DNA of 64,000 bases from Rhodoferax fermentans (GTDB lineage Bacteria > Pseudomonadota > Gammaproteobacteria > Burkholderiales > Burkholderiaceae_C), in assembly GCF_002017865.1 (NCBI RefSeq), contig NZ_MTJN01000002.1:2356001-2420000 (forward strand). Direction: 5' to 3'. The translations under genes and the position numbers were made by a program. Shown here piece by piece: positions 1-64,000 of this stretch. Numbering within the stretch: the stretch's first letter is position 1; each line of letters opens with the position of its first letter. The notes below the pieces were generated by a model that saw only the letters and a program-made list of their open reading frames with translations, did not search any database and was not told where the DNA came from.

Positions 1-1095
1 GGATGGAAGAAATGGGCGCCCATGTTGCTGGCGTTGGCTTTGGGGACAGCGTCCATGGCACAGGCGGCCACTCAGACGATCAAAGATGTGTTGGGTCGTG
101 AGGTGAAGGTGGACCTGCCAGCCAAGCGTGTTCTTCTTGGTTTCTATTTTGAAGACTACATGGCCATCGGCGGTGAAAAGGCGTTTGACAAAGTGGTTGG
201 TATCTCGCGCGACGCCTGGGAAGGGTGGCGCCCGGCCAACTGGGCTGTGTTCACCGCACACCGTCCGTCCTTGGCCAGTTTGCCCGATGTGGGTGAGGTC
301 GAGGTCCAGACGTTTTCGGTAGAGAAGGTCCTGGCGCTCAAACCCGATGTGGTGGTGCTGGCGGACTGGCAATACAAGGGCTTGGGGCCGGATGTGAAAC
401 GCCTTGAAGATGCCGGATTGCCTGTGGTGGTGGTGGACTACAACATGGAGTTGCAAGCCAACCACTACCTGAGTACCGTGTTGTTGGGGAAAATCGCCGG
501 GGAAGACAAACGGGCGCAACAGATTGCCAATGAGTACAAAGCTGCGGTGGATCAGGTGCAGTCGCGTATTGCTGCTGCCAAGCTGCCCAAGCCCCGTCTG
601 TACGTGGAATTTGGCAACAAAGGCCCGGCCGAGTACAGCTTCTCGTATGGCAAAGGCATGTGGGGTGCTTTGAGCACCTTGGCGGGGGGTGACAACATCG
701 CAGCGCCTTTTGTGGAATGGTACGGGCCGATGAATCCCGAAAAGGTGCTGTCCGCCCAGCCGGAGGTGGTGTTCATCGCTGGCACCGAGGCCACCAAAAA
801 CCCCTCGTCAATGCTGATCGGGCAGGGTGTGGAGCGTGCGGTGGCGCAACAGCGTTTGCTGGCTTTCACGCAGCGCAGTGGTTGGACCAACCTGCCAGCG
901 GTCAAAAACAAGCGGGTGTACGGTGTTTACCAAGGGGCTTCGCGCACGGTGGCTGACTACGTCATGGTGCAGTTCATGGCCAAGGCGTTGTATCCCAGTC
1001 TGTTCAAGGACCTGGACCCCGAAGCCAACTATCTGGACTTTTACCGCCGCTACCTGCCTGTGGTGCCCAAGGGCACTTTCACTGTCGGCATGTAA
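1..1095 (+). CDS. Periplasmic binding protein of an iron-siderophore/cobalamin-type ABC transporter (5' end at or beyond window edge)
   Basis: The product resembles the FecB/FhuD/BtuF class of periplasmic binding proteins, which carry iron chelates or corrinoids to an inner-membrane ABC permease. After a hydrophobic leader ending near AQA it shows the class III fold pattern: a first lobe with VLGREVKVDLPAKRVL, 'LKPDVVVLADWQY' before a long linking helix, and a second lobe with 'QPEVVFIAGTEATK'. The first ATG in frame is at 22, but it would give a leader without positive charge. The frame is open to base 1 and reads GWKKWAPM, a better signal-peptide n-region, so the true start probably lies outside the window. 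Downstream is a decayed ATPase remnant, so the rest of this transporter is probably upstream or lost. The ligand cannot be told from sequence. Confidence 0.8.
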   Translation, partial: GWKKWAPMLLALALGTASMAQAATQTIKDVLGREVKVDLPAKRVLLGFYFEDYMAIGGEKAFDKVVGISRDAWEGWRPANWAVFTAHRPSLASLPDVGEVEVQTFSVEKVLALKPDVVVLADWQYKGLGPDVKRLEDAGLPVVVVDYNMELQANHYLSTVLLGKIAGEDKRAQQIANEYKAAVDQVQSRIAAAKLPKPRLYVEFGNKGPAEYSFSYGKGMWGALSTLAGGDNIAAPFVEWYGPMNPEKVLSAQPEVVFIAGTEATKNPSSMLIGQGVERAVAQQRLLAFTQRSGWTNLPAVKNKRVYGVYQGASRTVADYVMVQFMAKALYPSLFKDLDPEANYLDFYRRYLPVVPKGTFTVGM

Positions 1096-1161
1096 CCCAC
1101 CCTGGTCGGCACCTGCATGCGCTCAGCGCCAAGCAGCTCATACTGAACATGTGCACCAGCA

Positions 1162-1396
1162 GACGCCCCACCAGCAGTGGGTAACATTGGTGGTGTTGCA
1201 TGACCTCAGTCTGGCGGCGCAGTCTGCCGATTGTCTGATTGTTCTGGCCGATGGCCAGTAGCAAGCCTTTGGCGCTCCCAAAGATGTTCTGGATGCAGAA
1301 CGGACTCGGCGCCTGTACGACCTGCCGGTGGCGATCCACCATGACCACCACCGCAAACCCTATACCCGAACCCTTCGACAAGACGGAACTGTTTGA
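1162..1396 (+). pseudogene. Remnant of an ABC transporter ATPase C-terminus (FecE/BtuD class)
   Basis: One frame reads VTLVVLHDLSLAAQSAD, LIVLADGQ, a TAG stop at 1259-1261, then QAFGAPKDVLDAERTRRLYD in the same frame up to TGA at 1394-1396. This matches the H-switch ('LHDLSLAA') and the C-terminal tail of siderophore/B12 importer ATPases, where 'ADGQ.xAxGxPxxVL' normally runs unbroken. No Walker A, signature or Walker B lies before it. It is therefore a 3' fragment carrying one in-frame nonsense codon, directly behind the matching binding-protein gene. The start is approximate because homology fades before about 1180. No function is expected. Confidence 0.65.
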
Positions 1397-1851
1397 TGAC
1401 TTTGTTGACTTCCCTTCGTAACTTGGGGCTGGCGATTGGCGCCAGCCTGGCTGTGAGTTGGCACGCGGCAGCGGCCGAGCATGTGGTACGTATGCTCAAT
1501 GCCAACGACAGTGGCAGCATGTTGTTTGAACCAGCTTTTGTGCGGGCCGAGGTTGGCGATACCGTGCGCTTTGAGCCCACCAATTCGGGGCACTATGTGC
1601 GCAGCTTGGCGCTGCCAGCGAGCGCCCGCCCGTTCAGCAGCCCGGAGGATGAGCCGTTCACCCTGAAACTGGATCACGAGGGGCTGTATTTCTACATGTG
1701 TCCGCCGCACCTGATGATGGGCATGGTGGGTTTGATACAGGCCGGTGCCCCGGTCAATCGGCAGGCCGTTGCCGAGTCAATGCTGGCCACCAAGGGGCGG
1801 ATGATGAGCAACAGCCAACGCGTCGATGTCTTGTTACAGCAGGTGAAGTAG
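1396..1851 (+). CDS. Pseudoazurin (type 1 blue copper protein)
   Basis: A small periplasmic electron carrier of about 151 residues. The signal peptide runs to about residue 26 (hydrophobic stretch ending HAAAAE). The type 1 copper ligands are in the expected places: His in 'NSGHYVRS' and the Cys-x-x-His-x4-Met block in 'YMCPPHLMMGM'. Family members pass electrons to copper nitrite reductase or other periplasmic reductases; no such partner is visible here. An in-frame TTG lies one codon upstream, but ATG at 1396 is the natural start. It ends 3 nt before the MFS gene, so the two are probably co-transcribed. It begins exactly where the ATPase remnant ends. Confidence 0.85.
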   Translation: MTLLTSLRNLGLAIGASLAVSWHAAAAEHVVRMLNANDSGSMLFEPAFVRAEVGDTVRFEPTNSGHYVRSLALPASARPFSSPEDEPFTLKLDHEGLYFYMCPPHLMMGMVGLIQAGAPVNRQAVAESMLATKGRMMSNSQRVDVLLQQVK

Positions 1852-1854
1852 CGC

Positions 1855-3099
1855 ATGGCCTTGTCTGCCATGTTGCAAGGCTGGCGTACCCTCAGCCCGG
1901 TGGCGCGCCTGCTGGTGGCCAATGGCCTGGCCTTCAACCTGGGCTTTTACATGATGATGCCGTACCTGGCGCAGCACATAGGCGGCACCTTGGGGCTGGC
2001 GGGGTGGGCTGCCGGCTTGGTCATGGGCCTGCGGGTCTTCAGTCAGCAAGGCCTGTTTCTGCTGGGTGGCACGTTGGGTGATCGGATTGGCTACCGGCCC
2101 GCCATCGTGTGGGGCTGCCTGGTGCGCAGCGTGGGTTTTGGCTTGCTCGGCTGGGCCAGCAGCTTGCCCGTGCTGTTGTTGGCGGCTTTTCTCACCGGAT
2201 TTGCTGGTGCGTTGTTTACACCCTGTGCTCAAGCCTATCTGGCCAGCGAATGCCGCACCGACACCCAGCGCCAGTACGCCTTTTCCTTGCATAACCTGGC
2301 CAGTGAGGCCGGTATGTTGCTAGGGCCTTTGGTGGGCATGGTGCTTACCGAAGTGGATTACCGCGTGACAGGTGCTGTCTCTGGCAGCGTGTTTTTGCTG
2401 CTGACCCTTTTGCAGTGGCACATGTTGCCGGCTTCCGTGGTGGTGCCTCAGGCTCAGGCCATGGGCAAGCAGTGGCGCAGCATGCTGCGCCACCGTGCGT
2501 TCATGGCTTTCACGTTGCTGGCTGCCGCTTACCAGGTGCTGTTTCATCAGCTTTACCTGGCCATTCCCGCCTATATCCGCAGTGTGCAGCACGATACCGG
2601 CTTGCTGGGCAGCGTGTTCACGTTGACGGCTGTGGTGGGTGTCACGCTGCAGCTGCCGGCCACCCGCCTGGTTCAGAGGCATCTGGGCGTTGCGGTGGCC
2701 ATGGGCGGTGGTTTGGCCCTGATGGGGCTGAGTTATCTGGCTTTGCCTTTGTTGTCGCATGTCCCGGTTGTTGCCGTGCTGCTGCAGGCGTGCTTGCTAT
2801 CGCTGGGGTCAATCCTGTGTTTTCCCCTGTTCGCCGCGCACATTCCGCGTTTTGCGGACCCCAGTTCCCTGGGCAGTTACTACGGTTTGTATGCCAGCGT
2901 TGGGGGCTGTGTCGCGCTGTTGGGCAATGTCGTTGTGGGCGCTCTGTTGGGCAGTGGGGTGGCGTCCCCGCCGTCATTGATCTGGTATGCGCTGGCACTG
3001 GTCGGGCTGGCTTGCGGTTGGGGAATCTACCGCCAAGTGACAGGGTCCACGCACCACAAACTTGCAGAAACAGGCACCGCAACGTCAGGGTCAAGATAG
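1855..3099 (+). CDS. MFS transporter (MdtH/drug-efflux type)
   Basis: A 414-residue major facilitator protein with about 12 predicted membrane segments. The A-motif between TM2 and TM3 is recognisable as 'GGTLGDRIGYRPAI' (residues about 66-79). It is most like single-gene efflux carriers of the MdtH/YfcJ kind; substrate unknown. It starts 3 nt after the pseudoazurin stop and belongs to the same short plus-strand unit. Placement beside a siderophore-type binding protein would also fit a chelate exporter or importer, but nothing in the sequence decides this. It converges with the amidohydrolase gene with a 33-nt gap and no clear terminator. Confidence 0.8.
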   Translation: MALSAMLQGWRTLSPVARLLVANGLAFNLGFYMMMPYLAQHIGGTLGLAGWAAGLVMGLRVFSQQGLFLLGGTLGDRIGYRPAIVWGCLVRSVGFGLLGWASSLPVLLLAAFLTGFAGALFTPCAQAYLASECRTDTQRQYAFSLHNLASEAGMLLGPLVGMVLTEVDYRVTGAVSGSVFLLLTLLQWHMLPASVVVPQAQAMGKQWRSMLRHRAFMAFTLLAAAYQVLFHQLYLAIPAYIRSVQHDTGLLGSVFTLTAVVGVTLQLPATRLVQRHLGVAVAMGGGLALMGLSYLALPLLSHVPVVAVLLQACLLSLGSILCFPLFAAHIPRFADPSSLGSYYGLYASVGGCVALLGNVVVGALLGSGVASPPSLIWYALALVGLACGWGIYRQVTGSTHHKLAETGTATSGSR

Positions 3100-3132
3100 G
3101 CTGTTCCAAGCAATCAGCTACGGGGACCGGCT

Positions 3133-4389
3133 TTATGCCACCCCGGCGCGCTCCAGCATCGCGTGCAACAGCACATTGCAGCCTGCCGTGATGTGTTCGG
3201 GTGTGGCGGACTCGATCTCGTTGTGGCTGATGCCGTCCTTGCACGGGATGAAGATCATGCCCGTGGGCGCGAGTTGCGACATGTAGACCGCGTCATGCCC
3301 GGCGCCAGACACCACTGGCATATTGGAATAGCCCAGCTTGGTTGCCGCCTTGGCCACCGCGCCTTTGCAGTCTTCGTGGAAAGCCTGCGCCGGGTAGCTG
3401 GAGACCAGTTCAATCTGCACGCCCAGGCCGGTTTGTTGGCTCATGCTGGCCGCAAAGGCTTTCACCTCATCGGCCATTTGGTCCACCAGCGCGTCGGTGC
3501 TGTTGCGCAAGTCGATGGAGAATTTGACCCGTCCGGGAATCACATTGCGGCTGTTCGGGAACACCTGCACCATGCCGACCGTGCCGCGTCCGTGCGGCTG
3601 GTGGCGCAAAGCGGTAGCCACCACCTCTTGCATGATCTGCGCGGCGACCTGCATCGCGTCCTTGCGCAGCGCCATTGGGGTCGGTCCCGCGTGCGCTTCC
3701 ATGCCGGTCACGGTGCAGTCAAACCAGCGGATGCCCAGCACACCCTGCACCACCCCAATCGTCACATCGTTGTCTTCAAGCACCGGGCCTTGTTCGATAT
3801 GGGTCTCGAAAAACGCGCCAATCGGGTGGTCACCGGGCTCCTGCTCACCGATGTAGCCGATGCGCGCCAGCTCTTCACCGACCGTCTTGCCGTCAATGTC
3901 TTTGGCAGCGTAGGCGTGTTCCAGCGTGAAGGTTTTGGAGAACACGCCTGAGCCCATCATCACCGGCACAAAACGCGAACCTTCTTCGTTGGTCCAGAAG
4001 CTGACCTCCATCGGCGCTTCGGTCTCGATCCCGTGGTCGTTGAGTGTGCGCATGACTTCCAGGCCAGCGAGCACACCGTAGTTGCCATCGAACTTGCCGC
4101 CGGTGGGCTGGGTGTCGATGTGGCTGCCGGTCACGATGGGAGGCAGGGCGTTATTGCGTCCCGGGCGGCACATGAAGCCGTTGCCGATTTTGTCAATGGT
4201 GACGGTCAGACCGGCTTCTCTGGCCCATTTTGTGACCAGGTCGCGGCCTTGTTTGTCGAGGTCGGTGAGCGTGAGGCGGCAGACACCGCCTTTGGGGGTG
4301 GCGCCGATCTGGGCGAGTTCCATCAGGCTGTCCCAGAGGCGCTGGCCGTTGATGCGCAGGGTGGAGATGTCGGTTTGGGTGGTGGTCAT
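3133..4389 (-). CDS. N-carbamoyl-beta-alanine amidohydrolase (beta-ureidopropionase), M20 metallopeptidase family
   Basis: Last enzyme of the reductive pyrimidine pathway: N-carbamoyl-beta-alanine to beta-alanine, CO2 and ammonia. The 418-residue protein is of the hydantoinase/carbamoylase class of the M20 family, which includes allantoate amidohydrolase and L-carbamoylase. Metal ligands are visible: H90 and D92 in 'GSHIDTQ', D101 in 'GKFDGNYG', and Glu in 'NEEGSRF' (about 134-140); 'HIEQGPVLE' follows. Family members differ in substrate, and the choice here rests on the linked preT, preA and dihydropyrimidinase genes. It is last in that minus-strand series but separated from dihydropyrimidinase by 756 bp holding a large inverted repeat. 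Confidence 0.85.
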   Translation of the reverse strand: MTTTQTDISTLRINGQRLWDSLMELAQIGATPKGGVCRLTLTDLDKQGRDLVTKWAREAGLTVTIDKIGNGFMCRPGRNNALPPIVTGSHIDTQPTGGKFDGNYGVLAGLEVMRTLNDHGIETEAPMEVSFWTNEEGSRFVPVMMGSGVFSKTFTLEHAYAAKDIDGKTVGEELARIGYIGEQEPGDHPIGAFFETHIEQGPVLEDNDVTIGVVQGVLGIRWFDCTVTGMEAHAGPTPMALRKDAMQVAAQIMQEVVATALRHQPHGRGTVGMVQVFPNSRNVIPGRVKFSIDLRNSTDALVDQMADEVKAFAASMSQQTGLGVQIELVSSYPAQAFHEDCKGAVAKAATKLGYSNMPVVSGAGHDAVYMSQLAPTGMIFIPCKDGISHNEIESATPEHITAGCNVLLHAMLERAGVA

Positions 4390-4486
4390 GTCATCTTCCT
4401 TGGTGAATGGGTTGTTGTTGAATGCAAGCCATGTGCCTGCATGTTGCGTGGTTTTGCTGGCGCAGGCTGGTCGGCTGGTTGCCGTT

Positions 4487-5073
4487 GGCCGGGTCTCGCC
4501 CCGGCGGGCGAGTTACTTTCTTTTGCTTCGCCAAATGAAAGTAACCAAAGAAAAGGCGAGCCGACGTCCGGGCCGCTGCGCGGTGCCTTGCGCTGCTTGT
4601 GTCAGGCGGGGTCTGGCTCGAACTCGCTTCGCTCAAACAATCGCCAGCCCTTTTCCCGCCCGCCCCTGCGCTGCTCAGCCCGGCCTCAACGGCGGCGAGA
4701 GTTGCGGCACTTTGCTTCGCTCGTGCCGTGTCGGACAGCCACGGAGTTTGCGCGCTTGGCAATGTGGCGCGTTGCGCCACGAGCCGAGCGGACTGGGCTG
4801 CTCTACGCCCTTCTGTTTGTGCCGAGGAGCACAGCTTCAGGGAGATCAGGGAGCGCGATTGTTTGAGCGTAGCGAGTTCGAGCGCGCCCCTCCCAGAAGC
4901 GAGCACCGCAGGTTGCCCGAAGCGCAGCGCAGGGACACAAACAGCGGGCTCGCTTTTTCTTTGCTTCCTTTCTTTTGGCGACGCAAAAGAAAGGGAGTGG
5001 CCGCCGGGCCACCCCCGGCCAGCGGGTGCAACCCAAGCCCCAAGCACCTCGCCCGCCGGGGCGAAACCCGGCC
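4487..5073. repeat. Large imperfect inverted repeat (about 590 bp) filling the 4390-5145 gap
   Basis: No gene is believable between 4390 and 5145. The space is built as an inverted repeat. Outer arms 4487-4512 and 5048-5073 match at 25 of 26 positions as reverse complements; inner arms 4618-4644 and 4855-4881 match at 26 of 27. Each side also has a small perfect hairpin: GTTACTTTC/GAAAGTAAC at 4512-4545 and CCTTTCTTTTG/CAAAAGAAAGG at 4967-4994. Several long open frames cross it (one of 420 codons) but they are low-complexity Arg/Ala/Ser reading of GC-rich repeat. It resembles long-arm repeats common between genes in Comamonadaceae. There is no transposase. Confidence 0.8.
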
Positions 5074-5145
5074 AACAGGTGCCAGCGGGCGTAGGCGCAC
5101 CAGCAAGAGCCATGTGAAAAGCGTCCATGCCCGTCGTGCAAAAAG

Positions 5146-6597
<1,452 letters not shown>

Positions 6598-6603
6598 TTA
6601 TTC

Positions 6604-6647
6604 AATAGCTATCAACGCTTTTTACAAAAGGGCTAGAGGTCAATTTG
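6604..6647 (+). repeat. Short hairpin repeat, copy 1
   Basis: Reads AATAGCTATC, then AAAAGGGCTAGAGGTCAATT. This is the clearest plus-oriented copy of an element recurring in this window: an ATAGCT block, then a half-palindrome around AAGGGCTAGAGG, then an A/T-rich tail. It lies between preA and dihydropyrimidinase. Confidence 0.7.
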
Positions 6648-6689
6648 ACTTAAAAGACACGGTGTCAGCCAGCGGTAAAGCGGCAAATC

Positions 6690-7997
6690 TTACGCCGCCA
6701 CCCGCGCCGGGTTGTTGGGGTGCGTCGTCCAGTCGGCATGGCTCGCTTGCACGGTTTTGCCGGTGCGTAAATCCACTTCGCCGGGTGCCACGGTACGCAG
6801 GGTGATGCAGTCGGGCACCGGGCAGACCAGGGTGCACAGGTTGCAGCCCACACATTCGTCCTCTTTCACCTCAAAGTGGCGTTTGCCGTCTTTGGTGCTT
6901 GTGATGGCTTGGTGGCTGGTGTCTTCGCAGGCGATGTGGCAGCGGCCACATTCGATGCAGCTGTCCTGGTTGATGACGGCTTTGCTGATGTGGTTGAGGT
7001 TGAGGTATTTCCAGTCCGACACGGTCGGGATGGCGCGGCCCCGGAAGTCCTCGATGCTGGTGAAACCCATTTCGTCCATGTAGTTGGACAGACCGTCGAT
7101 CATCTCCTGCACAATTTTGAAGCCATAGACCATGGCGGCAGTGCAGACCTGCACATTGCCAGCGCCCAGCGCGATGTAGTCCACCGCGTCGCGCCAGGTG
7201 CCGATGCCGCCAATGCCCGAGATCGGCAGCCCGGCAGTCTGCGGGTCACGTGCGATCTCGGCCACCATGTTGAGCGCAATCGGTTTGACCGCCGGGCCGC
7301 AGTAGCCGCCGTGGGAGCCTTTGCCACCGGTGCTGGGCACCATGGTCAGGCTGTAGGGGTCCACACCCATGATCGAGTTGATGGTGTTGATCAGGCTCAC
7401 CGCGTCGGCACCGCCGTTTTTGGCAGCGCGTGCGGGCAGGCGGATGTCGGTGATGTTGGGTGTGAGCTTCACAATCACCGGCAGCTTGCAGTACTGCTTG
7501 CACCAGTGGGTCACCATCTGGATGTATTCGGGCACCTGGCCCACCGCCGCGCCCATGCCGCGTTCACTCATGCCGTGCGGGCAGCCAAAGTTCAGCTCAA
7601 TGCCGTCGCAGCCGGTGGCCTCTACGCGTGGCAGGATGGCTCGCCAGGCGTCTTCGTTGCACGGCACCATGATCGACACCACCACCGCACGGTCTGGCCA
7701 CAGGCGCTTGATTTCGGTGATCTCCTTGAGGTTGAGCGCCAGGTCACGGTCGGTGATCAACTCAATGTTGTTGAAGCCGTTGAGCCGCCTGTCCGCGCTG
7801 ATCAGCCCGCCGTAACGCGGGCCGTTCACGTTGACCACGGGCGGGCCTTCCTCGCCCAGCGTCTTCCAGACCACGCCGCCCCAACCGGCCTCAAAAGCGC
7901 GGTTGACGTTGTAGGCCTTGTCGGTGGGTGGGGCCGAAGCCAGCCAGAACGGGTTCGGGCTGGAGATGCCGATGAAGTGGGTTGCTAAATTGGCCAT
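6690..7997 (-). CDS. preA: NAD-dependent dihydropyrimidine dehydrogenase, catalytic subunit PreA
   Basis: Together with PreT reduces uracil or thymine to the 5,6-dihydro form. Of 435 residues, the first 330 or so form a dihydroorotate-dehydrogenase-like FMN barrel. The active-site loop reads 'ELNFGCPHGMSERGMG' with C139 and H141, the counterparts of Cys671 and His673 in mammalian dihydropyrimidine dehydrogenase. Two 4Fe-4S clusters follow: 'CIECGRCHIAC' and 'CVGCNLCTLVCPVPDC'. It lies 101 nt after preT in the same minus-strand unit. The split PreT/PreA arrangement equals the single mammalian chain cut in two. Confidence 0.95.
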   Translation of the reverse strand: MANLATHFIGISSPNPFWLASAPPTDKAYNVNRAFEAGWGGVVWKTLGEEGPPVVNVNGPRYGGLISADRRLNGFNNIELITDRDLALNLKEITEIKRLWPDRAVVVSIMVPCNEDAWRAILPRVEATGCDGIELNFGCPHGMSERGMGAAVGQVPEYIQMVTHWCKQYCKLPVIVKLTPNITDIRLPARAAKNGGADAVSLINTINSIMGVDPYSLTMVPSTGGKGSHGGYCGPAVKPIALNMVAEIARDPQTAGLPISGIGGIGTWRDAVDYIALGAGNVQVCTAAMVYGFKIVQEMIDGLSNYMDEMGFTSIEDFRGRAIPTVSDWKYLNLNHISKAVINQDSCIECGRCHIACEDTSHQAITSTKDGKRHFEVKEDECVGCNLCTLVCPVPDCITLRTVAPGEVDLRTGKTVQASHADWTTHPNNPARVAA

Positions 7998-8028
7998 GGT
8001 GTGCTTTCAGATCTTGGTGCTGCAATTT

Positions 8029-8076
8029 ATGTAGTGCACAGTGCTTGTTTCATAAGGGCCGAGGCCACTTTTGATG
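8029..8076 (+). repeat. Short hairpin repeat, copy 2 (degenerate)
   Basis: GTTTCATAAGGGCCGAGGCC with a T-rich tail, in the 101-nt gap between preT and preA. Only the 3' half is well kept. Confidence 0.45.
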
Positions 8077-8098
8077 CTCACTGGCGGGTGGCTTGGTG

Positions 8099-9454
8099 TC
8101 ACGCGCTCAAGGCAGCGTGGATCGCCTGCGCCGACAGCTTGCCGTGTTCAACGGCCTCCACCGTCAGGTCCAGCCCACCGGCACGGCAGTCGCCACCGGC
8201 CCAGACGCCAGGTAAGTTGGTCAGGCCGTTGGCATCGGTGGCGATGCGACCACCCAACAACTCAAAGTTGGCCTGCGCCAGCAGCGGGTTGCCCAGCGTC
8301 TGGCCAATCGCTTTGAGCACCATGTCGGCTTCCAGCACCAGCGTCTCGCCAGTGGCCACCAACTTGCCGTCCTGCATCTTCTGCCGGGCAAAAGACACAG
8401 CACCCGCGCAGTGGGCGTCAACGCTGTTGGGCAACACGGCCTCGGGGCTGAGCCAGTGGTGGATCACCACGCCGTTGGTCAGCGCCCATTCCTGCTCGGC
8501 CTTGGAGGCGCCCATCGCCTCGGGGCCGCGCCGGTAGACCATGTGCACGTCTTGCGCACCCAGCAGCTTGGCTTGCACGGCGGCGTCCACGGCAGTCATA
8601 CCACCGCCAATCACCACCACTTGGCGACCAATCGACAGGGTTGCCAAGTCTTCGGTCTGGCGCAGCGTGGCGATGAAATCAACCGCGTCCTGCACGCCGT
8701 AGAGCGACTCGCCCGGTACGCCAAGCTGGTGCGTGTTGGGTAAACCCATGCCCAGGAAAAGGGCATCAAAGTCCCGGCGCAGTGCATCGAGTTGGGCCAC
8801 GCCACTGAGTCGCCAGCTGTGACGCAGCTCGATGCCACCGATGGACAACAGCCACAACACCTCAGCCTGGGCAAAGTTGTTGGTGGTCTTGTAGCTGGCC
8901 AGACCGTATTCGTTGAGGCCACCGGGCTTGGGCTTGGCGTCAAACACCACCACGCTGTGGCCCAGCTTGGCCAGCGTGTGGGCGCAGGACAGCCCGGCCG
9001 GGCCGGCCCCAACCACTGCGATCTTTTTGCCGGTGGGTGCGGCGCGGGTGAAGATCTGTGGCTGGGCACTCTCCATCAGCGCATCCACTGCATGGCGTTG
9101 CAGGCGGCCAATGGCCACCGGTTTGCCCTCTTGCGTGTTGCGCACACAAACGGCTTCACACAGGTTTTCGGTGGGGCAGACGCGGGCACACATGCCACCC
9201 AGCGGGTTGGCCTCCAGAATGGCACGCGCCGCACCACGCAGGTTGCTCTCGCCAATGCGTTTGATGAACGAGGGCACATCAATGTGGGTGGGACAGGCCG
9301 TGGCGCAGGGCGCGTCATAACAGTACAGGCAGCGCTCGGCCTCCAGCACCGCCTGGGCGCGGGTCAGGCGCGGCGTGGCATCGGCAAAACGCTGGGCGTA
9401 GTCGGCGGCTTCGAGCCGACCGGCTTGGATATCAGGGGCAAGGGACAAGGACAC
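8099..9454 (-). CDS. preT: NAD-dependent dihydropyrimidine dehydrogenase, flavoprotein subunit PreT
   Basis: Electron-input subunit for PreA, of the GltD small-subunit family. About 451 residues: N-terminal double cysteine cluster ('CLYCYDAPCATACPTHID', 'CARVCPTENLCEAVC'), FAD-binding 'VVGAGPAGLSCA', and NAD-binding 'VVIGGGMTAVDAA'. An upstream in-frame ATG exists at 9499, but GTG at 9454 is the better start. AGGAG (9463-9467) lies 8 nt before it, and the predicted sigma-54 transcription start at about 9496 leaves the ATG at or outside the mRNA end. First gene of the pyrimidine operon; a RutR-type palindrome lies in its leader. Confidence 0.9.
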   Translation of the reverse strand: MSLSLAPDIQAGRLEAADYAQRFADATPRLTRAQAVLEAERCLYCYDAPCATACPTHIDVPSFIKRIGESNLRGAARAILEANPLGGMCARVCPTENLCEAVCVRNTQEGKPVAIGRLQRHAVDALMESAQPQIFTRAAPTGKKIAVVGAGPAGLSCAHTLAKLGHSVVVFDAKPKPGGLNEYGLASYKTTNNFAQAEVLWLLSIGGIELRHSWRLSGVAQLDALRRDFDALFLGMGLPNTHQLGVPGESLYGVQDAVDFIATLRQTEDLATLSIGRQVVVIGGGMTAVDAAVQAKLLGAQDVHMVYRRGPEAMGASKAEQEWALTNGVVIHHWLSPEAVLPNSVDAHCAGAVSFARQKMQDGKLVATGETLVLEADMVLKAIGQTLGNPLLAQANFELLGGRIATDANGLTNLPGVWAGGDCRAGGLDLTVEAVEHGKLSAQAIHAALSA

Positions 9455-9474
9455 GCGATTTACTCCTGTTAAAT

Positions 9475-9490
9475 CTGACCGTTTGGTCAG
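9475..9490 (-). promoter_or_regulatory. RutR-type operator in the preT leader
   Basis: On the minus strand CTGACCAAACGGTCAG, a perfect 6-bp inverted repeat around four bases. It matches 11 of the 14 defined positions of the E. coli RutR site TTGACCA-NN-TGGTCAA as I recall it. It spans +7 to +22 of the predicted sigma-54 start, where a bound repressor would block RNA polymerase. A second site with the same geometry lies at 25723-25738. Confidence 0.7.
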
Positions 9491-9506
9491 GTTCAACATT
9501 CATGCT

Positions 9507-9523
9507 AGCAAGCCACATGCCAA
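9507..9523 (-). promoter_or_regulatory. Sigma-54 (-24/-12) promoter of the pyrimidine operon
   Basis: The minus strand reads TTGGCATGTGGCTTGCT. Against the consensus YTGGCACG-N4-TTGCW it keeps TTGGCA, the G at position 8 and TTGCT with correct GG-to-GC spacing. The predicted start is about 9496. It suggests nitrogen control through RpoN, plausible for a pathway releasing ammonia and beta-alanine. Confidence 0.7.
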
Positions 9524-9621
9524 AGTGTCTACAGGGATTGGCCCGCAGTCGTCCGGGCGGCTGACGCGGGGTGGGCGATATCATTCACCGCCCTGTTTGC
9601 CGACCTCACGAGGAACACCCC

Positions 9622-10107
9622 ATGGATTTACCCCTGCACCAGCTCTCGATGACGGTGCTGATGACGCCCGACACCGCCAACTTTTCGGGCAATGTGCACG
9701 GCGGCAACATCCTCAAATTGCTCGACCAGGTGGCCTACGCCTGTGCCAGCCGTTATGCCGGGCGGTATGTGGTCACGCTCAGTGTGGACCAGGTGATGTT
9801 TCGCCAACCGATCCATGTGGGGGAGCTGGTCACCTTTTTGTCGTCGGTCAACCACACCGGTTCCTCGTCGATGGAGGTGGGCATCAAGGTGATTGCCGAG
9901 AACATCCAGAACCGCTCGGTGCGCCATGTCAACAGCTGCTTTTTCACCATGGTGGCAGTGGATGACGAACGCAAACCGGTGGCCGTGCCGCCTCTGGAGC
10001 CCCAGACCCCCGATGAGATCCGTCGCCACGCCGCCGCCCTGGTGCGCAAGGACATGCGCCGCGAGATGGAGAAGCGGTTTACCGCCACCCGCTCGCTGGC
10101 CGACTGA
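9622..10107 (+). CDS. Acyl-CoA thioesterase (hotdog fold, YciA/BFIT type)
   Basis: A single hotdog-domain protein of 161 residues that hydrolyses acyl-CoA to the free acid. The catalytic region 'NFSGNVHGGNILKLLDQ' (about 18-34), with Asn and the HGG before the central helix, is typical of the cytosolic acyl-CoA hydrolase family. An upstream in-frame ATG at 9571 exists, but ATG at 9622 has AGGAA at the right distance. It stands alone, divergent from preT, and a hairpin repeat follows its stop. Chain-length preference cannot be told. Confidence 0.85.
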   Translation: MDLPLHQLSMTVLMTPDTANFSGNVHGGNILKLLDQVAYACASRYAGRYVVTLSVDQVMFRQPIHVGELVTFLSSVNHTGSSSMEVGIKVIAENIQNRSVRHVNSCFFTMVAVDDERKPVAVPPLEPQTPDEIRRHAAALVRKDMRREMEKRFTATRSLAD

Positions 10108-10111
10108 GAAA

Positions 10112-10165
10112 AATAGTATTCAAAATGGCTCCTGGCCCTGATGTAACAAGGGCAGGATGCTCTGG
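10112..10165 (+). repeat. Short hairpin repeat, copy 3, possibly acting as terminator
   Basis: ATAGTATTC, then CCTGGCCCT and AGGGCAGG around a 9-nt loop, followed shortly by a T-run. It is a diverged copy directly behind the thioesterase stop and could end its transcript. Confidence 0.45.
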
Positions 10166-10289
10166 TTTTTAGATGGCTTGTCTGATCGGCTGGATGTGCT
10201 GGGGGACTGCAATCAGGGTTCTGGAGGCTGCGTCAGCCTGCCCAAAAGGCATCACAATGTGCTGGTTTCAACACCAGCAAGGACGAACC

Positions 10290-10577
10290 ATGAGCCGTTT
10301 TCTCACTCACAGCGCCTCTCTGGGCGCCCTGGTTTTGACCACGGCGCTGGGCCTGGGCCACACCAGCAGTGTGTTGGCCGCCACGGCCGCTGCCAGCCAA
10401 ACCAGCGCACCTGCACCCAGCCTGCTCGAGCGCACCCAAAAAGCCACCAAGAAGGCTGCCCATACCACCGCTGAGGCCATCAGCGACACCGGCAAGGCGA
10501 TCGATAAAAAAGTGCCGCGGACCGAGGCTTATAAAAAGAAACATCCCAACGACGTTCCCGGTTCTGCAGCCAAATAG
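10290..10577 (+). CDS. Small exported Ala/Lys-rich protein, function unknown
   Basis: 95 residues starting at ATG 10290, with AAGGA upstream. A signal peptide runs to about residue 30 (hydrophobic 'GALVLTTALGLG', cleavage near VLAA). The mature part is rich in Ala, Thr and Lys and ends KKHPNDVPGSAAK. There are no cysteines and no catalytic motif. A longer upstream frame exists, but the signal peptide fixes this start. I do not recognise the family beyond small Comamonadaceae exported proteins. Confidence 0.55.
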   Translation: MSRFLTHSASLGALVLTTALGLGHTSSVLAATAAASQTSAPAPSLLERTQKATKKAAHTTAEAISDTGKAIDKKVPRTEAYKKKHPNDVPGSAAK

Positions 10578-10585
10578 GTGCCTGC

Positions 10586-10753
10586 TCAAGGCTGGGCGAA
10601 GTCACCCCGTGCCGGTGTGTTGTGAAACACCAGACGGCTGATCCGTTGTTTCAAATGGCGCCAGCCCAATGCCAAAATCTCACCCATGGCGTCCGAGCGT
10701 TGCTGGTTGGCCAAGCGCACCTGCGCGTAGATGTCGATGTAGTTCTGGGGCAT
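10586..10753 (-). CDS. Small cytosolic protein (55 aa), function unknown
   Basis: Starts at ATG 10753 with AAGGA upstream. The product begins MPQNYIDIYAQVR and is amphipathic and basic (WRHLKQRISRLVF), with no signal peptide or cysteines. The frame can be extended upstream to 10837, but the extension is unlike protein. It is convergent with the exported-protein gene and divergent from the LysR gene at 10869. Function is not known. Confidence 0.5.
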   Translation of the reverse strand: MPQNYIDIYAQVRLANQQRSDAMGEILALGWRHLKQRISRLVFHNTPARGDFAQP

Positions 10754-10868
10754 GATGGCAAATCCTTGTGTAACAAAAGCCCCTTGTGGGGGCAAAACGA
10801 AGCTTAATGGCTGAGCTGCCCTGCGGCAAACGAGCATTTTTCAGGCAACAGATCAGAAAAACTCATCC

Positions 10869-11819
10869 ATGTCTTACCGCTTGCCCCCGTTGAATGCCTT
10901 GCGCGCTTTTGAGGCCGCCGCACGCCATCTGAGTTTCAAGAACGCGGCGCTGGAGTTGTCGGTGACACCCACCGCGATCAGCCACCAGATCAAGCTGCTG
11001 GAGGATTTTTTGGGTTACCCACTGTTTCGCCGCCTGACCCGTGCGCTGGAGCTCACGGTCCAGGGGCAGGCCATGTTGCCCAAGGTGCGCGAAGGCCTGG
11101 CCTGTTTTGCGGCGGCGGTCGAGAGTGCCCAGGCGCGCGCCAGCAGTGGCAAGCTGGTGGTGGTGTTGCCGCCCTCGGTTGCGACCCGCTGGATGGTGCC
11201 ACGGCTCAAAGGCTTTGCCCAGGCCGAGCCCCAGCTCAACCTGCAGATCATCCGCTCGCTCAAGGCCATTGACAGTGACCAGGCCCCCGTCTCAGCACCG
11301 CTGACGCCGGTAGACCCGCGTGAGGAAGACTCCACCGTGGTGATCCGTTTTGGCACCGGTGTCTACCCGGGCTGCCAGGTGGATCACCTGTTTGGCTCGG
11401 AATACATCGCGGTGTGCAGCCCCAAGCTGCTGGCCGCAGGCCCGCCGCTGCGCACCCCCGAGGACATGCGCCACCATGTGCGTCTGCACACCGATGCCAT
11501 CGCCAGCGACCACGCGAGCCCGGGCTGGGCCGACTGGTTCAAGCTGGCCGGGGTCAAGGACGTGGACAGCAACGCCGGGCCCCATTTCAGCGATTCGGGC
11601 CTGGTTTATGTGGCCGCGCTGGACGGGCTCGGCGTGGCGTTGGCGTCCAAGCCGCTGGTGGCCACCGCGCTGGCCCAGGGCCGCTTGGTGGCGCCGTTTG
11701 AGCTGGCGGTGGCGCAGAACTATGCCTACTACCTGGTGGTGCCCGAGGCCATCAGCCAGCGCCCTGCGGTGCAGGCCTTTCGGGCCTGGCTGCTCAAAGA
11801 GGCGCGGGCGGCCGGGTAA
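10869..11819 (+). CDS. LysR-type transcriptional regulator, GcvA-like
   Basis: 316 residues. An N-terminal winged helix-turn-helix (about 6-65, 'SFKNAALELSVTPTAISHQI') with the 'LNALRAFEAAARHLSF' opening typical of the GcvA branch, then a LysR substrate-binding domain from about residue 92. The nearest divergent gene is the 55-aa ORF, so its target is unclear. Possibly self-regulated from the 115-nt gap upstream. Confidence 0.88.
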   Translation: MSYRLPPLNALRAFEAAARHLSFKNAALELSVTPTAISHQIKLLEDFLGYPLFRRLTRALELTVQGQAMLPKVREGLACFAAAVESAQARASSGKLVVVLPPSVATRWMVPRLKGFAQAEPQLNLQIIRSLKAIDSDQAPVSAPLTPVDPREEDSTVVIRFGTGVYPGCQVDHLFGSEYIAVCSPKLLAAGPPLRTPEDMRHHVRLHTDAIASDHASPGWADWFKLAGVKDVDSNAGPHFSDSGLVYVAALDGLGVALASKPLVATALAQGRLVAPFELAVAQNYAYYLVVPEAISQRPAVQAFRAWLLKEARAAG

Positions 11820-11831
11820 TGTGCCGTCTGC

Positions 11832-12419
11832 TCAGGGCGATGGTGATTGGGTGGCAGCCGCCAGCCTTTGCTGCGTTTGGGCATCCACCAGGCGGCGCAA
11901 CTGCGCAAACAAGGGGTCTGCCGCAGTGTATTGCTGGCCGTAGCTCAGGTTGAAGGCGTAGTCGAAGTCTGGCGGGTTTTGACCCTGGTTGTGCTGGATC
12001 AGGGTTTCCAGCTTGTCCAGGGCTTTCACGGCGCGGGCTTCGGCCGAGGCCGCTTGTTCGTAGTCGTCCCACAGTCCCAGCAACTCGGTTTGAAGCTGTG
12101 CCGGCAGCGGGGCCATCAGGTCGATCAGGTCGTGGCGTTCACTCTCAGACTTGTGGCTGCCAGCACCTTGGGCAATGGCCGGCACGTCGCCGTGCAAGGC
12201 CTCGCCCAGGTCATGGATGACACACATCTTGAGCACGCGCTCAAAGTCCAGCGGCCCCAGGCTGTCCTGCAGCACCATGGCCAGCAGGCACAGACGCCAG
12301 CTGTGTTCTGGCGTGCTCTCTTGCCGACCTGTGGCGGTGTAGGCACAACGCAGCACACTCTTGAGTTGTTCAGCTGCCTGGATAAAGGCCAGACGCCCCT
12401 GGAGATCGGCATCACGCAT
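11832..12419 (-). CDS. HD-domain hydrolase (YfbR-like nucleotidase/phosphohydrolase)
   Basis: About 195 residues with the HD pattern: His in 'TPEHSWR', the paired His-Asp in 'CVIHDLGEAL', and Asp in 'KALDKLET'. This matches the small HD hydrolases around E. coli YfbR, a 5'-deoxynucleotidase, though substrate is not decided by motif. The ATG at 12443 lies inside a hairpin repeat; ATG at 12419 has GAGGGA upstream and fits the family start better. It converges with the LysR gene. Confidence 0.8.
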   Translation of the reverse strand: MRDADLQGRLAFIQAAEQLKSVLRCAYTATGRQESTPEHSWRLCLLAMVLQDSLGPLDFERVLKMCVIHDLGEALHGDVPAIAQGAGSHKSESERHDLIDLMAPLPAQLQTELLGLWDDYEQAASAEARAVKALDKLETLIQHNQGQNPPDFDYAFNLSYGQQYTAADPLFAQLRRLVDAQTQQRLAAATQSPSP

Positions 12420-12432
12420 GGCTTGTCCCTCA

Positions 12433-12480
12433 TTTGATAGCATTTAGCCCTTATAAAATAAGGGCCAGAGGCCTATTTTT
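12433..12480 (+). repeat. Short hairpin repeat, copy 4
   Basis: TTGATAGC, then the stem GCCCTTATAAAATAAGGGC and CAGAGGCC with a T-rich tail. One of the best-kept copies; the stem is 7 bp around a 5-nt loop. It overlaps the upstream ATG that was rejected as the start of the HD hydrolase. Confidence 0.7.
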
Positions 12481-12559
12481 ATCTCATCACCGCGTGGTGT
12501 GACCACCCTTGGCGGCCACCATGCAGGTCACCATTGTGACTGTTCAGGCGCAGTGCTGC

Positions 12560-13474
12560 TCAAGGTGTTGTGTGCTGCAGCCTCGGTTCCACCAGGCCTT
12601 GTGCGCCGGGTCGGAACATCAGCAAGCGACCGGCATGAGGGTCGGTCTCCAGGTCTTTCTCACCGCGGCACAGCGAGGTCACCAGCATGGTCTGACCATC
12701 GGCGCCACCAAAGGCACACATGGTGGGTTTTTGCATGGGCAGCAAGATCTTGCGGTCGAGTTGGCCCTGCGGGGTGAAACGCATGATGCAGCCCTCGTCC
12801 AGACCACACACCCAGTAACAGCCATCCACGTCCACCGCCGCGCCATCCGGTCGACCCACCTCTTGGCGCAGGTCGACAAACGGGCGCTGGTTGCTGGGTA
12901 AACCAATGTCGATGTCGTAGTCGAATTGCCACAACATGCGCACATCGCGGTGGGTGTCAGAGCAATACAGGGTTTTGCCGTCCGGGCTGAAGGCCGACCC
13001 GTTCGGGATCACAAAGCCGCCAAATTCGGATGCTGTGAGACCGTCCTGGCGGGTGAAACGAAACCAGCGTCCGGCAGGGTCACCGAGCGAGATGTCCATC
13101 ACCATCGTGGACACCCAGAGCCGACCCTGCCGGTCACAACGCCCGTCGTTGAAACGCATGCCGGGTTTGGGATGGGTGATGGATGTCAGGCGTGTCATGC
13201 CAGCGGCCTCGTTGTCACCGAGTTCCAGGTCAAAAATACCGGTCTCGCAACAGACCACCAAACCTCCGTCGGGGCGCAGCACCATGCTGCCGATTTTTTC
13301 TGACACCGACCAGTGGCGCACCTCGCCGCTGGCCGGATCCAGGCGAAAGACCTTGCCCGCCTGGTCGATCCACTGCCAGCTGGCTGTGTTGTGGTCCCAG
13401 ACCGGGCTTTCACCCACGGCGTTGCGCACGCCTGGGCAGATCAGGGCATCAGCGCCCAATGTGTTTAACTTCAT
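12560..13474 (-). CDS. SMP-30/gluconolactonase family sugar lactonase
   Basis: A 304-residue six-bladed propeller protein hydrolysing an aldonolactone to the aldonic acid. Metal ligand E22 stands in 'AVGESPVWD'; 'MRFNDGRCDRQGRLW' supplies the Asn/Asp region, and further propeller repeats follow. In context it would open galactono- or arabinonolactone made by the SDR encoded at 19370. It is last in the minus-strand cluster, starting 28 nt after the tctA stop. The exact sugar is not determined. Confidence 0.85.
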   Translation of the reverse strand: MKLNTLGADALICPGVRNAVGESPVWDHNTASWQWIDQAGKVFRLDPASGEVRHWSVSEKIGSMVLRPDGGLVVCCETGIFDLELGDNEAAGMTRLTSITHPKPGMRFNDGRCDRQGRLWVSTMVMDISLGDPAGRWFRFTRQDGLTASEFGGFVIPNGSAFSPDGKTLYCSDTHRDVRMLWQFDYDIDIGLPSNQRPFVDLRQEVGRPDGAAVDVDGCYWVCGLDEGCIMRFTPQGQLDRKILLPMQKPTMCAFGGADGQTMLVTSLCRGEKDLETDPHAGRLLMFRPGAQGLVEPRLQHTTP

Positions 13475-13501
13475 CAGAGGGTCCAGTGCAAAGTGGTTTG
13501 G

Positions 13502-15016
13502 TCAGGCCGCGCTGGTGCTGCCCAGACGGGCTGCCTTGCGCTTTTGCTGGAACCGGCGCAGCACCGGGTAGAACATTGACAGCAAGGCGATGACCAGGAA
13601 GGTGGCGGTGATCGGGCGGGTGTAGAGGAAGTCGTAGCTGCCATTGGACAGTGACAGGGCGCGGCGGAAGTTGCTCTCGGCCATCGGGCCCATGATCAAG
13701 GCCAGAACAATCGGTGATGGCGGGAAGTCCCATTTCTCCATGAAGTAGCCCAGCACACCAGCGGCCAGCATGATGCCGATGTCGAACATGCTGTTGTTGA
13801 TGGCATAGGTGCCGACCACACACAGCGCCAGGATGGTCGGTGTCAGGATCGACTTGGGCATCTGCAAAATCTTGCCGATGAAGCGCAAGGAGCCCAGCCC
13901 CACCAGCAGCATCACCACATAACAGAACAACAGGCCGGCAAACAGCGTGAACACCAGGTCGCTGTGGTCCTTGAACAGCAGCGGGCCGGGTTGCAGGCCC
14001 TGCAGTGTCAAGGCACCCAGCATGACGGCGGTGGTGGCATCACCGGGGATGCCCAGGGTCAGCATCGGCAACATGGCGCCACCGGTACAACCATTGGCAC
14101 CGGATTCGCAGGCTGCCACACCAGCCAATTCACCCTTGCCGAAGTTCTCGGGGTGTTTGCTGAAACGTTTGGCTTCGTTGTAGGCCACAAACGCTGCAAT
14201 ATCGGCACCAGCACCGGGAATGGAGCCGATAAAAATGCCCAGTCCTGAGGAGCGCAAGACGGTCCACAACAAACCTTTGTACACCGACCAGGGCGGGATG
14301 ATCCGGCCCAGCGCGGCTGCCTTGTTCTTGAGCAAACCACTGGTTTCCATCGACTTGAAGGCCTCTGCGGCGGCAAACAGACCAATCATCACCGGGATGA
14401 AGGGCACACTCATCAGCTCCACAAAGCCGCCGGTAAACCGCGGGTAGCCCCCCATGGGGTCCAGCCCCACGGTCGAGATCAGCAAGCCGACAAAACCAGC
14501 AATCAGACCCTTGACCAGGGACTTGCCCGAGATGCTGGCAATGATGCTCAGGCCAAAAACTGCCAAAGCAAAGGTCTCGGACGCACTGAATTCGAGGGCC
14601 ACACCGGCCAGCAGCGGTGCCATGAACACCAGCACAATCACACTCAAAGTCCCACCGATGAACGAGGAAATGGTGGCAGTGCCCAGTGCAATGCCGGCCA
14701 TGCCTTTTTTGGTCAGCTCGAAACCGTCAATTGCGGTGGCGGCTGCGGCAGGTGTGCCGGGAATCTTCAGCAGGATGGCGGTGATGGAGCCGCCATAAAC
14801 ACCGCCGAAATAGACACCGGAAATCATCAGAAGCCCCGACACCGGGTCCATGCCAAAAGTGAAAGGCAGCAGGATCGCCACCCCCATGGTGGCGGTCAGT
14901 CCCGGCATGGCGCCGATCACAATCCCCACGGCAACCCCAATCACCGACAGCAGCAATGCCAGTGGCTGGTGCGCCAGGGCGGCAAAACCGTTCAGAAGCA
15001 AATTCAGTTCTTGCAT
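13502..15016 (-). CDS. tctA: Tripartite tricarboxylate transporter, large permease TctA
   Basis: A 504-residue inner-membrane protein with about 11-12 membrane segments. It shows the conserved TctA block 'GIPGDATTAVMLGALTLQG' and the early 'GAMPGLTATMG' repeat. It works with TctB and the periplasmic TctC as a secondary, binding-protein-dependent importer of carboxylates. Gene order tctC-tctB-tctA is intact. Location among galactonate-type enzymes suggests a sugar acid rather than citrate as substrate; this is inference. Confidence 0.92.
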   Translation of the reverse strand: MQELNLLLNGFAALAHQPLALLLSVIGVAVGIVIGAMPGLTATMGVAILLPFTFGMDPVSGLLMISGVYFGGVYGGSITAILLKIPGTPAAAATAIDGFELTKKGMAGIALGTATISSFIGGTLSVIVLVFMAPLLAGVALEFSASETFALAVFGLSIIASISGKSLVKGLIAGFVGLLISTVGLDPMGGYPRFTGGFVELMSVPFIPVMIGLFAAAEAFKSMETSGLLKNKAAALGRIIPPWSVYKGLLWTVLRSSGLGIFIGSIPGAGADIAAFVAYNEAKRFSKHPENFGKGELAGVAACESGANGCTGGAMLPMLTLGIPGDATTAVMLGALTLQGLQPGPLLFKDHSDLVFTLFAGLLFCYVVMLLVGLGSLRFIGKILQMPKSILTPTILALCVVGTYAINNSMFDIGIMLAAGVLGYFMEKWDFPPSPIVLALIMGPMAESNFRRALSLSNGSYDFLYTRPITATFLVIALLSMFYPVLRRFQQKRKAARLGSTSAA

Positions 15017-15043
15017 GGCAAGTCTCCAACGAGAAGGTTCTTT

Positions 15044-15565
15044 TTATTCAAACAGGCTGCCGAGCGGCAAAGGCACGTTCAGACCGACTGAGAAAGTGGC
15101 ATACAAGGTGGCCGTGATCAGCACCGCCAGCAGCGGATTCCAGAGCTTGTGTCTCATGCCCATCAACCCCATCAGAAAAGACAGATAACAGACGGTGACC
15201 ACGCCATAACCGAGGTAGGGCATGGCCGCCAGCGCCAGTATTGAGCTGGTGATGCCAACAAAGGCTCGGCCATAGCTGCGAACCTCCTCTTGCACGGCAG
15301 GCATCTCGGCTTCTTGGGCAGGGGGCTGTTTGCTCTTGATCAGGTGGCGGCTGATCAAAAGGGCGCACAACACCAGCAGCGCAGCCGCATATATTTGGGG
15401 GAAGCGTGCCGCCCCGATGTCGGTGGCCAGGCCGGTGCTTGGGAACTTGTACGAGAAAAAGAGCGAGGCGATGGCCAACAAGGACACCAAGACGCCAATG
15501 ACGATCTCCATGTTCCAGCCAAACGGTTTCAGGCTGGTCCCAGCAGATGTTTCAGATGAATTCAT
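15044..15565 (-). CDS. tctB: Tripartite tricarboxylate transporter, small permease TctB
   Basis: 173 residues with four predicted membrane segments, the first beginning near residue 20 ('IVIGVLVSLLAIASLFF'). ATG at 15565 has GAGGAG upstream; the longer frame to 15613 has no ribosome site. It sits between tctC and tctA with 27 nt to the latter. TctB is poorly conserved in sequence, so the call rests on topology, length and position. Confidence 0.88.
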   Translation of the reverse strand: MNSSETSAGTSLKPFGWNMEIVIGVLVSLLAIASLFFSYKFPSTGLATDIGAARFPQIYAAALLVLCALLISRHLIKSKQPPAQEAEMPAVQEEVRSYGRAFVGITSSILALAAMPYLGYGVVTVCYLSFLMGLMGMRHKLWNPLLAVLITATLYATFSVGLNVPLPLGSLFE

Positions 15566-15658
15566 GGTTTGTCTCCTCAAGAGATGGCCGCACAAGCCCA
15601 GCGGGCAGGGCATGGGATGCCCCCCGAAAACATTGTTCAGCCTGGTTTTTGTGTCAGA

Positions 15659-15681
15659 AGCGCCCGCAGTTGGCGGGCGCT
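15659..15681 (-). promoter_or_regulatory. Hairpin between tctC and tctB
   Basis: A perfect 9-bp stem (AGCGCCCGC / GCGGGCGCT) with a 5-nt loop, 8 nt after the tctC stop and not followed by a T-run. It probably protects the 3' end of tctC mRNA and so raises binding protein over permease, as for other binding-protein operons. It is not a strong terminator. Confidence 0.6.
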
Positions 15682-15688
15682 GTCAGCC

Positions 15689-16657
15689 TTATTTGGAGAG
15701 GCCGAGTTTGGTCATCAGCGTCTTGAAGAAGACGTTGTCTTTGTCGATGGCCGCCTTGAAGGCCGGGGCGTCAAGGTAGGCGTAGGTCAGGTTCATCTTG
15801 GCCAACTGCTCCTTGAAGGCAGGGTCTTCAGCCGTCTTTTTGGCAGCGGCGCGCAACACGTCTTGCACGTCTTGTGGGGTCTTCTTGGGCACCACAATGC
15901 CGCGCCAGGTCTGGATGCTCAGGTCCACGCCTTTTTCTTTCAGCGTGGGCACCTTGTCGAATGCAGCCAGACGCTGGTCAGCCATCACGGCCAGGATCTT
16001 GATCTTGCCAGCGGTCACGTGGCTGACCACTTCAGCCGGGCTGACTGTGACGGCTTCAATGTGGTTGCCCAGCAGCGCGGTCACAGCGGGGTTGGCACCG
16101 TCATACGGGATGTTGTTGAACTTGGCGCCGGTCTTTTCGGACAAGGCCTCTGCCGCCAGATGCCAGATGGCACCGGTGCCTGAATTGCCGATGCGCACCT
16201 TGCCCGGGTTGGCCTTCGCGTAGGTGATGAACTCTTCATAGGTGTTCCAGGGGGCACTCACATTGACCGAAATGGCCGAGGGTTCGGCATTCAGGCGGGC
16301 AATCGGGGCAAAGTCATCGGCGCTGAACTGCACCAGGCCCATGTGCGGCAACATGGCAATTTCCACTGTGCCGGTACCCAGTTTGTAGCCATCTGGGCGT
16401 GCCATCACGATCTCAGAAAAACCCACCGCACCCCCCCCACCGGTCTTGTTGACCACACCGATGGATTTGGGCAGGTATTTTTTGGCGGTATCGGCAAAGG
16501 CGCGGGTCACCAGATCGGTGCCCCCACCGGCCGCAAATGGCACGATCACTTCGATCGGTTTGGTGGGGTACTCGGCGGCCCGAACCGACACACCCAGCAA
16601 CAGGGTGGAGGCACACATGGCTGTCAACAAACGCGTTATCACTTTTTTCGATTTCAT
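15689..16657 (-). CDS. tctC: Tripartite tricarboxylate transporter binding protein TctC (Bug family)
   Basis: A 322-residue periplasmic receptor with a signal peptide (hydrophobic 'LLTAMCASTLLLGVSVRA', cleavage before AEYPTKPI). It shows the Bug-family opening 'PTKPIEVIVPFAAGGGTD' and 'NKTGGGGAVGF'. Bug proteins are greatly multiplied in Betaproteobacteria and bind many carboxylates, so the ligand is open. It starts 78 nt after the aldolase gene, continuing the minus-strand cluster. Confidence 0.92.
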   Translation of the reverse strand: MKSKKVITRLLTAMCASTLLLGVSVRAAEYPTKPIEVIVPFAAGGGTDLVTRAFADTAKKYLPKSIGVVNKTGGGGAVGFSEIVMARPDGYKLGTGTVEIAMLPHMGLVQFSADDFAPIARLNAEPSAISVNVSAPWNTYEEFITYAKANPGKVRIGNSGTGAIWHLAAEALSEKTGAKFNNIPYDGANPAVTALLGNHIEAVTVSPAEVVSHVTAGKIKILAVMADQRLAAFDKVPTLKEKGVDLSIQTWRGIVVPKKTPQDVQDVLRAAAKKTAEDPAFKEQLAKMNLTYAYLDAPAFKAAIDKDNVFFKTLMTKLGLSK

Positions 16658-16735
16658 CTTTGCTCCTGGTTTTAAATCTCATGTTGGCGAAAAACGACTC
16701 ACACTGAAGTCCCCGGCGCGGTGGTCGGAACCTCT

Positions 16736-17386
16736 TTATGCAGCGTGCTGCGTCTTCCACGCAGCCACAAAGCATTCGGCTTGCCTGGCCAGCTGTGTCA
16801 ACGGCAGACCAGGCGAATACAGGGCGGAACCCAATCCAAAACCGCTGACACCCACGGCAAGGAAAGGGGCCATGGTGTCTGGCGTGATGCCACCCACCGG
16901 AAACAAACGTGTGCCCTTGGGCAAGATGGGCCGCATCGCCTTGACGATGGCGGGTGTGACCAGCTCGGCCGGGAACAGCTTCAAGGCATTGGCACCGGCT
17001 TTGAGCGCGGCCAGGGCCTCGGTTGGGGTGACGACGCCGGGCATGCTGATCAGCCCCAGGGCTTTGGCCGCGCGGATCACGCTGGTGTCGGCATGGGGCA
17101 TGACCACCAGTTCGCCACCGATGTCTTTGAGGCGTGTCACATCCTCCGCCTCGAGCACCGTCCCAGCACCCACCAGCGCATCCTTGGGCAGGCACTGGCG
17201 GATGCTGGCAATGCTGGTGAACGGGTCCGGTGAGTTCAGCGGCACTTCGATCAGGCGAAAACCGGCCTGGTACAGGGTCTGGGCCACGGGCTCGGCTTCG
17301 GCCGGGGTCAGCCCGCGAAGAATGGCGACCAGGGGTAAATGCTGCAGCGCAGCTTCAAATCGGGTGTGAAGGGTGTTGGTCATCAT
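16736..17386 (-). CDS. dgoA: 2-dehydro-3-deoxy-6-phosphogalactonate aldolase
   Basis: Cleaves KDPGal to pyruvate and glyceraldehyde 3-phosphate. A 216-residue class I aldolase of the KDPG/KDPGal family; Schiff-base lysine K136 in 'ANALKLFPAE' and catalytic E47 in 'LIEVPLNSP'. The 'EVPLNSP' wording is that of the DgoA (galactonate) branch rather than Eda. It starts 6 nt after the kinase stop. The dehydratase that would make the substrate of the kinase is not in this window. Confidence 0.88.
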   Translation of the reverse strand: MMTNTLHTRFEAALQHLPLVAILRGLTPAEAEPVAQTLYQAGFRLIEVPLNSPDPFTSIASIRQCLPKDALVGAGTVLEAEDVTRLKDIGGELVVMPHADTSVIRAAKALGLISMPGVVTPTEALAALKAGANALKLFPAELVTPAIVKAMRPILPKGTRLFPVGGITPDTMAPFLAVGVSGFGLGSALYSPGLPLTQLARQAECFVAAWKTQHAA

Positions 17387-17392
17387 GTGTTC

Positions 17393-18394
17393 TCAGTGAA
17401 GTGCATCCTGTGGTGGGTGGATCAGCCCAAGCGCCTTGGCAAATTCCCACAAACCGCGTGGCGCCGGGTTGTCGAGGAGGCCGGTCACCGGCACACCCAG
17501 GATGGCAAAGGCCTGGGCATAACGCTGGCACAGGCTGGGTTCACCAATCAGCAACAGCGGCCCCTGGGTCTGCCGCTGGGCCGAAGCTTTGGCCAGGCCA
17601 GACACCAGCTCGTGGCCAATCAGCAGGCCCGAGAGGTAGTTCTTGAGCACAGGCTGTGGCAAACGCTGGGTCAGCCCCAGGGTGCGGGCGGCAAAAATCT
17701 GGTGTGTGAAGTCGCCAGGCTGGCTGTGGCGCGCGGCCTCGACACCTTGCGCAAAGGCAGCCTGGGCGCTGCTGGGCTCCTCGCTGGCTGGCTCGGTCAT
17801 CAACCGACCCAGTATCGAGTGTTTGACCAGCACCGAGAAAATCTCACCTGTCATGTAGCTGGAAAAATGGGTGATCTGGCCCGCTGTGATCTGCACCCAT
17901 TTGGAATGGGTGCCGGGCATGACCAGGGTAGCGGCCTCGACCAGCGCCGGGTTGGTTGCCAGGGCACCCGCAATCTGGATTTCCTCACCACGGATCACAT
18001 CGGGTGGGTTGTCGGCTTCGTCCAGCAACAAGCCGGGGGCAATCACCACATCCACCCCCACACCACTGGGCACCGACACACTGTGTCTGGCCAGTGCACC
18101 CACATCCACCGGGCAACGCACATACGGTGCTTCTTTCCAGCCCTGGGCACTGCCTACCATGCCACCGGCCACCACCGGCAGCTGCGGCCAACTGGCCAAC
18201 CAGTCACCGGCGATGTCGGCAAAGGCTTTTTCGAAACCAGCGGCTCCCGGCAGGGGCAGCGCTTGTAAACCCTGGGCGGTGCTGCGGGTCTGCAGGACCT
18301 GGCCGGCGTTTCCGAGCAAAAAGGCACGCAGGCTCGATGTGCCCCAGTCCAGTGCGATGAGTGCAGGCAAGAGCTCGGTGTGCTTGTTACTCAT
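17393..18394 (-). CDS. dgoK: 2-dehydro-3-deoxygalactonokinase
   Basis: A 333-residue sugar-acid kinase phosphorylating KDGal to KDPGal. It has an actin-fold phosphate loop 'ALDWGTSSLRAFLL' near the start and the family block 'VVAGGMVGSAQGWKEAPY'. Its start overlaps the IclR stop by 4 nt (ATGA), and the aldolase follows after 6 nt, so regulator, kinase and aldolase are co-transcribed. Confidence 0.9.
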   Translation of the reverse strand: MSNKHTELLPALIALDWGTSSLRAFLLGNAGQVLQTRSTAQGLQALPLPGAAGFEKAFADIAGDWLASWPQLPVVAGGMVGSAQGWKEAPYVRCPVDVGALARHSVSVPSGVGVDVVIAPGLLLDEADNPPDVIRGEEIQIAGALATNPALVEAATLVMPGTHSKWVQITAGQITHFSSYMTGEIFSVLVKHSILGRLMTEPASEEPSSAQAAFAQGVEAARHSQPGDFTHQIFAARTLGLTQRLPQPVLKNYLSGLLIGHELVSGLAKASAQRQTQGPLLLIGEPSLCQRYAQAFAILGVPVTGLLDNPAPRGLWEFAKALGLIHPPQDALH

Positions 18395-19212
18395 GATTGT
18401 TTTTTTCCCAGCCCCAATGTTTCGGAAATCTTCTGCGCCACATCACGCACCATCGGGCCCAGGTCCAGCATGCGTTCTCTGGAGGTGTAGGGCACTGCGC
18501 TGGCCACACTCACGGCGGCCACCACCTCACCACTGACGTCGCGGACAGGTGCGCCCACGCAGCGGATGCCAATTTCGTTTTCTTCCAGGTCCATCACCCA
18601 GCCCTGCGCCCGGTAGCTCAGCATGTCTTCGTGGAACTGCGGCCACGGGCTCAGCAAGACGGGTTCACCGGCTGCCACCTTCTCGGCCACAGCCTCGTCG
18701 TAGAGCGCTTGCCAGGCTTCTGGCGGCAAGCCCAACATGAGTGCCTTGCCGACACCGGTGGAGGCCAGGGGCATGCGGTTGCCGATGCGTGAACGCATTT
18801 CCAGGCCCTTGGTGCCAGAGATCTTGTCCAGATAAAACACCCGGTTGCCTTCTTGGGTGCCCAGGTGCACCGTGTCGCCGGTCATGGCCGCCAGCTCTTC
18901 CAGGAACGGCCGGGCCAGTGCCCCCAGCGGGCGTTGCTCCTGGGCCTTGGTGCCCAGGTAGATCAACCGAAAACCCAGCGAATAACCGCCGTAGGGCACA
19001 TGGTGCAGATAACCCTCGGCCACCAGGCTGTTGAGCATGCGGTGGGTGGTGCTGCGTGGTGTGCCCAGATGGGCGGCAATGCCTTTGACGTCCGAGATGC
19101 CCTGCGCCACACATTCCAGTAGGGCCAGCCCACGCAACAGGGTCTGTGTGCCGTTGCCCTTTTGGGCGTCTTTGGTGTCGCTTTGCAGCGTTGTTGTGTC
19201 TGTGGTGTTCAT
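18391..19212 (-). CDS. IclR-family regulator of the sugar-acid cluster
   Basis: 273 residues: an N-terminal helix-turn-helix (about 22-80, 'AAHLGTPRSTTHRMLNSL') and a C-terminal effector domain. First gene of the minus-strand dgoK-dgoA-tct-lactonase series and divergent from the SDR. An 8-bp inverted repeat at 19236-19257 in the shared promoter region is the obvious candidate operator. The effector is probably a sugar acid or KDPGal-like intermediate. Confidence 0.88.
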   Translation of the reverse strand: MNTTDTTTLQSDTKDAQKGNGTQTLLRGLALLECVAQGISDVKGIAAHLGTPRSTTHRMLNSLVAEGYLHHVPYGGYSLGFRLIYLGTKAQEQRPLGALARPFLEELAAMTGDTVHLGTQEGNRVFYLDKISGTKGLEMRSRIGNRMPLASTGVGKALMLGLPPEAWQALYDEAVAEKVAAGEPVLLSPWPQFHEDMLSYRAQGWVMDLEENEIGIRCVGAPVRDVSGEVVAAVSVASAVPYTSRERMLDLGPMVRDVAQKISETLGLGKKQS

Positions 19213-19235
19213 CTGAACCTCGACTTTGTCTCAAC

Positions 19236-19257
19236 TATTTGGTTGGTTGACCAAATA
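19236..19257. promoter_or_regulatory. Inverted repeat, candidate IclR operator
   Basis: TATTTGGT and ACCAAATA around six bases, a perfect 8-bp inverted repeat lying 24 nt before the IclR start and about 110 nt before the SDR start. A second, wider inverted pair overlaps it: AACTATTTG at 19233-19241 and CAAATAGTT at 19281-19289. Position fits control of both divergent transcripts. Confidence 0.6.
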
Positions 19258-19369
19258 TTAGGATCAAAGTACCATTGTGTCAAATAGTTTTTATCTGTCC
19301 ACATAGTGAGACATTTAATCGGGAATTTGTCCCATCTGACAGCCACTTTTCATCACAAGGAGAAAAAAA

Positions 19370-20146
19370 TTGTTCAATGACTTGAAAGACAAACGGGTTT
19401 TGATCACCGGCTCCAGCGCCGGTATCGGGCTGGCGACCGCGCAGGCTTTTGCGCGGTATGGCGCCAAGATTGGCATCACCGCCCAGGCCATGAGCGAGGG
19501 TGTGCCACAAACGCTGGAGGCCTTGCGCCAGCTCGGTGGGGAGGCCGCATTTTTTGAGGGTGACTTGTGCAACACCCAGGCCTGCCAAGACGTGGTGGCG
19601 CAGTTTGTGGCCCGATTCGGTGGCATCGATGTGCTCATCAACAACGTCGGGGGTCTGGTGGGCCGCCAGCAGATTACGGACATCGACGACGCCTTTTTTG
19701 ACCGGGTGTTTGACCTCAACGCCCGCTCGGCCCACATGGTCACCAAGTACGCCATGCCCCACTTGAAAGCCTCGGCGCAGGCCAGTGGCACCACCGCCTC
19801 GGTGATTCTGGTGGGCTCGTTTGCCAGCTACATGGGTGGTGGCCCAGGTGCGTCGCTGTACGCGGCCGCCAAAGCCTGGATCCACACCATCCAGAAAAAC
19901 TGGGTGACGTCTTACACCAAGGATGGTGTGCGCTTCAACGTGGTGGCGCCGGGCACCGTGGACACCGCATTCCACGCCGACAAAAACGACGCGGTGCGTG
20001 CCCAGATCAACGCCAGCATCCCGATGGGCCGTTTTGCCACGGCGCAGGAAGTGGCACCCAGCTTCCTGTTCCTGGCCTCACACGCCTGCAGTGGCTACAT
20101 CACCGGCCAGGTCATCAACGTCAACGGTGGGCAGTACATGCCCTGA
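19370..20146 (+). CDS. Short-chain dehydrogenase/reductase (probable sugar or sugar-acid dehydrogenase)
   Basis: A 258-residue classical SDR: cofactor loop 'TGSSAGIG' (about 14-21), 'NNVGG', catalytic Ser in 'VGSFAS' and 'YAAAK' Tyr/Lys. The start is TTG at 19370, with AAGGAG exactly 7 nt upstream; the nearby ATG at 19377 is out of frame. Divergent from the IclR operon. In a De Ley-Doudoroff type route it would oxidise the aldose to its lactone before the SMP-30 protein. The substrate is inferred from neighbours only. Confidence 0.82.
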   Translation: MFNDLKDKRVLITGSSAGIGLATAQAFARYGAKIGITAQAMSEGVPQTLEALRQLGGEAAFFEGDLCNTQACQDVVAQFVARFGGIDVLINNVGGLVGRQQITDIDDAFFDRVFDLNARSAHMVTKYAMPHLKASAQASGTTASVILVGSFASYMGGGPGASLYAAAKAWIHTIQKNWVTSYTKDGVRFNVVAPGTVDTAFHADKNDAVRAQINASIPMGRFATAQEVAPSFLFLASHACSGYITGQVINVNGGQYMP

Positions 20147-20171
20147 TGGCTGGCGCCAACCGCAGCTACGG

Positions 20172-20234
20172 TACTATCTAAACCGTAGCTGTTATCCCTT
20201 TGCCAATAAGGGTTAGAGGGCCATTTAGGCCTAA
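20172..20234 (+). repeat. Short hairpin repeat, copy 5
   Basis: GTACTATC, then CCCTTTGCCAATAAGGGTTA and GAGGGCCATT. It lies between the convergent SDR and aroD genes. Arms are diverged but order and tail are those of the family. Confidence 0.6.
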
Positions 20235-21019
20235 ATCTGGGGCTGGCCCATGGCCCGCTCCAGCACCTGCAGCACCGCTGCCAGGTCCTCAATCGGTACC
20301 TGGCCGGGGGCCGAGCTGGCGGCGCCCACGGCAAAACTCAGGGCTGAGCCAAACACGCCACCGACCAGGCGGCTGACCGCACCATACGGCCCCATCGACA
20401 TGCTGATGAGCGGAATCTGCAGCTGCTGGCTGGCGCGGCGGGTCGCGTTCAGCAGGGTCAACACATCGTCCAGGTCACGCGGCATGACCGCCACCTTGGC
20501 CACATCGGCGCCGAGTTGTTCGGCCAACAAGAACTTGGCGGCCAGCACCTCGGGCGCCGGGGTTTCAGAGAAGTTGTGGAACGACAGCACCAGCGCCACA
20601 CCGTTGGCGCGGGCACAGGCCTGCACCTGGGCCACGTGGGCCGGGTCGTTGGCCATTTCGTAGTCGATCAGGTCGATGGCCTGGCTCTCACACACCGCTT
20701 GGTACAGGGCAATCACCTGCGGTTCGGTCAGCGCGATCGGTTCACCGCCTTCAAGGGTGGAGCGCCGGGTGAACAGCAGCGGCAGCGGGCCCGCCACCTT
20801 TTTGATGGCGCGGGCTGCGGCAATCACGGCCTGGGTGTCTGCCAGCTGTTCAAAAAAATCCACCCGCCACTCGAGCACATCGGGCTGTTTGGGCAGCACC
20901 ACGGCCAGCTCGGCCATCAGCGCGTCCAGACTGCGTCCGACCAGTGGGGCGCAGATCAGCGGCAGTTTGCCGCCTGCGATGGGTTTGCCACGCAAGGTGA
21001 TGGGTCGGGGGCTGGGCAT
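20231..21019 (-). CDS. aroD: 3-dehydroquinate dehydratase, type I
   Basis: Converts 3-dehydroquinate to 3-dehydroshikimate. 262 residues with the type I active site: H148 in 'LSFHNFSETP' and Schiff-base K175 in 'VAKVAVMP'. ATG at 21019 has GAGGA at a good distance; the frame is open further up to 21160 but without protein-like character. Betaproteobacteria usually use the type II enzyme for biosynthesis, so this copy may serve quinate or shikimate catabolism. Such partners are not in the window. Confidence 0.9.
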   Translation of the reverse strand: MPSPRPITLRGKPIAGGKLPLICAPLVGRSLDALMAELAVVLPKQPDVLEWRVDFFEQLADTQAVIAAARAIKKVAGPLPLLFTRRSTLEGGEPIALTEPQVIALYQAVCESQAIDLIDYEMANDPAHVAQVQACARANGVALVLSFHNFSETPAPEVLAAKFLLAEQLGADVAKVAVMPRDLDDVLTLLNATRRASQQLQIPLISMSMGPYGAVSRLVGGVFGSALSFAVGAASSAPGQVPIEDLAAVLQVLERAMGQPQI

Positions 21020-21175
21020 GGGGGTGGTCCTCGGATAAATAGCAGGGTCGCAGCGCTTGGGCGCAGGCTGGCACTTTACGTCATCTGGCACGAGGTTTTG
21101 GCTGTTGGGCTGTTGATGTGTGGCCCTGGATGGGGATTGGTTGCGGCAAGCTTTCCGCATGGGTGAGCACTAGAG

Positions 21176-21232
21176 TGCTATAGTAAAAAGAGCTACTTGC
21201 CCTTGTTGTCAAAGGGCTAGTGACCAATTTCT
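21176..21232 (+). repeat. Short hairpin repeat, copy 6
   Basis: GTGCTATAGT, then CTTGCCCTTGTTGTCAAAGG GCTAG and an A/T-rich tail. It lies between the 5' side of aroD and the 3' end of the RutR-like gene, ending at the latter's stop codon. Confidence 0.6.
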
Positions 21233-21885
21233 TATAAACCACAGCCACGCAGCAGCAGGCTCACCACATGTTCGGTGGCTTGCGACTGGTCATTCGCGGT
21301 GAACGTGTCTTGCCCCAGCACCGCGCAGACCTGCACCTCAAAGTCGGCATAGGTCTGGGTGGCGGCCCACAGGGTGAAAAACAAATGGATCGGGTCGACC
21401 GGTGCCATCCGGCCACTGCGCACCCACTGGTTAATCACCTCAGCCTTGGCCAGGACCAATGGGCGCAGCTCGGTGGCCAGCAGCTGTTTAACCACTGGTG
21501 CGCCGTGCAGGAGTTCATTGGCAAACACGCGTGAGGCGTGGGGCCGCAGCATGGCGAGTGCCATCTTGGCGCGGATGTAGGCCTCGATCGCCGTTCGGGG
21601 ATCGGCCTCGGGGGTGAAGACTTCGGTGGGCACCAGCCAGTCCTGCAAGGTGTGGGCCAGCACCGCGCGGTACAGATCCTGTTTGGCGCCAAAGTAATAG
21701 TGCAGGTTGGCCTTGGGCAAACCGGCCTCGTCGGCAATCGCGGCCATGGTGGCGCCGCCAAAACCGGCACCGGCAAACACCCGCTCTGCTGCGGCCAAAA
21801 TGCGCGCTTCGTTGGCCTGGCGGATCTGGCCCTTGGCGCTGTCGTCGAGGGTCGGCTGGAGTTGGCTGCGTTGGAGCGGTGTCAT
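21232..21885 (-). CDS. rutR: TetR-family regulator of pyrimidine utilisation, RutR-like
   Basis: 217 residues: TetR helix-turn-helix near 30-76 ('KANLHYYFGAKQDLYRAVL') and a ligand domain very like E. coli RutR ('DWLVPTEVF', 'WAATQTYADFEVQVCAVLG'). RutR senses uracil and releases its operator when bound. It follows the ABC importer genes after a hairpin terminator. Two RutR-like palindromes are seen, before preT and before the importer ATPase gene, so its likely role is to repress both. ATG 21885 is preferred over TTG two codons upstream. Confidence 0.8.
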   Translation of the reverse strand: MTPLQRSQLQPTLDDSAKGQIRQANEARILAAAERVFAGAGFGGATMAAIADEAGLPKANLHYYFGAKQDLYRAVLAHTLQDWLVPTEVFTPEADPRTAIEAYIRAKMALAMLRPHASRVFANELLHGAPVVKQLLATELRPLVLAKAEVINQWVRSGRMAPVDPIHLFFTLWAATQTYADFEVQVCAVLGQDTFTANDQSQATEHVVSLLLRGCGL

Positions 21886-21893
21886 GGTCAATC

Positions 21894-21927
21894 AAAAAAG
21901 GGGTCTTACCCTGCCGGATAAGACCCC
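21894..21927 (-). terminator. Rho-independent terminator between the importer operon and rutR
   Basis: Minus-strand stem GGGGTCTTA / TAAGACCCC, with an inner CC/GG extension, followed by six T residues at 21894-21899. It ends the ABC operon 9 nt before the RutR ATG, so the regulator is made by read-through or from a start close to the hairpin. Confidence 0.8.
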
Positions 21928-21949
21928 CAGAAGTGTAAAAGCAGGCGCC

Positions 21950-22966
21950 TTACTTGGCCGACGCTTCCCACACCACATGGCTGTAGGCGGCTTTGCCCGG
22001 GTCTTTCTTGATCACCGGTGAACTGCCCGCAGCCAGCAGCACCTTGACCGTGCGCTCATAGGCGGCGGGCTCCAGGTACCCGATCTTGGCCGTGCCCGCG
22101 TTGCTGATCAGCTTGGCCACGTTTTCCATCTGGCGTTGCTGCACTTTTTCAGACGCGCTGCCTGACATGTCGTTGGCAACCACAATCTTGGCGGCCTCGG
22201 CCGGGTTCTTGACCGCGTCGTTCCAGCCCTTGAACGTGGCTTTGAGGAACTTGCCCATCTTGGCCACAAAAGCCGGGTCTTTGAGTTTGGCTTCCATCAC
22301 ATACAAGCCGTCTTCGAGCGAGGCCACGCCTTCTTTTTCATAGAAGAAGGTGACCAGATCGCTTTCTTTGACACCCGCGTCCACCACCTGCCAGTACTCG
22401 TTGTAGATCATGGTCGAGATACAGGCGGCCTGGTTTTGCAGCAGCGGGTCGACGTTGAAGCCTTGTTTGAGGATCTTGATGTCGGTGCCGGGTTTGTAGC
22501 CCAGCTTGGCCATCCAGTTCAGGAACGGGTACTCGTTGCCACCGTACCAGACACCCAGGGTCTTGCCTTTGAAGTCTTTCGGGCTGCTCACACCGCTGGC
22601 CTTTTTGCAGGTCAGCATCAGGCCGGACTGGTTGAACACCTGGGCGATGTTGACCAGCGGCACACCGGCTTCGCGTGCGGCCAGGGCGTCAGGCATCCAG
22701 TTCACCACCACGTCAGCGCCATTGCCCGCAATCACCTGCACAGGCGAGATATCCGGGCCACCGGGTTTGATCGTCACGTCCAGCCCCTCGGCCTTGTAGT
22801 AGCCCTTGCTTTGCGCCACGTAGTAACCGGCAAACTGCGCCTGTGGCAGCCATTTGAGCTGCACGGTGACCTTGTCGGCCGCGCTGGCGCCCATGCTGGC
22901 AGTCACGCCACACACGGCCAGTACCGCAGCCATCAGGCCGCTGGAGAACTTGGAAGAACGACTCAT
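21950..22966 (-). CDS. ABC transporter substrate-binding protein (NMT1/ThiY/SsuA-like), probable pyrimidine receptor
   Basis: A 338-residue periplasmic protein. Signal peptide to about residue 30 (cleavage after ASAA), then the NMT1/ThiY signature opening 'VQLKWLPQAQFAGYYVA' and 'GGPDISPVQVIAGNGADVVV'. This family binds hydroxymethylpyrimidine-like and other heterocyclic compounds. ATG at 22966 has AAGGAG 8 nt upstream. Last of four co-directional importer genes. RutR-type control and linkage make uracil or thymine a plausible ligand; riboflavin or thiamine precursors are alternatives. Confidence 0.82.
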   Translation of the reverse strand: MSRSSKFSSGLMAAVLAVCGVTASMGASAADKVTVQLKWLPQAQFAGYYVAQSKGYYKAEGLDVTIKPGGPDISPVQVIAGNGADVVVNWMPDALAAREAGVPLVNIAQVFNQSGLMLTCKKASGVSSPKDFKGKTLGVWYGGNEYPFLNWMAKLGYKPGTDIKILKQGFNVDPLLQNQAACISTMIYNEYWQVVDAGVKESDLVTFFYEKEGVASLEDGLYVMEAKLKDPAFVAKMGKFLKATFKGWNDAVKNPAEAAKIVVANDMSGSASEKVQQRQMENVAKLISNAGTAKIGYLEPAAYERTVKVLLAAGSSPVIKKDPGKAAYSHVVWEASAK

Positions 22967-22997
22967 GGCAAAAGCTCCTTGGGGTTGAAAAAAAACG

Positions 22998-23957
22998 TCA
23001 GAGTCCGCGCACCGAGGGGTGCCAGAACGCCACCCGGCGCTCACACTGCACCAGCAGTGCATAAACCAGTGAGCCGGTCACCGCCGCCACCACAATGGCG
23101 CTCCAGACCAGCGGCATGTTCATGCGCGAGGCCTCGGTCGAAATCCTGAAACCCAGTCCGGCAGTGGGTGAGCCAAAAAACTCGGCCACAATGGCACCGA
23201 TCAGCGCCAGCGTGGCGTTGACTTTGAGTGCCCCAAAAATGAAAGGCATGCAAGCGGGCAGGCGCAGCGCCAGCAGGGTACGGCCGTAACTGGCGGCATA
23301 ACTGAACATCAGCTCGCGCTCCAGCTTGCCGGTGGCCTTGAGCCCGGCCAGGGTCGAGACCATCATCGGGAAAAAGGTCATCAGCACCACCACTGCGGCC
23401 TTGGACGGCCACTCGAAACCAAACCACATCACCGCAATCGGGGCCACCGCCACCAGCGGCACCGTGCTGGTGAGTGATGCCAGCGGCAGCAGGCCACGCT
23501 GCAAAAACGGTAGCCGATCAATCGCTACCGCCACGGCAAAACCCAGGCCTGAGCCCAGTGCCCAGCCAATCAACACCGCCTTGAGCACGGTCTGCACAAA
23601 GTCGCCCCACAACACCTCACTGTGTTCACCGAGGGACTGCAGGATCAGGCCCGGCGGTGGCAACAACACACGTGGCACCTCAAACGCCACCACCAGCAGC
23701 TGCCAGAAGTAGAGGACCCACAGGCCAAACAGTGCTGCGGTGGCGGTGCCAAGCCAGCGGCTGCCATCCAGGGCGGCCAACAAGCGCACCGACTCCACCG
23801 CCAGCGCTGCGATGACCAGACTGGCCAACCAGAACACCGCGTCCGGCGAGCCGCCTTCGGGCAGCTTTCCTTGTGCGGCTGGATGGATGAACAACAAACA
23901 CGCCCCCGCCAGGCTGCACACCGCAAACACCAGGGCTTTGACCAGCGAGAGTTTCAT
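22998..23957 (-). CDS. ABC transporter permease (second of pair)
   Basis: 319 residues with about seven hydrophobic segments. The BPD inner-membrane domain includes the coupling-helix region 'EAA'-like 'YAASYGRTLLALRLPACMPF' in SsuC/ThiX style. Two extra hydrophobic segments precede the permease domain. The start overlaps the stop of the first permease by 4 nt (ATGA), which indicates translational coupling. It would pair with the 298-aa permease as a heterodimer. Confidence 0.85.
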   Translation of the reverse strand: MKLSLVKALVFAVCSLAGACLLFIHPAAQGKLPEGGSPDAVFWLASLVIAALAVESVRLLAALDGSRWLGTATAALFGLWVLYFWQLLVVAFEVPRVLLPPPGLILQSLGEHSEVLWGDFVQTVLKAVLIGWALGSGLGFAVAVAIDRLPFLQRGLLPLASLTSTVPLVAVAPIAVMWFGFEWPSKAAVVVLMTFFPMMVSTLAGLKATGKLERELMFSYAASYGRTLLALRLPACMPFIFGALKVNATLALIGAIVAEFFGSPTAGLGFRISTEASRMNMPLVWSAIVVAAVTGSLVYALLVQCERRVAFWHPSVRGL

Positions 23958-24850
23958 GTCTGGCCTCCGCGGCGACTCAACACCAGTTTTTCCACACCCG
24001 CCACCACCAGTGTCAGCGTCAGGCCCAGCAGCGCCGACATCACGAGTGCCGACCAGATCTGCACCGTGTTGCCATAGTAGGAGCCGGTGAGCAAACGTGC
24101 GCCCAGGCCCGCCACCGCACCGGTCGGCAACTCGGCCACCATCGCACCCACCAGTCCGGCGGCAATGCCCACGCGCAGCGCCGGAAACAAAAACGGCAGG
24201 GAGGCGGGCAGCCGCAAAAGCAACAGCGCCTGCCACTTGCTGGCTGCGTAGGTGTGCAGCATTTCGGTTTCGATCTTTTGGGGTGAGCGCAGGCCTTGCA
24301 CCATCGCCACCGTCACCGGGAAAAAGCACAAATACATCGCAATCACCGCCTTCGGCGCCACGCCCGAGAAACCCAGGCTGCCCAGAATCACCAGCACAAT
24401 CGGCGCAATCGCGAGCACCGGCACACTTTGCGAGGCCACGATCCAGGGCAGCAAGGCGCGGTCCAGCGTGCGTGAATGGACGATCAGCACCGCCAGCACC
24501 AGCCCGAGCAGGGTGCCCAGCACAAATCCCCACAAGGTGGACTCAGCCGTCACCGCCACATGAAACAGCAGGTTGCGTGGGGAGTTGATGGGCCAGTCGA
24601 CCAGGCTGCTCCAGAAATCACGCGCCACCTGGTGCGGTGTCGGCAAGACCGGGCGCTGCATGTCCATCGTGGCCCCCACCAACTGTTGCCAGGTCCAGGG
24701 CGTGTCGGTCGGCAGCACCCTCTCAATCGCGCCAGGCGCGTTCATGGCCACCGCAGCGACATACCACAATACCAAAATAAATAGCAGGATGACCAGCACC
24801 GGAAAGGCCTTGTGGCCTATTTGGCTCACAAGACCGGCTGGCTTAGACAT
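23954..24850 (-). CDS. ABC transporter permease (first of pair)
   Basis: 298 residues, SsuC/TauC/ThiX family, with the coupling-helix block 'YAASKWQALLLLRLPASLPF'. ATG at 24850 lies 8 nt inside the ATPase gene; the frame is open further up but the overlap start is the natural one. It pairs with the 319-aa permease downstream. Importers of this family normally use one permease gene; two different permeases occur in pyrimidine-type importers. Confidence 0.85.
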   Translation of the reverse strand: MSKPAGLVSQIGHKAFPVLVILLFILVLWYVAAVAMNAPGAIERVLPTDTPWTWQQLVGATMDMQRPVLPTPHQVARDFWSSLVDWPINSPRNLLFHVAVTAESTLWGFVLGTLLGLVLAVLIVHSRTLDRALLPWIVASQSVPVLAIAPIVLVILGSLGFSGVAPKAVIAMYLCFFPVTVAMVQGLRSPQKIETEMLHTYAASKWQALLLLRLPASLPFLFPALRVGIAAGLVGAMVAELPTGAVAGLGARLLTGSYYGNTVQIWSALVMSALLGLTLTLVVAGVEKLVLSRRGGQT

Positions 24851-25670
24851 GGTGTCCGTCAGCCAGGGCTTCGCGCACCTCATGCGCCACCGACACAAAT
24901 TCTGGTGTGTCGCGCAGGCCCAGATGCCGCTCGTTGGGCAGCGGTGAATCAATCACCTTGACGATGCGCCCAGGGCGCGGTGACATCACCACAATTTTGG
25001 TGGACAGGTAGACCGCCTCGGCAATCGAGTGGGTCACAAACACCACGGTGCGGCGTTCGCGCTGCCAGAGCTGCTGCAGCTGCTCATTCAAACGGTCGCG
25101 GGTGATTTCGTCGAGCGCGCCAAAAGGCTCGTCCATCATCAGAATCTTCGGCTCAAACGACAGCGCCCGGGCGATGGACACCCGCTGCTGCATGCCGCCG
25201 CTGAGTTGCCAAGGGTATTTGTTCTCAAAACCTTTGAGGCCCACACGCTCCAGATGCTCGATGGCGATGACTTTGCTGTCGGCCTTGGAGCGACCCTGGA
25301 TCTGCAGCGGCAGCGTCACATTGGCCAACACCGTGCGCCACGGAAACAAGGCGGGTGCCTGAAACACATAACCGTAGGCTCGCGCCAGTCGCGCTTCGTG
25401 CGGGCTGACACCGTTGACCAGCACCTGCCCGGCGCTGATTGGCTCCAGATCGGCAATCACCCGCATCAGCGTGGTCTTGCCACAGCCCGAGGGGCCAATC
25501 AGCGAGACAAACTCCCCTTCACGGATGTCCAGATCGATGTTGTCCAGCGCATGCACCGGTGTGTCGGCAGTGGGGTACACCACGCTGGCCTGCCGAATCG
25601 CCACCGCCAGCCGTCCCCCTGCGGGTGGGCTGATCTGGGACAGTGGTGATGAAGCTTGAGGGTGTTTCAT
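24843..25670 (-). CDS. ABC transporter ATP-binding protein (SsuB/ThiZ type)
   Basis: 275 residues with the complete nucleotide-binding set: Walker A 'GPSGCGKTT', signature 'LSGGMQQRV', Walker B 'ILMMDEPFGALDE', and H-switch 'VTHSIAEA'. ATG at 25670 is chosen. The TTG at 25718 would start with residues lacking family likeness and falls close to the predicted operator. First gene of the importer operon, preceded by a RutR-type palindrome and a sigma-54 promoter. Confidence 0.88.
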   Translation of the reverse strand: MKHPQASSPLSQISPPAGGRLAVAIRQASVVYPTADTPVHALDNIDLDIREGEFVSLIGPSGCGKTTLMRVIADLEPISAGQVLVNGVSPHEARLARAYGYVFQAPALFPWRTVLANVTLPLQIQGRSKADSKVIAIEHLERVGLKGFENKYPWQLSGGMQQRVSIARALSFEPKILMMDEPFGALDEITRDRLNEQLQQLWQRERRTVVFVTHSIAEAVYLSTKIVVMSPRPGRIVKVIDSPLPNERHLGLRDTPEFVSVAHEVREALADGHHV

Positions 25671-25722
25671 GGGCACGGATAAAGGGAGCGTTGCACCAAA
25701 AAGCAGCCTTGTTTTCAAGAAT

Positions 25723-25738
25723 CTAACCAGTTGGTCAA
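25723..25738 (-). promoter_or_regulatory. RutR-type operator before the ABC importer
   Basis: On the minus strand TTGACCAACTGGTTAG, matching 12 of 14 defined positions of TTGACCA-NN-TGGTCAA, with the left half complete. It spans +7 to +22 of the predicted sigma-54 start, the same position as the site before preT. Confidence 0.75.
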
Positions 25739-25754
25739 CTTACGCCAGGGGCAA

Positions 25755-25771
25755 AGCGAGTTTCGTGCCAG
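25755..25771 (-). promoter_or_regulatory. Sigma-54 (-24/-12) promoter of the ABC importer operon
   Basis: The minus strand reads CTGGCACGAAACTCGCT, which keeps every defined base of YTGGCACGR-N3-TTGCW except one T. Predicted start about 25744. It is the best-matching of the three sigma-54 promoters I see in the window. Confidence 0.78.
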
Positions 25772-25883
25772 TGAGTTTGGGGTGAAACACCTGGCCCCAC
25801 ATCGGGACAAACGCGCAGGTGAGTTGTATTTGCTGGCGTCCAGCGTGGTCACAATCAGGCTCTGTTCTAAAAAGGGGGCGGAC

Positions 25884-26354
25884 ATGTTGCCATTCGGTGT
25901 CACGCGGCGGCGTGTGGGGGGTGCGGTGCTGGTGTTGCTGCAGTTCGGCTTGCTGCTCTGGTTGGCGCTGATGGCGGCACCCGCTCTGATGCAGCGTGGT
26001 ATGACCCTGTCAGGCTGGCTGCTGGTGGGTTTGTCAGGTGGGCTCGGCGGCTGGACCTTGTGGCACAACCGCCTGGGCAACTTCAATGTGCACCCCGAGC
26101 CCAAAACCCATGGCCAACTGGTGACCACCGGGCCGTACCGGCTGATCCGCCACCCGATGTACACGACCGTGTTGCTGCTGGCAGCAGCGCTGGCGCTGGT
26201 GACAGGCAATGCGTTGGCGTGGCTGGCCTGGGTGGCGCTGTTCGGTGTGTTGTTGACCAAGGCGCGTTTGGAAGAGGACTGGTTGTGCGAGCACCATCCT
26301 CTCTACGCCAGCTACCGCCAGCACAACAAGCGTTTTGTGCCCTGGTTGTACTGA
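25884..26354 (+). CDS. Isoprenylcysteine carboxyl methyltransferase-family membrane protein
   Basis: 156 residues with about four membrane segments. It carries the ICMT/PEMT signature: 'GPYRLIRHPMYTTV' (RHPxY) followed by 'LEEDWLCEHHPLYASY' and 'KRFVPWLY'. Bacterial members methylate small lipids or other unknown acceptors using S-adenosylmethionine. The frame is open upstream to 25731, across the importer promoter, but ATG 25884 follows a GGGGGCGG stretch and starts just before the first membrane segment. Divergent from the importer operon. Confidence 0.78.
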   Translation: MLPFGVTRRRVGGAVLVLLQFGLLLWLALMAAPALMQRGMTLSGWLLVGLSGGLGGWTLWHNRLGNFNVHPEPKTHGQLVTTGPYRLIRHPMYTTVLLLAAALALVTGNALAWLAWVALFGVLLTKARLEEDWLCEHHPLYASYRQHNKRFVPWLY

Positions 26355-26391
26355 GCCGGGATTCGGCCGCCGAGCCCGCTGTCGCCGGTCT

Positions 26392-26559
26392 TCAGCGCAT
26401 GCTGCGGTGGTAGCTGCGCAGAATCAGTGCAGAAAGTTTGAGGGGTGCAAAACGCAGCCAGCCCGGCAACCAGTCTGGCGCGCTCAGCGACACCCGTGTG
26501 GCCCAGCGGGTGTAGGGCCGCAGCCAGCTGGTTTTTTCAACAAAACGACGTTTATCCAC
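26392..26559 (-). CDS. Small basic protein (55 aa), function unknown
   Basis: An open frame from GTG 26559 to TGA at 26392, beginning VDKRRFVEKTSWLRPYTRWA and ending YHRSMR. It has protein-like composition (Trp-rich, basic, hydrophobic LKLSALILRSY) and starts 13 nt after the stop of the 565-aa gene on the same strand. No good ribosome site is seen, so translation may be coupled. No family recognised. Confidence 0.45.
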   Translation of the reverse strand: MDKRRFVEKTSWLRPYTRWATRVSLSAPDWLPGWLRFAPLKLSALILRSYHRSMR

Positions 26560-26572
26560 GGTGTGTGCCTAT

Positions 26573-28270
26573 TTAAGCCATGAAAACCATGGCGTGCCAG
26601 GTGGTGAACAGCTTCTGCTTTTCTTCATCCGTGATCTTGTGGGCCGCTTGCTGCTCCTCGAGCTGTTGGAGCAAAGGCCGCAAATCCGTCTGTTTGAGAC
26701 GCAGCTCGGGCGGTGTCACGCGATCTTCGATCAGCTTGGCGAATTCATACTTTTGCACACGCTGGGACCGCGAGGAGGACTGTGTCAGCGTGGCGTCGAC
26801 CAGTTTATCTTTCTCGTAGGCCAGTTGCACTTGGCTGCTGCTGTTGTCCTCAATCTGGTGGTAGGTGTAGTTTTGGGAGGCGGTCTCATCAGTGAGGTCC
26901 GGTGGCTTCGACGAATAAAGCGACTGGTGGTAAGCCGCACTGAGTTCTGCGGTTTGGGTTTGTGTGATGGCCCGGTTGTCGCGGGAGCTGCCTGAGACCG
27001 CCGTGGTCTGGTTGATGGCGTAGACAAAGCTGTCCAGCTCCATGGTTTTGCGTGGATTGGAGGCACGCGGTGTGGCACTCAGCTTGGCATCAAAGTCAGC
27101 CAAACCCGTCAGCCAGCTTTTGTCGGCCTCGCTCCAGGCCTCGGCATCGGTGCGCGGGTCCACTGGCGCGGCGACCAGCGCTGCACGGGTGGTGTCGCTG
27201 AGCTCTTGCGTCCCATAACCGGCGTTCATGGCCACGAATGTGGACTTGAACATGTCCACCAGGTCTGCGCTGGCGTGCCCACGCTGCGCCGCTTGATCAA
27301 TCTGTTGCAGGTACTGGCGCACCGCGTAGGCTTTTTGTTCACCACTGCCCCACAGCGCGGGCTGGCGCAAATCCGTGCGCATCTTCACATCGCCGTCAGG
27401 GCGTCGGAGTTGGATCTCCTGGGTGTTGGCGTCTGCCTTGAAACTGGCCCCCAGCTTTTCATAACGCAGACCGTGTTCGTCGCGGCCATAAATACTGGTT
27501 GTCAGTTCCAGCTTGGCGATCACCTTGCTGTCAAACTGGGTCAGCCCGGCCAGATCAACCTGGGTGGCATCCCCTGCAAGACCTTGAATGGCTTTTTCAA
27601 ACCCGCTGGCCAGGGAGGTCAGAGCCGCCCGTTCTGCCTCGCTGAGTTCACCCTCCACGATCACTTCGACCGAGAGGCCCGTGCCATGGAGACCCTGCTC
27701 GCTTTGGTCAACGATGGCCAGGCGGACTTGTGCGCCGGATTGGGTCTGGATGCTCAGTTCCACCCTGGCTGTTGGCGTGCTTTGGAATTCCAGAAGTGAA
27801 CTCGCCGCCTTGGACTGGATTTTTTCCGCTGAATTCGGTGCACCAACATTCACTACGGATTGCCGGTAGCTGCTGCCATGGCTACCCACCTGCTCCAGCA
27901 GCGCGGCACCCAGTCCTTCGAGCCTGGCTGCTGTGGTCAACCGGCCGGCATTGCGCCCCATCAACTGCCCCAGGGCATTGTCCGATGCCTGCTCCCACAC
28001 CTGCATCTGCCCACCCTTCACATGGATGAGGCCCTGCGGTCCGTAGGTGACCTCGGTGGCGTTCAGGGTGCTTGGCATCTGCGTCACGTGCAGAAAGGGC
28101 TCTGCGTCCGCTGCGACTTGATTGGGCGGGTTCACCGACACCAGCGTGCCGGTGGGGGGCGACCAGGTCAGGGCGTTGGCACTTTTGACCACCACCGTGG
28201 TCGCCGTCGGGTTGGTGTGGCGCTGGTTGATCCAGGTGGCAGGCAGGGAGGGTGTGGTCTGGGTCAACAT
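26573..28270 (-). CDS. Large soluble protein of unknown function (565 aa)
   Basis: No signal peptide or membrane segment, and no enzyme motif I recognise. The N-terminal third is Thr/Ser/Ala-rich. A central part around 175-300 looks folded ('RVELSIQTQSGAQVRLAIVD', then 'LSVEVIVEGELSEAERAALT'). The C-terminal 60 residues are strongly charged and helical ('LRPLLQQLEEQQAAHKITDE'). ATG at 28270 is preferred over TTG one codon earlier. A 55-aa gene follows 13 nt downstream. Neighbours (methyltransferase, efflux operon) give no hint. Confidence 0.7.
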   Translation of the reverse strand: MLTQTTPSLPATWINQRHTNPTATTVVVKSANALTWSPPTGTLVSVNPPNQVAADAEPFLHVTQMPSTLNATEVTYGPQGLIHVKGGQMQVWEQASDNALGQLMGRNAGRLTTAARLEGLGAALLEQVGSHGSSYRQSVVNVGAPNSAEKIQSKAASSLLEFQSTPTARVELSIQTQSGAQVRLAIVDQSEQGLHGTGLSVEVIVEGELSEAERAALTSLASGFEKAIQGLAGDATQVDLAGLTQFDSKVIAKLELTTSIYGRDEHGLRYEKLGASFKADANTQEIQLRRPDGDVKMRTDLRQPALWGSGEQKAYAVRQYLQQIDQAAQRGHASADLVDMFKSTFVAMNAGYGTQELSDTTRAALVAAPVDPRTDAEAWSEADKSWLTGLADFDAKLSATPRASNPRKTMELDSFVYAINQTTAVSGSSRDNRAITQTQTAELSAAYHQSLYSSKPPDLTDETASQNYTYHQIEDNSSSQVQLAYEKDKLVDATLTQSSSRSQRVQKYEFAKLIEDRVTPPELRLKQTDLRPLLQQLEEQQAAHKITDEEKQKLFTTWHAMVFMA

Positions 28271-28361
28271 CAACGGCTTGTTTTGTAGGCTGTTCTTGAC
28301 TTATCGGCAGCCTCGCCCCAAGCTGAAGTTGAAAGGGTGTGTTTGCGCCTGCGCCTGGCCT

Positions 28362-29933
28362 TCAGTGTGCTCCTGCCGCCGCATCGGCGCCACCACCACC
28401 GCTGCGCACATGGCGCGTCAGAAACACCAGCGGGATCATTGCCAGAAACACCACGGCCGAGGCAAAAAAGATGTCGTTGGCTGCCAACATATAGGCCTGC
28501 TGGTTGGCCAGGCGGTCAATGGTGGCCAGCGCCTGGTCATGGCTCAGGCCCCCCGCAGCCAGCCCCGACAAGGTGCTGTTGGTGGCGCTGCTGCCCAGGT
28601 TGACGTATTCGCTGAGCTGCGCGTGGTGCAGCGCGGCGCGGTCCTGCCACAACGTGGTGGCAATCGAGGTGCCAAACGAGCCCGCGGTGATCCGCACAAA
28701 GTTCGACAAACCCGAGGCCGCCGGAATGCGATCAGGCGACAGGCCCGAGAGTGTGATGGTCATCAGCGGGATGAAGAAAAACGCCATCGCGATACCCTGG
28801 ATCAGGGTCGGGACCATGATGGTGCCAAAGTCGGCCTGGGTGTTGAAGTTGGAGCGCATCCACAACACCAGCCCAAACACCATGAAGGCAAAGGCGGCAA
28901 AGTGGCGTGGGTCAAACCTGGAGATGTTTTTGCCCACCACCGGCGACAGCAGCAGCGCCGCCAGCCCCACCGGCGCCAGGATCATGCCCGCTGTGGTGGA
29001 GGTGTAGCCCATGAACTGCTGCAACCACAGTGGCAGCAACACCACATTGCCAAAAAACAGCCCGTAACCGACCGACAAGGCCAGCACACCGGCCCAGAAG
29101 TTCCGCCGCTTGAACAGGGTCAGGTCGACCACCGGGTGCTCCTCGGTCAGCTCCCAGATCAGGAAGGCCAGCAGCCCGACCACCGCCACCACCGCCAGGC
29201 CCACAATTTCCTGCGAGTGGAACCAGTCGAGCTCCTGCCCCTTGTCGAGCATGATCTGCAGCGAGCCCACCCAGATCACCAGCAGCGCCAGGCCGACCGA
29301 GTCAATCGGCAGTTTTTTGGTCTGCGTCTCACGTTTGTGAAAAATGCTCCAGGTGATGAAGGCTGCGCCAAACCCGACCGGGATGTTGATGAAAAAGATC
29401 CACGGCCAGGAGATGTTGTCGGTGATCCAGCCGCCCAGCAGCGGCCCCATCACCGGGGCGATCAGCGTCGTCATTGACCACAGCGCCATCGCCACCCCGG
29501 CCAGGGCCGGTGGGTAACTCGAGAGCAACAAGGCCTGCGACAGCGGAATCATCGGCCCGGCCACGAGGCCTTGTAACACCCGAAACAGGATCAGCGTGGT
29601 CATGTTGGGCGCCAGGCCACATAACCAGGAGGTCAGCACAAACAACAGCACACTGGTGACAAACAGGCGCACCTGGCCAAAACGCTGCGACAGCCAACCG
29701 GTCAGCGGCACCGCAATCGCGTTGGCCACACCAAAACTGGTGATGACCCAGGTGCCCTGGTTCGGGCTCACGCCCAGGTCCCCGGCGATGGCGGGCAGCG
29801 ACACGTTGGCAATCGAGGTGTCCAGCACGTTCATGAAGGTGGCCGCCGAGAGCGCCAAGGTGCCCCACAGACGGGCGGAGCCGCTCAGCGGCGGTGGGTG
29901 CTTGTAAGCGGCAGCGGGCGTAGAGGAAGACAT
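28362..29933 (-). CDS. emrB: MFS efflux pump, DHA2 family (EmrB-like, 14 TM)
   Basis: 523 residues with about 14 membrane segments. It shows the DHA2 opening 'FMNVLDTSIANVSLPAIAGD' and the motif A region 'LTGWLSQRFGQVRLFV'. With the HlyD-type adaptor and the NodT-type channel upstream it makes a complete tripartite drug pump. Last gene of the MarR-OMF-adaptor-pump operon, 28 nt after the adaptor. Substrate unknown; related pumps move hydrophobic acids and uncouplers. Confidence 0.9.
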   Translation of the reverse strand: MSSSTPAAAYKHPPPLSGSARLWGTLALSAATFMNVLDTSIANVSLPAIAGDLGVSPNQGTWVITSFGVANAIAVPLTGWLSQRFGQVRLFVTSVLLFVLTSWLCGLAPNMTTLILFRVLQGLVAGPMIPLSQALLLSSYPPALAGVAMALWSMTTLIAPVMGPLLGGWITDNISWPWIFFINIPVGFGAAFITWSIFHKRETQTKKLPIDSVGLALLVIWVGSLQIMLDKGQELDWFHSQEIVGLAVVAVVGLLAFLIWELTEEHPVVDLTLFKRRNFWAGVLALSVGYGLFFGNVVLLPLWLQQFMGYTSTTAGMILAPVGLAALLLSPVVGKNISRFDPRHFAAFAFMVFGLVLWMRSNFNTQADFGTIMVPTLIQGIAMAFFFIPLMTITLSGLSPDRIPAASGLSNFVRITAGSFGTSIATTLWQDRAALHHAQLSEYVNLGSSATNSTLSGLAAGGLSHDQALATIDRLANQQAYMLAANDIFFASAVVFLAMIPLVFLTRHVRSGGGGADAAAGAH

Positions 29934-29961
29934 GGGAGATGCCAAAAAAGAAGTGGACGGC

Positions 29962-31197
29962 TCAGAGCTTGGCCTGGGGCTTGGTGGTGGCCGCGTGGCC
30001 CAGGTTGGCTGCAATCACACGCTTCACCAAGTCGTTGGCGGCTTCATCGGTGTAGGTCAGCGCGGCCGTAGGGGTGGCCACACGCGGCACATCGGCCAGG
30101 GCCAGGCCATCGGTGTTGCTGATATCCACCTCGGCGGTCATCGACAGACCCACACGCAGAGGGTGCTCTGCCAGCTGTTTGGCATCCAGCGCCATGCGCA
30201 CCGGCACGCGTTGCACCACCTTGATCCAGTTGCCGGTGGCGTTTTGCGCGGGCAACAGCGAAAACGCGGCACCGGTGCCGGCACCCAGACCACTTACGGT
30301 GCCGGTGTAGCTGACCTTTTTGCCGTATTGATCAGCCACCAGCTTGACCGGTTGGCCGATGCGGATGTTGCGCAACTGCACTTCCTTGAAATTGGCCTCA
30401 ACCCAGACATTGTTCAGCGCAATCACCGACATCAGCGGTGTGCCTGCACCAACACGCTGGCCCAGTTGCACCGTGCGTTTGGCCACGTAGCCATCCACCG
30501 GCGACAGCAGCGCGGTGCGCTGGGTGGCCAGAAAGGCCTCGCGCAGGCGGGCTGCGGCCAACTGCACGCTGGGTTGCTGCTCGACGCTGGCGCCTTCGGT
30601 CAGCGTCTGGTTGCTGTTGAGTTGTTCACGGGCGGTGACCACACCGGCCTGAGCGGCTGCCAGGGTGCTTTGGGCGCTTTCCAGCTGCTGTTGGGCGTGT
30701 TGCAGTTCTTCCTGGGACACCGCGCCGTTGCCGCTGAGCGACTGGCGACGTTTGAGGTCGTCGCTGGCGCGCGCCACATCCACCTTGGCTTTGCTGATGT
30801 CGGCCTCACGCAGGGCGATTTGGGCGCTCAGCGTGGTGTTGTTGGCGTACAGCGTGCGCGCCTGGCGCACCGCCTGGGCCAGTGCCGCCTGGGCCTGGTC
30901 GAGCGCGACCTTGGCGTCGGCCGGGTCCAGCTGCACCAGCGTTTGCCCGGCTTTGACAAAGTCGGTGTCGTTGGCCAGGATGTTTAACACCGTGCCGCCG
31001 ATCTGTGGCGTGATCTGGATCACGTCACCTTGCACATAGGCGTTGTCGGTGTCCTCGTAGTGGCTGGCCACCAGGTATTCGTAGGCACCCCAGCCCAGGC
31101 CGGCCACGGCGACGACGCCTGCCAGAAGGGTCAGGCCCCGTTTGCGTTGGTTGGCCTTGCTGCTGCTGGCCGCGTAGGTGTTCGGGGTGTCAGTCAT
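29962..31197 (-). CDS. emrA: HlyD-family membrane-fusion protein (EmrA-like)
   Basis: 411 residues: one N-terminal membrane anchor (about 20-42, 'GLTLLAGVVAVAGLGWGAY'), the lipoyl half-motif 'TDNAYVQGDVIQITPQIGG', a long coiled-coil hairpin (about 95-210, rich in Gln/Ala/Leu), and a beta-barrel domain. It bridges EmrB and the outer-membrane channel. A hairpin repeat lies in the 95-nt gap after the channel gene. Confidence 0.92.
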   Translation of the reverse strand: MTDTPNTYAASSSKANQRKRGLTLLAGVVAVAGLGWGAYEYLVASHYEDTDNAYVQGDVIQITPQIGGTVLNILANDTDFVKAGQTLVQLDPADAKVALDQAQAALAQAVRQARTLYANNTTLSAQIALREADISKAKVDVARASDDLKRRQSLSGNGAVSQEELQHAQQQLESAQSTLAAAQAGVVTAREQLNSNQTLTEGASVEQQPSVQLAAARLREAFLATQRTALLSPVDGYVAKRTVQLGQRVGAGTPLMSVIALNNVWVEANFKEVQLRNIRIGQPVKLVADQYGKKVSYTGTVSGLGAGTGAAFSLLPAQNATGNWIKVVQRVPVRMALDAKQLAEHPLRVGLSMTAEVDISNTDGLALADVPRVATPTAALTYTDEAANDLVKRVIAANLGHAATTKPQAKL

Positions 31198-31231
31198 GAT
31201 GGTGATTCCTGTCGATGGCGATCAAATATTT

Positions 31232-31291
31232 GAAGAAAAGTGGGCTCTAGCCCTTTTATTGATTGGGCTAATAGCTATCTAAAAAGTAGTG
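31232..31291 (-). repeat. Short hairpin repeat, copy 7
   Basis: Minus-oriented copy: AGATAGCTATTAGCCCAATC followed by AAAAGGGCTAGAGCCCA. It lies between the outer-membrane channel gene and emrA. Confidence 0.65.
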
Positions 31292-31292
31292 T

Positions 31293-32720
31293 CTAGTTGG
31301 GCAGATCGGCACTCGGGCTGAAGCCGCCACCCAGGGCGCGGGCCAGTGCCACCTGGTTTTGCAGCGCGCGGGTGGCCAGCTCGGTCGCCTGGCGGCGCTG
31401 CGCCAGCACGGCTGTTTCGGCACTCAAGACCTGCTGGGCGTTGAGCAGACCACTGCGAAAACGTTGTTGCGCGGCGGCATAGGTCTCTTGCGCGGCCTGG
31501 GCGGCTTGCGCCTGTTCGGCCTGCTGGCGCGAGATCGCCTGGCGCGAGGCCAGTTGGTCGGCGGCGTCATGCACCGCGTTGATCACTGCGCTGTTGTAAC
31601 TCTCCACGGCCGCATCGCGGTCAGCGGTCTTGCTGCCGAGGTTGGCGCGCAGGCGGCCACTGTCAAACAGTGGCAGGCTCAGCGCCGGTCCAACGCCCCA
31701 CTGCTCGCTGCCCGACTTGAACAACTTGTCGAAGCCGATGCTGGAGAACCCGGCAAAGGCGGTGAGGTTGATGTTGGGGTAGAACTGGGCGCGGGCACTG
31801 TCCACACTCTTTTCCGCCGCCTGCACCCGCCAGCGGGCGGCGGCCACATCGGCGCGCTGGCCCAACAGGTTGGTGTCGAGCTGGTGGCCAAGTGCTATGG
31901 GTTTGATGGCGGACAAGGCTTTGGGTACAAGGGCTAGTGGCTGATTTGGCGTACCAATCAGTGCGGCCAGCGCGTTGCGGGTCAGGGCGATCTGCTCGTC
32001 CAGCGTTTCGAGTTGCAGGCGCGCGTCTGGCAGGGCGCCCTGCGCCTGGCGCAGGTCGAGCGGGGTGTCCAGCCCAGCCTTGACGCGGTCTTGCACCAGC
32101 TGCAGCGTCTGTTCACGCTGGGCCAGGGTGCGGTTGGCCACGTTGCGTTGTTCCGTCAGACCCACCCAGGCAAAGTAGCTCTGCGCCACCTGGGCAGCCA
32201 GCAGCACGCGGGCGGCCTGGGCGTCGGCCTGGGCGGCGCGCTCATTGCCCAATGCGGCTTGCAAGGCGGCGCGGTTTTTGCCAAAGAAGTCGAGTTCCCA
32301 GCTGCCTGCCAGCTGGGCGGTGCCGCTGCCACGCTCGGTGCCGGCCAGTGGTGCGGGAATCGCGCCGTTGGCGGTGTAGAGCTGTTGGGTCAGGTTCAGT
32401 TGTGCATTGAGCTGGGGTTGGCGTGCGGCGTCGCTGAGCTGGCTGGCGGCTTGGGCCGCAGCGATCCGGGTTTGGGCCAGCTTGAGGCTGGGGTTGGCTT
32501 GCAGCGCCTGCGCCACCAGCTGGTCCAAGGTGTCGTCGCCGAAGGCACGCCACCACTGCGCGTCCACCGCAGGTGCCGGGTTGGTGGCCGCGCTGGCCAG
32601 CCCAACGTCGGTGGCGCTGCGCAATGTGGACTGGGCCGTGATGCCCGAGAAGTCGGCACAACCCGCCAGGCTGCCCAGCAGCAAGGTGGCGGCCAACAGG
32701 TGTTTGTTATTTTTTGTCAT
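31293..32720 (-). CDS. Outer-membrane efflux lipoprotein (NodT/TolC family)
   Basis: 475 residues with a lipoprotein signal ('LLLGSLAGC' lipobox near residue 21) and two outer-membrane efflux domains with long Ala/Gln-rich helices ('LGQRADVAAARWRVQAAE' is typical NodT wording). It forms the outer channel of the EmrAB pump. Its start overlaps the MarR gene by 14 nt. A stretch near residues 256-276 (bases 31892-31949) resembles a translated copy of the hairpin repeat, though length there is normal. Confidence 0.9.
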   Translation of the reverse strand: MTKNNKHLLAATLLLGSLAGCADFSGITAQSTLRSATDVGLASAATNPAPAVDAQWWRAFGDDTLDQLVAQALQANPSLKLAQTRIAAAQAASQLSDAARQPQLNAQLNLTQQLYTANGAIPAPLAGTERGSGTAQLAGSWELDFFGKNRAALQAALGNERAAQADAQAARVLLAAQVAQSYFAWVGLTEQRNVANRTLAQREQTLQLVQDRVKAGLDTPLDLRQAQGALPDARLQLETLDEQIALTRNALAALIGTPNQPLALVPKALSAIKPIALGHQLDTNLLGQRADVAAARWRVQAAEKSVDSARAQFYPNINLTAFAGFSSIGFDKLFKSGSEQWGVGPALSLPLFDSGRLRANLGSKTADRDAAVESYNSAVINAVHDAADQLASRQAISRQQAEQAQAAQAAQETYAAAQQRFRSGLLNAQQVLSAETAVLAQRRQATELATRALQNQVALARALGGGFSPSADLPN

Positions 32721-33252
32721 GGGGTTCTTTCTCGGCCTGCAAAGTCTGGGCGGTGTCCAGAATGCGGCGCAGGTAACTTTTGAGGGTTTGCCATTCCTCC
32801 AGCGAGAAACCGGCCAGGTAATCGTTCTGGATCTTGCTGAGGGTGACGGGGATGTCTTGGGCGGCCGCGATGCCGGCCGGAGTCAGTTCGATGTGGACCA
32901 CCCGGCGGTCTTCCTGCGAGCGCACCCGCTGGCACAGGCCTTTGATCTCGAGCCGGTCCAACATGCGGGTGGTCGAGCCCGCATCGTGGCCACACTCCCG
33001 CGCCAGTTCGGCCACGGTGGTGGCGCAGCCACGGTACAGCTTGAACAGCGGCATCCACTGCGCATTGGTCAGACCGGTGGGTTCGAGTTCGCGCTCCACA
33101 CCTTCACCCACCAGGTTCAGGATGCGGCCCATCAGGTAGCCCACGCTGTCATTGGGGTCGTAAGACTGTGCGTTGTAAAACGCCACAGCGGGCGCTGGCG
33201 GTGCGGCGCTGTCAGGCTGGGGGGAAGAGGTAGGGGCGGGCTTGGAGGTCAT
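32707..33252 (-). CDS. MarR-family repressor of the efflux operon
   Basis: 181 residues: a Pro/Ala-rich N-terminal tail of about 25 residues and a MarR winged-helix domain ('ATTVAELARECGHDAGSTTRM', then the wing 'RSQEDRRVVHIELT'). First gene of the operon MarR-channel-EmrA-EmrB; its stop overlaps the channel start by 14 nt. The promoter seen upstream has a predicted start one base before the ATG and there is no ribosome site, so the mRNA may be leaderless. Confidence 0.88.
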   Translation of the reverse strand: MTSKPAPTSSPQPDSAAPPAPAVAFYNAQSYDPNDSVGYLMGRILNLVGEGVERELEPTGLTNAQWMPLFKLYRGCATTVAELARECGHDAGSTTRMLDRLEIKGLCQRVRSQEDRRVVHIELTPAGIAAAQDIPVTLSKIQNDYLAGFSLEEWQTLKSYLRRILDTAQTLQAEKEPHDKK

Positions 33253-33259
33253 GCCCGGA

Positions 33260-33288
33260 ATTATGCTTGCCTAAGCAATGATTGTCAA
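33260..33288 (-). promoter_or_regulatory. Sigma-70 promoter with MarR-type palindrome in its spacer
   Basis: Minus strand: TTGACA at 33283-33288, a 17-nt spacer, and CATAAT at 33260-33265. The spacer holds TTGCTTAGGCAA (33267-33278), an inverted repeat suited to a MarR dimer. Predicted start about 33253, next to the ATG at 33252. Confidence 0.75.
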
Positions 33289-33363
33289 GTCATCCTTTGT
33301 CAAGGCAATCAAGACCCCTTCGCCAAAGGGGTTGTGGCACCCACCGGGTGCCAGCTTGGCTTG

Positions 33364-34497
33364 TCAGTGGATGCCCATCTGGTCCAGCGCTGCCGCCAGC
33401 TGTGCCAGACTGCGCTCGGGCTTGTGCAACTTGTCCAGGCCAAACAGGCCAATGCGGAAGGTTCTGAAGTCGGCGGGTTCGTCACACTGCAGCGGCACAC
33501 CGGTGGCCGTTTGCAGGCCTTGCGCCAGAAACTTCTTGCTGTTCTGGATGTCCGGGTCGGTGGTGTAACTCACCACCACACCGGGCGCCTTGAAACCTTC
33601 GGCTGCCACACTCGGGAAACCACGGCTTTCCAGCAAGGCACGCACTTGGTTGCCCAGCGCGAGTTGTTCGGCGCGCACCTTCTCGAAACCGTAGGCACGG
33701 GTTTCCTGCATCACATCACGCAGGCTGATCAGCGCGTCGGTGGGCATCGTGGCGTGGTAGGCGTGGCCACCGTTTTCATAGGCTTCCATCATCTGCAGCC
33801 ACTTTTTGAGGTCGCAGGCAAAGCTGGTGCTGGTGGTGCCTTCAATGGCCGTGCGGGCGCGCGGGCTCAGCATCACCATGGCACAGCAGGGTGAGCCACT
33901 CCAGCCCTTTTGCGGTGCGGTCACCAGCACGTCGATGCCGGTGGCTTCCATGTCGACCCAGATCGTGCCTGAGGCCACGCAGTCCAGCACCATCAGGCCG
34001 CCGACCGCGTGCACCGCCTCACTGACCTGGCGCAGGTAATCATCGGGCAGCAACATGCCAGACGAGGTTTCCACATGCGGGGCAAACACCACGTCGGGTT
34101 TTTGTGCGTGGATGCTGGCCACCACCTCGTCGACCGGGCAGGGTATCCAGGGTGACTGGCTGTGGTCGCTGGTGCGCCGGGCCTTGAGCACGCTGGACGC
34201 AGCCGGGATCTGGCCCATGTCAAAAATTTGCGTCCAGCGGTAGCTGAACCAGCCGTTACGGATCACCAGCACCTTTTTGCCAGTGGCAAATTGCCGCGCC
34301 ACCGCCTCCATGCCAAAGCTGCCGCTGCCCGGCACGATCACAGCCGACTTGGCGTGGTAGACCTCTTTGAGGATGCTGGAGATGTCACGCATGGCGCCCT
34401 GAAAGCGCTGCGACATGTGGTTCAGGGCGCGGTCGGTGTAGACCACCGAGAATTCAAGCAGGCCGTCAGGATCGATGTTGGGCAGAAGACCGGGCAT
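33364..34497 (-). CDS. Class V aminotransferase (alanine/serine-glyoxylate type)
   Basis: A 377-residue PLP enzyme of the AGAT/SGAT/phosphonate-aminotransferase fold. PLP lysine K197 in 'TAPQKGWSGSP', Asp in 'LMVLDCVASG', and 'VIVPGSGSFGMEAVARQF' for the phosphate-binding region. ATG 34497 has GGAG upstream. It stands alone; donor and acceptor cannot be set from sequence. Alanine-glyoxylate or 2-aminoethylphosphonate-type reactions are both possible. Confidence 0.82.
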   Translation of the reverse strand: MPGLLPNIDPDGLLEFSVVYTDRALNHMSQRFQGAMRDISSILKEVYHAKSAVIVPGSGSFGMEAVARQFATGKKVLVIRNGWFSYRWTQIFDMGQIPAASSVLKARRTSDHSQSPWIPCPVDEVVASIHAQKPDVVFAPHVETSSGMLLPDDYLRQVSEAVHAVGGLMVLDCVASGTIWVDMEATGIDVLVTAPQKGWSGSPCCAMVMLSPRARTAIEGTTSTSFACDLKKWLQMMEAYENGGHAYHATMPTDALISLRDVMQETRAYGFEKVRAEQLALGNQVRALLESRGFPSVAAEGFKAPGVVVSYTTDPDIQNSKKFLAQGLQTATGVPLQCDEPADFRTFRIGLFGLDKLHKPERSLAQLAAALDQMGIH

Positions 34498-34568
34498 GGG
34501 AAAACACTCCAAAAAAGATAGGAAGTGTCAGCTTAGCACGCTGGGCCGGGCCCGCCTTTTCGCCTGTA

Positions 34569-34874
34569 TCAGCCACATCGGGCGGCAAACACCCGGCCTT
34601 TCTGCAGGTCCACGTTCAGCCGGTCAGGCCGCACATCCATGGTGCCCGGGTAGCTGTGTTGGTCCTGGCGATAGCGCCGCAGCAGCAACTGGTGCTGTTT
34701 GGCAAGCTGCTCGGCATGCGCAAACGATTGGCCAACGATGGTCAGCGCCACCGACTGGCAGGCGCCCTCTTGGGTCGGGTCGCCTGGGTGAAGTATTTGT
34801 GGGGCACCAGCCACCCCCTGTGCCGAGGCCGCCAGGCACAGGCAACAGGCGAACAGGCAGGACATCGTTTTCAT
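34569..34874 (-). CDS. Small secreted protein, probable I78-type serine-protease inhibitor
   Basis: 101 residues with a signal peptide ending near ASAQGVAG. The C-terminal block 'TMDVRPDRLNVDLQKGRVF' followed by a final Cys-Gly is the signature of the I78 inhibitor family, whose members block subtilisin-like and other serine proteases. It lies 38 nt downstream of the secreted subtilase gene on the same strand. An inhibitor co-produced with its protease is the natural reading. A four-Cys N-terminus, mostly inside the signal, is unusual. Confidence 0.65.
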   Translation of the reverse strand: MKTMSCLFACCLCLAASAQGVAGAPQILHPGDPTQEGACQSVALTIVGQSFAHAEQLAKQHQLLLRRYRQDQHSYPGTMDVRPDRLNVDLQKGRVFAARCG

Positions 34875-34912
34875 GCCAGTCAGCCCTGGTGAGGTCGGCG
34901 GGTGCTGGGTGA

Positions 34913-37222
34913 TCAGAAGCCGTGCACGTAGCGCACACCCAGGCCAAACTGGGTGGGTGCACTGGCGTCGTGACCGGGTTGTAACTTGACTTGCGCCAGG
35001 GCCGTCAGCCGCCCGCCAAGGCGCATGGGGGTGCTGTAGGCCAGTTCCAGGTCGCGCTGGGTGCCTGTGGGGCGCAGGTTGAGCGACTGGGTGGCGTATT
35101 GCAGCGAACCGTCTTCTTGACTCTGGGCCACCGCGGTGGTCACCTGCATGCTGCCCGACGTGGTCTTCAAAGGCATGGACAGCGTGAAGCCCAGCTGGTC
35201 GCCGTCACGCAGGATGTCCTGCCTGGCCAAGCCCAGGCTCCAGGCCATGGAACTGGAGGCGCTGGCGCCGTCAATCAAAGAGCTGCTGGCGTTCTCATAG
35301 GCGGCGGTGCGTCCCAGCGTGGCCATGGCCGAAAAATGGCTTTTGGGGGCAATGGGCACAGAGCCCGCCAGGGTCACAAAACTGGTGCTGGCCCGGGCGC
35401 CCAGGCCCAAGGCGCCCGAACCGGTCATGCCCAGCACCGAGTTGTCTTCCTGCAGCCGACCGATGGTCATGATGCCGGTGACATCACCAAAGTTTTTCTG
35501 CAACTCCATGGTCGCCAGCGAGCGGGCGATCACCGGTGCAGACAGGTTCAGCAGGGACGAGGCGTTGGCGCTGTTTTGTGACACCATGCCAAAACGCACA
35601 ATGGTTCCGTTCTTGAGGGTGCTGCCGTAGCCAAAATGGGTGGCCGACTCGGCCAGCTCAAAGTAAGGTGCGCTGAAGCGGCTGCCTTCCCCATTCAGGC
35701 TCAAAGGCGCAAAACCGGTGGACTGCAGGCCAAAAAAGCTGGCGGCTGTCCCGCCGGTGCCAAAGCCATACGAAGTACCACGGTCGTTGGAAAAGCTGTA
35801 GCTCATTTTTCCCAGCTTGTTGGAAGACGTGGCCTCGGTGTTGCTCCACAAGTTCTGCACCAGGGTGGACTCGGCGTATTCAGCTGAGAACTTGACACCG
35901 TTGGCGCTGACGGTGGAGGCGGCTGCCGTGGGTGTGGCGCTGGTCTTGACCGTAGATGAGCTCACGGCGCTGGACAGGTAAACCACAAATGCCCGGTTGA
36001 ACTTGTCGACCGCCAGGGTCTTGGTTCCTTTTAAACCCGAGGCCAGACCGGCCTTGGAACTGGCCAGAGACGAGCCCGCAAAGTTCACCTTGGCGCCGGT
36101 TTTGGTGCCCACGTTGAGGTTGCCGATCGGCTGCAGGGACGCACCCACGTTGACCAGACCCCAACCGTACATGCTGTCGGGTGTTTTGCGGGCCGCACAG
36201 ACCGCCGCACTCACCGGGTCACTGCACAAGTGGGTGGCTGACTGGAAAATGATCTGGGCGATGTCTGTGGCGGGCAAGAAGTTCCAGTTGCTTTTGATCA
36301 AGGCTGCCTGGCCCGCCACGACGGGCGTGGCCATCGAGGTGCCAGACATGTAGGCGTAGCTGTTCTGCGCATAGGGGGTGGAGTAGCTGGACGCCACATT
36401 GACGCCAGGTGCAAACACCGTCCAGTTGGCCAGGGTTGGGTCGTAGTTGCTGAACGACGCGCGCCGGTTGTTGGCATCAAGCGCACCCACCGCAATGATC
36501 TGCCCCTTGGCCCAGCTGGCTTTGGCAAAAGCCGCAGGCCAACTGCCGCTGGCCCGGCCATCGTTGCCCAGCGCAGCCGTGATCAGGGTGCCCTTGGTCA
36601 CCGCGTTCTGGATGTTGCTCTGCATGGCTGCAGCACTGGAACCCAGGCTCAGCGACAGGATGGGTGCCTTTTGCACATTGACCACCCAGTCAATGCCTTT
36701 GCCAATGGTCACACTGCTGGAGCTGCCGGTGGTGAACACCTTGGCCATCACGAGTTTGGCGCCGGGCGCCACGCCTTCCAGCAAACCGCCGCTGGTGGTG
36801 CTGCCCGCGATGATGCCCGAGACGTGGGTGCCATGCCCCATCTGATCGGTCACATCGGTGCCGCCGGTGAAAGCGTTGTAGGTGGCTTGCACCCGACCTC
36901 TGAGGGCTGGGTGGCTGACTTGCAGGCCGGAGTCGACCACCCCGACCGTCACCCCTGTGCCATTGCCGGAGGCCAACTGGTTGGCATAGGGTTTGTTGAT
37001 TTGGTTGAGCCAGCCCTGGTAGGCGCGGGCGGTTCTTTCGGCCGCAGTGGGTGCCGCCTTGACCAGGGTGGCGCCCGAGGTGACCGGTGTGGGTGTGGCC
37101 AGTGTCCGCAGCTCGGTGCTGTCCTCTTCAGTCAGCTCCAACGCCAAGGGGTCATCCAGAGCCAGGGCGTTGCCACACAGGGCGGCCATGATGGCAGCAG
37201 TGAGGGTGTTGAGTTTGAACAT
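34913..37222 (-). CDS. Secreted subtilisin-like serine protease (S8) with C-terminal beta-barrel-like domain
   Basis: 769 residues. Signal peptide to about residue 22, then an S8 domain with the full triad: D97 in 'GVVDSGLQVSH', H130 in 'MGHGTHVSGI', S296 in 'SGTSMATPVV'. Residues about 480-769 are rich in alternating Ser/Gly/aromatic strands and end in Phe ('FGLGVRYVHGF'), as in autotransporter barrels, so the protease is probably surface-displayed or self-secreted. ATG 37222 has AAGGA upstream. A c-di-GMP riboswitch lies in the leader, and an I78-like inhibitor gene follows. Confidence 0.88.
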   Translation of the reverse strand: MFKLNTLTAAIMAALCGNALALDDPLALELTEEDSTELRTLATPTPVTSGATLVKAAPTAAERTARAYQGWLNQINKPYANQLASGNGTGVTVGVVDSGLQVSHPALRGRVQATYNAFTGGTDVTDQMGHGTHVSGIIAGSTTSGGLLEGVAPGAKLVMAKVFTTGSSSSVTIGKGIDWVVNVQKAPILSLSLGSSAAAMQSNIQNAVTKGTLITAALGNDGRASGSWPAAFAKASWAKGQIIAVGALDANNRRASFSNYDPTLANWTVFAPGVNVASSYSTPYAQNSYAYMSGTSMATPVVAGQAALIKSNWNFLPATDIAQIIFQSATHLCSDPVSAAVCAARKTPDSMYGWGLVNVGASLQPIGNLNVGTKTGAKVNFAGSSLASSKAGLASGLKGTKTLAVDKFNRAFVVYLSSAVSSSTVKTSATPTAAASTVSANGVKFSAEYAESTLVQNLWSNTEATSSNKLGKMSYSFSNDRGTSYGFGTGGTAASFFGLQSTGFAPLSLNGEGSRFSAPYFELAESATHFGYGSTLKNGTIVRFGMVSQNSANASSLLNLSAPVIARSLATMELQKNFGDVTGIMTIGRLQEDNSVLGMTGSGALGLGARASTSFVTLAGSVPIAPKSHFSAMATLGRTAAYENASSSLIDGASASSSMAWSLGLARQDILRDGDQLGFTLSMPLKTTSGSMQVTTAVAQSQEDGSLQYATQSLNLRPTGTQRDLELAYSTPMRLGGRLTALAQVKLQPGHDASAPTQFGLGVRYVHGF

Positions 37223-37284
37223 ATTGCATCCTTGAAGGTTCAGTTACCAAAAAGCAACGCAATACCAAAGCCAGGCCATGTCGG

Positions 37285-37385
37285 TGGCCCGGTTCCGGCA
37301 ACCCCGCTGGCATGGCACTGTGCGATCAGTGCCGAAGCCCGGTGGCTTTGCGTCCCTGACTTTCGTCAGGTTTGCCTGTGTCAGC
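37285..37385 (-). promoter_or_regulatory. Cyclic di-GMP-I (GEMM) riboswitch upstream of the subtilase
   Basis: The minus strand reads, in order: CACAGGCAAACC (37369-37380), a hairpin CCTGAC-GAAA-GTCAGG with GNRA loop (37355-37370), the invariant GGACGCAAAGCC (37344-37355), a second hairpin region, and GCGGGGTTGCCGG (37295-37307). These are the conserved blocks of the GEMM-I aptamer, including the GAAA loop and its receptor strand. The subtilase ATG is about 60 nt downstream. No strong terminator is seen between, so control is probably of translation. A further hairpin (37386-37408) precedes the aptamer. The rest of 37409-37550 is A/T-rich with no gene. Confidence 0.92.
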
Positions 37386-37550
37386 GTGGCCCTTTCGGGG
37401 GTAGCCACAGCTGACAACAAAAAATTGCGATTCCAGGGAAAAGCAACGTGAGTCTATGGCTTGCCACCTGGATTGGCAATAATTTTGATAAAAACCAATG
37501 AAAAATAACGGTTAATAATGTTTATTGCCATTTGTAACTGTTTATTGTAT

Positions 37551-38489
37551 TCACAGGTGTGGTGTGGGCTGAGGCGATAGGGGCGTGTTGGCCACCTGCA
37601 CAGCTTGCAACAACCAGTTCACAAACACCTGCAAGGCCGGTGGCTGCTCGTCATGCTCAGGGCAGACCAGCGCATAACTGCGCCCGCTGGCCAGCGCTTG
37701 CGGGCAGGCCACCACCAGTTCACCGTGCGCCAGCTCGTTTTCCACCAGCAGTCTGGGCACCAGCGCCAGACCCATGCCGTGTACCGCTGCCGCAGCGGTC
37801 ATAGAAAACAGCTCAAAACGGGCGCCCGAGTGCGCCTGGGGCGCGCTCACCCCCTGCGCCTCAAACCACTGCCGCCAGGCATCGGGCCGGGTGCTTTGTT
37901 GTAACAGCGGCAGGCTCGCAATCGCTTCGGGCGACAGGCTGCTTGAACCTTGCAGCAGGCTGGGTGCACACACCGGCAGCACCAGTTCGTCGAGTAACTG
38001 GATCGCTCGGGTGCCGGCCCATTGGGCAATTTGCTCCGGCGTGCCGGCGTACAGCGCGGCATCAAACGGGGTGTCGGCAAACAGGAAGGGCCGGGTGCGT
38101 GTTTCGATGTGGACGGTCAGCTCGGGCTGCAACTGTTGGAGTTGGGGCAAGCGCGGGATCAGCCAGCGGGTGGCAAAGGTCGGCACCGCTGCCAGATGCA
38201 GGCTCAGCGCACCACTTTGGCGGCTCATCACATCGAGCGTGTCCTGCTCCAGCGCCTGCAGACGCAGGCTGACCTGGGCCGCATAGTCGCGCCCTCGTTC
38301 GGTCAGGCTCACGCCGTGGCGGGTGCGTTTGAACAGCGCCACGCCCACAAAGTCTTCCAGCGCGCTGAGCTGGCGCGAAACCGCCCCCTGGGTCAGCGCC
38401 AGCTCTTGGGCGGCGCGGGTGTAACTCTGATGCCGGGCGGCGGCCTCAAAACAGGCCAGGGCTTGGAGGGAGGGGATTTTTCTGCGCAT
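37551..38489 (-). CDS. LysR-type regulator (GcvA-like), next to glutaryl-CoA dehydrogenase
   Basis: 312 residues: HTH near 8-65 ('SYTRAAQELALTQGAVSRQL') and an effector domain with 'VPTFATRWLIPRLPQLQQL', typical of the GcvA/AmpR branch. The frame runs up to 38519, but ATG 38489 fits the family start (MRRKIPSLQALACFEAAARH). Divergent from the glutaryl-CoA dehydrogenase gene, which regulators of this branch often control. The intergenic region holds direct CTTATGAAT-like repeats. Confidence 0.88.
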   Translation of the reverse strand: MRRKIPSLQALACFEAAARHQSYTRAAQELALTQGAVSRQLSALEDFVGVALFKRTRHGVSLTERGRDYAAQVSLRLQALEQDTLDVMSRQSGALSLHLAAVPTFATRWLIPRLPQLQQLQPELTVHIETRTRPFLFADTPFDAALYAGTPEQIAQWAGTRAIQLLDELVLPVCAPSLLQGSSSLSPEAIASLPLLQQSTRPDAWRQWFEAQGVSAPQAHSGARFELFSMTAAAAVHGMGLALVPRLLVENELAHGELVVACPQALASGRSYALVCPEHDEQPPALQVFVNWLLQAVQVANTPLSPQPTPHL

Positions 38490-38541
38490 GATGTGTGCAA
38501 TATACATAAGAGCCATCAAAGCGGGGCGTGAGTCTGTTCAT

Positions 38542-38592
38542 TTGATATAGCGTTCTAACCTTATGAATAGAGGACTTGAGTGCCATTTGTCC
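38542..38592 (+). repeat. Short hairpin repeat, copy 8 (degenerate)
   Basis: GATATAGCGTTCTAACCTTA then GAATAGAGGACTTGAGTGCC. The order of blocks resembles the family, but the stem is mostly lost. It lies between LysR and gcdH. Confidence 0.35.
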
Positions 38593-38761
38593 GACATGCT
38601 TGGGTAAAAACAGAGACTCGTGTCAAGCCCTTATATGAATGAATCACATATCTGGGTGACAACAAATCGTTTGTGATGCGAGGGGCTGCGCGCTACCATG
38701 GTCGCCAAGCTCTGTGCTTTGCCTTGTGCACACCCGTTTCACCATCCACCGAAAGACTCCC

Positions 38762-39955
38762 ATGGCCCACGCGACCTTCCATTGGCAAGACCCCTTTTTG
38801 CTGGAACAGCAGCTCACCGATGACGAGCGCATGGTCAAGGACGCTGCTGCCGCGTATTGCCAAGACAAGTTGCAGCCGCGCGTGATTGAGGCCTTTCGCC
38901 AGGAGCAGACCGACCCGGCCATCTTCCGTGAGATGGGTGAACTGGGCTTGCTGGGGCCAACGATCCCTGAGGCTTATGGTGGCCCGGCGCTGAACTACGT
39001 GTCCTACGGCCTGATCGCGCGGGAGGTCGAGCGCGTGGACAGCGGTTACCGCAGCATGATGAGTGTGCAAAGTTCTCTCGTGATGTTGCCAATTTTTGAG
39101 TTTGGCCTTGAGGCCACGCGCCAGAAATACCTGCCCAAGCTGGCCACTGGTGAATGGATCGGCTGTTTTGGCCTGACCGAACCCAACCACGGCAGTGACC
39201 CGGCCAGCATGCTGAGCCGGGCGGTCAAAGTGCCGGGTGGTTACAAGCTCAGCGGCAACAAGATGTGGATTTCCAACAGCCCGATCGCTGACGTGTTTGT
39301 GGTCTGGGCCAAAGAGGTGTCTGAGAGTGGCACGGTGGGGCCAATACGAGGTTTTGTGCTGGAAAAGGGCGCGCCGGGCCTGAGCGCCCCGGCCATCCAC
39401 GGCAAGGTGGGCCTGCGCGCCAGCATCACCGGTGAGATCGTGATGGACGGTGTGTTCTGCCCTGAAGAAAACGCCTTCCCCGAGGTGCAAGGCCTCAAAG
39501 GGCCGTTCACCTGCCTCAACAGCGCACGCTACGGCATCGCCTGGGGTGCTTTGGGTGCGGCGGAAGACTGCTGGCTGCGCTCGCGCCAGTACGTGCTGGA
39601 CCGCCAGCAGTTTGGCCGCCCGCTGGCCGCCAACCAGCTGATCCAGAAGAAGCTGGCCGACATGCAGACAGAGATCGCACTGGGCCTGCAGGGCTGTCTG
39701 CGCCTGGGTCGCATGAAGGATGAGGGCACCGCGGCGGTGGAGATCACCTCGATTTTGAAGCGCAACAGTTGCGGCAAGGCGCTCGACATCGCCCGCCTGG
39801 CGCGCGACATGATGGGTGGCAACGGCATCAGCGACGAGTTTGGTGTGGCGCGGCACCTGGTGAATCTGGAGGTGGTCAACACCTACGAAGGCACCCACGA
39901 CATCCACGCGCTGATTCTGGGGCGGGCGCAGACGGGGATTCAGGCGTTTTGCTGA
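38762..39955 (+). CDS. gcdH: Glutaryl-CoA dehydrogenase
   Basis: Oxidises and decarboxylates glutaryl-CoA to crotonyl-CoA in lysine, tryptophan or benzoate-type breakdown. A 397-residue acyl-CoA dehydrogenase with '[16 protein letters not shown]' for FAD and substrate binding, '[18 protein letters not shown]', and catalytic Glu near 376 in '[17 protein letters not shown]'. ATG at 38762 is chosen over an upstream start at 38714. The CaiB-type CoA-transferase gene 486 nt downstream could supply glutaryl-CoA. Confidence 0.93.
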
Positions 39956-40059
39956 TCTGTTGGGTCTGGTTTGGCTGCCTCGATGACACATGAAGCTGAG
40001 GTTGTCATTGCGAAATCCAATCCGCAAACCATGAATTCGGGTCGCAAACGTCGGTGGTG

Positions 40060-40335
40060 GCAGCGGGTGGGGTACGGAGCCCCGCCTCATACTGTCAAAG
40101 GCCCAGAAATCGGCGGGGCCCCATACCCCACCCACTGCAGCACGCACCGTTGGTGGGTCAAGGTTTTAAATGCCGGACCGGTCGCGAACGTGTTTGGGTA
40201 CGTCAACGTCATGAGTTGGTTTTGGATTTTTCGCTTCGACGACCCTCATCGCACCGCAGGCGATGGGGGCTTGGGACGGGGGCCGATTTCTGGGCCTTTG
40301 ACAGTATGAGGCCCCCGGCCCAAGACCCCATGGCC
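40060..40335. repeat. Pair of long hairpins with perfectly complementary 31-nt loops
   Basis: No gene is seen between 39956 and 40441. Hairpin 1: stem 40060-40083 with 40115-40138 (24 positions, 21 identical as inverted repeat) around loop 40084-40114. Hairpin 2: stem 40259-40281 with 40313-40335 (20 of 23) around loop 40282-40312. The two 31-nt loops are exact reverse complements. The stems differ from each other in sequence yet pair well. On the minus strand the three mismatches of stem 1 all become G-U pairs. CCCC directly flanks both sides of the loop-to-loop interval (40080-40083, 40313-40316). Confidence 0.8.
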
Positions 40336-40441
40336 CACCAAAACCGCCAGTCTGTCCAACAGCACACAACAAGGTGTAGCCAACTGTAAAAGCAAGCCAG
40401 CAAGCGAATCGCTCCCGGACTTCAACCCCAATAGCAAAACC

Positions 40442-41707
40442 ATGACAACCCAAGCCGCCCTCAGCCACCTCAAAGTTTTGGACCTCTCGCGCGTGCTGGC
40501 GGGCCCTTGGTGCACGCAGATGCTGGCCGACCTGGGTGCCGACGTCATCAAGGTGGAGCGCCCCGGCGCCGGTGACGACACGCGTCATTGGGGCCCGCCG
40601 TTCCTGAAAGATGCCGAAGGCAACGACACGACGGAAGCGACCTACTTCACCGCCTGCAACCGCAACAAACGCGCGATCACCCTGGACATGGCCCAGCCAG
40701 AAGGTCAGGCGCTGATCCGGCAGATGGCGGCGCAAAGCGACATCTTGGTCGAGAACTTCAAGGTGGGCGGGCTACAACACTACGGGCTGGACTACGAGAG
40801 CCTCAAAACCATCAACCCTCGCCTGATCTACTGCTCGGTCACCGGCTTTGGCCAGACCGGCCCGTATGCCGAGCGTGCCGGTTATGACCTGATGATCCAG
40901 GCCATGAGTGGCCTCATGAGCATCACCGGCCACGCCGATGGCGAGCCCGGCGGCGGCCCGATGCGCATGGGTGTGGCGTTAATCGACGTGCTGACCGGCA
41001 TCTACGCCTGCAGCGCCATCCTGGCCGCCGTCGAGGCGCGCCACACCACGGGTGCGGGCCAGCACATTGACATGGCCTTGCTCGATGTCGGCATGGCGGT
41101 GCTGGCCAATCAGGCCGCTGGCTTTTTGAACACAGGTAAGGTGCCGCAACGCCAGGGCAACACCCACCCCAGTCTGGCGCCGTACCAGACCTTTGACACC
41201 CTGGATGGCAGCATGTTGCTGGCAATTGGCAACGACGGCCAATTCGCCCGCTTTTGTGAGGCTGCGGGTCAGCCTGAGTGGGCGGCAGACGCACGTTTTC
41301 AAACCAACACCCTGCGCGTCAAAAACCGAGAGGCGCTCATTCAACTGATGCTGCCCGTCACCCGCAGCCGCAGCACGGCGGACTGGATCCGATTGCTGGA
41401 AGACAAGGCTGTGCCCTGCGGCCCGATCAACAACATCGAACAAGCCTTTGCTGATCCCCAGGTGTTAGCACGTGGTTTAGTGATAAAGCAGCCTCTAGCC
41501 CTTATGGAGAAAGGGCAAGAAGCTATTAAAAACGTATCTGACCAAACCACGGTCAATACCGTGGCCAGCCCGCTGCGCCTGTTGGCTACACCACCCGTGC
41601 TGCGCCGTGCGCCGCCGCAATTAGGCCAGCACACCGATGAAGTGTTGCTTGAACTGGGGCTGGACGCGACGCAGATAAGTGCCTTGCGTGCTCGCGGCGT
41701 GGTTTGA
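40442..41707 (+). CDS. CaiB/BaiF family CoA-transferase (probable succinyl-CoA:glutarate CoA-transferase)
   Basis: 421 residues of the class III CoA-transferase family: 'LDLSRVLAGPWCTQMLADLG' at the start, 'VENFKVGG', 'RMGVALIDVLTGIYA', and the catalytic Asp in 'QHIDMALLDV'. Next to glutaryl-CoA dehydrogenase, it probably activates glutarate with succinyl-CoA. Around residues 348-370 there is an insertion-like stretch (IKQPLALMEKGQEAIKN) before 'SPLRLLATPP'; the DNA there is a copy of the hairpin repeat found elsewhere between genes. Confidence 0.88.
   Translation: MTTQAALSHLKVLDLSRVLAGPWCTQMLADLGADVIKVERPGAGDDTRHWGPPFLKDAEGNDTTEATYFTACNRNKRAITLDMAQPEGQALIRQMAAQSDILVENFKVGGLQHYGLDYESLKTINPRLIYCSVTGFGQTGPYAERAGYDLMIQAMSGLMSITGHADGEPGGGPMRMGVALIDVLTGIYACSAILAAVEARHTTGAGQHIDMALLDVGMAVLANQAAGFLNTGKVPQRQGNTHPSLAPYQTFDTLDGSMLLAIGNDGQFARFCEAAGQPEWAADARFQTNTLRVKNREALIQLMLPVTRSRSTADWIRLLEDKAVPCGPINNIEQAFADPQVLARGLVIKQPLALMEKGQEAIKNVSDQTTVNTVASPLRLLATPPVLRRAPPQLGQHTDEVLLELGLDATQISALRARGVV
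41486..41540 (-). repeat. Short hairpin repeat, copy 9, inside the CaiB coding region
   Basis: Minus-oriented: TTTTAATAGCTTCTTGCCCT then CTCCATAAGGGCTAGAGGCT. A well-kept copy, but in frame within an open reading frame and translated into extra residues of the CoA-transferase. Confidence 0.75.
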
Positions 41708-41729
41708 GCTTGCGTTGACAGCCTGTCAT

Positions 41730-42236
41730 ATGCCCATGAACCCCATTGCCACCCAAGACCCCCGGTTTTCGCTGCGCTTCGCCACACCCGATGATGCCGG
41801 TCTGCTGCTGGACTTCATGCACCAGCTGGGCACTTTTCAGAAGATGCGTGACAAGATCAGCGCAACCGAAGCCGGCCTGCGCCAGCTGTTGAGTCAAGGC
41901 AAGGGTGAAGCCATCTTTGGTGAGTACGACGGCAAGGCGGTCGGCTTTGCCTACTTTTGCCAGACCTCATCGGCGTTCATCGGGCAATCCGGCCTGTACA
42001 TCGACGGCTTTCTGGTGCATGAGTCCATGCGCGGCAAAGGGCTGGGCAAGATCATGATGGCCTTCATGGCCAAGCTGGCGCTGGCGCGTGGCTGCCAGCG
42101 GCTGGAATGGGGTTGTCTGGACTGGAACGAACCCAGCATCCAGTTTTACCGCCATCTGGGTGCCCAGAGTGTCGACATCATGACCATTTACCGGTTCGGA
42201 CCCGAGCAACTCAAAGCCAATGCGGCTTTGTTCTAG
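41730..42236 (+). CDS. GNAT-family N-acetyltransferase
   Basis: About 168 residues with the GNAT acetyl-CoA loop 'HESMRGKGLGKIMMAFMAKL' (the R-G-x-G-x-G/A pattern) and the late 'WNEPSIQFYRHLGAQSV' motif typical of spermidine/diamine acetyltransferase relatives. Two ATGs compete (41730 and 41736); neither has a strong ribosome site. It follows the CoA-transferase by 22 nt and may share its transcript. Substrate unknown. Confidence 0.82.
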   Translation: MPMNPIATQDPRFSLRFATPDDAGLLLDFMHQLGTFQKMRDKISATEAGLRQLLSQGKGEAIFGEYDGKAVGFAYFCQTSSAFIGQSGLYIDGFLVHESMRGKGLGKIMMAFMAKLALARGCQRLEWGCLDWNEPSIQFYRHLGAQSVDIMTIYRFGPEQLKANAALF

Positions 42237-42291
42237 CGCCTGCGAGTAGGTGGTTTGTTGCGCTGGAAGGCAGTGTGATTTGAAGCAAAAT

Positions 42292-42311
42292 AACTGTATT
42301 TAAATACAGTT
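42292..42311. promoter_or_regulatory. LexA (SOS) box upstream of the Bro-N gene
   Basis: AACTGTATTTAAATACAGTT is a perfect 20-bp palindrome containing CTGT-N8-ACAG, the classic LexA operator of gamma- and betaproteobacteria. It lies 56 nt before the ATG at 42367. A TAGTAT block 10-15 nt downstream could be the -10. Confidence 0.82.
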
Positions 42312-42366
42312 ATCTGATGTAGTATCCAAACATTGCTCAACTTGAGAGCCATGAAAGGACAGCGCC

Positions 42367-43221
42367 ATGAAAATCCTACCCACCAACTTCGACGGTCAAG
42401 CCATCCGCCGTCTGTATGACGAAGACACGGAAACCTGGTGGTTTTCGGTGATTGACGTGGTGCAGGTGTTGACAGATAGCACCTACGCCAATCGGTACTG
42501 GTCTGATTTGAAGCGCAAGTTGGCGCAAGAGGCTGGCTCTGAGCAAGCTTACGAAAAAATCGTAAGGTTGAAATTGACGGCACCAGACGGCAAGAAGCGC
42601 GAAACCGATTGCGCCACCGCAGAAAGTTTGCTGCGTATCGTCCAATCCATCCCGAGCCCCAAAGCCGAACCCATCAAACTCTGGCTGGCCAAAGTGGGTT
42701 ATGAGCGCATGCAAGAGATGGCCGACCCGGCCCTGTCGCTCGACCGCGCCCGCCAGACCTGGCAGCAACATGGCCGCAGCGACAAGTGGATTGCCCAGCG
42801 CATGACCGGTCAGGAAACCCGCAACAAGCTCACCGACTATTGGAGCGATCACGACATCAAAAAAGGCAGCGAATTTGCCATCCTCACCAACATCATCCAC
42901 CAGGAATGGGCTGGAGTGAGTGTGGCGCAGCACAAGGACATGAAGGGTTTGAGCAGCCATAACCTGCGCGACCACATGAGCGAGGCTGAGCTGATTTTTA
43001 CCGCGCTGGCCGAACTGTCGACCCGCCAGATTGCCCAAAGTGTTGAGGCCACGGGTTTGGCAGACAACAAGTCAGCAGCCAAAAAAGGTGGCCGCATCGC
43101 CGCCCAAGCGCGCCAGCAGTTGGAAAGCCAAACCGGCCAGTCCGTGGTGACGCCCGCCAACTATCTGCCGCCGACGGCCCCCAGGGTGGTGAAAGCCGTC
43201 AAAACCAGCAAAAAGACTTGA
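42367..43221 (+). CDS. Bro-N domain (phage antirepressor-like) protein, probably SOS-induced
   Basis: 284 residues. The N-terminal Bro-N domain ('TWWFSVIDVVQVLTDSTYAN') is found in phage antirepressors and baculovirus Bro proteins. A conserved C-terminal part follows ('LWLAKVGYERMQEMADPALS', 'GLSSHNLRDHMSEAELIFT', 'NKSAAKKGGRIAAQARQQLE'). AAAGGA lies 7 nt before the ATG. The perfect LexA box upstream suggests damage-induced expression. No other phage gene is nearby, so it is a single-gene islet rather than a prophage. Function in cells is unknown. Confidence 0.8.
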   Translation: MKILPTNFDGQAIRRLYDEDTETWWFSVIDVVQVLTDSTYANRYWSDLKRKLAQEAGSEQAYEKIVRLKLTAPDGKKRETDCATAESLLRIVQSIPSPKAEPIKLWLAKVGYERMQEMADPALSLDRARQTWQQHGRSDKWIAQRMTGQETRNKLTDYWSDHDIKKGSEFAILTNIIHQEWAGVSVAQHKDMKGLSSHNLRDHMSEAELIFTALAELSTRQIAQSVEATGLADNKSAAKKGGRIAAQARQQLESQTGQSVVTPANYLPPTAPRVVKAVKTSKKT

Positions 43222-43295
43222 AGCACACACGCAAGGAGTACTTCAGTTTTGTCAGCCACCCTCTCCCGCTAAGGCGCCACCCGCAGCGCCAGTGG

Positions 43296-44180
43296 TCAAC
43301 CGTCGGTCTTTGACTTGGCCAACTCCAGCGCTTGGCGCAGTTCCGCCTCATGGCGTTTGCGTTCGCTGATGTCCACATAAGCGCCCACCACCCGCACCGG
43401 TGCGCCATGGGTGTCGTACTCGGCCACGCGGCCGCGGTCCAGTACCCAGATCACGGTGCCATCTTTGCGAACCATGCGGTGCTCAGAGCGGTAAAACTCT
43501 TCATTACCACTGAGCAATTGGCGCAGCCGTTGCCACACCTGCGCCTTGTCGTCTGGGTGCAGCCGGGCTGAAAACGCATCCACATGGCCGGTGAGTTCAC
43601 CGTGTGCAAAACCCAGGATGCGAAACCACTGCTGGTTGTGCACCACGCGGCCACTGGCCACATGCCAGTCCCAGATGCCTTCACGGGTGGCGGCCAGCAC
43701 CTCTTGCAGGCGTTGTTCACTCTGCGCCACCTGTTGTTGTGCCCGCACCAGGTCGGTGATGTCGTGGGCAATCACCAGAATCTGCTTGTTGCCCTCGGCA
43801 TCCTTGAACGGGCGTTTGATCGACTTGAAGTGGCGGATCTCGCCAGTGACCGCATTGCGGCTGTCTTCCAGCACCACCTCGGTCTCACCGCGCGCCATGA
43901 TCGCCAGCACATTGGCGCGGTAACCGTCGGCCAGCTCTTTGGGCACACCAAAGTCACCGTCGTGTTTGCCCACCATGGCCTCGGGGGTGGTGTTGTACAG
44001 GCGCGCCAGCGTGTGGTTACACAGCAAGAAATTGCCTTTGGCGTCCTTGAGCAGGATCACGTCAGGCGTTTCCTCAAACACCGCTTCCAGCAGTGCCAGT
44101 CGTTTCTGATCCGTCATGGGCAGGACGGGGTCGGGGGTGTTTTGGGCTTCAGGCATGTGGGTATTCCATGACATCAACAT
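43296..44180 (-). CDS. Double-PAS domain protein without output domain
   Basis: 294 residues. PAS 1 near 25-145 ('VILLKDAKGNFLLCNHTLAR', PAC 'GNKQILVIAHDITDLVRAQQ'), a short coiled linker, PAS 2 near 160-280 ('GIWDWHVASGRVVHNQQWF', PAC 'VRVVGAYVDISERKRHEAEL'). The protein stops after the helix RQALELAKSKTDG, which in relatives leads into a kinase or GGDEF domain. It is therefore a sensor-only protein or a truncated receptor. Start ATG 44180 or 44174; both lack a convincing ribosome site. Confidence 0.75.
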   Translation of the reverse strand: MLMSWNTHMPEAQNTPDPVLPMTDQKRLALLEAVFEETPDVILLKDAKGNFLLCNHTLARLYNTTPEAMVGKHDGDFGVPKELADGYRANVLAIMARGETEVVLEDSRNAVTGEIRHFKSIKRPFKDAEGNKQILVIAHDITDLVRAQQQVAQSEQRLQEVLAATREGIWDWHVASGRVVHNQQWFRILGFAHGELTGHVDAFSARLHPDDKAQVWQRLRQLLSGNEEFYRSEHRMVRKDGTVIWVLDRGRVAEYDTHGAPVRVVGAYVDISERKRHEAELRQALELAKSKTDG

Positions 44181-44294
44181 CCCTGAAGAGCCGTTTTTTT
44201 AAGTCAAAGCATATCTGGCGTGGTTTCACCCCGCCAGTATCGGTCACTTCGTCTTGCTTAGTCAAAATAAATGAATGCAGCAAACAATTTCGTT

Positions 44295-44323
44295 GAACTT
44301 TTTTGCACTAAGCGACTTCTAAA
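44295..44323 (+). promoter_or_regulatory. Candidate ECF (RpoE-type) promoter of the cytochrome b561/YceI unit
   Basis: GAACTT at 44295-44300, a 17-nt spacer, and TCTAAA at 44318-44323, close to the sigma-E pattern GAACTT-N16/17-TCTAA. Predicted start about 44330, giving a 44-nt leader. The surrounding 44181-44373 is A/T-rich with no gene. Confidence 0.5.
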
Positions 44324-44373
44324 CTGCGATCCAGCGCAGGTCCTGGCCTGCTGACCTTCCTTGGAGAATAGTT

Positions 44374-44955
44374 TTGACCCGTTCCTCAACGTCTTCTGCC
44401 GGCCTGACAGGCCAGCCCCGTTACAGCCCGGTGGCCATCGTCTTGCACTGGCTGCTGGCCTTGGTGATTCTGTCCCTGTTTGGGATGGGCCTGTACATGG
44501 CTGACCTGCCGTTTTCACCCACCCGCATGAAACTCTACAACTGGCACAAATGGGCCGGTGTGTGTTTCCTGTTGCTCACGGTCCTGCGTGTGGTGTGGCG
44601 TGTCACGCACCGTCCACCCGCGTTGCCACAGACCGTCACGCTGGCCATGCCCGGCTGGCAGATGCAGGCCTACCACGCCACCCACCACCTGATGTATGCC
44701 CTGTTTTTGGTGGTGCCTTTGCTGGGCTGGGCGTACAGCTCGGCAGCCGGTTACCCGATTGTGCTGTTTGGTGTGTTGCCGTTGCCCGACTTTGTCGGCC
44801 CCGACAAGGCCTTGGCTGAACTGATCAAACCCTTGCACGGCTTGTCGGCCTGGGCGCTGATTGTGCTGGCAGCACTGCACATCGGTGCGGCCCTGAAACA
44901 CCATTGGCTGGACCGTGATGGCCTGATGTTGCGCATGTTGCCGGGTCGGGGCTGA
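44374..44955 (+). CDS. Cytochrome b561 family protein
   Basis: A 193-residue four-helix di-heme inner-membrane cytochrome. Heme-ligand histidines are visible in 'AIVLHWLLA', 'YNWHKWAG', 'HATHHLMY' and 'LHIGAALKHH'. The start codon is TTG at 44374 with GGAG 7-8 nt upstream; no ATG fits the first helix. Followed by two YceI genes at 47 and 44 nt. The b561-YceI pairing is common and may concern quinone or superoxide handling in the periplasm. Confidence 0.9.
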   Translation: MTRSSTSSAGLTGQPRYSPVAIVLHWLLALVILSLFGMGLYMADLPFSPTRMKLYNWHKWAGVCFLLLTVLRVVWRVTHRPPALPQTVTLAMPGWQMQAYHATHHLMYALFLVVPLLGWAYSSAAGYPIVLFGVLPLPDFVGPDKALAELIKPLHGLSAWALIVLAALHIGAALKHHWLDRDGLMLRMLPGRG

Positions 44956-45002
44956 TCCCCGGGTCTGCGCCAACCATTTCCTTCCTTTTTTCTGATCTTC
45001 TT

Positions 45003-45575
45003 ATGAACACCAAGACCCTGCTTCCTGTTTTGGCCACCTTGCTGGTGGCCAGTGTTGCTCTGCCAGCGGCGGCCCAGCAAAAACTCTTGCCCGCGCAAAG
45101 TGAACTCAGCTTTGTGGCCAAACAAATGGGGGTGCCGGTCAGTGGCCAGTTCAAACGTTTTGATGCCCAGGTCAGTTTTGACGCGGCCAAGCTGGCGGCC
45201 AGCAAGGTGGCGTTCACCGTGGACATGGGCAGCGCCACCATGGGCAATGTCGAGGCCGACAGTGCCCTGCCCACGCTGCCCTGGTTCAACACACCGAAGT
45301 TCCCCCAGGCCACGTTCACCTCCAGCGCTTTCAAAGCCCTGGGTGCTGGCAAGTACGAGCTGGTCGGCCAACTCAGCATCAAAGGCCAGGTGCGTGAGGT
45401 GCTGGTGCCTTTGACCATGACACAAACGGGCGCTCTGACCGTGGCCACCGGTGTGGTGCCGATCAAGCGCCTGGCCTTCAAGATTGGTGAAGGTGATTGG
45501 GCCGACACCTCGATGGTGGCCGACGACGTTCAGGTCAAGTTCAAGCTGGCGCTCAGCGGCGTGGGCAAGCTGTAA
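45003..45575 (+). CDS. YceI family periplasmic protein (first copy)
   Basis: 190 residues with a signal peptide (cleavage near AAAQQ) and a lipocalin-like YceI domain. It lacks the typical 'DPxHSxVxFxVxHxG' opening ('LPAQSELSFVAKQMGVPVSG' instead), so this is the diverged copy. YceI proteins bind polyisoprenoids. It follows the cytochrome b561 gene and precedes a second YceI gene. Confidence 0.85.
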   Translation: MNTKTLLPVLATLLVASVALPAAAQQKLLPAQSELSFVAKQMGVPVSGQFKRFDAQVSFDAAKLAASKVAFTVDMGSATMGNVEADSALPTLPWFNTPKFPQATFTSSAFKALGAGKYELVGQLSIKGQVREVLVPLTMTQTGALTVATGVVPIKRLAFKIGEGDWADTSMVADDVQVKFKLALSGVGKL

Positions 45576-45619
45576 ACATTTTTGTCTCTTTCCCCTCAAC
45601 CCTTCAGGAGTTTTTACCC

Positions 45620-46195
45620 ATGCGTTTGTCCCTCATCCCCGCCGCTGCTGCCGCTGTTTTGCTCGCCAGCACCGTGTCTGCCCAGGCTGCCAGCTACGCC
45701 ATTGACCCAACCCACACCTATGTGACGTTTGAGATCGGCCACTTTGGCACCTCGACCAACCGGGGCCGTTTTGACAAGAAGGAAGGCAGCGTGGAGCTGG
45801 ACCGCGCCGCCAAGACCGGCAAGGTCGAGATCGTGGTGGACACCAGTTCGATCAGCACCGGTTTTGCCATGTTCAACAAACACCTGCAAAGTGCCGAGTT
45901 GTTTGATGTGGAAAAATTTCCGACCATGAAGTTTGCCGCCGACAAGTTTGTCTTCAACGGCGACAAGGTGGCTGAAGTCACCGGCACGCTCACGCTGCTG
46001 GGCAAAACCAACCCGCTGACCCTCAAAGCCACCAACTTCAATTGTTACGAGAACCCGATGCTCAAGCGTGAAGTCTGTGGTGGTGACTTTGAAGGCACGC
46101 TGGACCGCACCCAATACGGCATGAACTATGGCATCGACTGGGGTTTCCCGAAAAACGTGCACCTGGTGGTGCAGGTTGAAGCCGTCAAGCAGTAA
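45620..46195 (+). CDS. YceI family periplasmic protein (second copy)
   Basis: 191 residues. Signal peptide to about residue 24, then the canonical YceI opening 'YAIDPTHTYVTFEIGHFGTS' and 'NKHLQSAELFDVEKFP'. ATG 45620 has AGGAG upstream; the longer frame to 45497 overlaps the first YceI gene and is not real. Binds quinone-like isoprenoids in the family. A hairpin repeat right after the stop probably ends the transcript. Confidence 0.9.
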   Translation: MRLSLIPAAAAAVLLASTVSAQAASYAIDPTHTYVTFEIGHFGTSTNRGRFDKKEGSVELDRAAKTGKVEIVVDTSSISTGFAMFNKHLQSAELFDVEKFPTMKFAADKFVFNGDKVAEVTGTLTLLGKTNPLTLKATNFNCYENPMLKREVCGGDFEGTLDRTQYGMNYGIDWGFPKNVHLVVQVEAVKQ

Positions 46196-46205
46196 TCTGC
46201 CAAAT

Positions 46206-46262
46206 CAGGCATCAAATCAGCCTGTAGCCCTTATTTAATAAGGGCTGATAGCTATAGAAGAC
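46206..46262 (-). repeat. Short hairpin repeat, copy 10
   Basis: Minus-oriented: ATAGCTATCAGCCCTTATTA then AATAAGGGCTACAGGCTGAT. The stem AGCCCTTATT/AATAAGGGCT is the strongest of all copies. It lies between the convergent YceI and hemG genes. Confidence 0.75.
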
Positions 46263-46294
46263 GCAGCATTCAGTAGCTGCTGAGAGCGCAGCGC

Positions 46295-46843
46295 TCAGGC
46301 CTGGGACGGCAGCGGCAAGGCACTCACCTGGTGGGCAAAGGCTTCCACTTGGGCCCAGTCGGTGAACTCAAAAACCTGCGTGGCGTCGGTCGGGCCTTTG
46401 GTGATGAGCATGATGAAACGGATCATCTGTTTGTCCACAAACCCCAGCGCCGGGTAATTCAGCCGACCTGCAAACACAGCCGCCAGCTGCGGCTTCCAGC
46501 TCAGTTGCCGCAGCAGTTTGACCATGTACGGGTTGGTGTGTGGCTGGTTTTTCTCGGGCTTGCGCGCCACCACGTTGACGCTGAACAAGGCGCTGGCCTT
46601 GCGCTCCAGCAGCCGCTGGTGTTTGTTGATGAACTGGGCCACCTGCGGGCGGTGTTTGCCGTAGCGGATGCTGGCTCCAATGACAATGCGCTCGAACGAG
46701 GCCAGATCCAGCGATTCGGCCTGGTCCAGCGGCACCAGGCTGACCTGTTGCCCCAGCGCCGTCAAAACAAATTTCATGCGTTCGCAGATATGCCGGGTGT
46801 GGCCGTCAACGGTGGAGTAGATGAGAAGGGTGTGGTGTGGCAC
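46295..46843 (-). CDS. hemG: Menaquinone/quinone-dependent protoporphyrinogen IX dehydrogenase HemG
   Basis: About 182 residues with a flavodoxin-like fold: 'LLIYSTVDGHTRHICERM' FMN loop, 'IVIGASIRYGKHRPQVAQF', and 'SVNVVARKPEKNQPHTNPY', all close to E. coli HemG. It makes protoporphyrin IX in heme synthesis. GTG at 46843 is the best start, placing HHTLLIYST at the N-terminus as in relatives; the longer frame to 46909 adds unrelated residues. No clear ribosome site is seen. Confidence 0.85.
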   Translation of the reverse strand: MPHHTLLIYSTVDGHTRHICERMKFVLTALGQQVSLVPLDQAESLDLASFERIVIGASIRYGKHRPQVAQFINKHQRLLERKASALFSVNVVARKPEKNQPHTNPYMVKLLRQLSWKPQLAAVFAGRLNYPALGFVDKQMIRFIMLITKGPTDATQVFEFTDWAQVEAFAHQVSALPLPSQA

Positions 46844-46915
46844 GGCAGCAAGGTGTGGTGAACAGGTCGGCGCGATCTTAGTGGCTTGCGCCGACCTGTG
46901 GCCTGACAAATGTCA

Positions 46916-48970
46916 TCAATCGTCGGTCAGGTTGCCGGGTTTGAAGGCGCTGGCCAGTTTGGCCTGCATGTCTTCATGGACCTGGGCGTAGTGTGAAAAG
47001 GCCAGGCTGTACGACCCCTGGCCGCCGGTGAGTGACTTCAATCGGCTCTGGTAGTCACCCAGCTCGGCCAGCGGCATCTGGCCGCTGATGGCCACCGTGC
47101 CCATCGGGCGTGGCTGGGTGCCGGTGATGTGGCCGCGTTTGCTGGCCAGGTCACCGGTCAGGTCACCAATGCTGGACTCGGGTGCCACCACTTCGATGCT
47201 CACCACCGGCTCCAGCACCACCGGCGAGGCCGCACGCACCGCTTCGAGCGTGGCCTTGCGGGCGGCGGCCACAAAGGCCACCTCCTTGCCGTCCACTGCG
47301 TGGGTTTTGCCGTCATACACCGTGACCCGCAGGTCGTGCACCGGGAACCCTGCCACTGCGCCCTCGGCCAGCGCCTGCAACACCCCTTTTTCCACCGCTG
47401 CCATGAACACGCCCGGAATCGCGCCGCCCTTGACCACGTCCTCAAACTCGAAACCGGCGCCGCGCGCCAGCGGTGCCACGCGTAACATCACCTCGCCAAA
47501 CTGACCGGCGCCGCCACTTTGTTTTTTGTGGCGGCAGTGGCCTTCGGCCTGGCCCAGAATGGTTTCGCGGTAAGCGATTTGTGGTTCGCTGGTGCTGAGT
47601 TCAAGCTTGAACTGCTGCTGCATGCGCAGCATCTTGGCGCGCAGGTGCATGTCGCCCAGGCCACGGATCACGGTCTCGTTGGTGCCCGGGTGGCGCTCCA
47701 CGGTGAAGCAGGGGTCTTCCATCTCCAGCTTGTGCAGGATCTCGAACAGCCGTTGCTCGTCGCCTTTGCGCTGGGTCTGCACCGCCAGGCCCTGCATCGG
47801 CTGCGGAAAAGCCAGCGGCTGCAGGTGGATGTGGTCCTCGTCGTGGGAGTCGTGCAACACGCTGTCAAAGCTGATCTCGTCGACCTTGGCCACGGCACCG
47901 ATGTCACCGGGCACCAGGGCCTCCACCTCGACATACTCCTTGCCCTGCAGCTGGTACAGGTGGTTGACCTTGAACGGGCGTTTGCTCGACCCGGCAAACA
48001 GCTGGCTGTCCTTGCGCACCGTGCCCTGGTGCACGCGGAACACACAGACCTTGCCGATGAACGGGTCCATCACCACCTTGAACACATGGGCCAGCACATG
48101 CAGGCTGGGGTCGGGCTGCGCGGCAAAAGCGGTGGGTTCCGTGCCGGGTTCACCCTTGTAGAAGGGTGGCGGGTTGCCCTCCATTGGGCTTGGTGCCAGC
48201 TTGACCAGGGCGTCCAGCAGCTGCGGCACCCCGGCGCCGGTTTTGGCCGAGACAAACAGGATCGGGATCAGGTGCCCGGCGCGCAAGGCTTTCTCAAACG
48301 GCGCGTGCAGCTCCTGCGGGCTGGGGTCGGTGCCGTCTTCAAGGTAACGCGCCATCAATTCGTCGTCTTCCTCGATCAGCTGGTCGATCAGCGCACGGTG
48401 GGCGGCGGCCACGCTGGCAAAGTCGCTCTCACCATCGTCGTGGCCCAGCAGTTCCACCACCTCCTGCGCATGGTGGGTGGGCAGGTCCAGCAGCAGGCAT
48501 TGTTTGCCAAAACGTTCGCGGATGTTCTCCACCAGCGCGCCCAGGTCGATGTTGTCGGCATCGATCTTGTTGATCAGGATCATGCGGCACAAGCCGCGCT
48601 CTCCGGCCAGGGTGAACATGCGTTCGGTGGTGAGTTCGATGCCGGTCTGGGCGCTGATGACAATCAGCGCGGTGTCGGCCGCGGCCAGTGCGCTGATGGC
48701 CTGCCCGGCAAAGTCGGGGTAGCCGGGGGTGTCGAGCAGATGGATGTGGGTGTTGTTGCTGCTCAGGCTGACCAGGGCCGACTGCAGTGAGTGGCCGAGC
48801 TGTTTTTCAATCGGGTCAAAGTCACAGACGGTGTTGCCCTTGTCCACCGCGCCCCGGCTGGTGATGGCGCCGGTGGCCGCCAGCAGGCTCTCCACCAGAC
48901 TTGTTTTACCCACAGACCCGTGACCCACCAGGGCCACGGCACGGATGTTTTCGCTGGATGGGAGGCTCAT
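46916..48970 (-). CDS. Elongation factor G-like GTPase (EF-G paralogue)
   Basis: 684 residues. The G domain has 'ALVGHGSVGKTSLVESLL' (G1, non-canonical for EF-G, which has GHxDAGKT), 'LLDTPGYPDF' (G3) and 'ILINKIDADN' (G4), followed by EF-G domains II-V ('HKKQSGGAGQFGEVMLRV' in domain IV). It stands apart from str/rps genes where true fusA lies. It resembles the EF-G2-type proteins, whose ribosomal role is unclear: reduced translocation, or recycling or stress function. Followed by hemG after 72 nt. Confidence 0.85.
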   Translation of the reverse strand: MSLPSSENIRAVALVGHGSVGKTSLVESLLAATGAITSRGAVDKGNTVCDFDPIEKQLGHSLQSALVSLSSNNTHIHLLDTPGYPDFAGQAISALAAADTALIVISAQTGIELTTERMFTLAGERGLCRMILINKIDADNIDLGALVENIRERFGKQCLLLDLPTHHAQEVVELLGHDDGESDFASVAAAHRALIDQLIEEDDELMARYLEDGTDPSPQELHAPFEKALRAGHLIPILFVSAKTGAGVPQLLDALVKLAPSPMEGNPPPFYKGEPGTEPTAFAAQPDPSLHVLAHVFKVVMDPFIGKVCVFRVHQGTVRKDSQLFAGSSKRPFKVNHLYQLQGKEYVEVEALVPGDIGAVAKVDEISFDSVLHDSHDEDHIHLQPLAFPQPMQGLAVQTQRKGDEQRLFEILHKLEMEDPCFTVERHPGTNETVIRGLGDMHLRAKMLRMQQQFKLELSTSEPQIAYRETILGQAEGHCRHKKQSGGAGQFGEVMLRVAPLARGAGFEFEDVVKGGAIPGVFMAAVEKGVLQALAEGAVAGFPVHDLRVTVYDGKTHAVDGKEVAFVAAARKATLEAVRAASPVVLEPVVSIEVVAPESSIGDLTGDLASKRGHITGTQPRPMGTVAISGQMPLAELGDYQSRLKSLTGGQGSYSLAFSHYAQVHEDMQAKLASAFKPGNLTDD

Positions 48971-49071
48971 ACAAAACTCGTGAAAGGTTGGAATGAGCCA
49001 CGAGTTTACGCTGGCGCTTCACTTTTTGACAATTGTTTTAAAAGTTGAGCAAACGTCAAAAAGTACTTGCC

Positions 49072-50424
49072 TCAAGGCGGAAAAAGTGCCCGGTTTTGCG
49101 TGATGACCTGTTGCAGATGGTCAAAGCAGCGCGCATCAATCGCGCTGCCCACGCTGTCGTGCATGATGGCCAGGGTTTGTGCCAACGGCACTGCACCGCG
49201 GTAGGGGCGCTTGGCGGTGATGGCGTCAAAAATGTCGGCGGTGGTGATGATGCGGGTCTCCAGCGAGATGTCCTGGGCCATCAGGCCGCGCGGGTAACCC
49301 TGGCCGTCCAGACGTTCGTGGTGCGCGGCAGCCACACGTGCGAGTTCGTCAAAAATGCGCACCCGGCTCAGGATGGCCTCGGTGTAGCTGGCATGCCGCT
49401 GCACCGCCTGCCACTCTGCCGCATCGAGCTTGCCGGGTTTGTCCAGGATGCTGTTGCTCACCCCCAACTTGCCGACGTCGTGCAACAGCGCACCACGCTT
49501 GAGCCAGCGCCGCCGCGCCTCGGGCACCTCCATCGACTCCGCCAGCAATGCGGTGTACAAGGCCACGCGCGCGCTGTGGCCAGCGGTGAACGGGCTCTTG
49601 GCATCGACCACCTGGCCAAAGGCCTCGGCGATGTCGTCCAGGTAGTCTTCGGTGATGCTGACCTCATGGCCACCGGGTTCCAGCGCGTACACCGCGCGTT
49701 CCACCTGGACTGCCGGGGCCGCCAGCATCTGCCAGAAGCTGTCGGCCTGCGCCACAGCCTCAAAAGCGGCCACTAGCGCTGGGTCAAACCAGCTGCCAGA
49801 ACGTGCCTTGACTTCGGCCAGGGCCGTGTGGCGGCCTTGGGCGCCGTGGTGTACATCAATCACCTGGGCCAGCAGCGCAATCCGCGCTGGCAACGGGATG
49901 GCCTGGCCCACCAACTTGTCAGGGCGGCCACGGCCATCCCAGTGCTCGTCCAGCGCGTGAATGCCTGCCGACACCGCTTCGGGAAAGCGCAGCTGGCGCG
50001 CAATATCGGCACCACGGGTGCAGCGGGTCTGGATCAGCTCCTGGGCGATCTCGTCGCCGTGGCTCAGGATGCCACCCAGCGCCTTGAGCCGCTCACGCAG
50101 GCCCGCAGCTGGCCCGGTGTGGCGCAGCACAAAACGCAGCACCTGGGGCAGGCTGCCGTCCACCCATTTGAAGTCGCGTTTGAACGACAGGTCGTTGGTG
50201 ACGTAGAGCTCGCAGATGCGTGCCGCGTTGCTGGAGCAGCCCAGATCCTTGAGCAGCAGGGTGTAGTAGAGCGTCCAGAGGTCGTCGTTGTCCATGCCGA
50301 TCTTCTGGCCGATGTGCATGCCGATCCAGCAACAGCGCACGCAGTGGCCCTCAGGCTGGCCCTCGGTGATGTCCAGCGCGTGGCTGAGTGCAGCCATGAG
50401 TTCGGAGAGCTTCAGGAACTGCAT
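49072..50424 (-). CDS. HD-GYP domain protein (probable c-di-GMP phosphodiesterase)
   Basis: 450 residues with two HD-type halves. The first (about 1-200) is degenerate ('ALDEHWDGRGRPDKLVGQAI'). The second carries the HD-GYP pattern: 'FTAGHSARVALYT', 'ALLHDVGKLGV', 'HHERLDGQGYPRGL'. HD-GYP enzymes hydrolyse cyclic di-GMP. There is no receiver or membrane segment, so it is a cytosolic effector. The window also has a c-di-GMP riboswitch at 37.3 kb, so this enzyme could influence that switch. Confidence 0.85.
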   Translation of the reverse strand: MQFLKLSELMAALSHALDITEGQPEGHCVRCCWIGMHIGQKIGMDNDDLWTLYYTLLLKDLGCSSNAARICELYVTNDLSFKRDFKWVDGSLPQVLRFVLRHTGPAAGLRERLKALGGILSHGDEIAQELIQTRCTRGADIARQLRFPEAVSAGIHALDEHWDGRGRPDKLVGQAIPLPARIALLAQVIDVHHGAQGRHTALAEVKARSGSWFDPALVAAFEAVAQADSFWQMLAAPAVQVERAVYALEPGGHEVSITEDYLDDIAEAFGQVVDAKSPFTAGHSARVALYTALLAESMEVPEARRRWLKRGALLHDVGKLGVSNSILDKPGKLDAAEWQAVQRHASYTEAILSRVRIFDELARVAAAHHERLDGQGYPRGLMAQDISLETRIITTADIFDAITAKRPYRGAVPLAQTLAIMHDSVGSAIDARCFDHLQQVITQNRALFPP

Positions 50425-50499
50425 GTGGGGCTCCGGTCAAGCATCGGTCAGGCCGCTGTGCACAGGCACAAGGGTGCCGCAGATTTCAAGAAAAATCGA

Positions 50500-50548
50500 C
50501 CTCTAGCCCTGATTTCATAAGGGCCCGTCACTCTGTTATCAATAGTAA
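50500..50548 (-). repeat. Short hairpin repeat, copy 11
   Basis: Minus-oriented: CTATTGATAACAGAGTGACG then GGGCCCTTATGAAATCAGGG and CTAGAGGTC. Located at the 3' end of the flavin reductase gene, running over its stop codon. Confidence 0.65.
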
Positions 50549-51063
50549 AGAGGGTGCTCTGTGTAAAACTTGCCACCGTGGTACAGCAGGGGCGAGGCAC
50601 CGGCGCGGCAGCTGCAGTGTTCCACTTCACCGACAAAAATCACGTGGTCACCTTCGGCATAACGGCTGCGGTTGAAACACTCAAAACTGGCCACACTGCC
50701 ACTGATCAGCGGGGCGCCGTTGTGGCCCTCGGTGAACTCCAGGTCGGCAAACCGGTCGGCACTGCGTGAGGCAAAACGCAACGCCAGCGCCTGCTGGTCA
50801 GCCGCCAGGATGTTGATGGCGTAGTGGGAACCCTGGGTAAATGCCGCCATCGAACTGGCGGCCTGGGACAGGCTCCACAACACCAGCGGGGGTGTCAGTG
50901 AGACTGAGTTGAAGGAGTTGGCGGTCAGCCCGACCAGCGCCCCCGCCGGTGTGCGGGCGGTGACGATGGTCACCCCGGTGGCAAACATGCCCAGGGCGGT
51001 GCGAAATTCGGTGCTGGAGAAAGCGGGCGCTTGCGCCTGGGCGCGGTGTGAACTTGAAAACAT
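50539..51063 (-). CDS. Flavin reductase family protein (FMN-binding split barrel)
   Basis: 174 residues with the flavin reductase-like domain: 'FRTALGMFATGVTIVTARTP' and 'GLTANSFNSVSLTPPLVLWS' are characteristic. Such proteins reduce FMN or FAD with NAD(P)H, often for a partner monooxygenase. No monooxygenase gene is next to it. ATG at 51063 is divergent from the M14 peptidase gene with 84 nt between. Confidence 0.87.
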   Translation of the reverse strand: MFSSSHRAQAQAPAFSSTEFRTALGMFATGVTIVTARTPAGALVGLTANSFNSVSLTPPLVLWSLSQAASSMAAFTQGSHYAINILAADQQALALRFASRSADRFADLEFTEGHNGAPLISGSVASFECFNRSRYAEGDHVIFVGEVEHCSCRAGASPLLYHGGKFYTEHPLYY

Positions 51064-51147
51064 CGCGCTGAATCTACCCGAAAACGGCGCTCTGGCGCGT
51101 TTGGCGGGCTTATCGGCCCATCAAAAAGCTTTCTTAGAATCCCTGGC

Positions 51148-52008
51148 ATGTTGATCCGTCTGAAGCCACACGCCCTGGGTGTTGCGTTTTTAATAGCTGC
51201 AAGCCCTTACGCTGCAAGGGCTTGCACCGATTTTTATACCAAAATCCCGAATGTCTCACCGGCCCTGTGCCAGGCCGCCCAGCTGCAGCCCAGCGGCGCA
51301 CGCAGTGTGCAGGGGCGGCCCATTCTGGTGCGCGATATGGCGTCTTTGGATGCACAGCGGCGGGTGCTGGTGGTGGCCACCATGCATGGTGACGAGTTGT
51401 CGGCCGCCTCGGTGGCGCTGCACTGGTTGCAGATGGCGCAGGCAGCACCGGCGCAGACCCACTGGCGCTTTGTCCCGGTGCTCAACCCGGACGGTCTGGC
51501 GCGGCGCACACCCTGGCGCATGAACGCCCACGGGGTGGACCTGAACCGCAACTTCCCCACCCCCAACTGGCAGCGTGAGACCAAGGTCTACTGGGAGCAG
51601 CGCACCCGCAAGGACCCGCGCCGCTGGCCCGGCCCCAGCCCCTTGAGTGAGCCCGAGGCCAGGTACCTGTTTGACGAGATCGGCCGCTTTGACCCGCAGC
51701 TGATCGTCAGCATCCACGCGCCCTATGGGGTGCTGGACTTTGACGGCCCGGTGTTGCCGCCCACGCGTTTGGGGCGCTTGTACCTGGACCAGGTCGGTGT
51801 GTTCCCGGGTTCCCTGGGCAACTACAGCGGGGTGCAGCGCGGTATTCCGGTGGTCACGGTGGAGTTGCCCAACGCCTTGCGCACACCCAGCCGCGACGAG
51901 ATGGCCAAGATGTGGCGTGATCTGCGGCTCTGGATGGACAAAACACTGCCCCTGCCCGAGCCGCAGGACAGTCCCACACTGGCCCAGGTGCCGCCCAGCA
52001 CACCTTGA
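51148..52008 (+). CDS. M14-family zinc carboxypeptidase (MpaA-like murein peptide amidase)
   Basis: 286 residues with a signal peptide, then the M14 domain: zinc ligands in 'ATMHGDEL' (H-x-x-E) and 'SIHAPYG', 'GVDLNRNFPTPNW' substrate-binding Asn-Arg, and catalytic Glu in 'VTVELPN'. It resembles MpaA, which trims the gamma-D-Glu-Dap bond in murein peptides. The part of the signal peptide reading FLIAASPYAARACTDFYTKI is coded by a copy of the hairpin repeat. A terminator follows at 52119. Confidence 0.85.
   Translation: MLIRLKPHALGVAFLIAASPYAARACTDFYTKIPNVSPALCQAAQLQPSGARSVQGRPILVRDMASLDAQRRVLVVATMHGDELSAASVALHWLQMAQAAPAQTHWRFVPVLNPDGLARRTPWRMNAHGVDLNRNFPTPNWQRETKVYWEQRTRKDPRRWPGPSPLSEPEARYLFDEIGRFDPQLIVSIHAPYGVLDFDGPVLPPTRLGRLYLDQVGVFPGSLGNYSGVQRGIPVVTVELPNALRTPSRDEMAKMWRDLRLWMDKTLPLPEPQDSPTLAQVPPSTP
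51184..51240 (+). repeat. Short hairpin repeat, copy 12, inside the M14 signal-peptide codons
   Basis: TTTTTAATAGCTGCAAGCCC then TTACGCTGCAAGGGCTTGCA and a T-rich tail, with the stem GCAAGCCCTT / AAGGGCTTGC. In frame inside the peptidase gene, covering the hydrophobic core and cleavage region. Confidence 0.7.
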
Positions 52009-52067
52009 ATGCACGGGATTGTTGCAAGTCAAGGGTTTACCCTAGTCGCAAAATGAATTTGTGCAAA

Positions 52068-52073
52068 TATACT
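52068..52073 (+). promoter_or_regulatory. Possible -10 element of a short transcript ending at 52144
   Basis: TATACT, 17 nt downstream of a weak GTCGCA -35. A start near 52080 would give a 65-nt RNA ending at the terminator at 52119-52144. Only a candidate. Confidence 0.3.
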
Positions 52074-52118
52074 TTGCAGGTAATTCCGGTGGCAGTCAGC
52101 GGAAGTACAGACGAGTTT

Positions 52119-52144
52119 GGAGCCCTGCGGGGCTCCTTTTTTTT
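52119..52144 (+). terminator. Rho-independent terminator
   Basis: GGAGCCC and GGGCTCC around a TGCG loop, followed by eight T. Lies 110 nt after the M14 stop and 26 nt before the convergent ClC stop. It works in the plus direction only, since no T-run follows on the minus strand. Confidence 0.9.
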
Positions 52145-52169
52145 GGGCCAGTTGCCGTGAGGCAGCGGC

Positions 52170-53507
52170 TCAGGTGGGTGGCTTGTGCTGGGGCAGGCGT
52201 TGCAGCTGCAACTGGGCCATGGCCTGGTACAGCGGTGCCGACAGCAGGCGCGACACCCCACTGGCCACCAGCGCGGTGGCCATCAGGCTCAGCACCAGGG
52301 CATGGCCGTCCACCATCTCCATAACGATGATGAAGGCGGTCAGCGGCGCCTGGGTGACCGCCGCCAGAAAACCCGCCATGCCCAGTGCGATCAAGGTGGG
52401 TGCGTTGGCATAGTGGGTGAGTTGGGCCACGTCGTTGCCCAGAGAGCCGCCAATCGACAAGGCCGGTGCAAAGATGCCACCCGGCACCCCTGACCAGGCG
52501 GTGATCCAGGTGGCCAGGAATTTCAGCAAGGTGTAGAGCGGCGTGGTTTCTCCCCCGCCTTCGAGCAGGGCGCGGCTGTGGTGGTAGCCGGTGCCAAAGG
52601 TGCTGTCGTGGCTGACCAGGCCGATCACCGCCACCACCAGGCCACAGGCGGCGGCAAATGCCACCGGTGAACGTTGTCGCCAGCGGCTGAACCAGTCGGT
52701 CGAGCTGCCACGCACCGACAGCAACAGCACCCGGGCAAACAGCCCACCGGCCAGACCGCAAGCCAGTGCCACCAGCAGGCCTGGCCAAATCAGCGCCAGG
52801 CTCAGCTGGTCCACCCGGATCACCCCAAAGTAGGTGGCGTTGCCATAAATGGAGACCGCCATCAAGCCGCTCAGCACAATGGCGGCCAGCAGCAAGCCGG
52901 TGTTGCGCTGCTCTGGGCGGCGCGATAACTCCTCAATGGCAAACATGATCCCGCCCAGCGGTGTGTTGAAGGCCGCCGCAATACCCGCAGCGCCACCGGC
53001 CATCAGCAGGCCGTTGTGCGACACCGGGGCATTGGCAGGCAGGTAACGCCGCGCGTGGTGCATGACACCTGCGGCAATTTGCACGCTGGGGCCTTCGCGC
53101 CCGAGCGACAAACCTCCCAGCAGGCCGCAGCTGGTCAGGGCCATTTTGCTCAAGCTCAGTTTCAGCGACACAAACAGGTGGCGCTGCTCGGGCGCCACAG
53201 AGCTGTCCATCGCAGCCATGACTTGCGGTATGCCCGAGCCCGACGCGCCCATGGCATACCGGCGCATCACCCAAACGATGGCGGCGGTGCACAGCGGCGT
53301 CCACAACAACGGCGCCCATGCCACCACGCTGTGTAACTGCTCAAAAAGTCCGAAAGCGCGTTCGGTCAGCCAGGTCAGGGCCACCACGGTCAGGCCTGCC
53401 AATGCGGCAAAACCAATCACCACCGCGCGTGCGGCCCAGAGTTGCCAGTTGGACAGGTCGTGGCGCAAAGCGTCCAGCAGGGTGGAACTGCGTTCGTCGA
53501 GGTTCAT
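52170..53507 (-). CDS. ClC-family chloride channel/transporter
   Basis: 445 residues with 14-18 membrane helices of the ClC fold. Anion-site motifs are visible: 'GASGSGIPQV' (GSGIP), 'LGREGPSVQI' with the external gating Glu, and 'GVPGGIFAPALSIGG'. The protein lacks C-terminal CBS domains. Bacterial members are Cl-/H+ antiporters or channels; presence of the gating Glu agrees with either. ATG 53507 is chosen over an upstream start at 53540. Convergent with the terminator region. Confidence 0.92.
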   Translation of the reverse strand: MNLDERSSTLLDALRHDLSNWQLWAARAVVIGFAALAGLTVVALTWLTERAFGLFEQLHSVVAWAPLLWTPLCTAAIVWVMRRYAMGASGSGIPQVMAAMDSSVAPEQRHLFVSLKLSLSKMALTSCGLLGGLSLGREGPSVQIAAGVMHHARRYLPANAPVSHNGLLMAGGAAGIAAAFNTPLGGIMFAIEELSRRPEQRNTGLLLAAIVLSGLMAVSIYGNATYFGVIRVDQLSLALIWPGLLVALACGLAGGLFARVLLLSVRGSSTDWFSRWRQRSPVAFAAACGLVVAVIGLVSHDSTFGTGYHHSRALLEGGGETTPLYTLLKFLATWITAWSGVPGGIFAPALSIGGSLGNDVAQLTHYANAPTLIALGMAGFLAAVTQAPLTAFIIVMEMVDGHALVLSLMATALVASGVSRLLSAPLYQAMAQLQLQRLPQHKPPT

Positions 53508-53661
53508 CGTTTGGGGGAGTTGGCGTTGCAGTGGGCGCAACGCGGCATACCATCACAGTGCATGGGGGTGATGATACATTGATGCAAATGTAGTTTGTTA
53601 TATTGGGCCTCGGCGCGTGAATGCTGGCGCCACAACACATAACACTACAGGAGGTGACAGC

Positions 53662-54414
53662 ATGAAAGTTGGTTTGGTGGGTTACGGCAAAGCCGGTCAG
53701 GCGGTGGCGCGGGTGTTGCAGGACACCCCCGGTTTTGAATTGGCCTGGGTGGTGCGCAAGTCGGCCGGCGCAGCGGCACAGACCGTGCCCGAGACCAGCA
53801 TCCCGCTGGTGGGATTGGGTACGTCGGATTGGGCGGCTTGGCTCGATGCCCACCCGGTCGATGCGCTGGTGGATTTCTCTCAGGCCGAGAGCCTGCACGC
53901 CTATGGTGAAGCACTTCGCCAGCGCCACATCATGTTGGTGAGCGCGATTTCGGCCTACAGCCCGGCTGACCTGGACTATGCGCGTGATCTGGGGCGCGAC
54001 ACCCGGGTGATGTGCTCCCCCAACATCACCTTGGGCATCAACTTCCTGATTTTGGCGGCCAAGCTGCTGCGACGGATTGCGCCTTTTGCCGATGTTGAGA
54101 TCCTGGAGCAGCACTTTCGCGACAAGCCCGAAGTCTCGGGTACGGCGCGCAAGATCGCACAAAGCCTGCAGGTGGAGGATGAGCGGATCACCTCGCTGCG
54201 CCTGGGCGGCATCATTGGCCACCACGAGGTGATTTTTGGCTTCCCGCACCAGACCGTGCGCCTGATCCACAACTCGATTGAGCGGCGTGCCTTTGGCACC
54301 GGTGCCGTGTTCGCGTTGAAGCAGCTCGCCGAGTGCCAGAACGGCTTTTACACCTTTGACGACCTGATGATGCGCCTGGTGCGCCAGGAGCTGCTGCAGT
54401 CGACACCCGCCTGA
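53662..54414 (+). CDS. Dihydrodipicolinate reductase-like (DapB-family) protein
   Basis: 250 residues. N-terminal Rossmann loop 'VGLVGYGKAGQAVARVL' and a DapB C-terminal domain. The catalytic block of DapB, normally EAHHxxKxDAPSGTA, here reads 'EQHFRDKPEVSGTARKI': one His and the Lys are kept, but the second His and the DAPSGT wording are changed. It may be a paralogue acting on another substrate rather than the lysine enzyme. A perfect AGGAGGT precedes ATG 53662. Alone between ClC and MarR genes. Confidence 0.75.
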   Translation: MKVGLVGYGKAGQAVARVLQDTPGFELAWVVRKSAGAAAQTVPETSIPLVGLGTSDWAAWLDAHPVDALVDFSQAESLHAYGEALRQRHIMLVSAISAYSPADLDYARDLGRDTRVMCSPNITLGINFLILAAKLLRRIAPFADVEILEQHFRDKPEVSGTARKIAQSLQVEDERITSLRLGGIIGHHEVIFGFPHQTVRLIHNSIERRAFGTGAVFALKQLAECQNGFYTFDDLMMRLVRQELLQSTPA

Positions 54415-54498
54415 AAATGCCGGCCCGGGTGCAGACGGGTGACTGTAGGGGGTGTTCGGCCACTATCATGGCGCCTGTTTAACCATTTGCCGCTGTTT

Positions 54499-54987
54499 AT
54501 GTCACCCTCGGAAGCCTCTCGCGCGAAGTCGGCGCAATCGACCCAGGTGCTGCGCCGTTTCCGCGTTGTGTTCAACGCGGTGCGCACCCATTTCAAACAA
54601 GTCGAAAAACAGGTGGGCCTGGGCGGCGCCCAGGTCTGGGCTCTGAGTGTGATCCGCGACCAGCCCGGTGTTGGCCTGGGTGAGTTGGCCCGCAGCATGG
54701 ATGTGCACCAGTCCACAGCCAGCAATCTGGTCAAAGGCCTGCAGACCAAGGGCTTGATCCGCGCCGACAAAGGCCAGGTCGACAAACGCCAGGTGCAGCT
54801 GTATATCTTGCCCCCAGCGCAGGCCTTGCTGGCCAAGTCTCCGGGGCCATTTGAGGGGGTGCTGCCCGATGCTTTGGCCCAGCTGCCTGAACACACCTTG
54901 CAACAGCTGGACCATGACCTGGCCGAGCTGATTGCACTTTTGCGGGTGGACGAGTCAGCCGGTGGTATTCCCCTGGCGGACTTGTGA
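54499..54987 (+). CDS. MarR-family transcriptional regulator
   Basis: 162 residues with the MarR winged helix: 'GVGLGELARSMDVHQSTASN' for the recognition helix and wing 'RADKGQVDKRQVQLYILPPA'. ATG 54499 is preferred over a frame start at 54439, which has no protein-like sequence. Follows the DapB-like gene by 84 nt on the same strand. Effector and targets are unknown. Confidence 0.85.
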   Translation: MSPSEASRAKSAQSTQVLRRFRVVFNAVRTHFKQVEKQVGLGGAQVWALSVIRDQPGVGLGELARSMDVHQSTASNLVKGLQTKGLIRADKGQVDKRQVQLYILPPAQALLAKSPGPFEGVLPDALAQLPEHTLQQLDHDLAELIALLRVDESAGGIPLADL

Positions 54988-55043
54988 GCTGAGGGTTTGC
55001 CGCCGCCAGCTGTAGCGCACGCAGGCCTTTCGCTAGGTTCGGG

Positions 55044-57017
55044 TCAAGCGGCAGGGTTGCCCAGGTACTCCCAGCGCTCCAGTGCGGTCAGCAGTTCTTC
55101 GTCAATCTGGGCGCTGCGCGCGGCGAGTTTCAGGGCACGGGCGTTGTCCACTGCATACAGACTGCCGTCGGCCAGCAAGGCCACTGCTTCGGCCTGCTCG
55201 GCTTCGAGCTTGGCAATCAGGTCGGGCAGACCATCGAGTTCGCGCTGTTCCTTGAAGCTGAGCTTGCGCATTTTGGGGGTTATGGCTGCGGCTGCAGGCG
55301 CTGGGGCGGGCGCCTCAGGTGGCTTGGCTTGCTGCATTTTTGAGAGCTGTTCGCGCTCATAATGAAAGGGCTTGGGGGCTTTTTGGCCCTTGCTCTTGGC
55401 GATCTCGGCAGCACGTTTGCTCTGCACCAGCCAGTCGGTCACACCGCCCTCGTACTCGCGCCACTTGGCGTCGCCTTCATACGCGATGGTGCTGGTGACC
55501 ACGTTGTCGAGGAAGGTGCGGTCATGGCTGACCAGAAACACCGTGCCGTCGTAGTTTTGCAGCAGGTCTTCGAGTAATTCGAGGGTATCGATGTCCAAGT
55601 CGTTGGTCGGCTCGTCCAGCACCAGCACATTGGCGGGCCGGGCAAACAGTCGCGCCAGCAGCAAGCGGTTGCGTTCACCACCACTCAAGGAACGCACGGG
55701 TGAGTTGGCACGTGCGGGAGAGAACAGAAAGTCGCCCAGGTAACTCTTGACGTGTTTCTTCTGGTTGCCGATCTCGATCCACTCGGAGCCGGGGCTGATG
55801 AAGTCTTCCAGCGTGGCGTCCAGATCCAGCGCATTGCGCATCTGGTCGAAATACGCCACCGAGATGTTGGCGCCCTGGCGCACCGTGCCCCAGGGGCTGT
55901 GGCCGGGCTCAGGTGCGGGCGATTTGGCGGGTGCCGGGTCGGCCTGGAGTTCACCCAGAATCAGCTTGAGCAAGGTGGTTTTGCCCGCGCCATTGGGGCC
56001 GAGCAGGCCAATCTTGTCACCGCGCAGGATGGTCGCTGAAAAATCATCCACGATCTTGCGCTCACCAAAACTCTTGGACACATGGGTCAGTTCAGCGACC
56101 AGCTTGCCGCTGGCGCCGCCGGTGACCACATCCATGTTGACACTGCCCACCGCTTCGCGGCGCGCCTGGTGTTTGGCGCGCAACTCCCCCAGGCGCACGA
56201 TGCGCGCCTGGGCGCGGGTACGGCGTGCTTCCACCCCTTTGCGGATCCAGATTTCCTCTTGGGCCAGCAGCTTGTCGGCACGTGCGTTGATCACCGCCTC
56301 TTGCGCCAGCTGTTCTTCTTTTTGGACCAGGTAAGCCGCGAAATTGCCGGGGTAGGAGAGCAATTTGCCACGGTCCAATTCAACGATACGCGTTGCCACG
56401 TTGTCGAGGAAGGAGCGGTCATGGGTGATACAGATGATGCTGCCCTTGAACTCACACAGCAGGCCTTCCAGCCACTCGATGCTGTCCAGATCCAGGTGGT
56501 TGGTGGGTTCGTCCAGCAGCAGCACGTCGGGCGCGGCCACCAGCGCCTGCGCCAGGGCGACACGCTTCTTGTTGCCGCCGGAGAGGGTGCGCACAATCGC
56601 GTCGGGCGCCAGGTGCAGGCGGTGCAGGGTTTCACCCACACGTTGCTCCCAGTTCCAGCCGTCCAGCGACTCGATCTCGCTTTGCATCGCGTCCAGATCG
56701 CCATGGCCCTCGGAATATTCATCAATCAGGGCTCTGACCCTTGCCAGACCTTCGCTGACAGCTTCAAAAATAGTAGCGTCTGCGTCAAGCTGCGGCTCTT
56801 GCGCCACATAAGCGATGCGGATGTTGTTTTGTACCTGCGTCGTGCCGTCGTCGGGCTTGTCCAGACCACCCAGGATCTTGAGCATGGACGACTTGCCCGC
56901 GCCGTTGCGGCCAATCAGCCCCACGCGCTCCTGCGTTTCAAGGGAAAAATCAGCGTGGTCGAGCAGGGCCACGTGCCCGAATGCCAGCTGGGCGTCTAGA
57001 AGTGTGATGAGTGCCAT
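55044..57017 (-). CDS. uup: ABC-F family ATPase Uup
   Basis: 657 residues with two nucleotide-binding domains and no membrane segment. NBD1: 'GRNGAGKSSML', 'LSGGNKKRVALAQAL', 'VLLLDEPTNHLDLDSIEWLE'. NBD2: 'GPNGAGKTTLL', 'LSGGERNRLLLARLF', 'VLVLDEPTNDLD'. A linker between them and a C-terminal coiled coil (about 575-650) mark the Uup branch of ABC-F proteins, which act on ribosomes or recombination intermediates. Convergent with the MarR gene, 28 nt downstream of the HPr-rel-A operon end. Confidence 0.92.
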   Translation of the reverse strand: MALITLLDAQLAFGHVALLDHADFSLETQERVGLIGRNGAGKSSMLKILGGLDKPDDGTTQVQNNIRIAYVAQEPQLDADATIFEAVSEGLARVRALIDEYSEGHGDLDAMQSEIESLDGWNWEQRVGETLHRLHLAPDAIVRTLSGGNKKRVALAQALVAAPDVLLLDEPTNHLDLDSIEWLEGLLCEFKGSIICITHDRSFLDNVATRIVELDRGKLLSYPGNFAAYLVQKEEQLAQEAVINARADKLLAQEEIWIRKGVEARRTRAQARIVRLGELRAKHQARREAVGSVNMDVVTGGASGKLVAELTHVSKSFGERKIVDDFSATILRGDKIGLLGPNGAGKTTLLKLILGELQADPAPAKSPAPEPGHSPWGTVRQGANISVAYFDQMRNALDLDATLEDFISPGSEWIEIGNQKKHVKSYLGDFLFSPARANSPVRSLSGGERNRLLLARLFARPANVLVLDEPTNDLDIDTLELLEDLLQNYDGTVFLVSHDRTFLDNVVTSTIAYEGDAKWREYEGGVTDWLVQSKRAAEIAKSKGQKAPKPFHYEREQLSKMQQAKPPEAPAPAPAAAAITPKMRKLSFKEQRELDGLPDLIAKLEAEQAEAVALLADGSLYAVDNARALKLAARSAQIDEELLTALERWEYLGNPAA

Positions 57018-57045
57018 AGGGGCGGGATTATCCGCTGTGGCGCCT

Positions 57046-58146
57046 TCAGTCTTTCTTGTCAGGAAACCAGGCCAGCCAGATCTTGCGTGATAGGTGTTGA
57101 ATCAACAGCCAGGGTGGCATGCGCAGCCAATGACCGCGCACATACAGCAGCCACCGGGCGAATGGCGTCCAGCGATCAGACAACGTCGGGTGGGGTGGTC
57201 GCAATGCTCTCAGGTACAGCGCGTCCATCAGCAAAAGTAGAGGTGGCGACGGGCGAGCGTGCGGTGCCGCATCCAACTGCGACACGGTAGCAGAAGGTAT
57301 TGGGGAATCCAGCACCATGCGTGCATAGCGCAACGCGTAAAACAAAGGGCGGGTGAGCTCAAGTTCGATGGCTCGGCCGATGAGTTGCAACCAAAAGTCT
57401 GGTGCTGCCGATGATTCGCGCAATAACAGATCAATGTCAACCAGGCCGTGTAACCCTTTCTCGAGATCGCCCTCATGAAAAAGATGGGACGCGCTGTGAA
57501 GGACGCGATCCAGCGGTGACAGGACGTGAACCTGGCGATTTGGCGCAATCAGCACGGTGGCTTTCAGCAGCTTGTCCGTGCTTGGATGCAGGCGTGCGGA
57601 CAACGGCAAGATGGCGTGGTGGACATCAATCGTGGTACCTCGCTTGAAGTGTTGCATCGGTGGCAACTCGTGCATCCACTCGCGGTAGTAGACCTGGTCA
57701 TAGGCACTTTTCGCATTTGAGACCCAACCGCCCATCATGAGGGCCTTTTCAACTGCGGGCAACGCAGCGCGCGAAACCAGAATATCCACGTCAGAAACCA
57801 GGCGCCCCCGCGCCACCGCTGAACGGGCCAGCACATAGGCCGCACCCTTCAGGAGGACAACCGGCACGTCGACGTCCTTCAAAGCATCGGCAATATGGTC
57901 AACTTCCCACCGGAGCTCCTGCTGTTGTCTAATCGCCAGATTCAAGGCGGACTGCAAGTGCATTTGCACTTGCGCAGGGATGCTGCCCCAGCAGCCGGTG
58001 TCGTGTGCAGCGGCGCTCATGCGGGCCAAAAGATCACCTCGGCGAGCCTGCCTGATTAAGATGTCCCATTGCTCTGGGCGCAACTGACGCAGGCGCTGCG
58101 GGCAATACAAGGCATCGATCAGCAGATTCATGTAGGCAGATTTCAC
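57046..58146 (-). CDS. Nucleotidyltransferase-family protein of the HPr-rel-A operon
   Basis: 366 residues of the Nucleotidyl_transferase family PF14907 type. The polymerase-beta-like site is seen as 'VVLLKGAAYVLAR' followed by 'GRLVSDVDILVSRAALPAVE' (Asp-x-Asp), and later 'TTIDVHHAILPL'. Such proteins occur beside HprK-related kinase A and the PqqD-like protein. The start overlaps the kinase stop by 4 nt (ATGA). Substrate and reaction of the whole system are not known. Confidence 0.78.
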   Translation of the reverse strand: MKSAYMNLLIDALYCPQRLRQLRPEQWDILIRQARRGDLLARMSAAAHDTGCWGSIPAQVQMHLQSALNLAIRQQQELRWEVDHIADALKDVDVPVVLLKGAAYVLARSAVARGRLVSDVDILVSRAALPAVEKALMMGGWVSNAKSAYDQVYYREWMHELPPMQHFKRGTTIDVHHAILPLSARLHPSTDKLLKATVLIAPNRQVHVLSPLDRVLHSASHLFHEGDLEKGLHGLVDIDLLLRESSAAPDFWLQLIGRAIELELTRPLFYALRYARMVLDSPIPSATVSQLDAAPHARPSPPLLLLMDALYLRALRPPHPTLSDRWTPFARWLLYVRGHWLRMPPWLLIQHLSRKIWLAWFPDKKD

Positions 58147-59057
58147 TGGGCAGCTGTCAGTGTGTCAAACCAAGCCAACGCCTCATCCAGTTGGCTGTAG
58201 GTCAAGCTGTAACAGTCACTTTGGTCCACTAGCCGGGCAAGTGCCTCAAAGCCTTGGCGGCCGTGAACATGCTGGTTAAAACTGTTTTCTGCCAACTGCA
58301 TCAGACTCCCCGGCTTGGGGTTGACGGCGACCGAGAGCGGAGCAGAAGCTTCGTACTTGGGAAACACCAGCCAGGCGGGCAGGGCGGGCACATCAGCCCG
58401 CTGCAGGCTATCGGACGACACCTTCATGTGGGCCACAGTCCCCTTCAATGTGTCATGGGCGACAGGGCCAAACACCGCCTGTGGTGCGCGTTTTCGAATG
58501 ATGCCAATGGATTCGTTTTTCAGACTGACCGGTCGAGGGGCGGGCTGAATCAGTCCAGTGTTGGGGTCCAGCAGCGCCATCTCGTCTGACAGCAGGCGCC
58601 ATCCATGCAACATCAAGGCAGCACACAATGTGCTCTTGCCCGAGCCCGGTGGTGCGGGTAGGATCACGGCTCGGCCGCCCCGCTCCAGTACAGCAGAGTG
58701 AATGGTAATCAGCGTATGGCAGTACCCTGTCACACACCAGTTCATGCCCCACTCCAGGAACGCAAAGGCCTCACCGGCTGCCAAGGGGGTGAACGGCTGA
58801 AAGCCATCCATCTCAAAAACACACAGCGGTTTGAACAGGGTGCGTTTGGGAACAACCGCAACATGAAAATCGGCAAATGTGCTGCTGGCGTCCAGCATCT
58901 CATGCTCTGCGTAAAGCTGAAACAAGCCCTCTGCAACGATGGGGCTGTCGCTGCGGATGTGCATCACAAACGGTGGCAGACGTAAACGCACGCCGTCAGA
59001 GGCCAAGCGAACGGAGAGTTCAGTTTTGCTGAGTAGTGATAGTCGCTGGGGAATCAA
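58143..59057 (-). CDS. HprK-related kinase A
   Basis: 304 residues related to the C-terminal kinase domain of HPr kinase/phosphorylase. Walker A 'LPAPPGSGKSTLCAALM' (about 132-148), then 'LLSDEMALLD'. The N-terminal part 'LLSKTELSVRLASDGVRLRL' matches the start region of the HPr-rel-A kinase group. No true HPr protein is encoded here, so the target is unknown. The start is TTG 59057, which overlaps the PqqD-like gene by 38 nt; another nearby start is possible. Confidence 0.8.
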   Translation of the reverse strand: MIPQRLSLLSKTELSVRLASDGVRLRLPPFVMHIRSDSPIVAEGLFQLYAEHEMLDASSTFADFHVAVVPKRTLFKPLCVFEMDGFQPFTPLAAGEAFAFLEWGMNWCVTGYCHTLITIHSAVLERGGRAVILPAPPGSGKSTLCAALMLHGWRLLSDEMALLDPNTGLIQPAPRPVSLKNESIGIIRKRAPQAVFGPVAHDTLKGTVAHMKVSSDSLQRADVPALPAWLVFPKYEASAPLSVAVNPKPGSLMQLAENSFNQHVHGRQGFEALARLVDQSDCYSLTYSQLDEALAWFDTLTAAQ

Positions 59058-59334
59058 GGCAGATGCACTCTATGATGTCCATGGCCTTGAAATGTAGCAG
59101 TAGCTGCTTCATCTGAACCGCTTCCTCCGCACTGGGGGCTTCACCCAGTACATTGAACAGAATCTCATGGGCTGTCAAGGAGCCGCCTGTCAAAAGCTGA
59201 TTCAAGACCTCGCCGGCGATCGGCGTGAGCTCATGCAACTGAGCATTGGCGTCATCAAAAACAACGCCCCCTTCTGACCAAATTCTTAAACTGAGGTCCT
59301 TGGCACGTGGGCAACACCAAGTTGTCATTGGCAT
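59020..59334 (-). CDS. PqqD-family protein of the HPr-rel-A system
   Basis: 104 residues with the PqqD-like opening 'LSLRIWSEGGVVFDDANAQL' and 'HELTPIAGEVLNQLLTGG'. PqqD proteins hold a precursor peptide for a modifying enzyme. No radical SAM enzyme is present here; the kinase and nucleotidyltransferase take that place. It begins 4 nt after the Tat-exported protein gene, the obvious candidate substrate. ATG 59334 or 59328. Confidence 0.78.
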   Translation of the reverse strand: MPMTTWCCPRAKDLSLRIWSEGGVVFDDANAQLHELTPIAGEVLNQLLTGGSLTAHEILFNVLGEAPSAEEAVQMKQLLLHFKAMDIIECICLDSPATITTQQN

Positions 59335-59338
59335 CAGC

Positions 59339-59971
59339 TTACAAGTTGGTTATCGCGAAGGGCGCTCCATAAATTTTATCGAAATAGGCCATGGTGTCGT
59401 CCAGTGTCCAATTCAAACCAGCCGCTGGCGTCCATGCACCTTTTCCTGCCCAGATGGTTTTACATTGCTCGGCGGTTATCAATACACTATTTGGATTGTT
59501 TTCGTTCGCAACAGCAGTGAGAAAGGATCCTACCAAATGCCTAGCGAGTGATTCAAGGCCACCGCCGCCTGTCGACAGAACTTGTTGAAGCGTTTTTCCA
59601 GCGAAATTTGGAAACACTGTTGCATCGAACAGCGCGGATACATAGCCTTGAGCTGTTCCTTGAAAGAGAGACTTATCCTTGTCGTTGTACGGAAATGGGT
59701 GGCTGTGGTTTTTCCAATGACCGTGCGAAAAACAGTTGTAGGTGGTATTGACAGTCCGCCCTCGGCTGACTTTCCAGTTTGCAGGCTTTAGCGACGAAAA
59801 AGACGACGGTTTGATGCAGGTGTGATCGCCAGCAAGAACGGTATTGCTTTTCATCGCAGCCAGTACAGGTGCCGCTGCCAAGCCAGCACGCAACAACCGC
59901 CGACGCGCAATACCAGTCGTTTGAGCTGACTCAACGGTTTGTGGCAAAGATTCAGTTTGTGTTTCGTTCAT
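59339..59971 (-). CDS. Tat-exported protein of unknown function, first gene of the HPr-rel-A operon
   Basis: 210 residues. A twin-arginine signal ('GIARRRLLRAGLAAAPVLAA') starts near residue 20. The mature part has two cysteine-containing blocks and 'CFSHGHWKNHSHPFPYND', a variant of the C-x-x-G-x-W-K-N-H pattern seen in secreted proteins of PEP-CTERM bacteria. 'GKTLQQVLSTGGGGLESLAR' follows. No C-terminal PEP-CTERM anchor is present. ATG 59971 has GAGGTGAG upstream, and the gene is preceded by a sigma-54 promoter. It is likely a folded secreted protein handled or modified by the next three gene products. Confidence 0.75.
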   Translation of the reverse strand: MNETQTESLPQTVESAQTTGIARRRLLRAGLAAAPVLAAMKSNTVLAGDHTCIKPSSFSSLKPANWKVSRGRTVNTTYNCFSHGHWKNHSHPFPYNDKDKSLFQGTAQGYVSALFDATVFPNFAGKTLQQVLSTGGGGLESLARHLVGSFLTAVANENNPNSVLITAEQCKTIWAGKGAWTPAAGLNWTLDDTMAYFDKIYGAPFAITNL

Positions 59972-59997
59972 AAGCTCACCTCGTATTTGCTAGATTA

Positions 59998-60014
59998 AGC
60001 AAATTATGCGCCAA
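59998..60014 (-). promoter_or_regulatory. Sigma-54 (-24/-12) promoter of the HPr-rel-A operon
   Basis: The minus strand reads TTGGCGCATAATTTGCT: TTGGC and TTGCT in correct phase. Predicted start about 59987, 16 nt before the ATG. PrsR, a sigma-54 activator, is encoded 3 kb away. Confidence 0.7.
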
Positions 60015-60076
60015 CAGTCATACATTGTTGAATTGATTGGGCTTTTAAGCACGAAGCCCGGTAAATTCTCGGTAGT

Positions 60077-60093
60077 TGTAAACAATGCCGACA
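60077..60093. promoter_or_regulatory. Candidate upstream activator site (TGT-N11-ACA)
   Basis: TGTAAACAATGCCGACA, an imperfect dyad ending TGT...ACA, about 90-106 nt upstream of the predicted sigma-54 start, the usual distance for an NtrC-type activator. PrsR is the natural candidate; unproven. Confidence 0.35.
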
Positions 60094-60114
60094 GTTAAAA
60101 ACACCAGTCTCAAA

Positions 60115-62889
60115 TCACAGGCCCTTGATCAACTGCGCCACTTCCTTCTGTCCCCCAAACTTGTCCCCCAGCTTCGCCAGTTCATCCAATTGCACCTTGG
60201 CCAAGTCTTTCTTGCCACCTTTGATGTGTATCTTGGCCAGGTTCAGCTTGAATATCGGGTTCTCTGGCTGTAGTGTGACCACCTTGGTTTGCACTTCCAG
60301 CGCTTTGGCGTAATCGCCCTTGTCTGACAGCAACTCGGCCAATGTGTCCATCAAGGCGGGCTGGTTGGGCGCCAATGCATTGGCCTTCTCCGCCAAGGCG
60401 ATAGCACCATCTTTGTTGAGCCGGGCGGTTACCCAGGCCAGGTTGTTAAAGGCTACGGCGTTGTTGGGCTGCAGTTGGGTCACACGGGTGTATAGCTTTT
60501 CAGCGCCTGAGTAGTCTTTGCGGCTGATGGCGCCGTCACCCAGGTACAACAGGAAGACAGTGTCTTTAGGCTGGTCTCGTTGCCAAGTTGCGGAAAACTT
60601 CTCAGCCTCACTTGTTTTGCCTGCTGCCAACAACACCGAATGCAATTTGACGGCCAGTTCGGCAGAGCTGGCTTGTTTCAGCCCCGTCTGGTAAGCGTTT
60701 GCGGCGGCGTCCCAGTTCTTCTGGGAGGCGTTGATATCACCTTCTAGAACATATCCGACCGCATCTTTAGGGCCTTGTTTCTGCATGGTCTTGGCTGTGG
60801 TCAAGGCTCCACTGATGTTTTTGCCGTCCATGTCCAGCAAGATACTGCCACGTTGGGCTGCCTGCAAGTCAGGTTTGATATCCAGCGCCTTGCGCAAGCT
60901 GGCAGCAGCGGCAGCTTTGTCTTTGTTGGCCATGTGTACATCGGCCAAACGCAGGTAGGGCTGTGGTGACAGGGGTTGCATGCCTGCCAGTTTGTTGAAG
61001 CTGGCAATGGACTGGTTGAATTCACCTGCGGCAAGCTGCGTGCGACCCAAAGCGTCCAGCAGTTCAGGGTTGTTGGGCAGCGTGGCGACTGCATCTTGTG
61101 CGGCTGACGTCGCCAGTTTCACATCCTTGTTGCGCAAATGGAAGTCAATCAGCAGCAGGCGTGGCGCTGCCTCGGTGGGGTTGGCGGAAACCGCGTTGTT
61201 GATCAGCTTGCCGACCTCATCCTTGCTGGCGCCAGTTCTGGCCGCCAGTTCAGCTTGTGCCAGCAGCGCCTGGGCGTTTTTGGGGTCTTTGGCCAGCACA
61301 GCGTCAAAACGTGCCTTCGCGTCTTGCGGCTTCTTGTCGGCCAGGTCCAGGCCCGCCAAACTGGCGACAGCCGGAAAGAACATGGGGTCAATCTGCAAAG
61401 CCCGCTCAAAACTCTTGCGGGCGCCTGGCAGGTCACGTTTGATCAGCAGAACTCGTCCGCGCAAGTTAGCAGCCAGTGGTTTGTCCGCTTGCTTTTTCTC
61501 AAGGGCATCAATGGCTTTGAGCGCCTTGTCGAGTTCCTGGCGGCGTAAATGGGCACTGATCAGTGCCATGTCGGCCGTGATGCCACTGTCGGATGCTGAA
61601 ATGTTCTGCAACTCACCAAATGCGTTGTCCACCTGGCCGCTGATCATGTGGGTCAGCGCCAGCGAGGTGCGGTTTCTGGCGTTCTTAGGGTCTTGTTGGG
61701 TGGCTTTGGTGAAGTATTCCTCGGCCTTTTTCACATCGTTGTTCTGCAGGTACACCTCACCCGCCACCGCATACAGGCCGGGGTCGATGTTGTCGCCGAC
61801 CAAGCCCGGTTTCAGGGTGTCCAACGCTTTTGTGGCCTGGCCGGATCGCAGATAAGTCATCACCAGCAAGCGGCGAGCCAGTGGTAGGTTGGGGGCAGCT
61901 TGTAGCGCCTTACTCAGGTACACCTCGGCTTGCAAGGGCGAATTGAGTTGAAGCTCGATGGCGCCGGCCAGTTGAAGTCCTTGCACATTGTTGGGCGCAG
62001 CTTTCAAAACCTGCTGCGTCAACTCGCGTGCGGCCTTCAAGTCCATTTGCTGGTAAGCCAAATTGGCTTCCAGAAACTTGGTTTGGGGTTGGTTGGGGGC
62101 GATTTTCTTTAACTGTTCGATCTGGCTGGCTGCGTCTGGCAGATTGTTCTGTTGCAACAACAAGGTGACTGCAGCCGTCTGGCCCGCGAGAAAATCGGGT
62201 TTGATCTCGACCGATTTGCGGTAGGCCGCCAAAGCCTCTGCCGGTTGGTTTTTGGCGTAACGCAGCAGATCCCCTTTGAGCTTCCAGGCTTCAAAACTTT
62301 GCGGGTTTTTGGAAATGACTTCATCGGCAATGGCCAGTGCGCCATCAAAGTCGCGTTGGCCACCTTTCTGGCGTGCTTGGATCAGCTTGGCAGGCGCGTA
62401 GTCAGGAGCAGTTGCCAGAGCCGCATCAAGTGCAGTCTGAGCAGGCTCTGTTTGCCCCTGCGCTGCGTAGGCGCCAGCCAGACTGGTCAGCAGTGAGGCT
62501 TGCGCGGTTTTGTCTGCCAAGTTGGTCTTGCCAAATTCATCGGTCAGTTTTTTGGCTTGTCCTTGTGCCAGCATTGCAGTAGCCAGCAATGGTAGGGTTT
62601 TGTCTTGGGCAAATTTCAGTGCCAGGGCTTTGCGCAGCTCTGTTTCTGCGCCCGCCACGTCACCACTTTCTAGCAGCGTCTTACCCAGCAAATAACGAGC
62701 CTCTGGCATGTCCGGGCTTTTTTGCAGTGCGTTTTTGATCTGGATGACTGCGGCTTTGCTGTCATTTTTCGCCAGATAGTCTTTGGCGGAGCTGATCATG
62801 GCCTCGGGCTTGTCGCCACAAGCCACCAACAGCAGAGACACCAGCAGCGCTGGCAGTGCACCACGGATGGGATGTTTTGTGATTTTCAT
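60115..62889 (-). CDS. prsT: PEP-CTERM system TPR-repeat lipoprotein PrsT
   Basis: 924 residues. Lipoprotein signal ('LVSLLLVACGD') followed by about 20 tetratricopeptide repeats across the whole length ('AVIQIKNALQKSPDMPEARY', 'GETYLQ'-like units). This length and layout are those of the PrsT protein found with exosortase/PEP-CTERM systems, thought to act in the periplasm in exopolysaccharide and surface-protein handling. It lies 37 nt after prsR and is probably co-transcribed with it. Confidence 0.88.
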   Translation of the reverse strand: MKITKHPIRGALPALLVSLLLVACGDKPEAMISSAKDYLAKNDSKAAVIQIKNALQKSPDMPEARYLLGKTLLESGDVAGAETELRKALALKFAQDKTLPLLATAMLAQGQAKKLTDEFGKTNLADKTAQASLLTSLAGAYAAQGQTEPAQTALDAALATAPDYAPAKLIQARQKGGQRDFDGALAIADEVISKNPQSFEAWKLKGDLLRYAKNQPAEALAAYRKSVEIKPDFLAGQTAAVTLLLQQNNLPDAASQIEQLKKIAPNQPQTKFLEANLAYQQMDLKAARELTQQVLKAAPNNVQGLQLAGAIELQLNSPLQAEVYLSKALQAAPNLPLARRLLVMTYLRSGQATKALDTLKPGLVGDNIDPGLYAVAGEVYLQNNDVKKAEEYFTKATQQDPKNARNRTSLALTHMISGQVDNAFGELQNISASDSGITADMALISAHLRRQELDKALKAIDALEKKQADKPLAANLRGRVLLIKRDLPGARKSFERALQIDPMFFPAVASLAGLDLADKKPQDAKARFDAVLAKDPKNAQALLAQAELAARTGASKDEVGKLINNAVSANPTEAAPRLLLIDFHLRNKDVKLATSAAQDAVATLPNNPELLDALGRTQLAAGEFNQSIASFNKLAGMQPLSPQPYLRLADVHMANKDKAAAAASLRKALDIKPDLQAAQRGSILLDMDGKNISGALTTAKTMQKQGPKDAVGYVLEGDINASQKNWDAAANAYQTGLKQASSAELAVKLHSVLLAAGKTSEAEKFSATWQRDQPKDTVFLLYLGDGAISRKDYSGAEKLYTRVTQLQPNNAVAFNNLAWVTARLNKDGAIALAEKANALAPNQPALMDTLAELLSDKGDYAKALEVQTKVVTLQPENPIFKLNLAKIHIKGGKKDLAKVQLDELAKLGDKFGGQKEVAQLIKGL

Positions 62890-62926
62890 GGCAGACCCCT
62901 GGAAGCAAATGGTGTGAACGAAGAAC

Positions 62927-64000
62927 TTATTTCAACCCGAGCCGGTGCATCAAATCGTACAGCGTGGGTCGACTCACACCCAACAACTCCGCGGCTTTGA
63001 GCACATTGCCATTCACACGGCCCAACGCCGCCAGAATGGCGGTTTTTTCCGCGTTGTCGCGGATGACGCGTAAGTCCAGTGAGGTGTCCAGCGCGTCACT
63101 GGCTGGCTGCAGACCCACATCTTCGCGGGTGATCTGATTGCCATCGGCCATGATGACGGCGCGTTTGATGCAGTTTTCCAGCTCGCGGATGTTGCCAGGC
63201 CAAGTGTGTTGCTCGATGGCCTTGACCGCATCTTCACTGAGTGTCAGCGATGCGCGGTTTTGCTCTTGTGCAAATCGGCGGGCAAAGGCGTGTGCCAGTA
63301 ACGCAGAGTCACCCACGCGGTCACGCAGTGGCGGGATGTTGACCACAATCTCTGCGAGCCGGTAGTACAAGTCCTCGCGGAACCGGTTTTCCTTGGCAAG
63401 CGCCATCAGGTCCTGATGGGTGGCGCAAACGATGCGCACATCTACGGCAATCTCCTGTCGACCGCCCACGCGTTCAATGGTGCGTTCTTGCAAAAATCGT
63501 AGCAACTTGGCCTGCAATTGAAAGGGCAAATCGCCAATTTCATCCAGCATCAAGGTGCCGCCATTGGCAGTTTCGATCTTGCCCAGCGTGGTTTTGGCAG
63601 CTCCGGTGAAAGCGCCTTTCTCATATCCAAAGAGCTCACTCTCCAGCAAATTCTCGGGAATGGCGGCACAGTTGATGGCTACGAACTTCTCACCCCGTCG
63701 CGGCGATGCCTGATGTAAGCCGCGCGCCAGCACCTCTTTGCCGGTACCACTTTCACCGAGCAGCATGACAGTGGCGTTGCTGGCGGCGACCTTCTCAATG
63801 GTGCGGCAGATACGCATCATCTGCGGGTCACGGGTGGTCAGGCCCGCCAGCGCGTCAGGCTGATGCAGAGCGCGCAGACGTTTGTTTTCAGCCTGCAATT
63901 CAAACAAGCGAAAGGCCCGCTCCACCGTCAGGTTCAGCAGTTCGGGCTCGAACGGTTTGGCAAAAAAGTCGTACGCCCCCATGGCTACAGCGCGCAAAGC
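62927..64000 (-). CDS. prsR: PEP-CTERM-box sigma-54 response regulator PrsR (5' part outside the window)
   Basis: NtrC-type activator. The visible 357 residues begin in the last part of the receiver domain ('GAYDFFAKPFEPELLNLTVE'), then the AAA+ domain: Walker A 'LLGESGTGKEVLARGL', the sigma-54-contacting 'GYEKGAFTGAAK', Walker B 'GTLMLDEIGDL', and a Fis-type helix-turn-helix at the end ('VLKAAELLGVSRPTLYDLM'). The frame is open through base 64000, so the start and phosphoacceptor Asp lie outside. Partner of the sensor kinase PrsK in PEP-CTERM bacteria. Confidence 0.9.
   Translation of the reverse strand, partial: ALRAVAMGAYDFFAKPFEPELLNLTVERAFRLFELQAENKRLRALHQPDALAGLTTRDPQMMRICRTIEKVAASNATVMLLGESGTGKEVLARGLHQASPRRGEKFVAINCAAIPENLLESELFGYEKGAFTGAAKTTLGKIETANGGTLMLDEIGDLPFQLQAKLLRFLQERTIERVGGRQEIAVDVRIVCATHQDLMALAKENRFREDLYYRLAEIVVNIPPLRDRVGDSALLAHAFARRFAQEQNRASLTLSEDAVKAIEQHTWPGNIRELENCIKRAVIMADGNQITREDVGLQPASDALDTSLDLRVIRDNAEKTAILAALGRVNGNVLKAAELLGVSRPTLYDLMHRLGLK

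What the first reader, a model, noticed from the sequence alone, without database searches (positions are those of the whole stretch)
57046..60093. HPr-rel-A operon with a Tat-exported partner and a sigma-54 promoter next to prsR
Four tightly packed genes (gaps of +4, overlaps of 38 and 4 nt): Tat protein, PqqD-like protein, HprK-related kinase A, nucleotidyltransferase. Known: HPr-rel-A kinase and PqqD-like proteins are grouped in PEP-CTERM bacteria, but no reaction is established. A PqqD-type carrier with a kinase and a nucleotidyltransferase suggests peptide or protein modification by phosphoryl or nucleotidyl groups. The TTGGCGCATAATTTGCT promoter and the nearby PrsR tie it to the PEP-CTERM regulon. 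This is the best candidate here for an undescribed system.
Basis: partly seen in the sequence, partly recalled or inferred. Interest (0 to 1): 0.85.

Follow-up and report, generated by a model that had tools for sequence, protein, structure and literature searches.

The report
Modification cassette for an exported protein
Four neighbouring genes encode a protein with an export signal together with enzymes that probably attach a phosphate-based group to it, and the same gene set recurs in many bacterial genomes, which makes a so far undescribed protein modification testable.

Summary
The four genes are real: gap 4 nt, overlaps 38 and 4 nt. The kinase is HprK_rel_A (366.5 bits, cut-off 200) and the last gene PF14907. 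The PqqD-like protein is below its family cut-off, but its model resembles RiPP recognition elements (RREs), best lasso B1 proteins solved with leaders.

New: the RR-leader protein belongs to an unnamed family found at 80 of 81 kinase loci, 79 of 80 further loci and in all 49 kinase-bearing genomes among 200. Its mature domain is confidently modelled without PDB match. Ser60 is kept in 94 of 94 homologues, but only 6 of 12 distant ones.

The PrsR-box/sigma-54 element has the spacing seen at two PEP-CTERM genes of the same genome and recurs at sister cassettes.

Best reading: RRE recruits the precursor, kinase phosphorylates a conserved Ser, the nucleotidyltransferase decorates the phosphate, and Tat exports the product. 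The chemistry is inferred from linear polyphosphorylated peptides and pseudomycoidin. New variant of a known kind.

The parts
60077..60093 (-). PrsR/PEP-CTERM box (motif 1) TGTCG-N6-TTTACA
   Evidence: Exact match, 80 nt start-to-start from the sigma-54 site, as at two PEP-CTERM genes of the same genome. TTTACA precedes 25 of 34 sister promoters against 1.8 shuffled and 0 at control positions.
59998..60014 (-). sigma-54 -24/-12 promoter TTGGCGCATAATTTGCT
   Evidence: 10 of 11 consensus positions; exact 17-mer unique in the genome.
59339..59971 (-). RR-leader (Tat-type) precursor, 210 aa: leader about 1-47, globular mature domain about 50-210
   Evidence: ORF; no Pfam family and no significant NCBIfam family; model mean pLDDT 84.8, ten-residue means 92-98 from residue 51; family at 80 of 81 kinase loci.
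59900..59905 (-). twin-arginine codons R23 R24
   Evidence: 57/58 and 58/58 in A2, 93/94 in A4, 12/12 in the distant set.
59792..59818 (-). C52..S56..S60 segment (Ser60 codon 59792-59794): proposed modification site
   Evidence: S60 in 55/58, 94/94 and 71/74 but 6/12 distant sequences; S56 in 52/58, 62/94, 73/74; C52 in 57/58, 80/94, 67/74.
59732..59734 (-). Cys80 codon
   Evidence: 54/58, 65/94 and 67/74; a disulfide with C52 is inference.
59020..59334 (-). PqqD-like RRE, 104 aa
58143..59057 (-). HprK-related kinase A, 304 aa (TTG start; H120, K141, D158, E159)
   Evidence: TIGR04352 366.5 bits; the four residues invariant in 81 of 81.
57046..58146 (-). PF14907 nucleotidyltransferase, 366 aa (K100, D119xD121, D174)
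   Evidence: PF14907 183 bits; the four residues invariant in 79 of 79.
60115..62889 (-). prsT, PEP-CTERM-system TPR protein (context)
   Evidence: TIGR02917 868 bits.
62927..64000 (-). prsR, PEP-CTERM-box response regulator (runs past the window end; context)
   Evidence: TIGR02915 588 bits.

Best explanation
The operon encodes an RRE-guided modification system for its own exported protein. PrsR and RpoN switch it on together with some PEP-CTERM genes (shared DNA element shown, regulation inferred). The PqqD-like RRE binds the leader of the 210-aa precursor in the cytoplasm and presents it to the HprK-like kinase, which phosphorylates a conserved Ser shortly after the leader, most likely Ser60 (Ser56 is the alternative). 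The PF14907 enzyme then adds a sugar or nucleotidyl group to that phosphate. The modified, folded domain is exported by Tat through its RR leader, cut near Ala47, and joins the exopolysaccharide/PEP-CTERM matrix. Shown by computation: the recurrent four-gene unit, the precursor family, the RRE-like fold, intact catalytic residues, the conserved Ser within the class, and the regulatory element. Inferred: substrate, site, chemistry, Tat route and role.
For: Gene set: NTase at 79/81, RRE-like ORF at 78/81, precursor at 80/81; 80 named loci: 78, 79 and 79. All 49 kinase-bearing genomes of 200 carry a precursor match, against 8 weak ones in 151 others. RRE model nearest to lasso B1 proteins bound to leaders. 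Kinase H-K-D-E and NTase Asp residues invariant. The mature part diverges (median 21.5% identity; kinase 44.1%, NTase 42.2%), yet S60 is mostly kept. A related trio phosphorylates a peptide Ser in LPPs (PMC13381572); kinase plus NTase give phosphohexosylated Ser in pseudomycoidin (PMC9266682). Regulatory element.
Against: No modification has been observed. In 20 loci drawn mostly from other classes, precursor was found at 12, RRE at 15 and NTase at 17, and only 6 of those 12 have Ser at position 60. The lasso/LPP leader motif is absent (3 of 150 leaders, 2.0 by chance), so recognition must differ. Tat models barely see the leader: PF10518 in 1 of 58, TIGR01409 not at this gene. Deleting the NTase of the LPP cluster changed nothing in a heterologous host. 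Four loci of another class carry a different, shorter RR precursor. The conserved Ser could be structural.
Confidence: 0.58

Rival explanations
1. A sub-case of the best explanation taken the other way: the PF14907 enzyme nucleotidylates the protein or its phosphate and adds no sugar.
For: PF14907 is described as an uncharacterised nucleotidyltransferase and its Asp residues are invariant. The review of pseudomycoidin leaves open that PsmN nucleotidylates and a host enzyme adds the sugar (PMC9266682).
Against: The product reported for the related cluster carries hexose on phosphate.
Confidence: 0.25
2. RRE, kinase and NTase act on another molecule (exopolysaccharide intermediate, lipid carrier or HPr-like protein), and the RR protein is only a co-regulated matrix protein.
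For: A PF01370-type sugar-nucleotide gene lies near 15 of 81 loci; the kinases of L297 and L308 sit behind genes that look, by eye, like sugar genes. HprK is the nearest solved relative of the kinase. Kinase and NTase occur at L276 without a recognisable precursor or RRE.
Against: Precursor at 80 of 81 loci, genome-level pairing, an RRE nearest to leader-binding proteins, and a different RR precursor in the same slot elsewhere.
Confidence: 0.17
3. The RR leader is a recognition sequence for the RRE and a peptidase, not a Tat signal; the product stays in the cell or leaves by another route.
For: Weak match to Tat models; a family-specific (T/S)LxSRP-like stretch in 70 of 150 leaders. LPPs use an SpI-like peptidase and an MsbA-like exporter.
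Against: RR nearly invariant, then a hydrophobic stretch and mostly Ala/Gly at the predicted cut. No peptidase or exporter was recognised as a core gene, though not every neighbour was annotated; a trypsin-like gene lies near 24 of 81.
Confidence: 0.12
4. The kinase/NTase pair is a signalling device controlling EPS or PEP-CTERM expression, with the RR protein as its sensor.
For: Shared promoter architecture with PEP-CTERM genes; HprK homology.
Against: Does not explain the RRE, nor a fast-diverging exported domain that keeps a Ser.
Confidence: 0.05

Closest known systems
Linear polyphosphorylated peptides (LPP, Bacillota; Nat Commun 2026, PMC13381572; abstract, sections 6, 7 and 12 and a few passages read)
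   Same: Discrete RRE related to lasso RREs, HprK-like kinase, NTP transferase; precursors with conserved N-terminus and variable rest; one phosphorylated Ser close to the leader; clusters often beside polysaccharide genes.
   Different: Here the precursor carries a folded domain of about 160 aa and an RR leader without YxxP; no SpI peptidase or MsbA-like exporter was recognised in the cassette; mostly pseudomonadotal hosts; PrsR-box/sigma-54 element.
Paeninodin/pseudomycoidin-type lasso peptide clusters (reviews PMC9266682 and PMC8498205; passages read)
   Same: RRE (B1) with HprK-like kinase and nucleotidyltransferase; phosphate, then hexose, on a Ser.
   Different: No PF13471 (B2-type) protein in the own genome and none over the cut-off on a kinase's contig in 49 cassette genomes; long folded precursor; no YxxP/WxxP leader motif.
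NCBIfam 'HPr-rel-A system' (TIGR04352 kinase, TIGR04353 PqqD)
   Same: Kinase over the curated cut-off; its PqqD partner family is the one seen beside it.
   Different: The precursor family has no NCBIfam or Pfam model of its own (58 members scanned); no paper with these names in the library searched.
PEP-CTERM/exosortase system (Haft 2006, PMC1569441; PMC9850573; passages read)
   Same: Same two-part cis-element; 47 of 49 cassette genomes have an exosortase against 59 of 151 others.
   Different: The precursor is not among the PEP-CTERM matches of its genome.

Membership tests
HPr-rel-A system (NCBIfam) | HprK-related kinase A over the curated cut-off | tested here: met
   366.5 bits, cut-off 200.
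HPr-rel-A system (NCBIfam) | PqqD_rel_X partner over the curated cut-off | tested here: not met
   22.5 bits, cut-off 35, for the window protein. 69 of 71 locus members match at E <= 0.001; how many pass the cut-off was not counted.
RRE (PqqD-like leader-binding fold) | RRE fold nearest to known leader-binding proteins | tested here: met
RRE (PqqD-like leader-binding fold) | Binds the leader of its own precursor | not testable with these tools
   No complex prediction or binding assay on hand.
LPP | RRE + HprK-like kinase + NTP transferase in one cluster | tested here: met
LPP | YxxP-type leader motif | tested here: not met
   3 of 150 leaders, 2.0 expected; no Tyr or Trp in the window leader.
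LPP | SpI-like leader peptidase and MsbA-like exporter in the cluster | tested here: inconclusive
   Not recognised among clustered ORFs of 81 loci, but most clusters were not annotated by profile.
Lasso peptide cluster | B2-type leader peptidase (PF13471) | tested here: not met
   None in the own genome; over cut-off in 7 of 49 cassette genomes, each time on another contig than the kinase.
Lasso peptide cluster | Macrolactam synthetase in the cluster | not tested
   Not searched for by profile.
PEP-CTERM regulon | Motif 1 plus sigma-54 site upstream | tested here: met
   Same spacing at the cassette and two PEP-CTERM genes. Motif 1 alone is not enriched genome-wide: 38 sites at <= 1 mismatch, 64 for the reversed control.
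PEP-CTERM regulon | Expression depends on PrsR and RpoN | not testable with these tools
   Needs mutants.
PEP-CTERM protein | C-terminal PEP-CTERM sorting signal on the exported protein | tested here: not met
   Eight TIGR02595 places in the genome, none at this gene.
Tat substrate | Twin-arginine signal peptide | tested here: inconclusive
   RR nearly invariant, hydrophobic stretch, A/G at the cut, but PF10518 matches 1 of 58 and TIGR01409 does not report this gene.

The most novel reading that the evidence does not exclude
A class of RRE-guided protein modification in which a lasso-type recognition element, an HprK-like kinase and a PF14907 enzyme put a phosphate-linked sugar on a folded protein domain before Tat export, giving a matrix protein a phosphodiester anchor for exopolysaccharide: a protein-polysaccharide link prepared in the cytoplasm and switched on with PEP-CTERM proteins.
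Probability: 0.19. Interest if true: 0.93.

Novelty: new variant of a known kind. Interest (0 to 1): 0.76.

Why it matters
NCBIfam names the kinase and its PqqD partner but no substrate. This work proposes one: an adjacent precursor family with a Ser that is nearly always kept within the class, so a point mutant and one intact-mass measurement can decide. If right, RRE-guided chemistry of the lasso/LPP kind, described so far for peptides, also works on a folded exported domain, and bacteria with exosortases have an extra way to decorate surface proteins under the same cis-element as PEP-CTERM genes, one of which is reported to be involved in floc formation (PMC9850573).

Tried and rejected

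Rows dropped: A2 holds 58 of 78 first-set precursors, window included (near-duplicates and ORFs with doubtful starts left out); A3 32 of 81 kinases; A5 71 of 73 short RRE-like ORFs (L066, L119 dropped); A6 68 of 70 (L246, L264 dropped); pairwise identities use 68 of 81 loci; 150 of 151 precursors gave a leader. The precursor profiles were built from first-set loci, partly the same genomes as searched, so hits there are not independent; the 151 genomes without kinase and the second set (74 of 79 precursors not identical to the first) are more so. S60 counts depend on the alignment: realigned together with the second set, the 57 other A2 rows give 51 Ser. The 200 genomes are taken to be the same draw because the listed handles agree; genomes without a match are not all listed. 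No association is corrected for kinship.
Full report
OBSERVATION. The window carries four minus-strand ORFs with the reported spacings: RR-leader protein 59339-59971, PqqD-like 59020-59334, kinase 58143-59057, nucleotidyltransferase 57046-58146; gap 4 nt, overlaps 38 and 4 nt. The kinase is HprK_rel_A TIGR04352 (366.5 bits, cut-off 200) and the last protein PF14907 (183 bits, cut-off 31.2). The PqqD-like protein scores 22.5 bits on TIGR04353, below its cut-off of 35. The RR-leader protein has no Pfam match and no significant NCBIfam match. Upstream lie prsT (TIGR02917) and then prsR (TIGR02915), so prsR is near rather than adjacent.

THE CASSETTE IS CONSERVED. TIGR04352 exceeds its cut-off in 41 of 369 genomes of the class, 49 of 200 of the family and 51 of 299 of the phylum. 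I took 80 regions around kinases plus the window. The NTase was found at 79 of 81, mostly directly downstream and at six loci divergent upstream; the two misses (L089, L093) lie close to a contig end. An RRE-like ORF ends near the kinase start at 78 of 81, five of them only inside longer naive ORFs. In the slot before it, an iterated profile found a protein with an RR leader at 74 of 81; counting all ORFs of the regions it is present at 80 of 81. The exception (L091) is cut by a contig end; at L117 and L119 it lies downstream, at L084 it is a 74-aa fragment and at L131 it lies inside an overlong frame. A second set of 80 loci with organism names (Hydrogenophaga, Rhodoferax, Massilia, Thiobacillus, Sulfuricella and others, nearly all titled as proteobacteria) gave NTase 78, RRE 79 and precursor 79 of 80. 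Twenty further loci, most from other classes of the phylum, gave NTase 17, RRE 15 and precursor 12 of 20, so the unit frays with distance.

GENOME-LEVEL PAIRING. In 200 family genomes the precursor profile matched 57: all 49 with the kinase, and 8 of the 151 without it, the latter at E 1.3e-6 or weaker and in six of eight confined to the leader region. The profile was built partly from these genomes, so the positive side is not independent. Exosortase PF09721 occurs in 106 of 200: 47 of 49 kinase genomes (not G435, G552) and 59 of 151 others (counted by hand; Fisher p 1.5e-13, not corrected for kinship).

THE ENZYMES. Kinase H120, K141 (P-loop), D158 and E159 are invariant in 81 of 81; NTase K100, D119, D121 and D174 in 79 of 79. 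[quoted passage not shown] that H120-K141-D158-E159 corresponds to it is my reading, with Glu in the last place. HprK is the best solved relative by profile, over profile positions 116-176 only (1jb1, E 3.3e-4).

REGULATION. Sites scoring at least 9 of 11 to TGGCAC-N5-TTGCW lie upstream of 34 of 78 precursors, against 3.1 in shuffles and 1 on the reverse strand. Upstream of those, TTTACA is found in 25 of 34 against 1.8 shuffled and 0 at control positions. Haft et al. 2006 (PMC1569441, passages) describe motif 1 (first seen as TTTACA), a spacer of 62.8 nt on average, then a sigma-54 motif upstream of PEP-CTERM genes; here 62 nt separate the box (60077-60093) from the 17-base promoter motif (59998-60014). 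In this genome the box starts exactly 80 nt before the -24 element at the cassette and at two PEP-CTERM genes, one of these boxes having one mismatch. Motif 1 alone is uninformative genome-wide. In Aquincola a PEP-CTERM gene upstream of prsT depends on RpoN1 and is involved in floc formation (PMC9850573, passages). PrsR control of this operon is inference.

HOW IT PROBABLY WORKS. In Bacillota, LPP clusters combine RRE, HprK-like kinase and NTP transferase; the kinase puts several phosphates on one Ser at core position 3, while deleting the NTase had no visible effect in the heterologous host (PMC13381572, sections read). In pseudomycoidin the kinase phosphorylates a Ser and the nucleotidyltransferase gene is needed for one or two hexoses on it (two reviews, passages; the original was not held). 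By analogy the RRE here would present the precursor, the kinase would phosphorylate Ser60 or Ser56, the NTase would extend the phosphate, and the folded product would leave by Tat. Each step after the gene inventory is inference. Weak points are the poor match of the leader to Tat models, the missing lasso-type leader motif, the loss of Ser60 in half of the distant precursors and kinase loci without a recognisable precursor.

VERDICT. A widespread cassette whose kinase and RRE have database names but whose precursor family has none and for which I found no paper in the library searched. It works like the LPP/phospho-lasso machinery but fails membership tests for both (leader motif, lasso B2 protease) and differs in substrate type and cis-element. 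New variant of a known kind.

Noticed in passing
L322-L324 (G379 C8, G534 C56, G420 C63): Very long repeat-rich ORFs (2173, 1904 and 1288 aa) carry two copies each of the precursor's C-terminal domain; in five of six copies the match begins after the Ser60 position. Looks like a matrix or adhesin module.
   Followed up: partly
   Followed up: partly
81 kinase loci, e.g. L061 5211-5987: A trypsin-like protease gene lies near the cassette at 24 of 81 loci; possible processing enzyme.
   Followed up: partly
81 kinase loci, e.g. L074 4738-5787: A PF01370-type sugar-nucleotide epimerase/dehydratase gene lies nearby at 15 of 81 loci.
   Followed up: no
L276 (Nitrosospira MAG), L297, L303, L308, L309: Kinase loci without a recognisable precursor or RRE; all but L297 keep an NTase match.
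   Followed up: partly
own genome C2:2483538 and C2:3047453: Two exosortase genes and eight PEP-CTERM places; within the stretches scanned only two PEP-CTERM genes show the box/sigma-54 pair.
   Followed up: partly
L113 (G534) and L128 (G420): Two precursor copies in tandem before one enzyme set.
   Followed up: no
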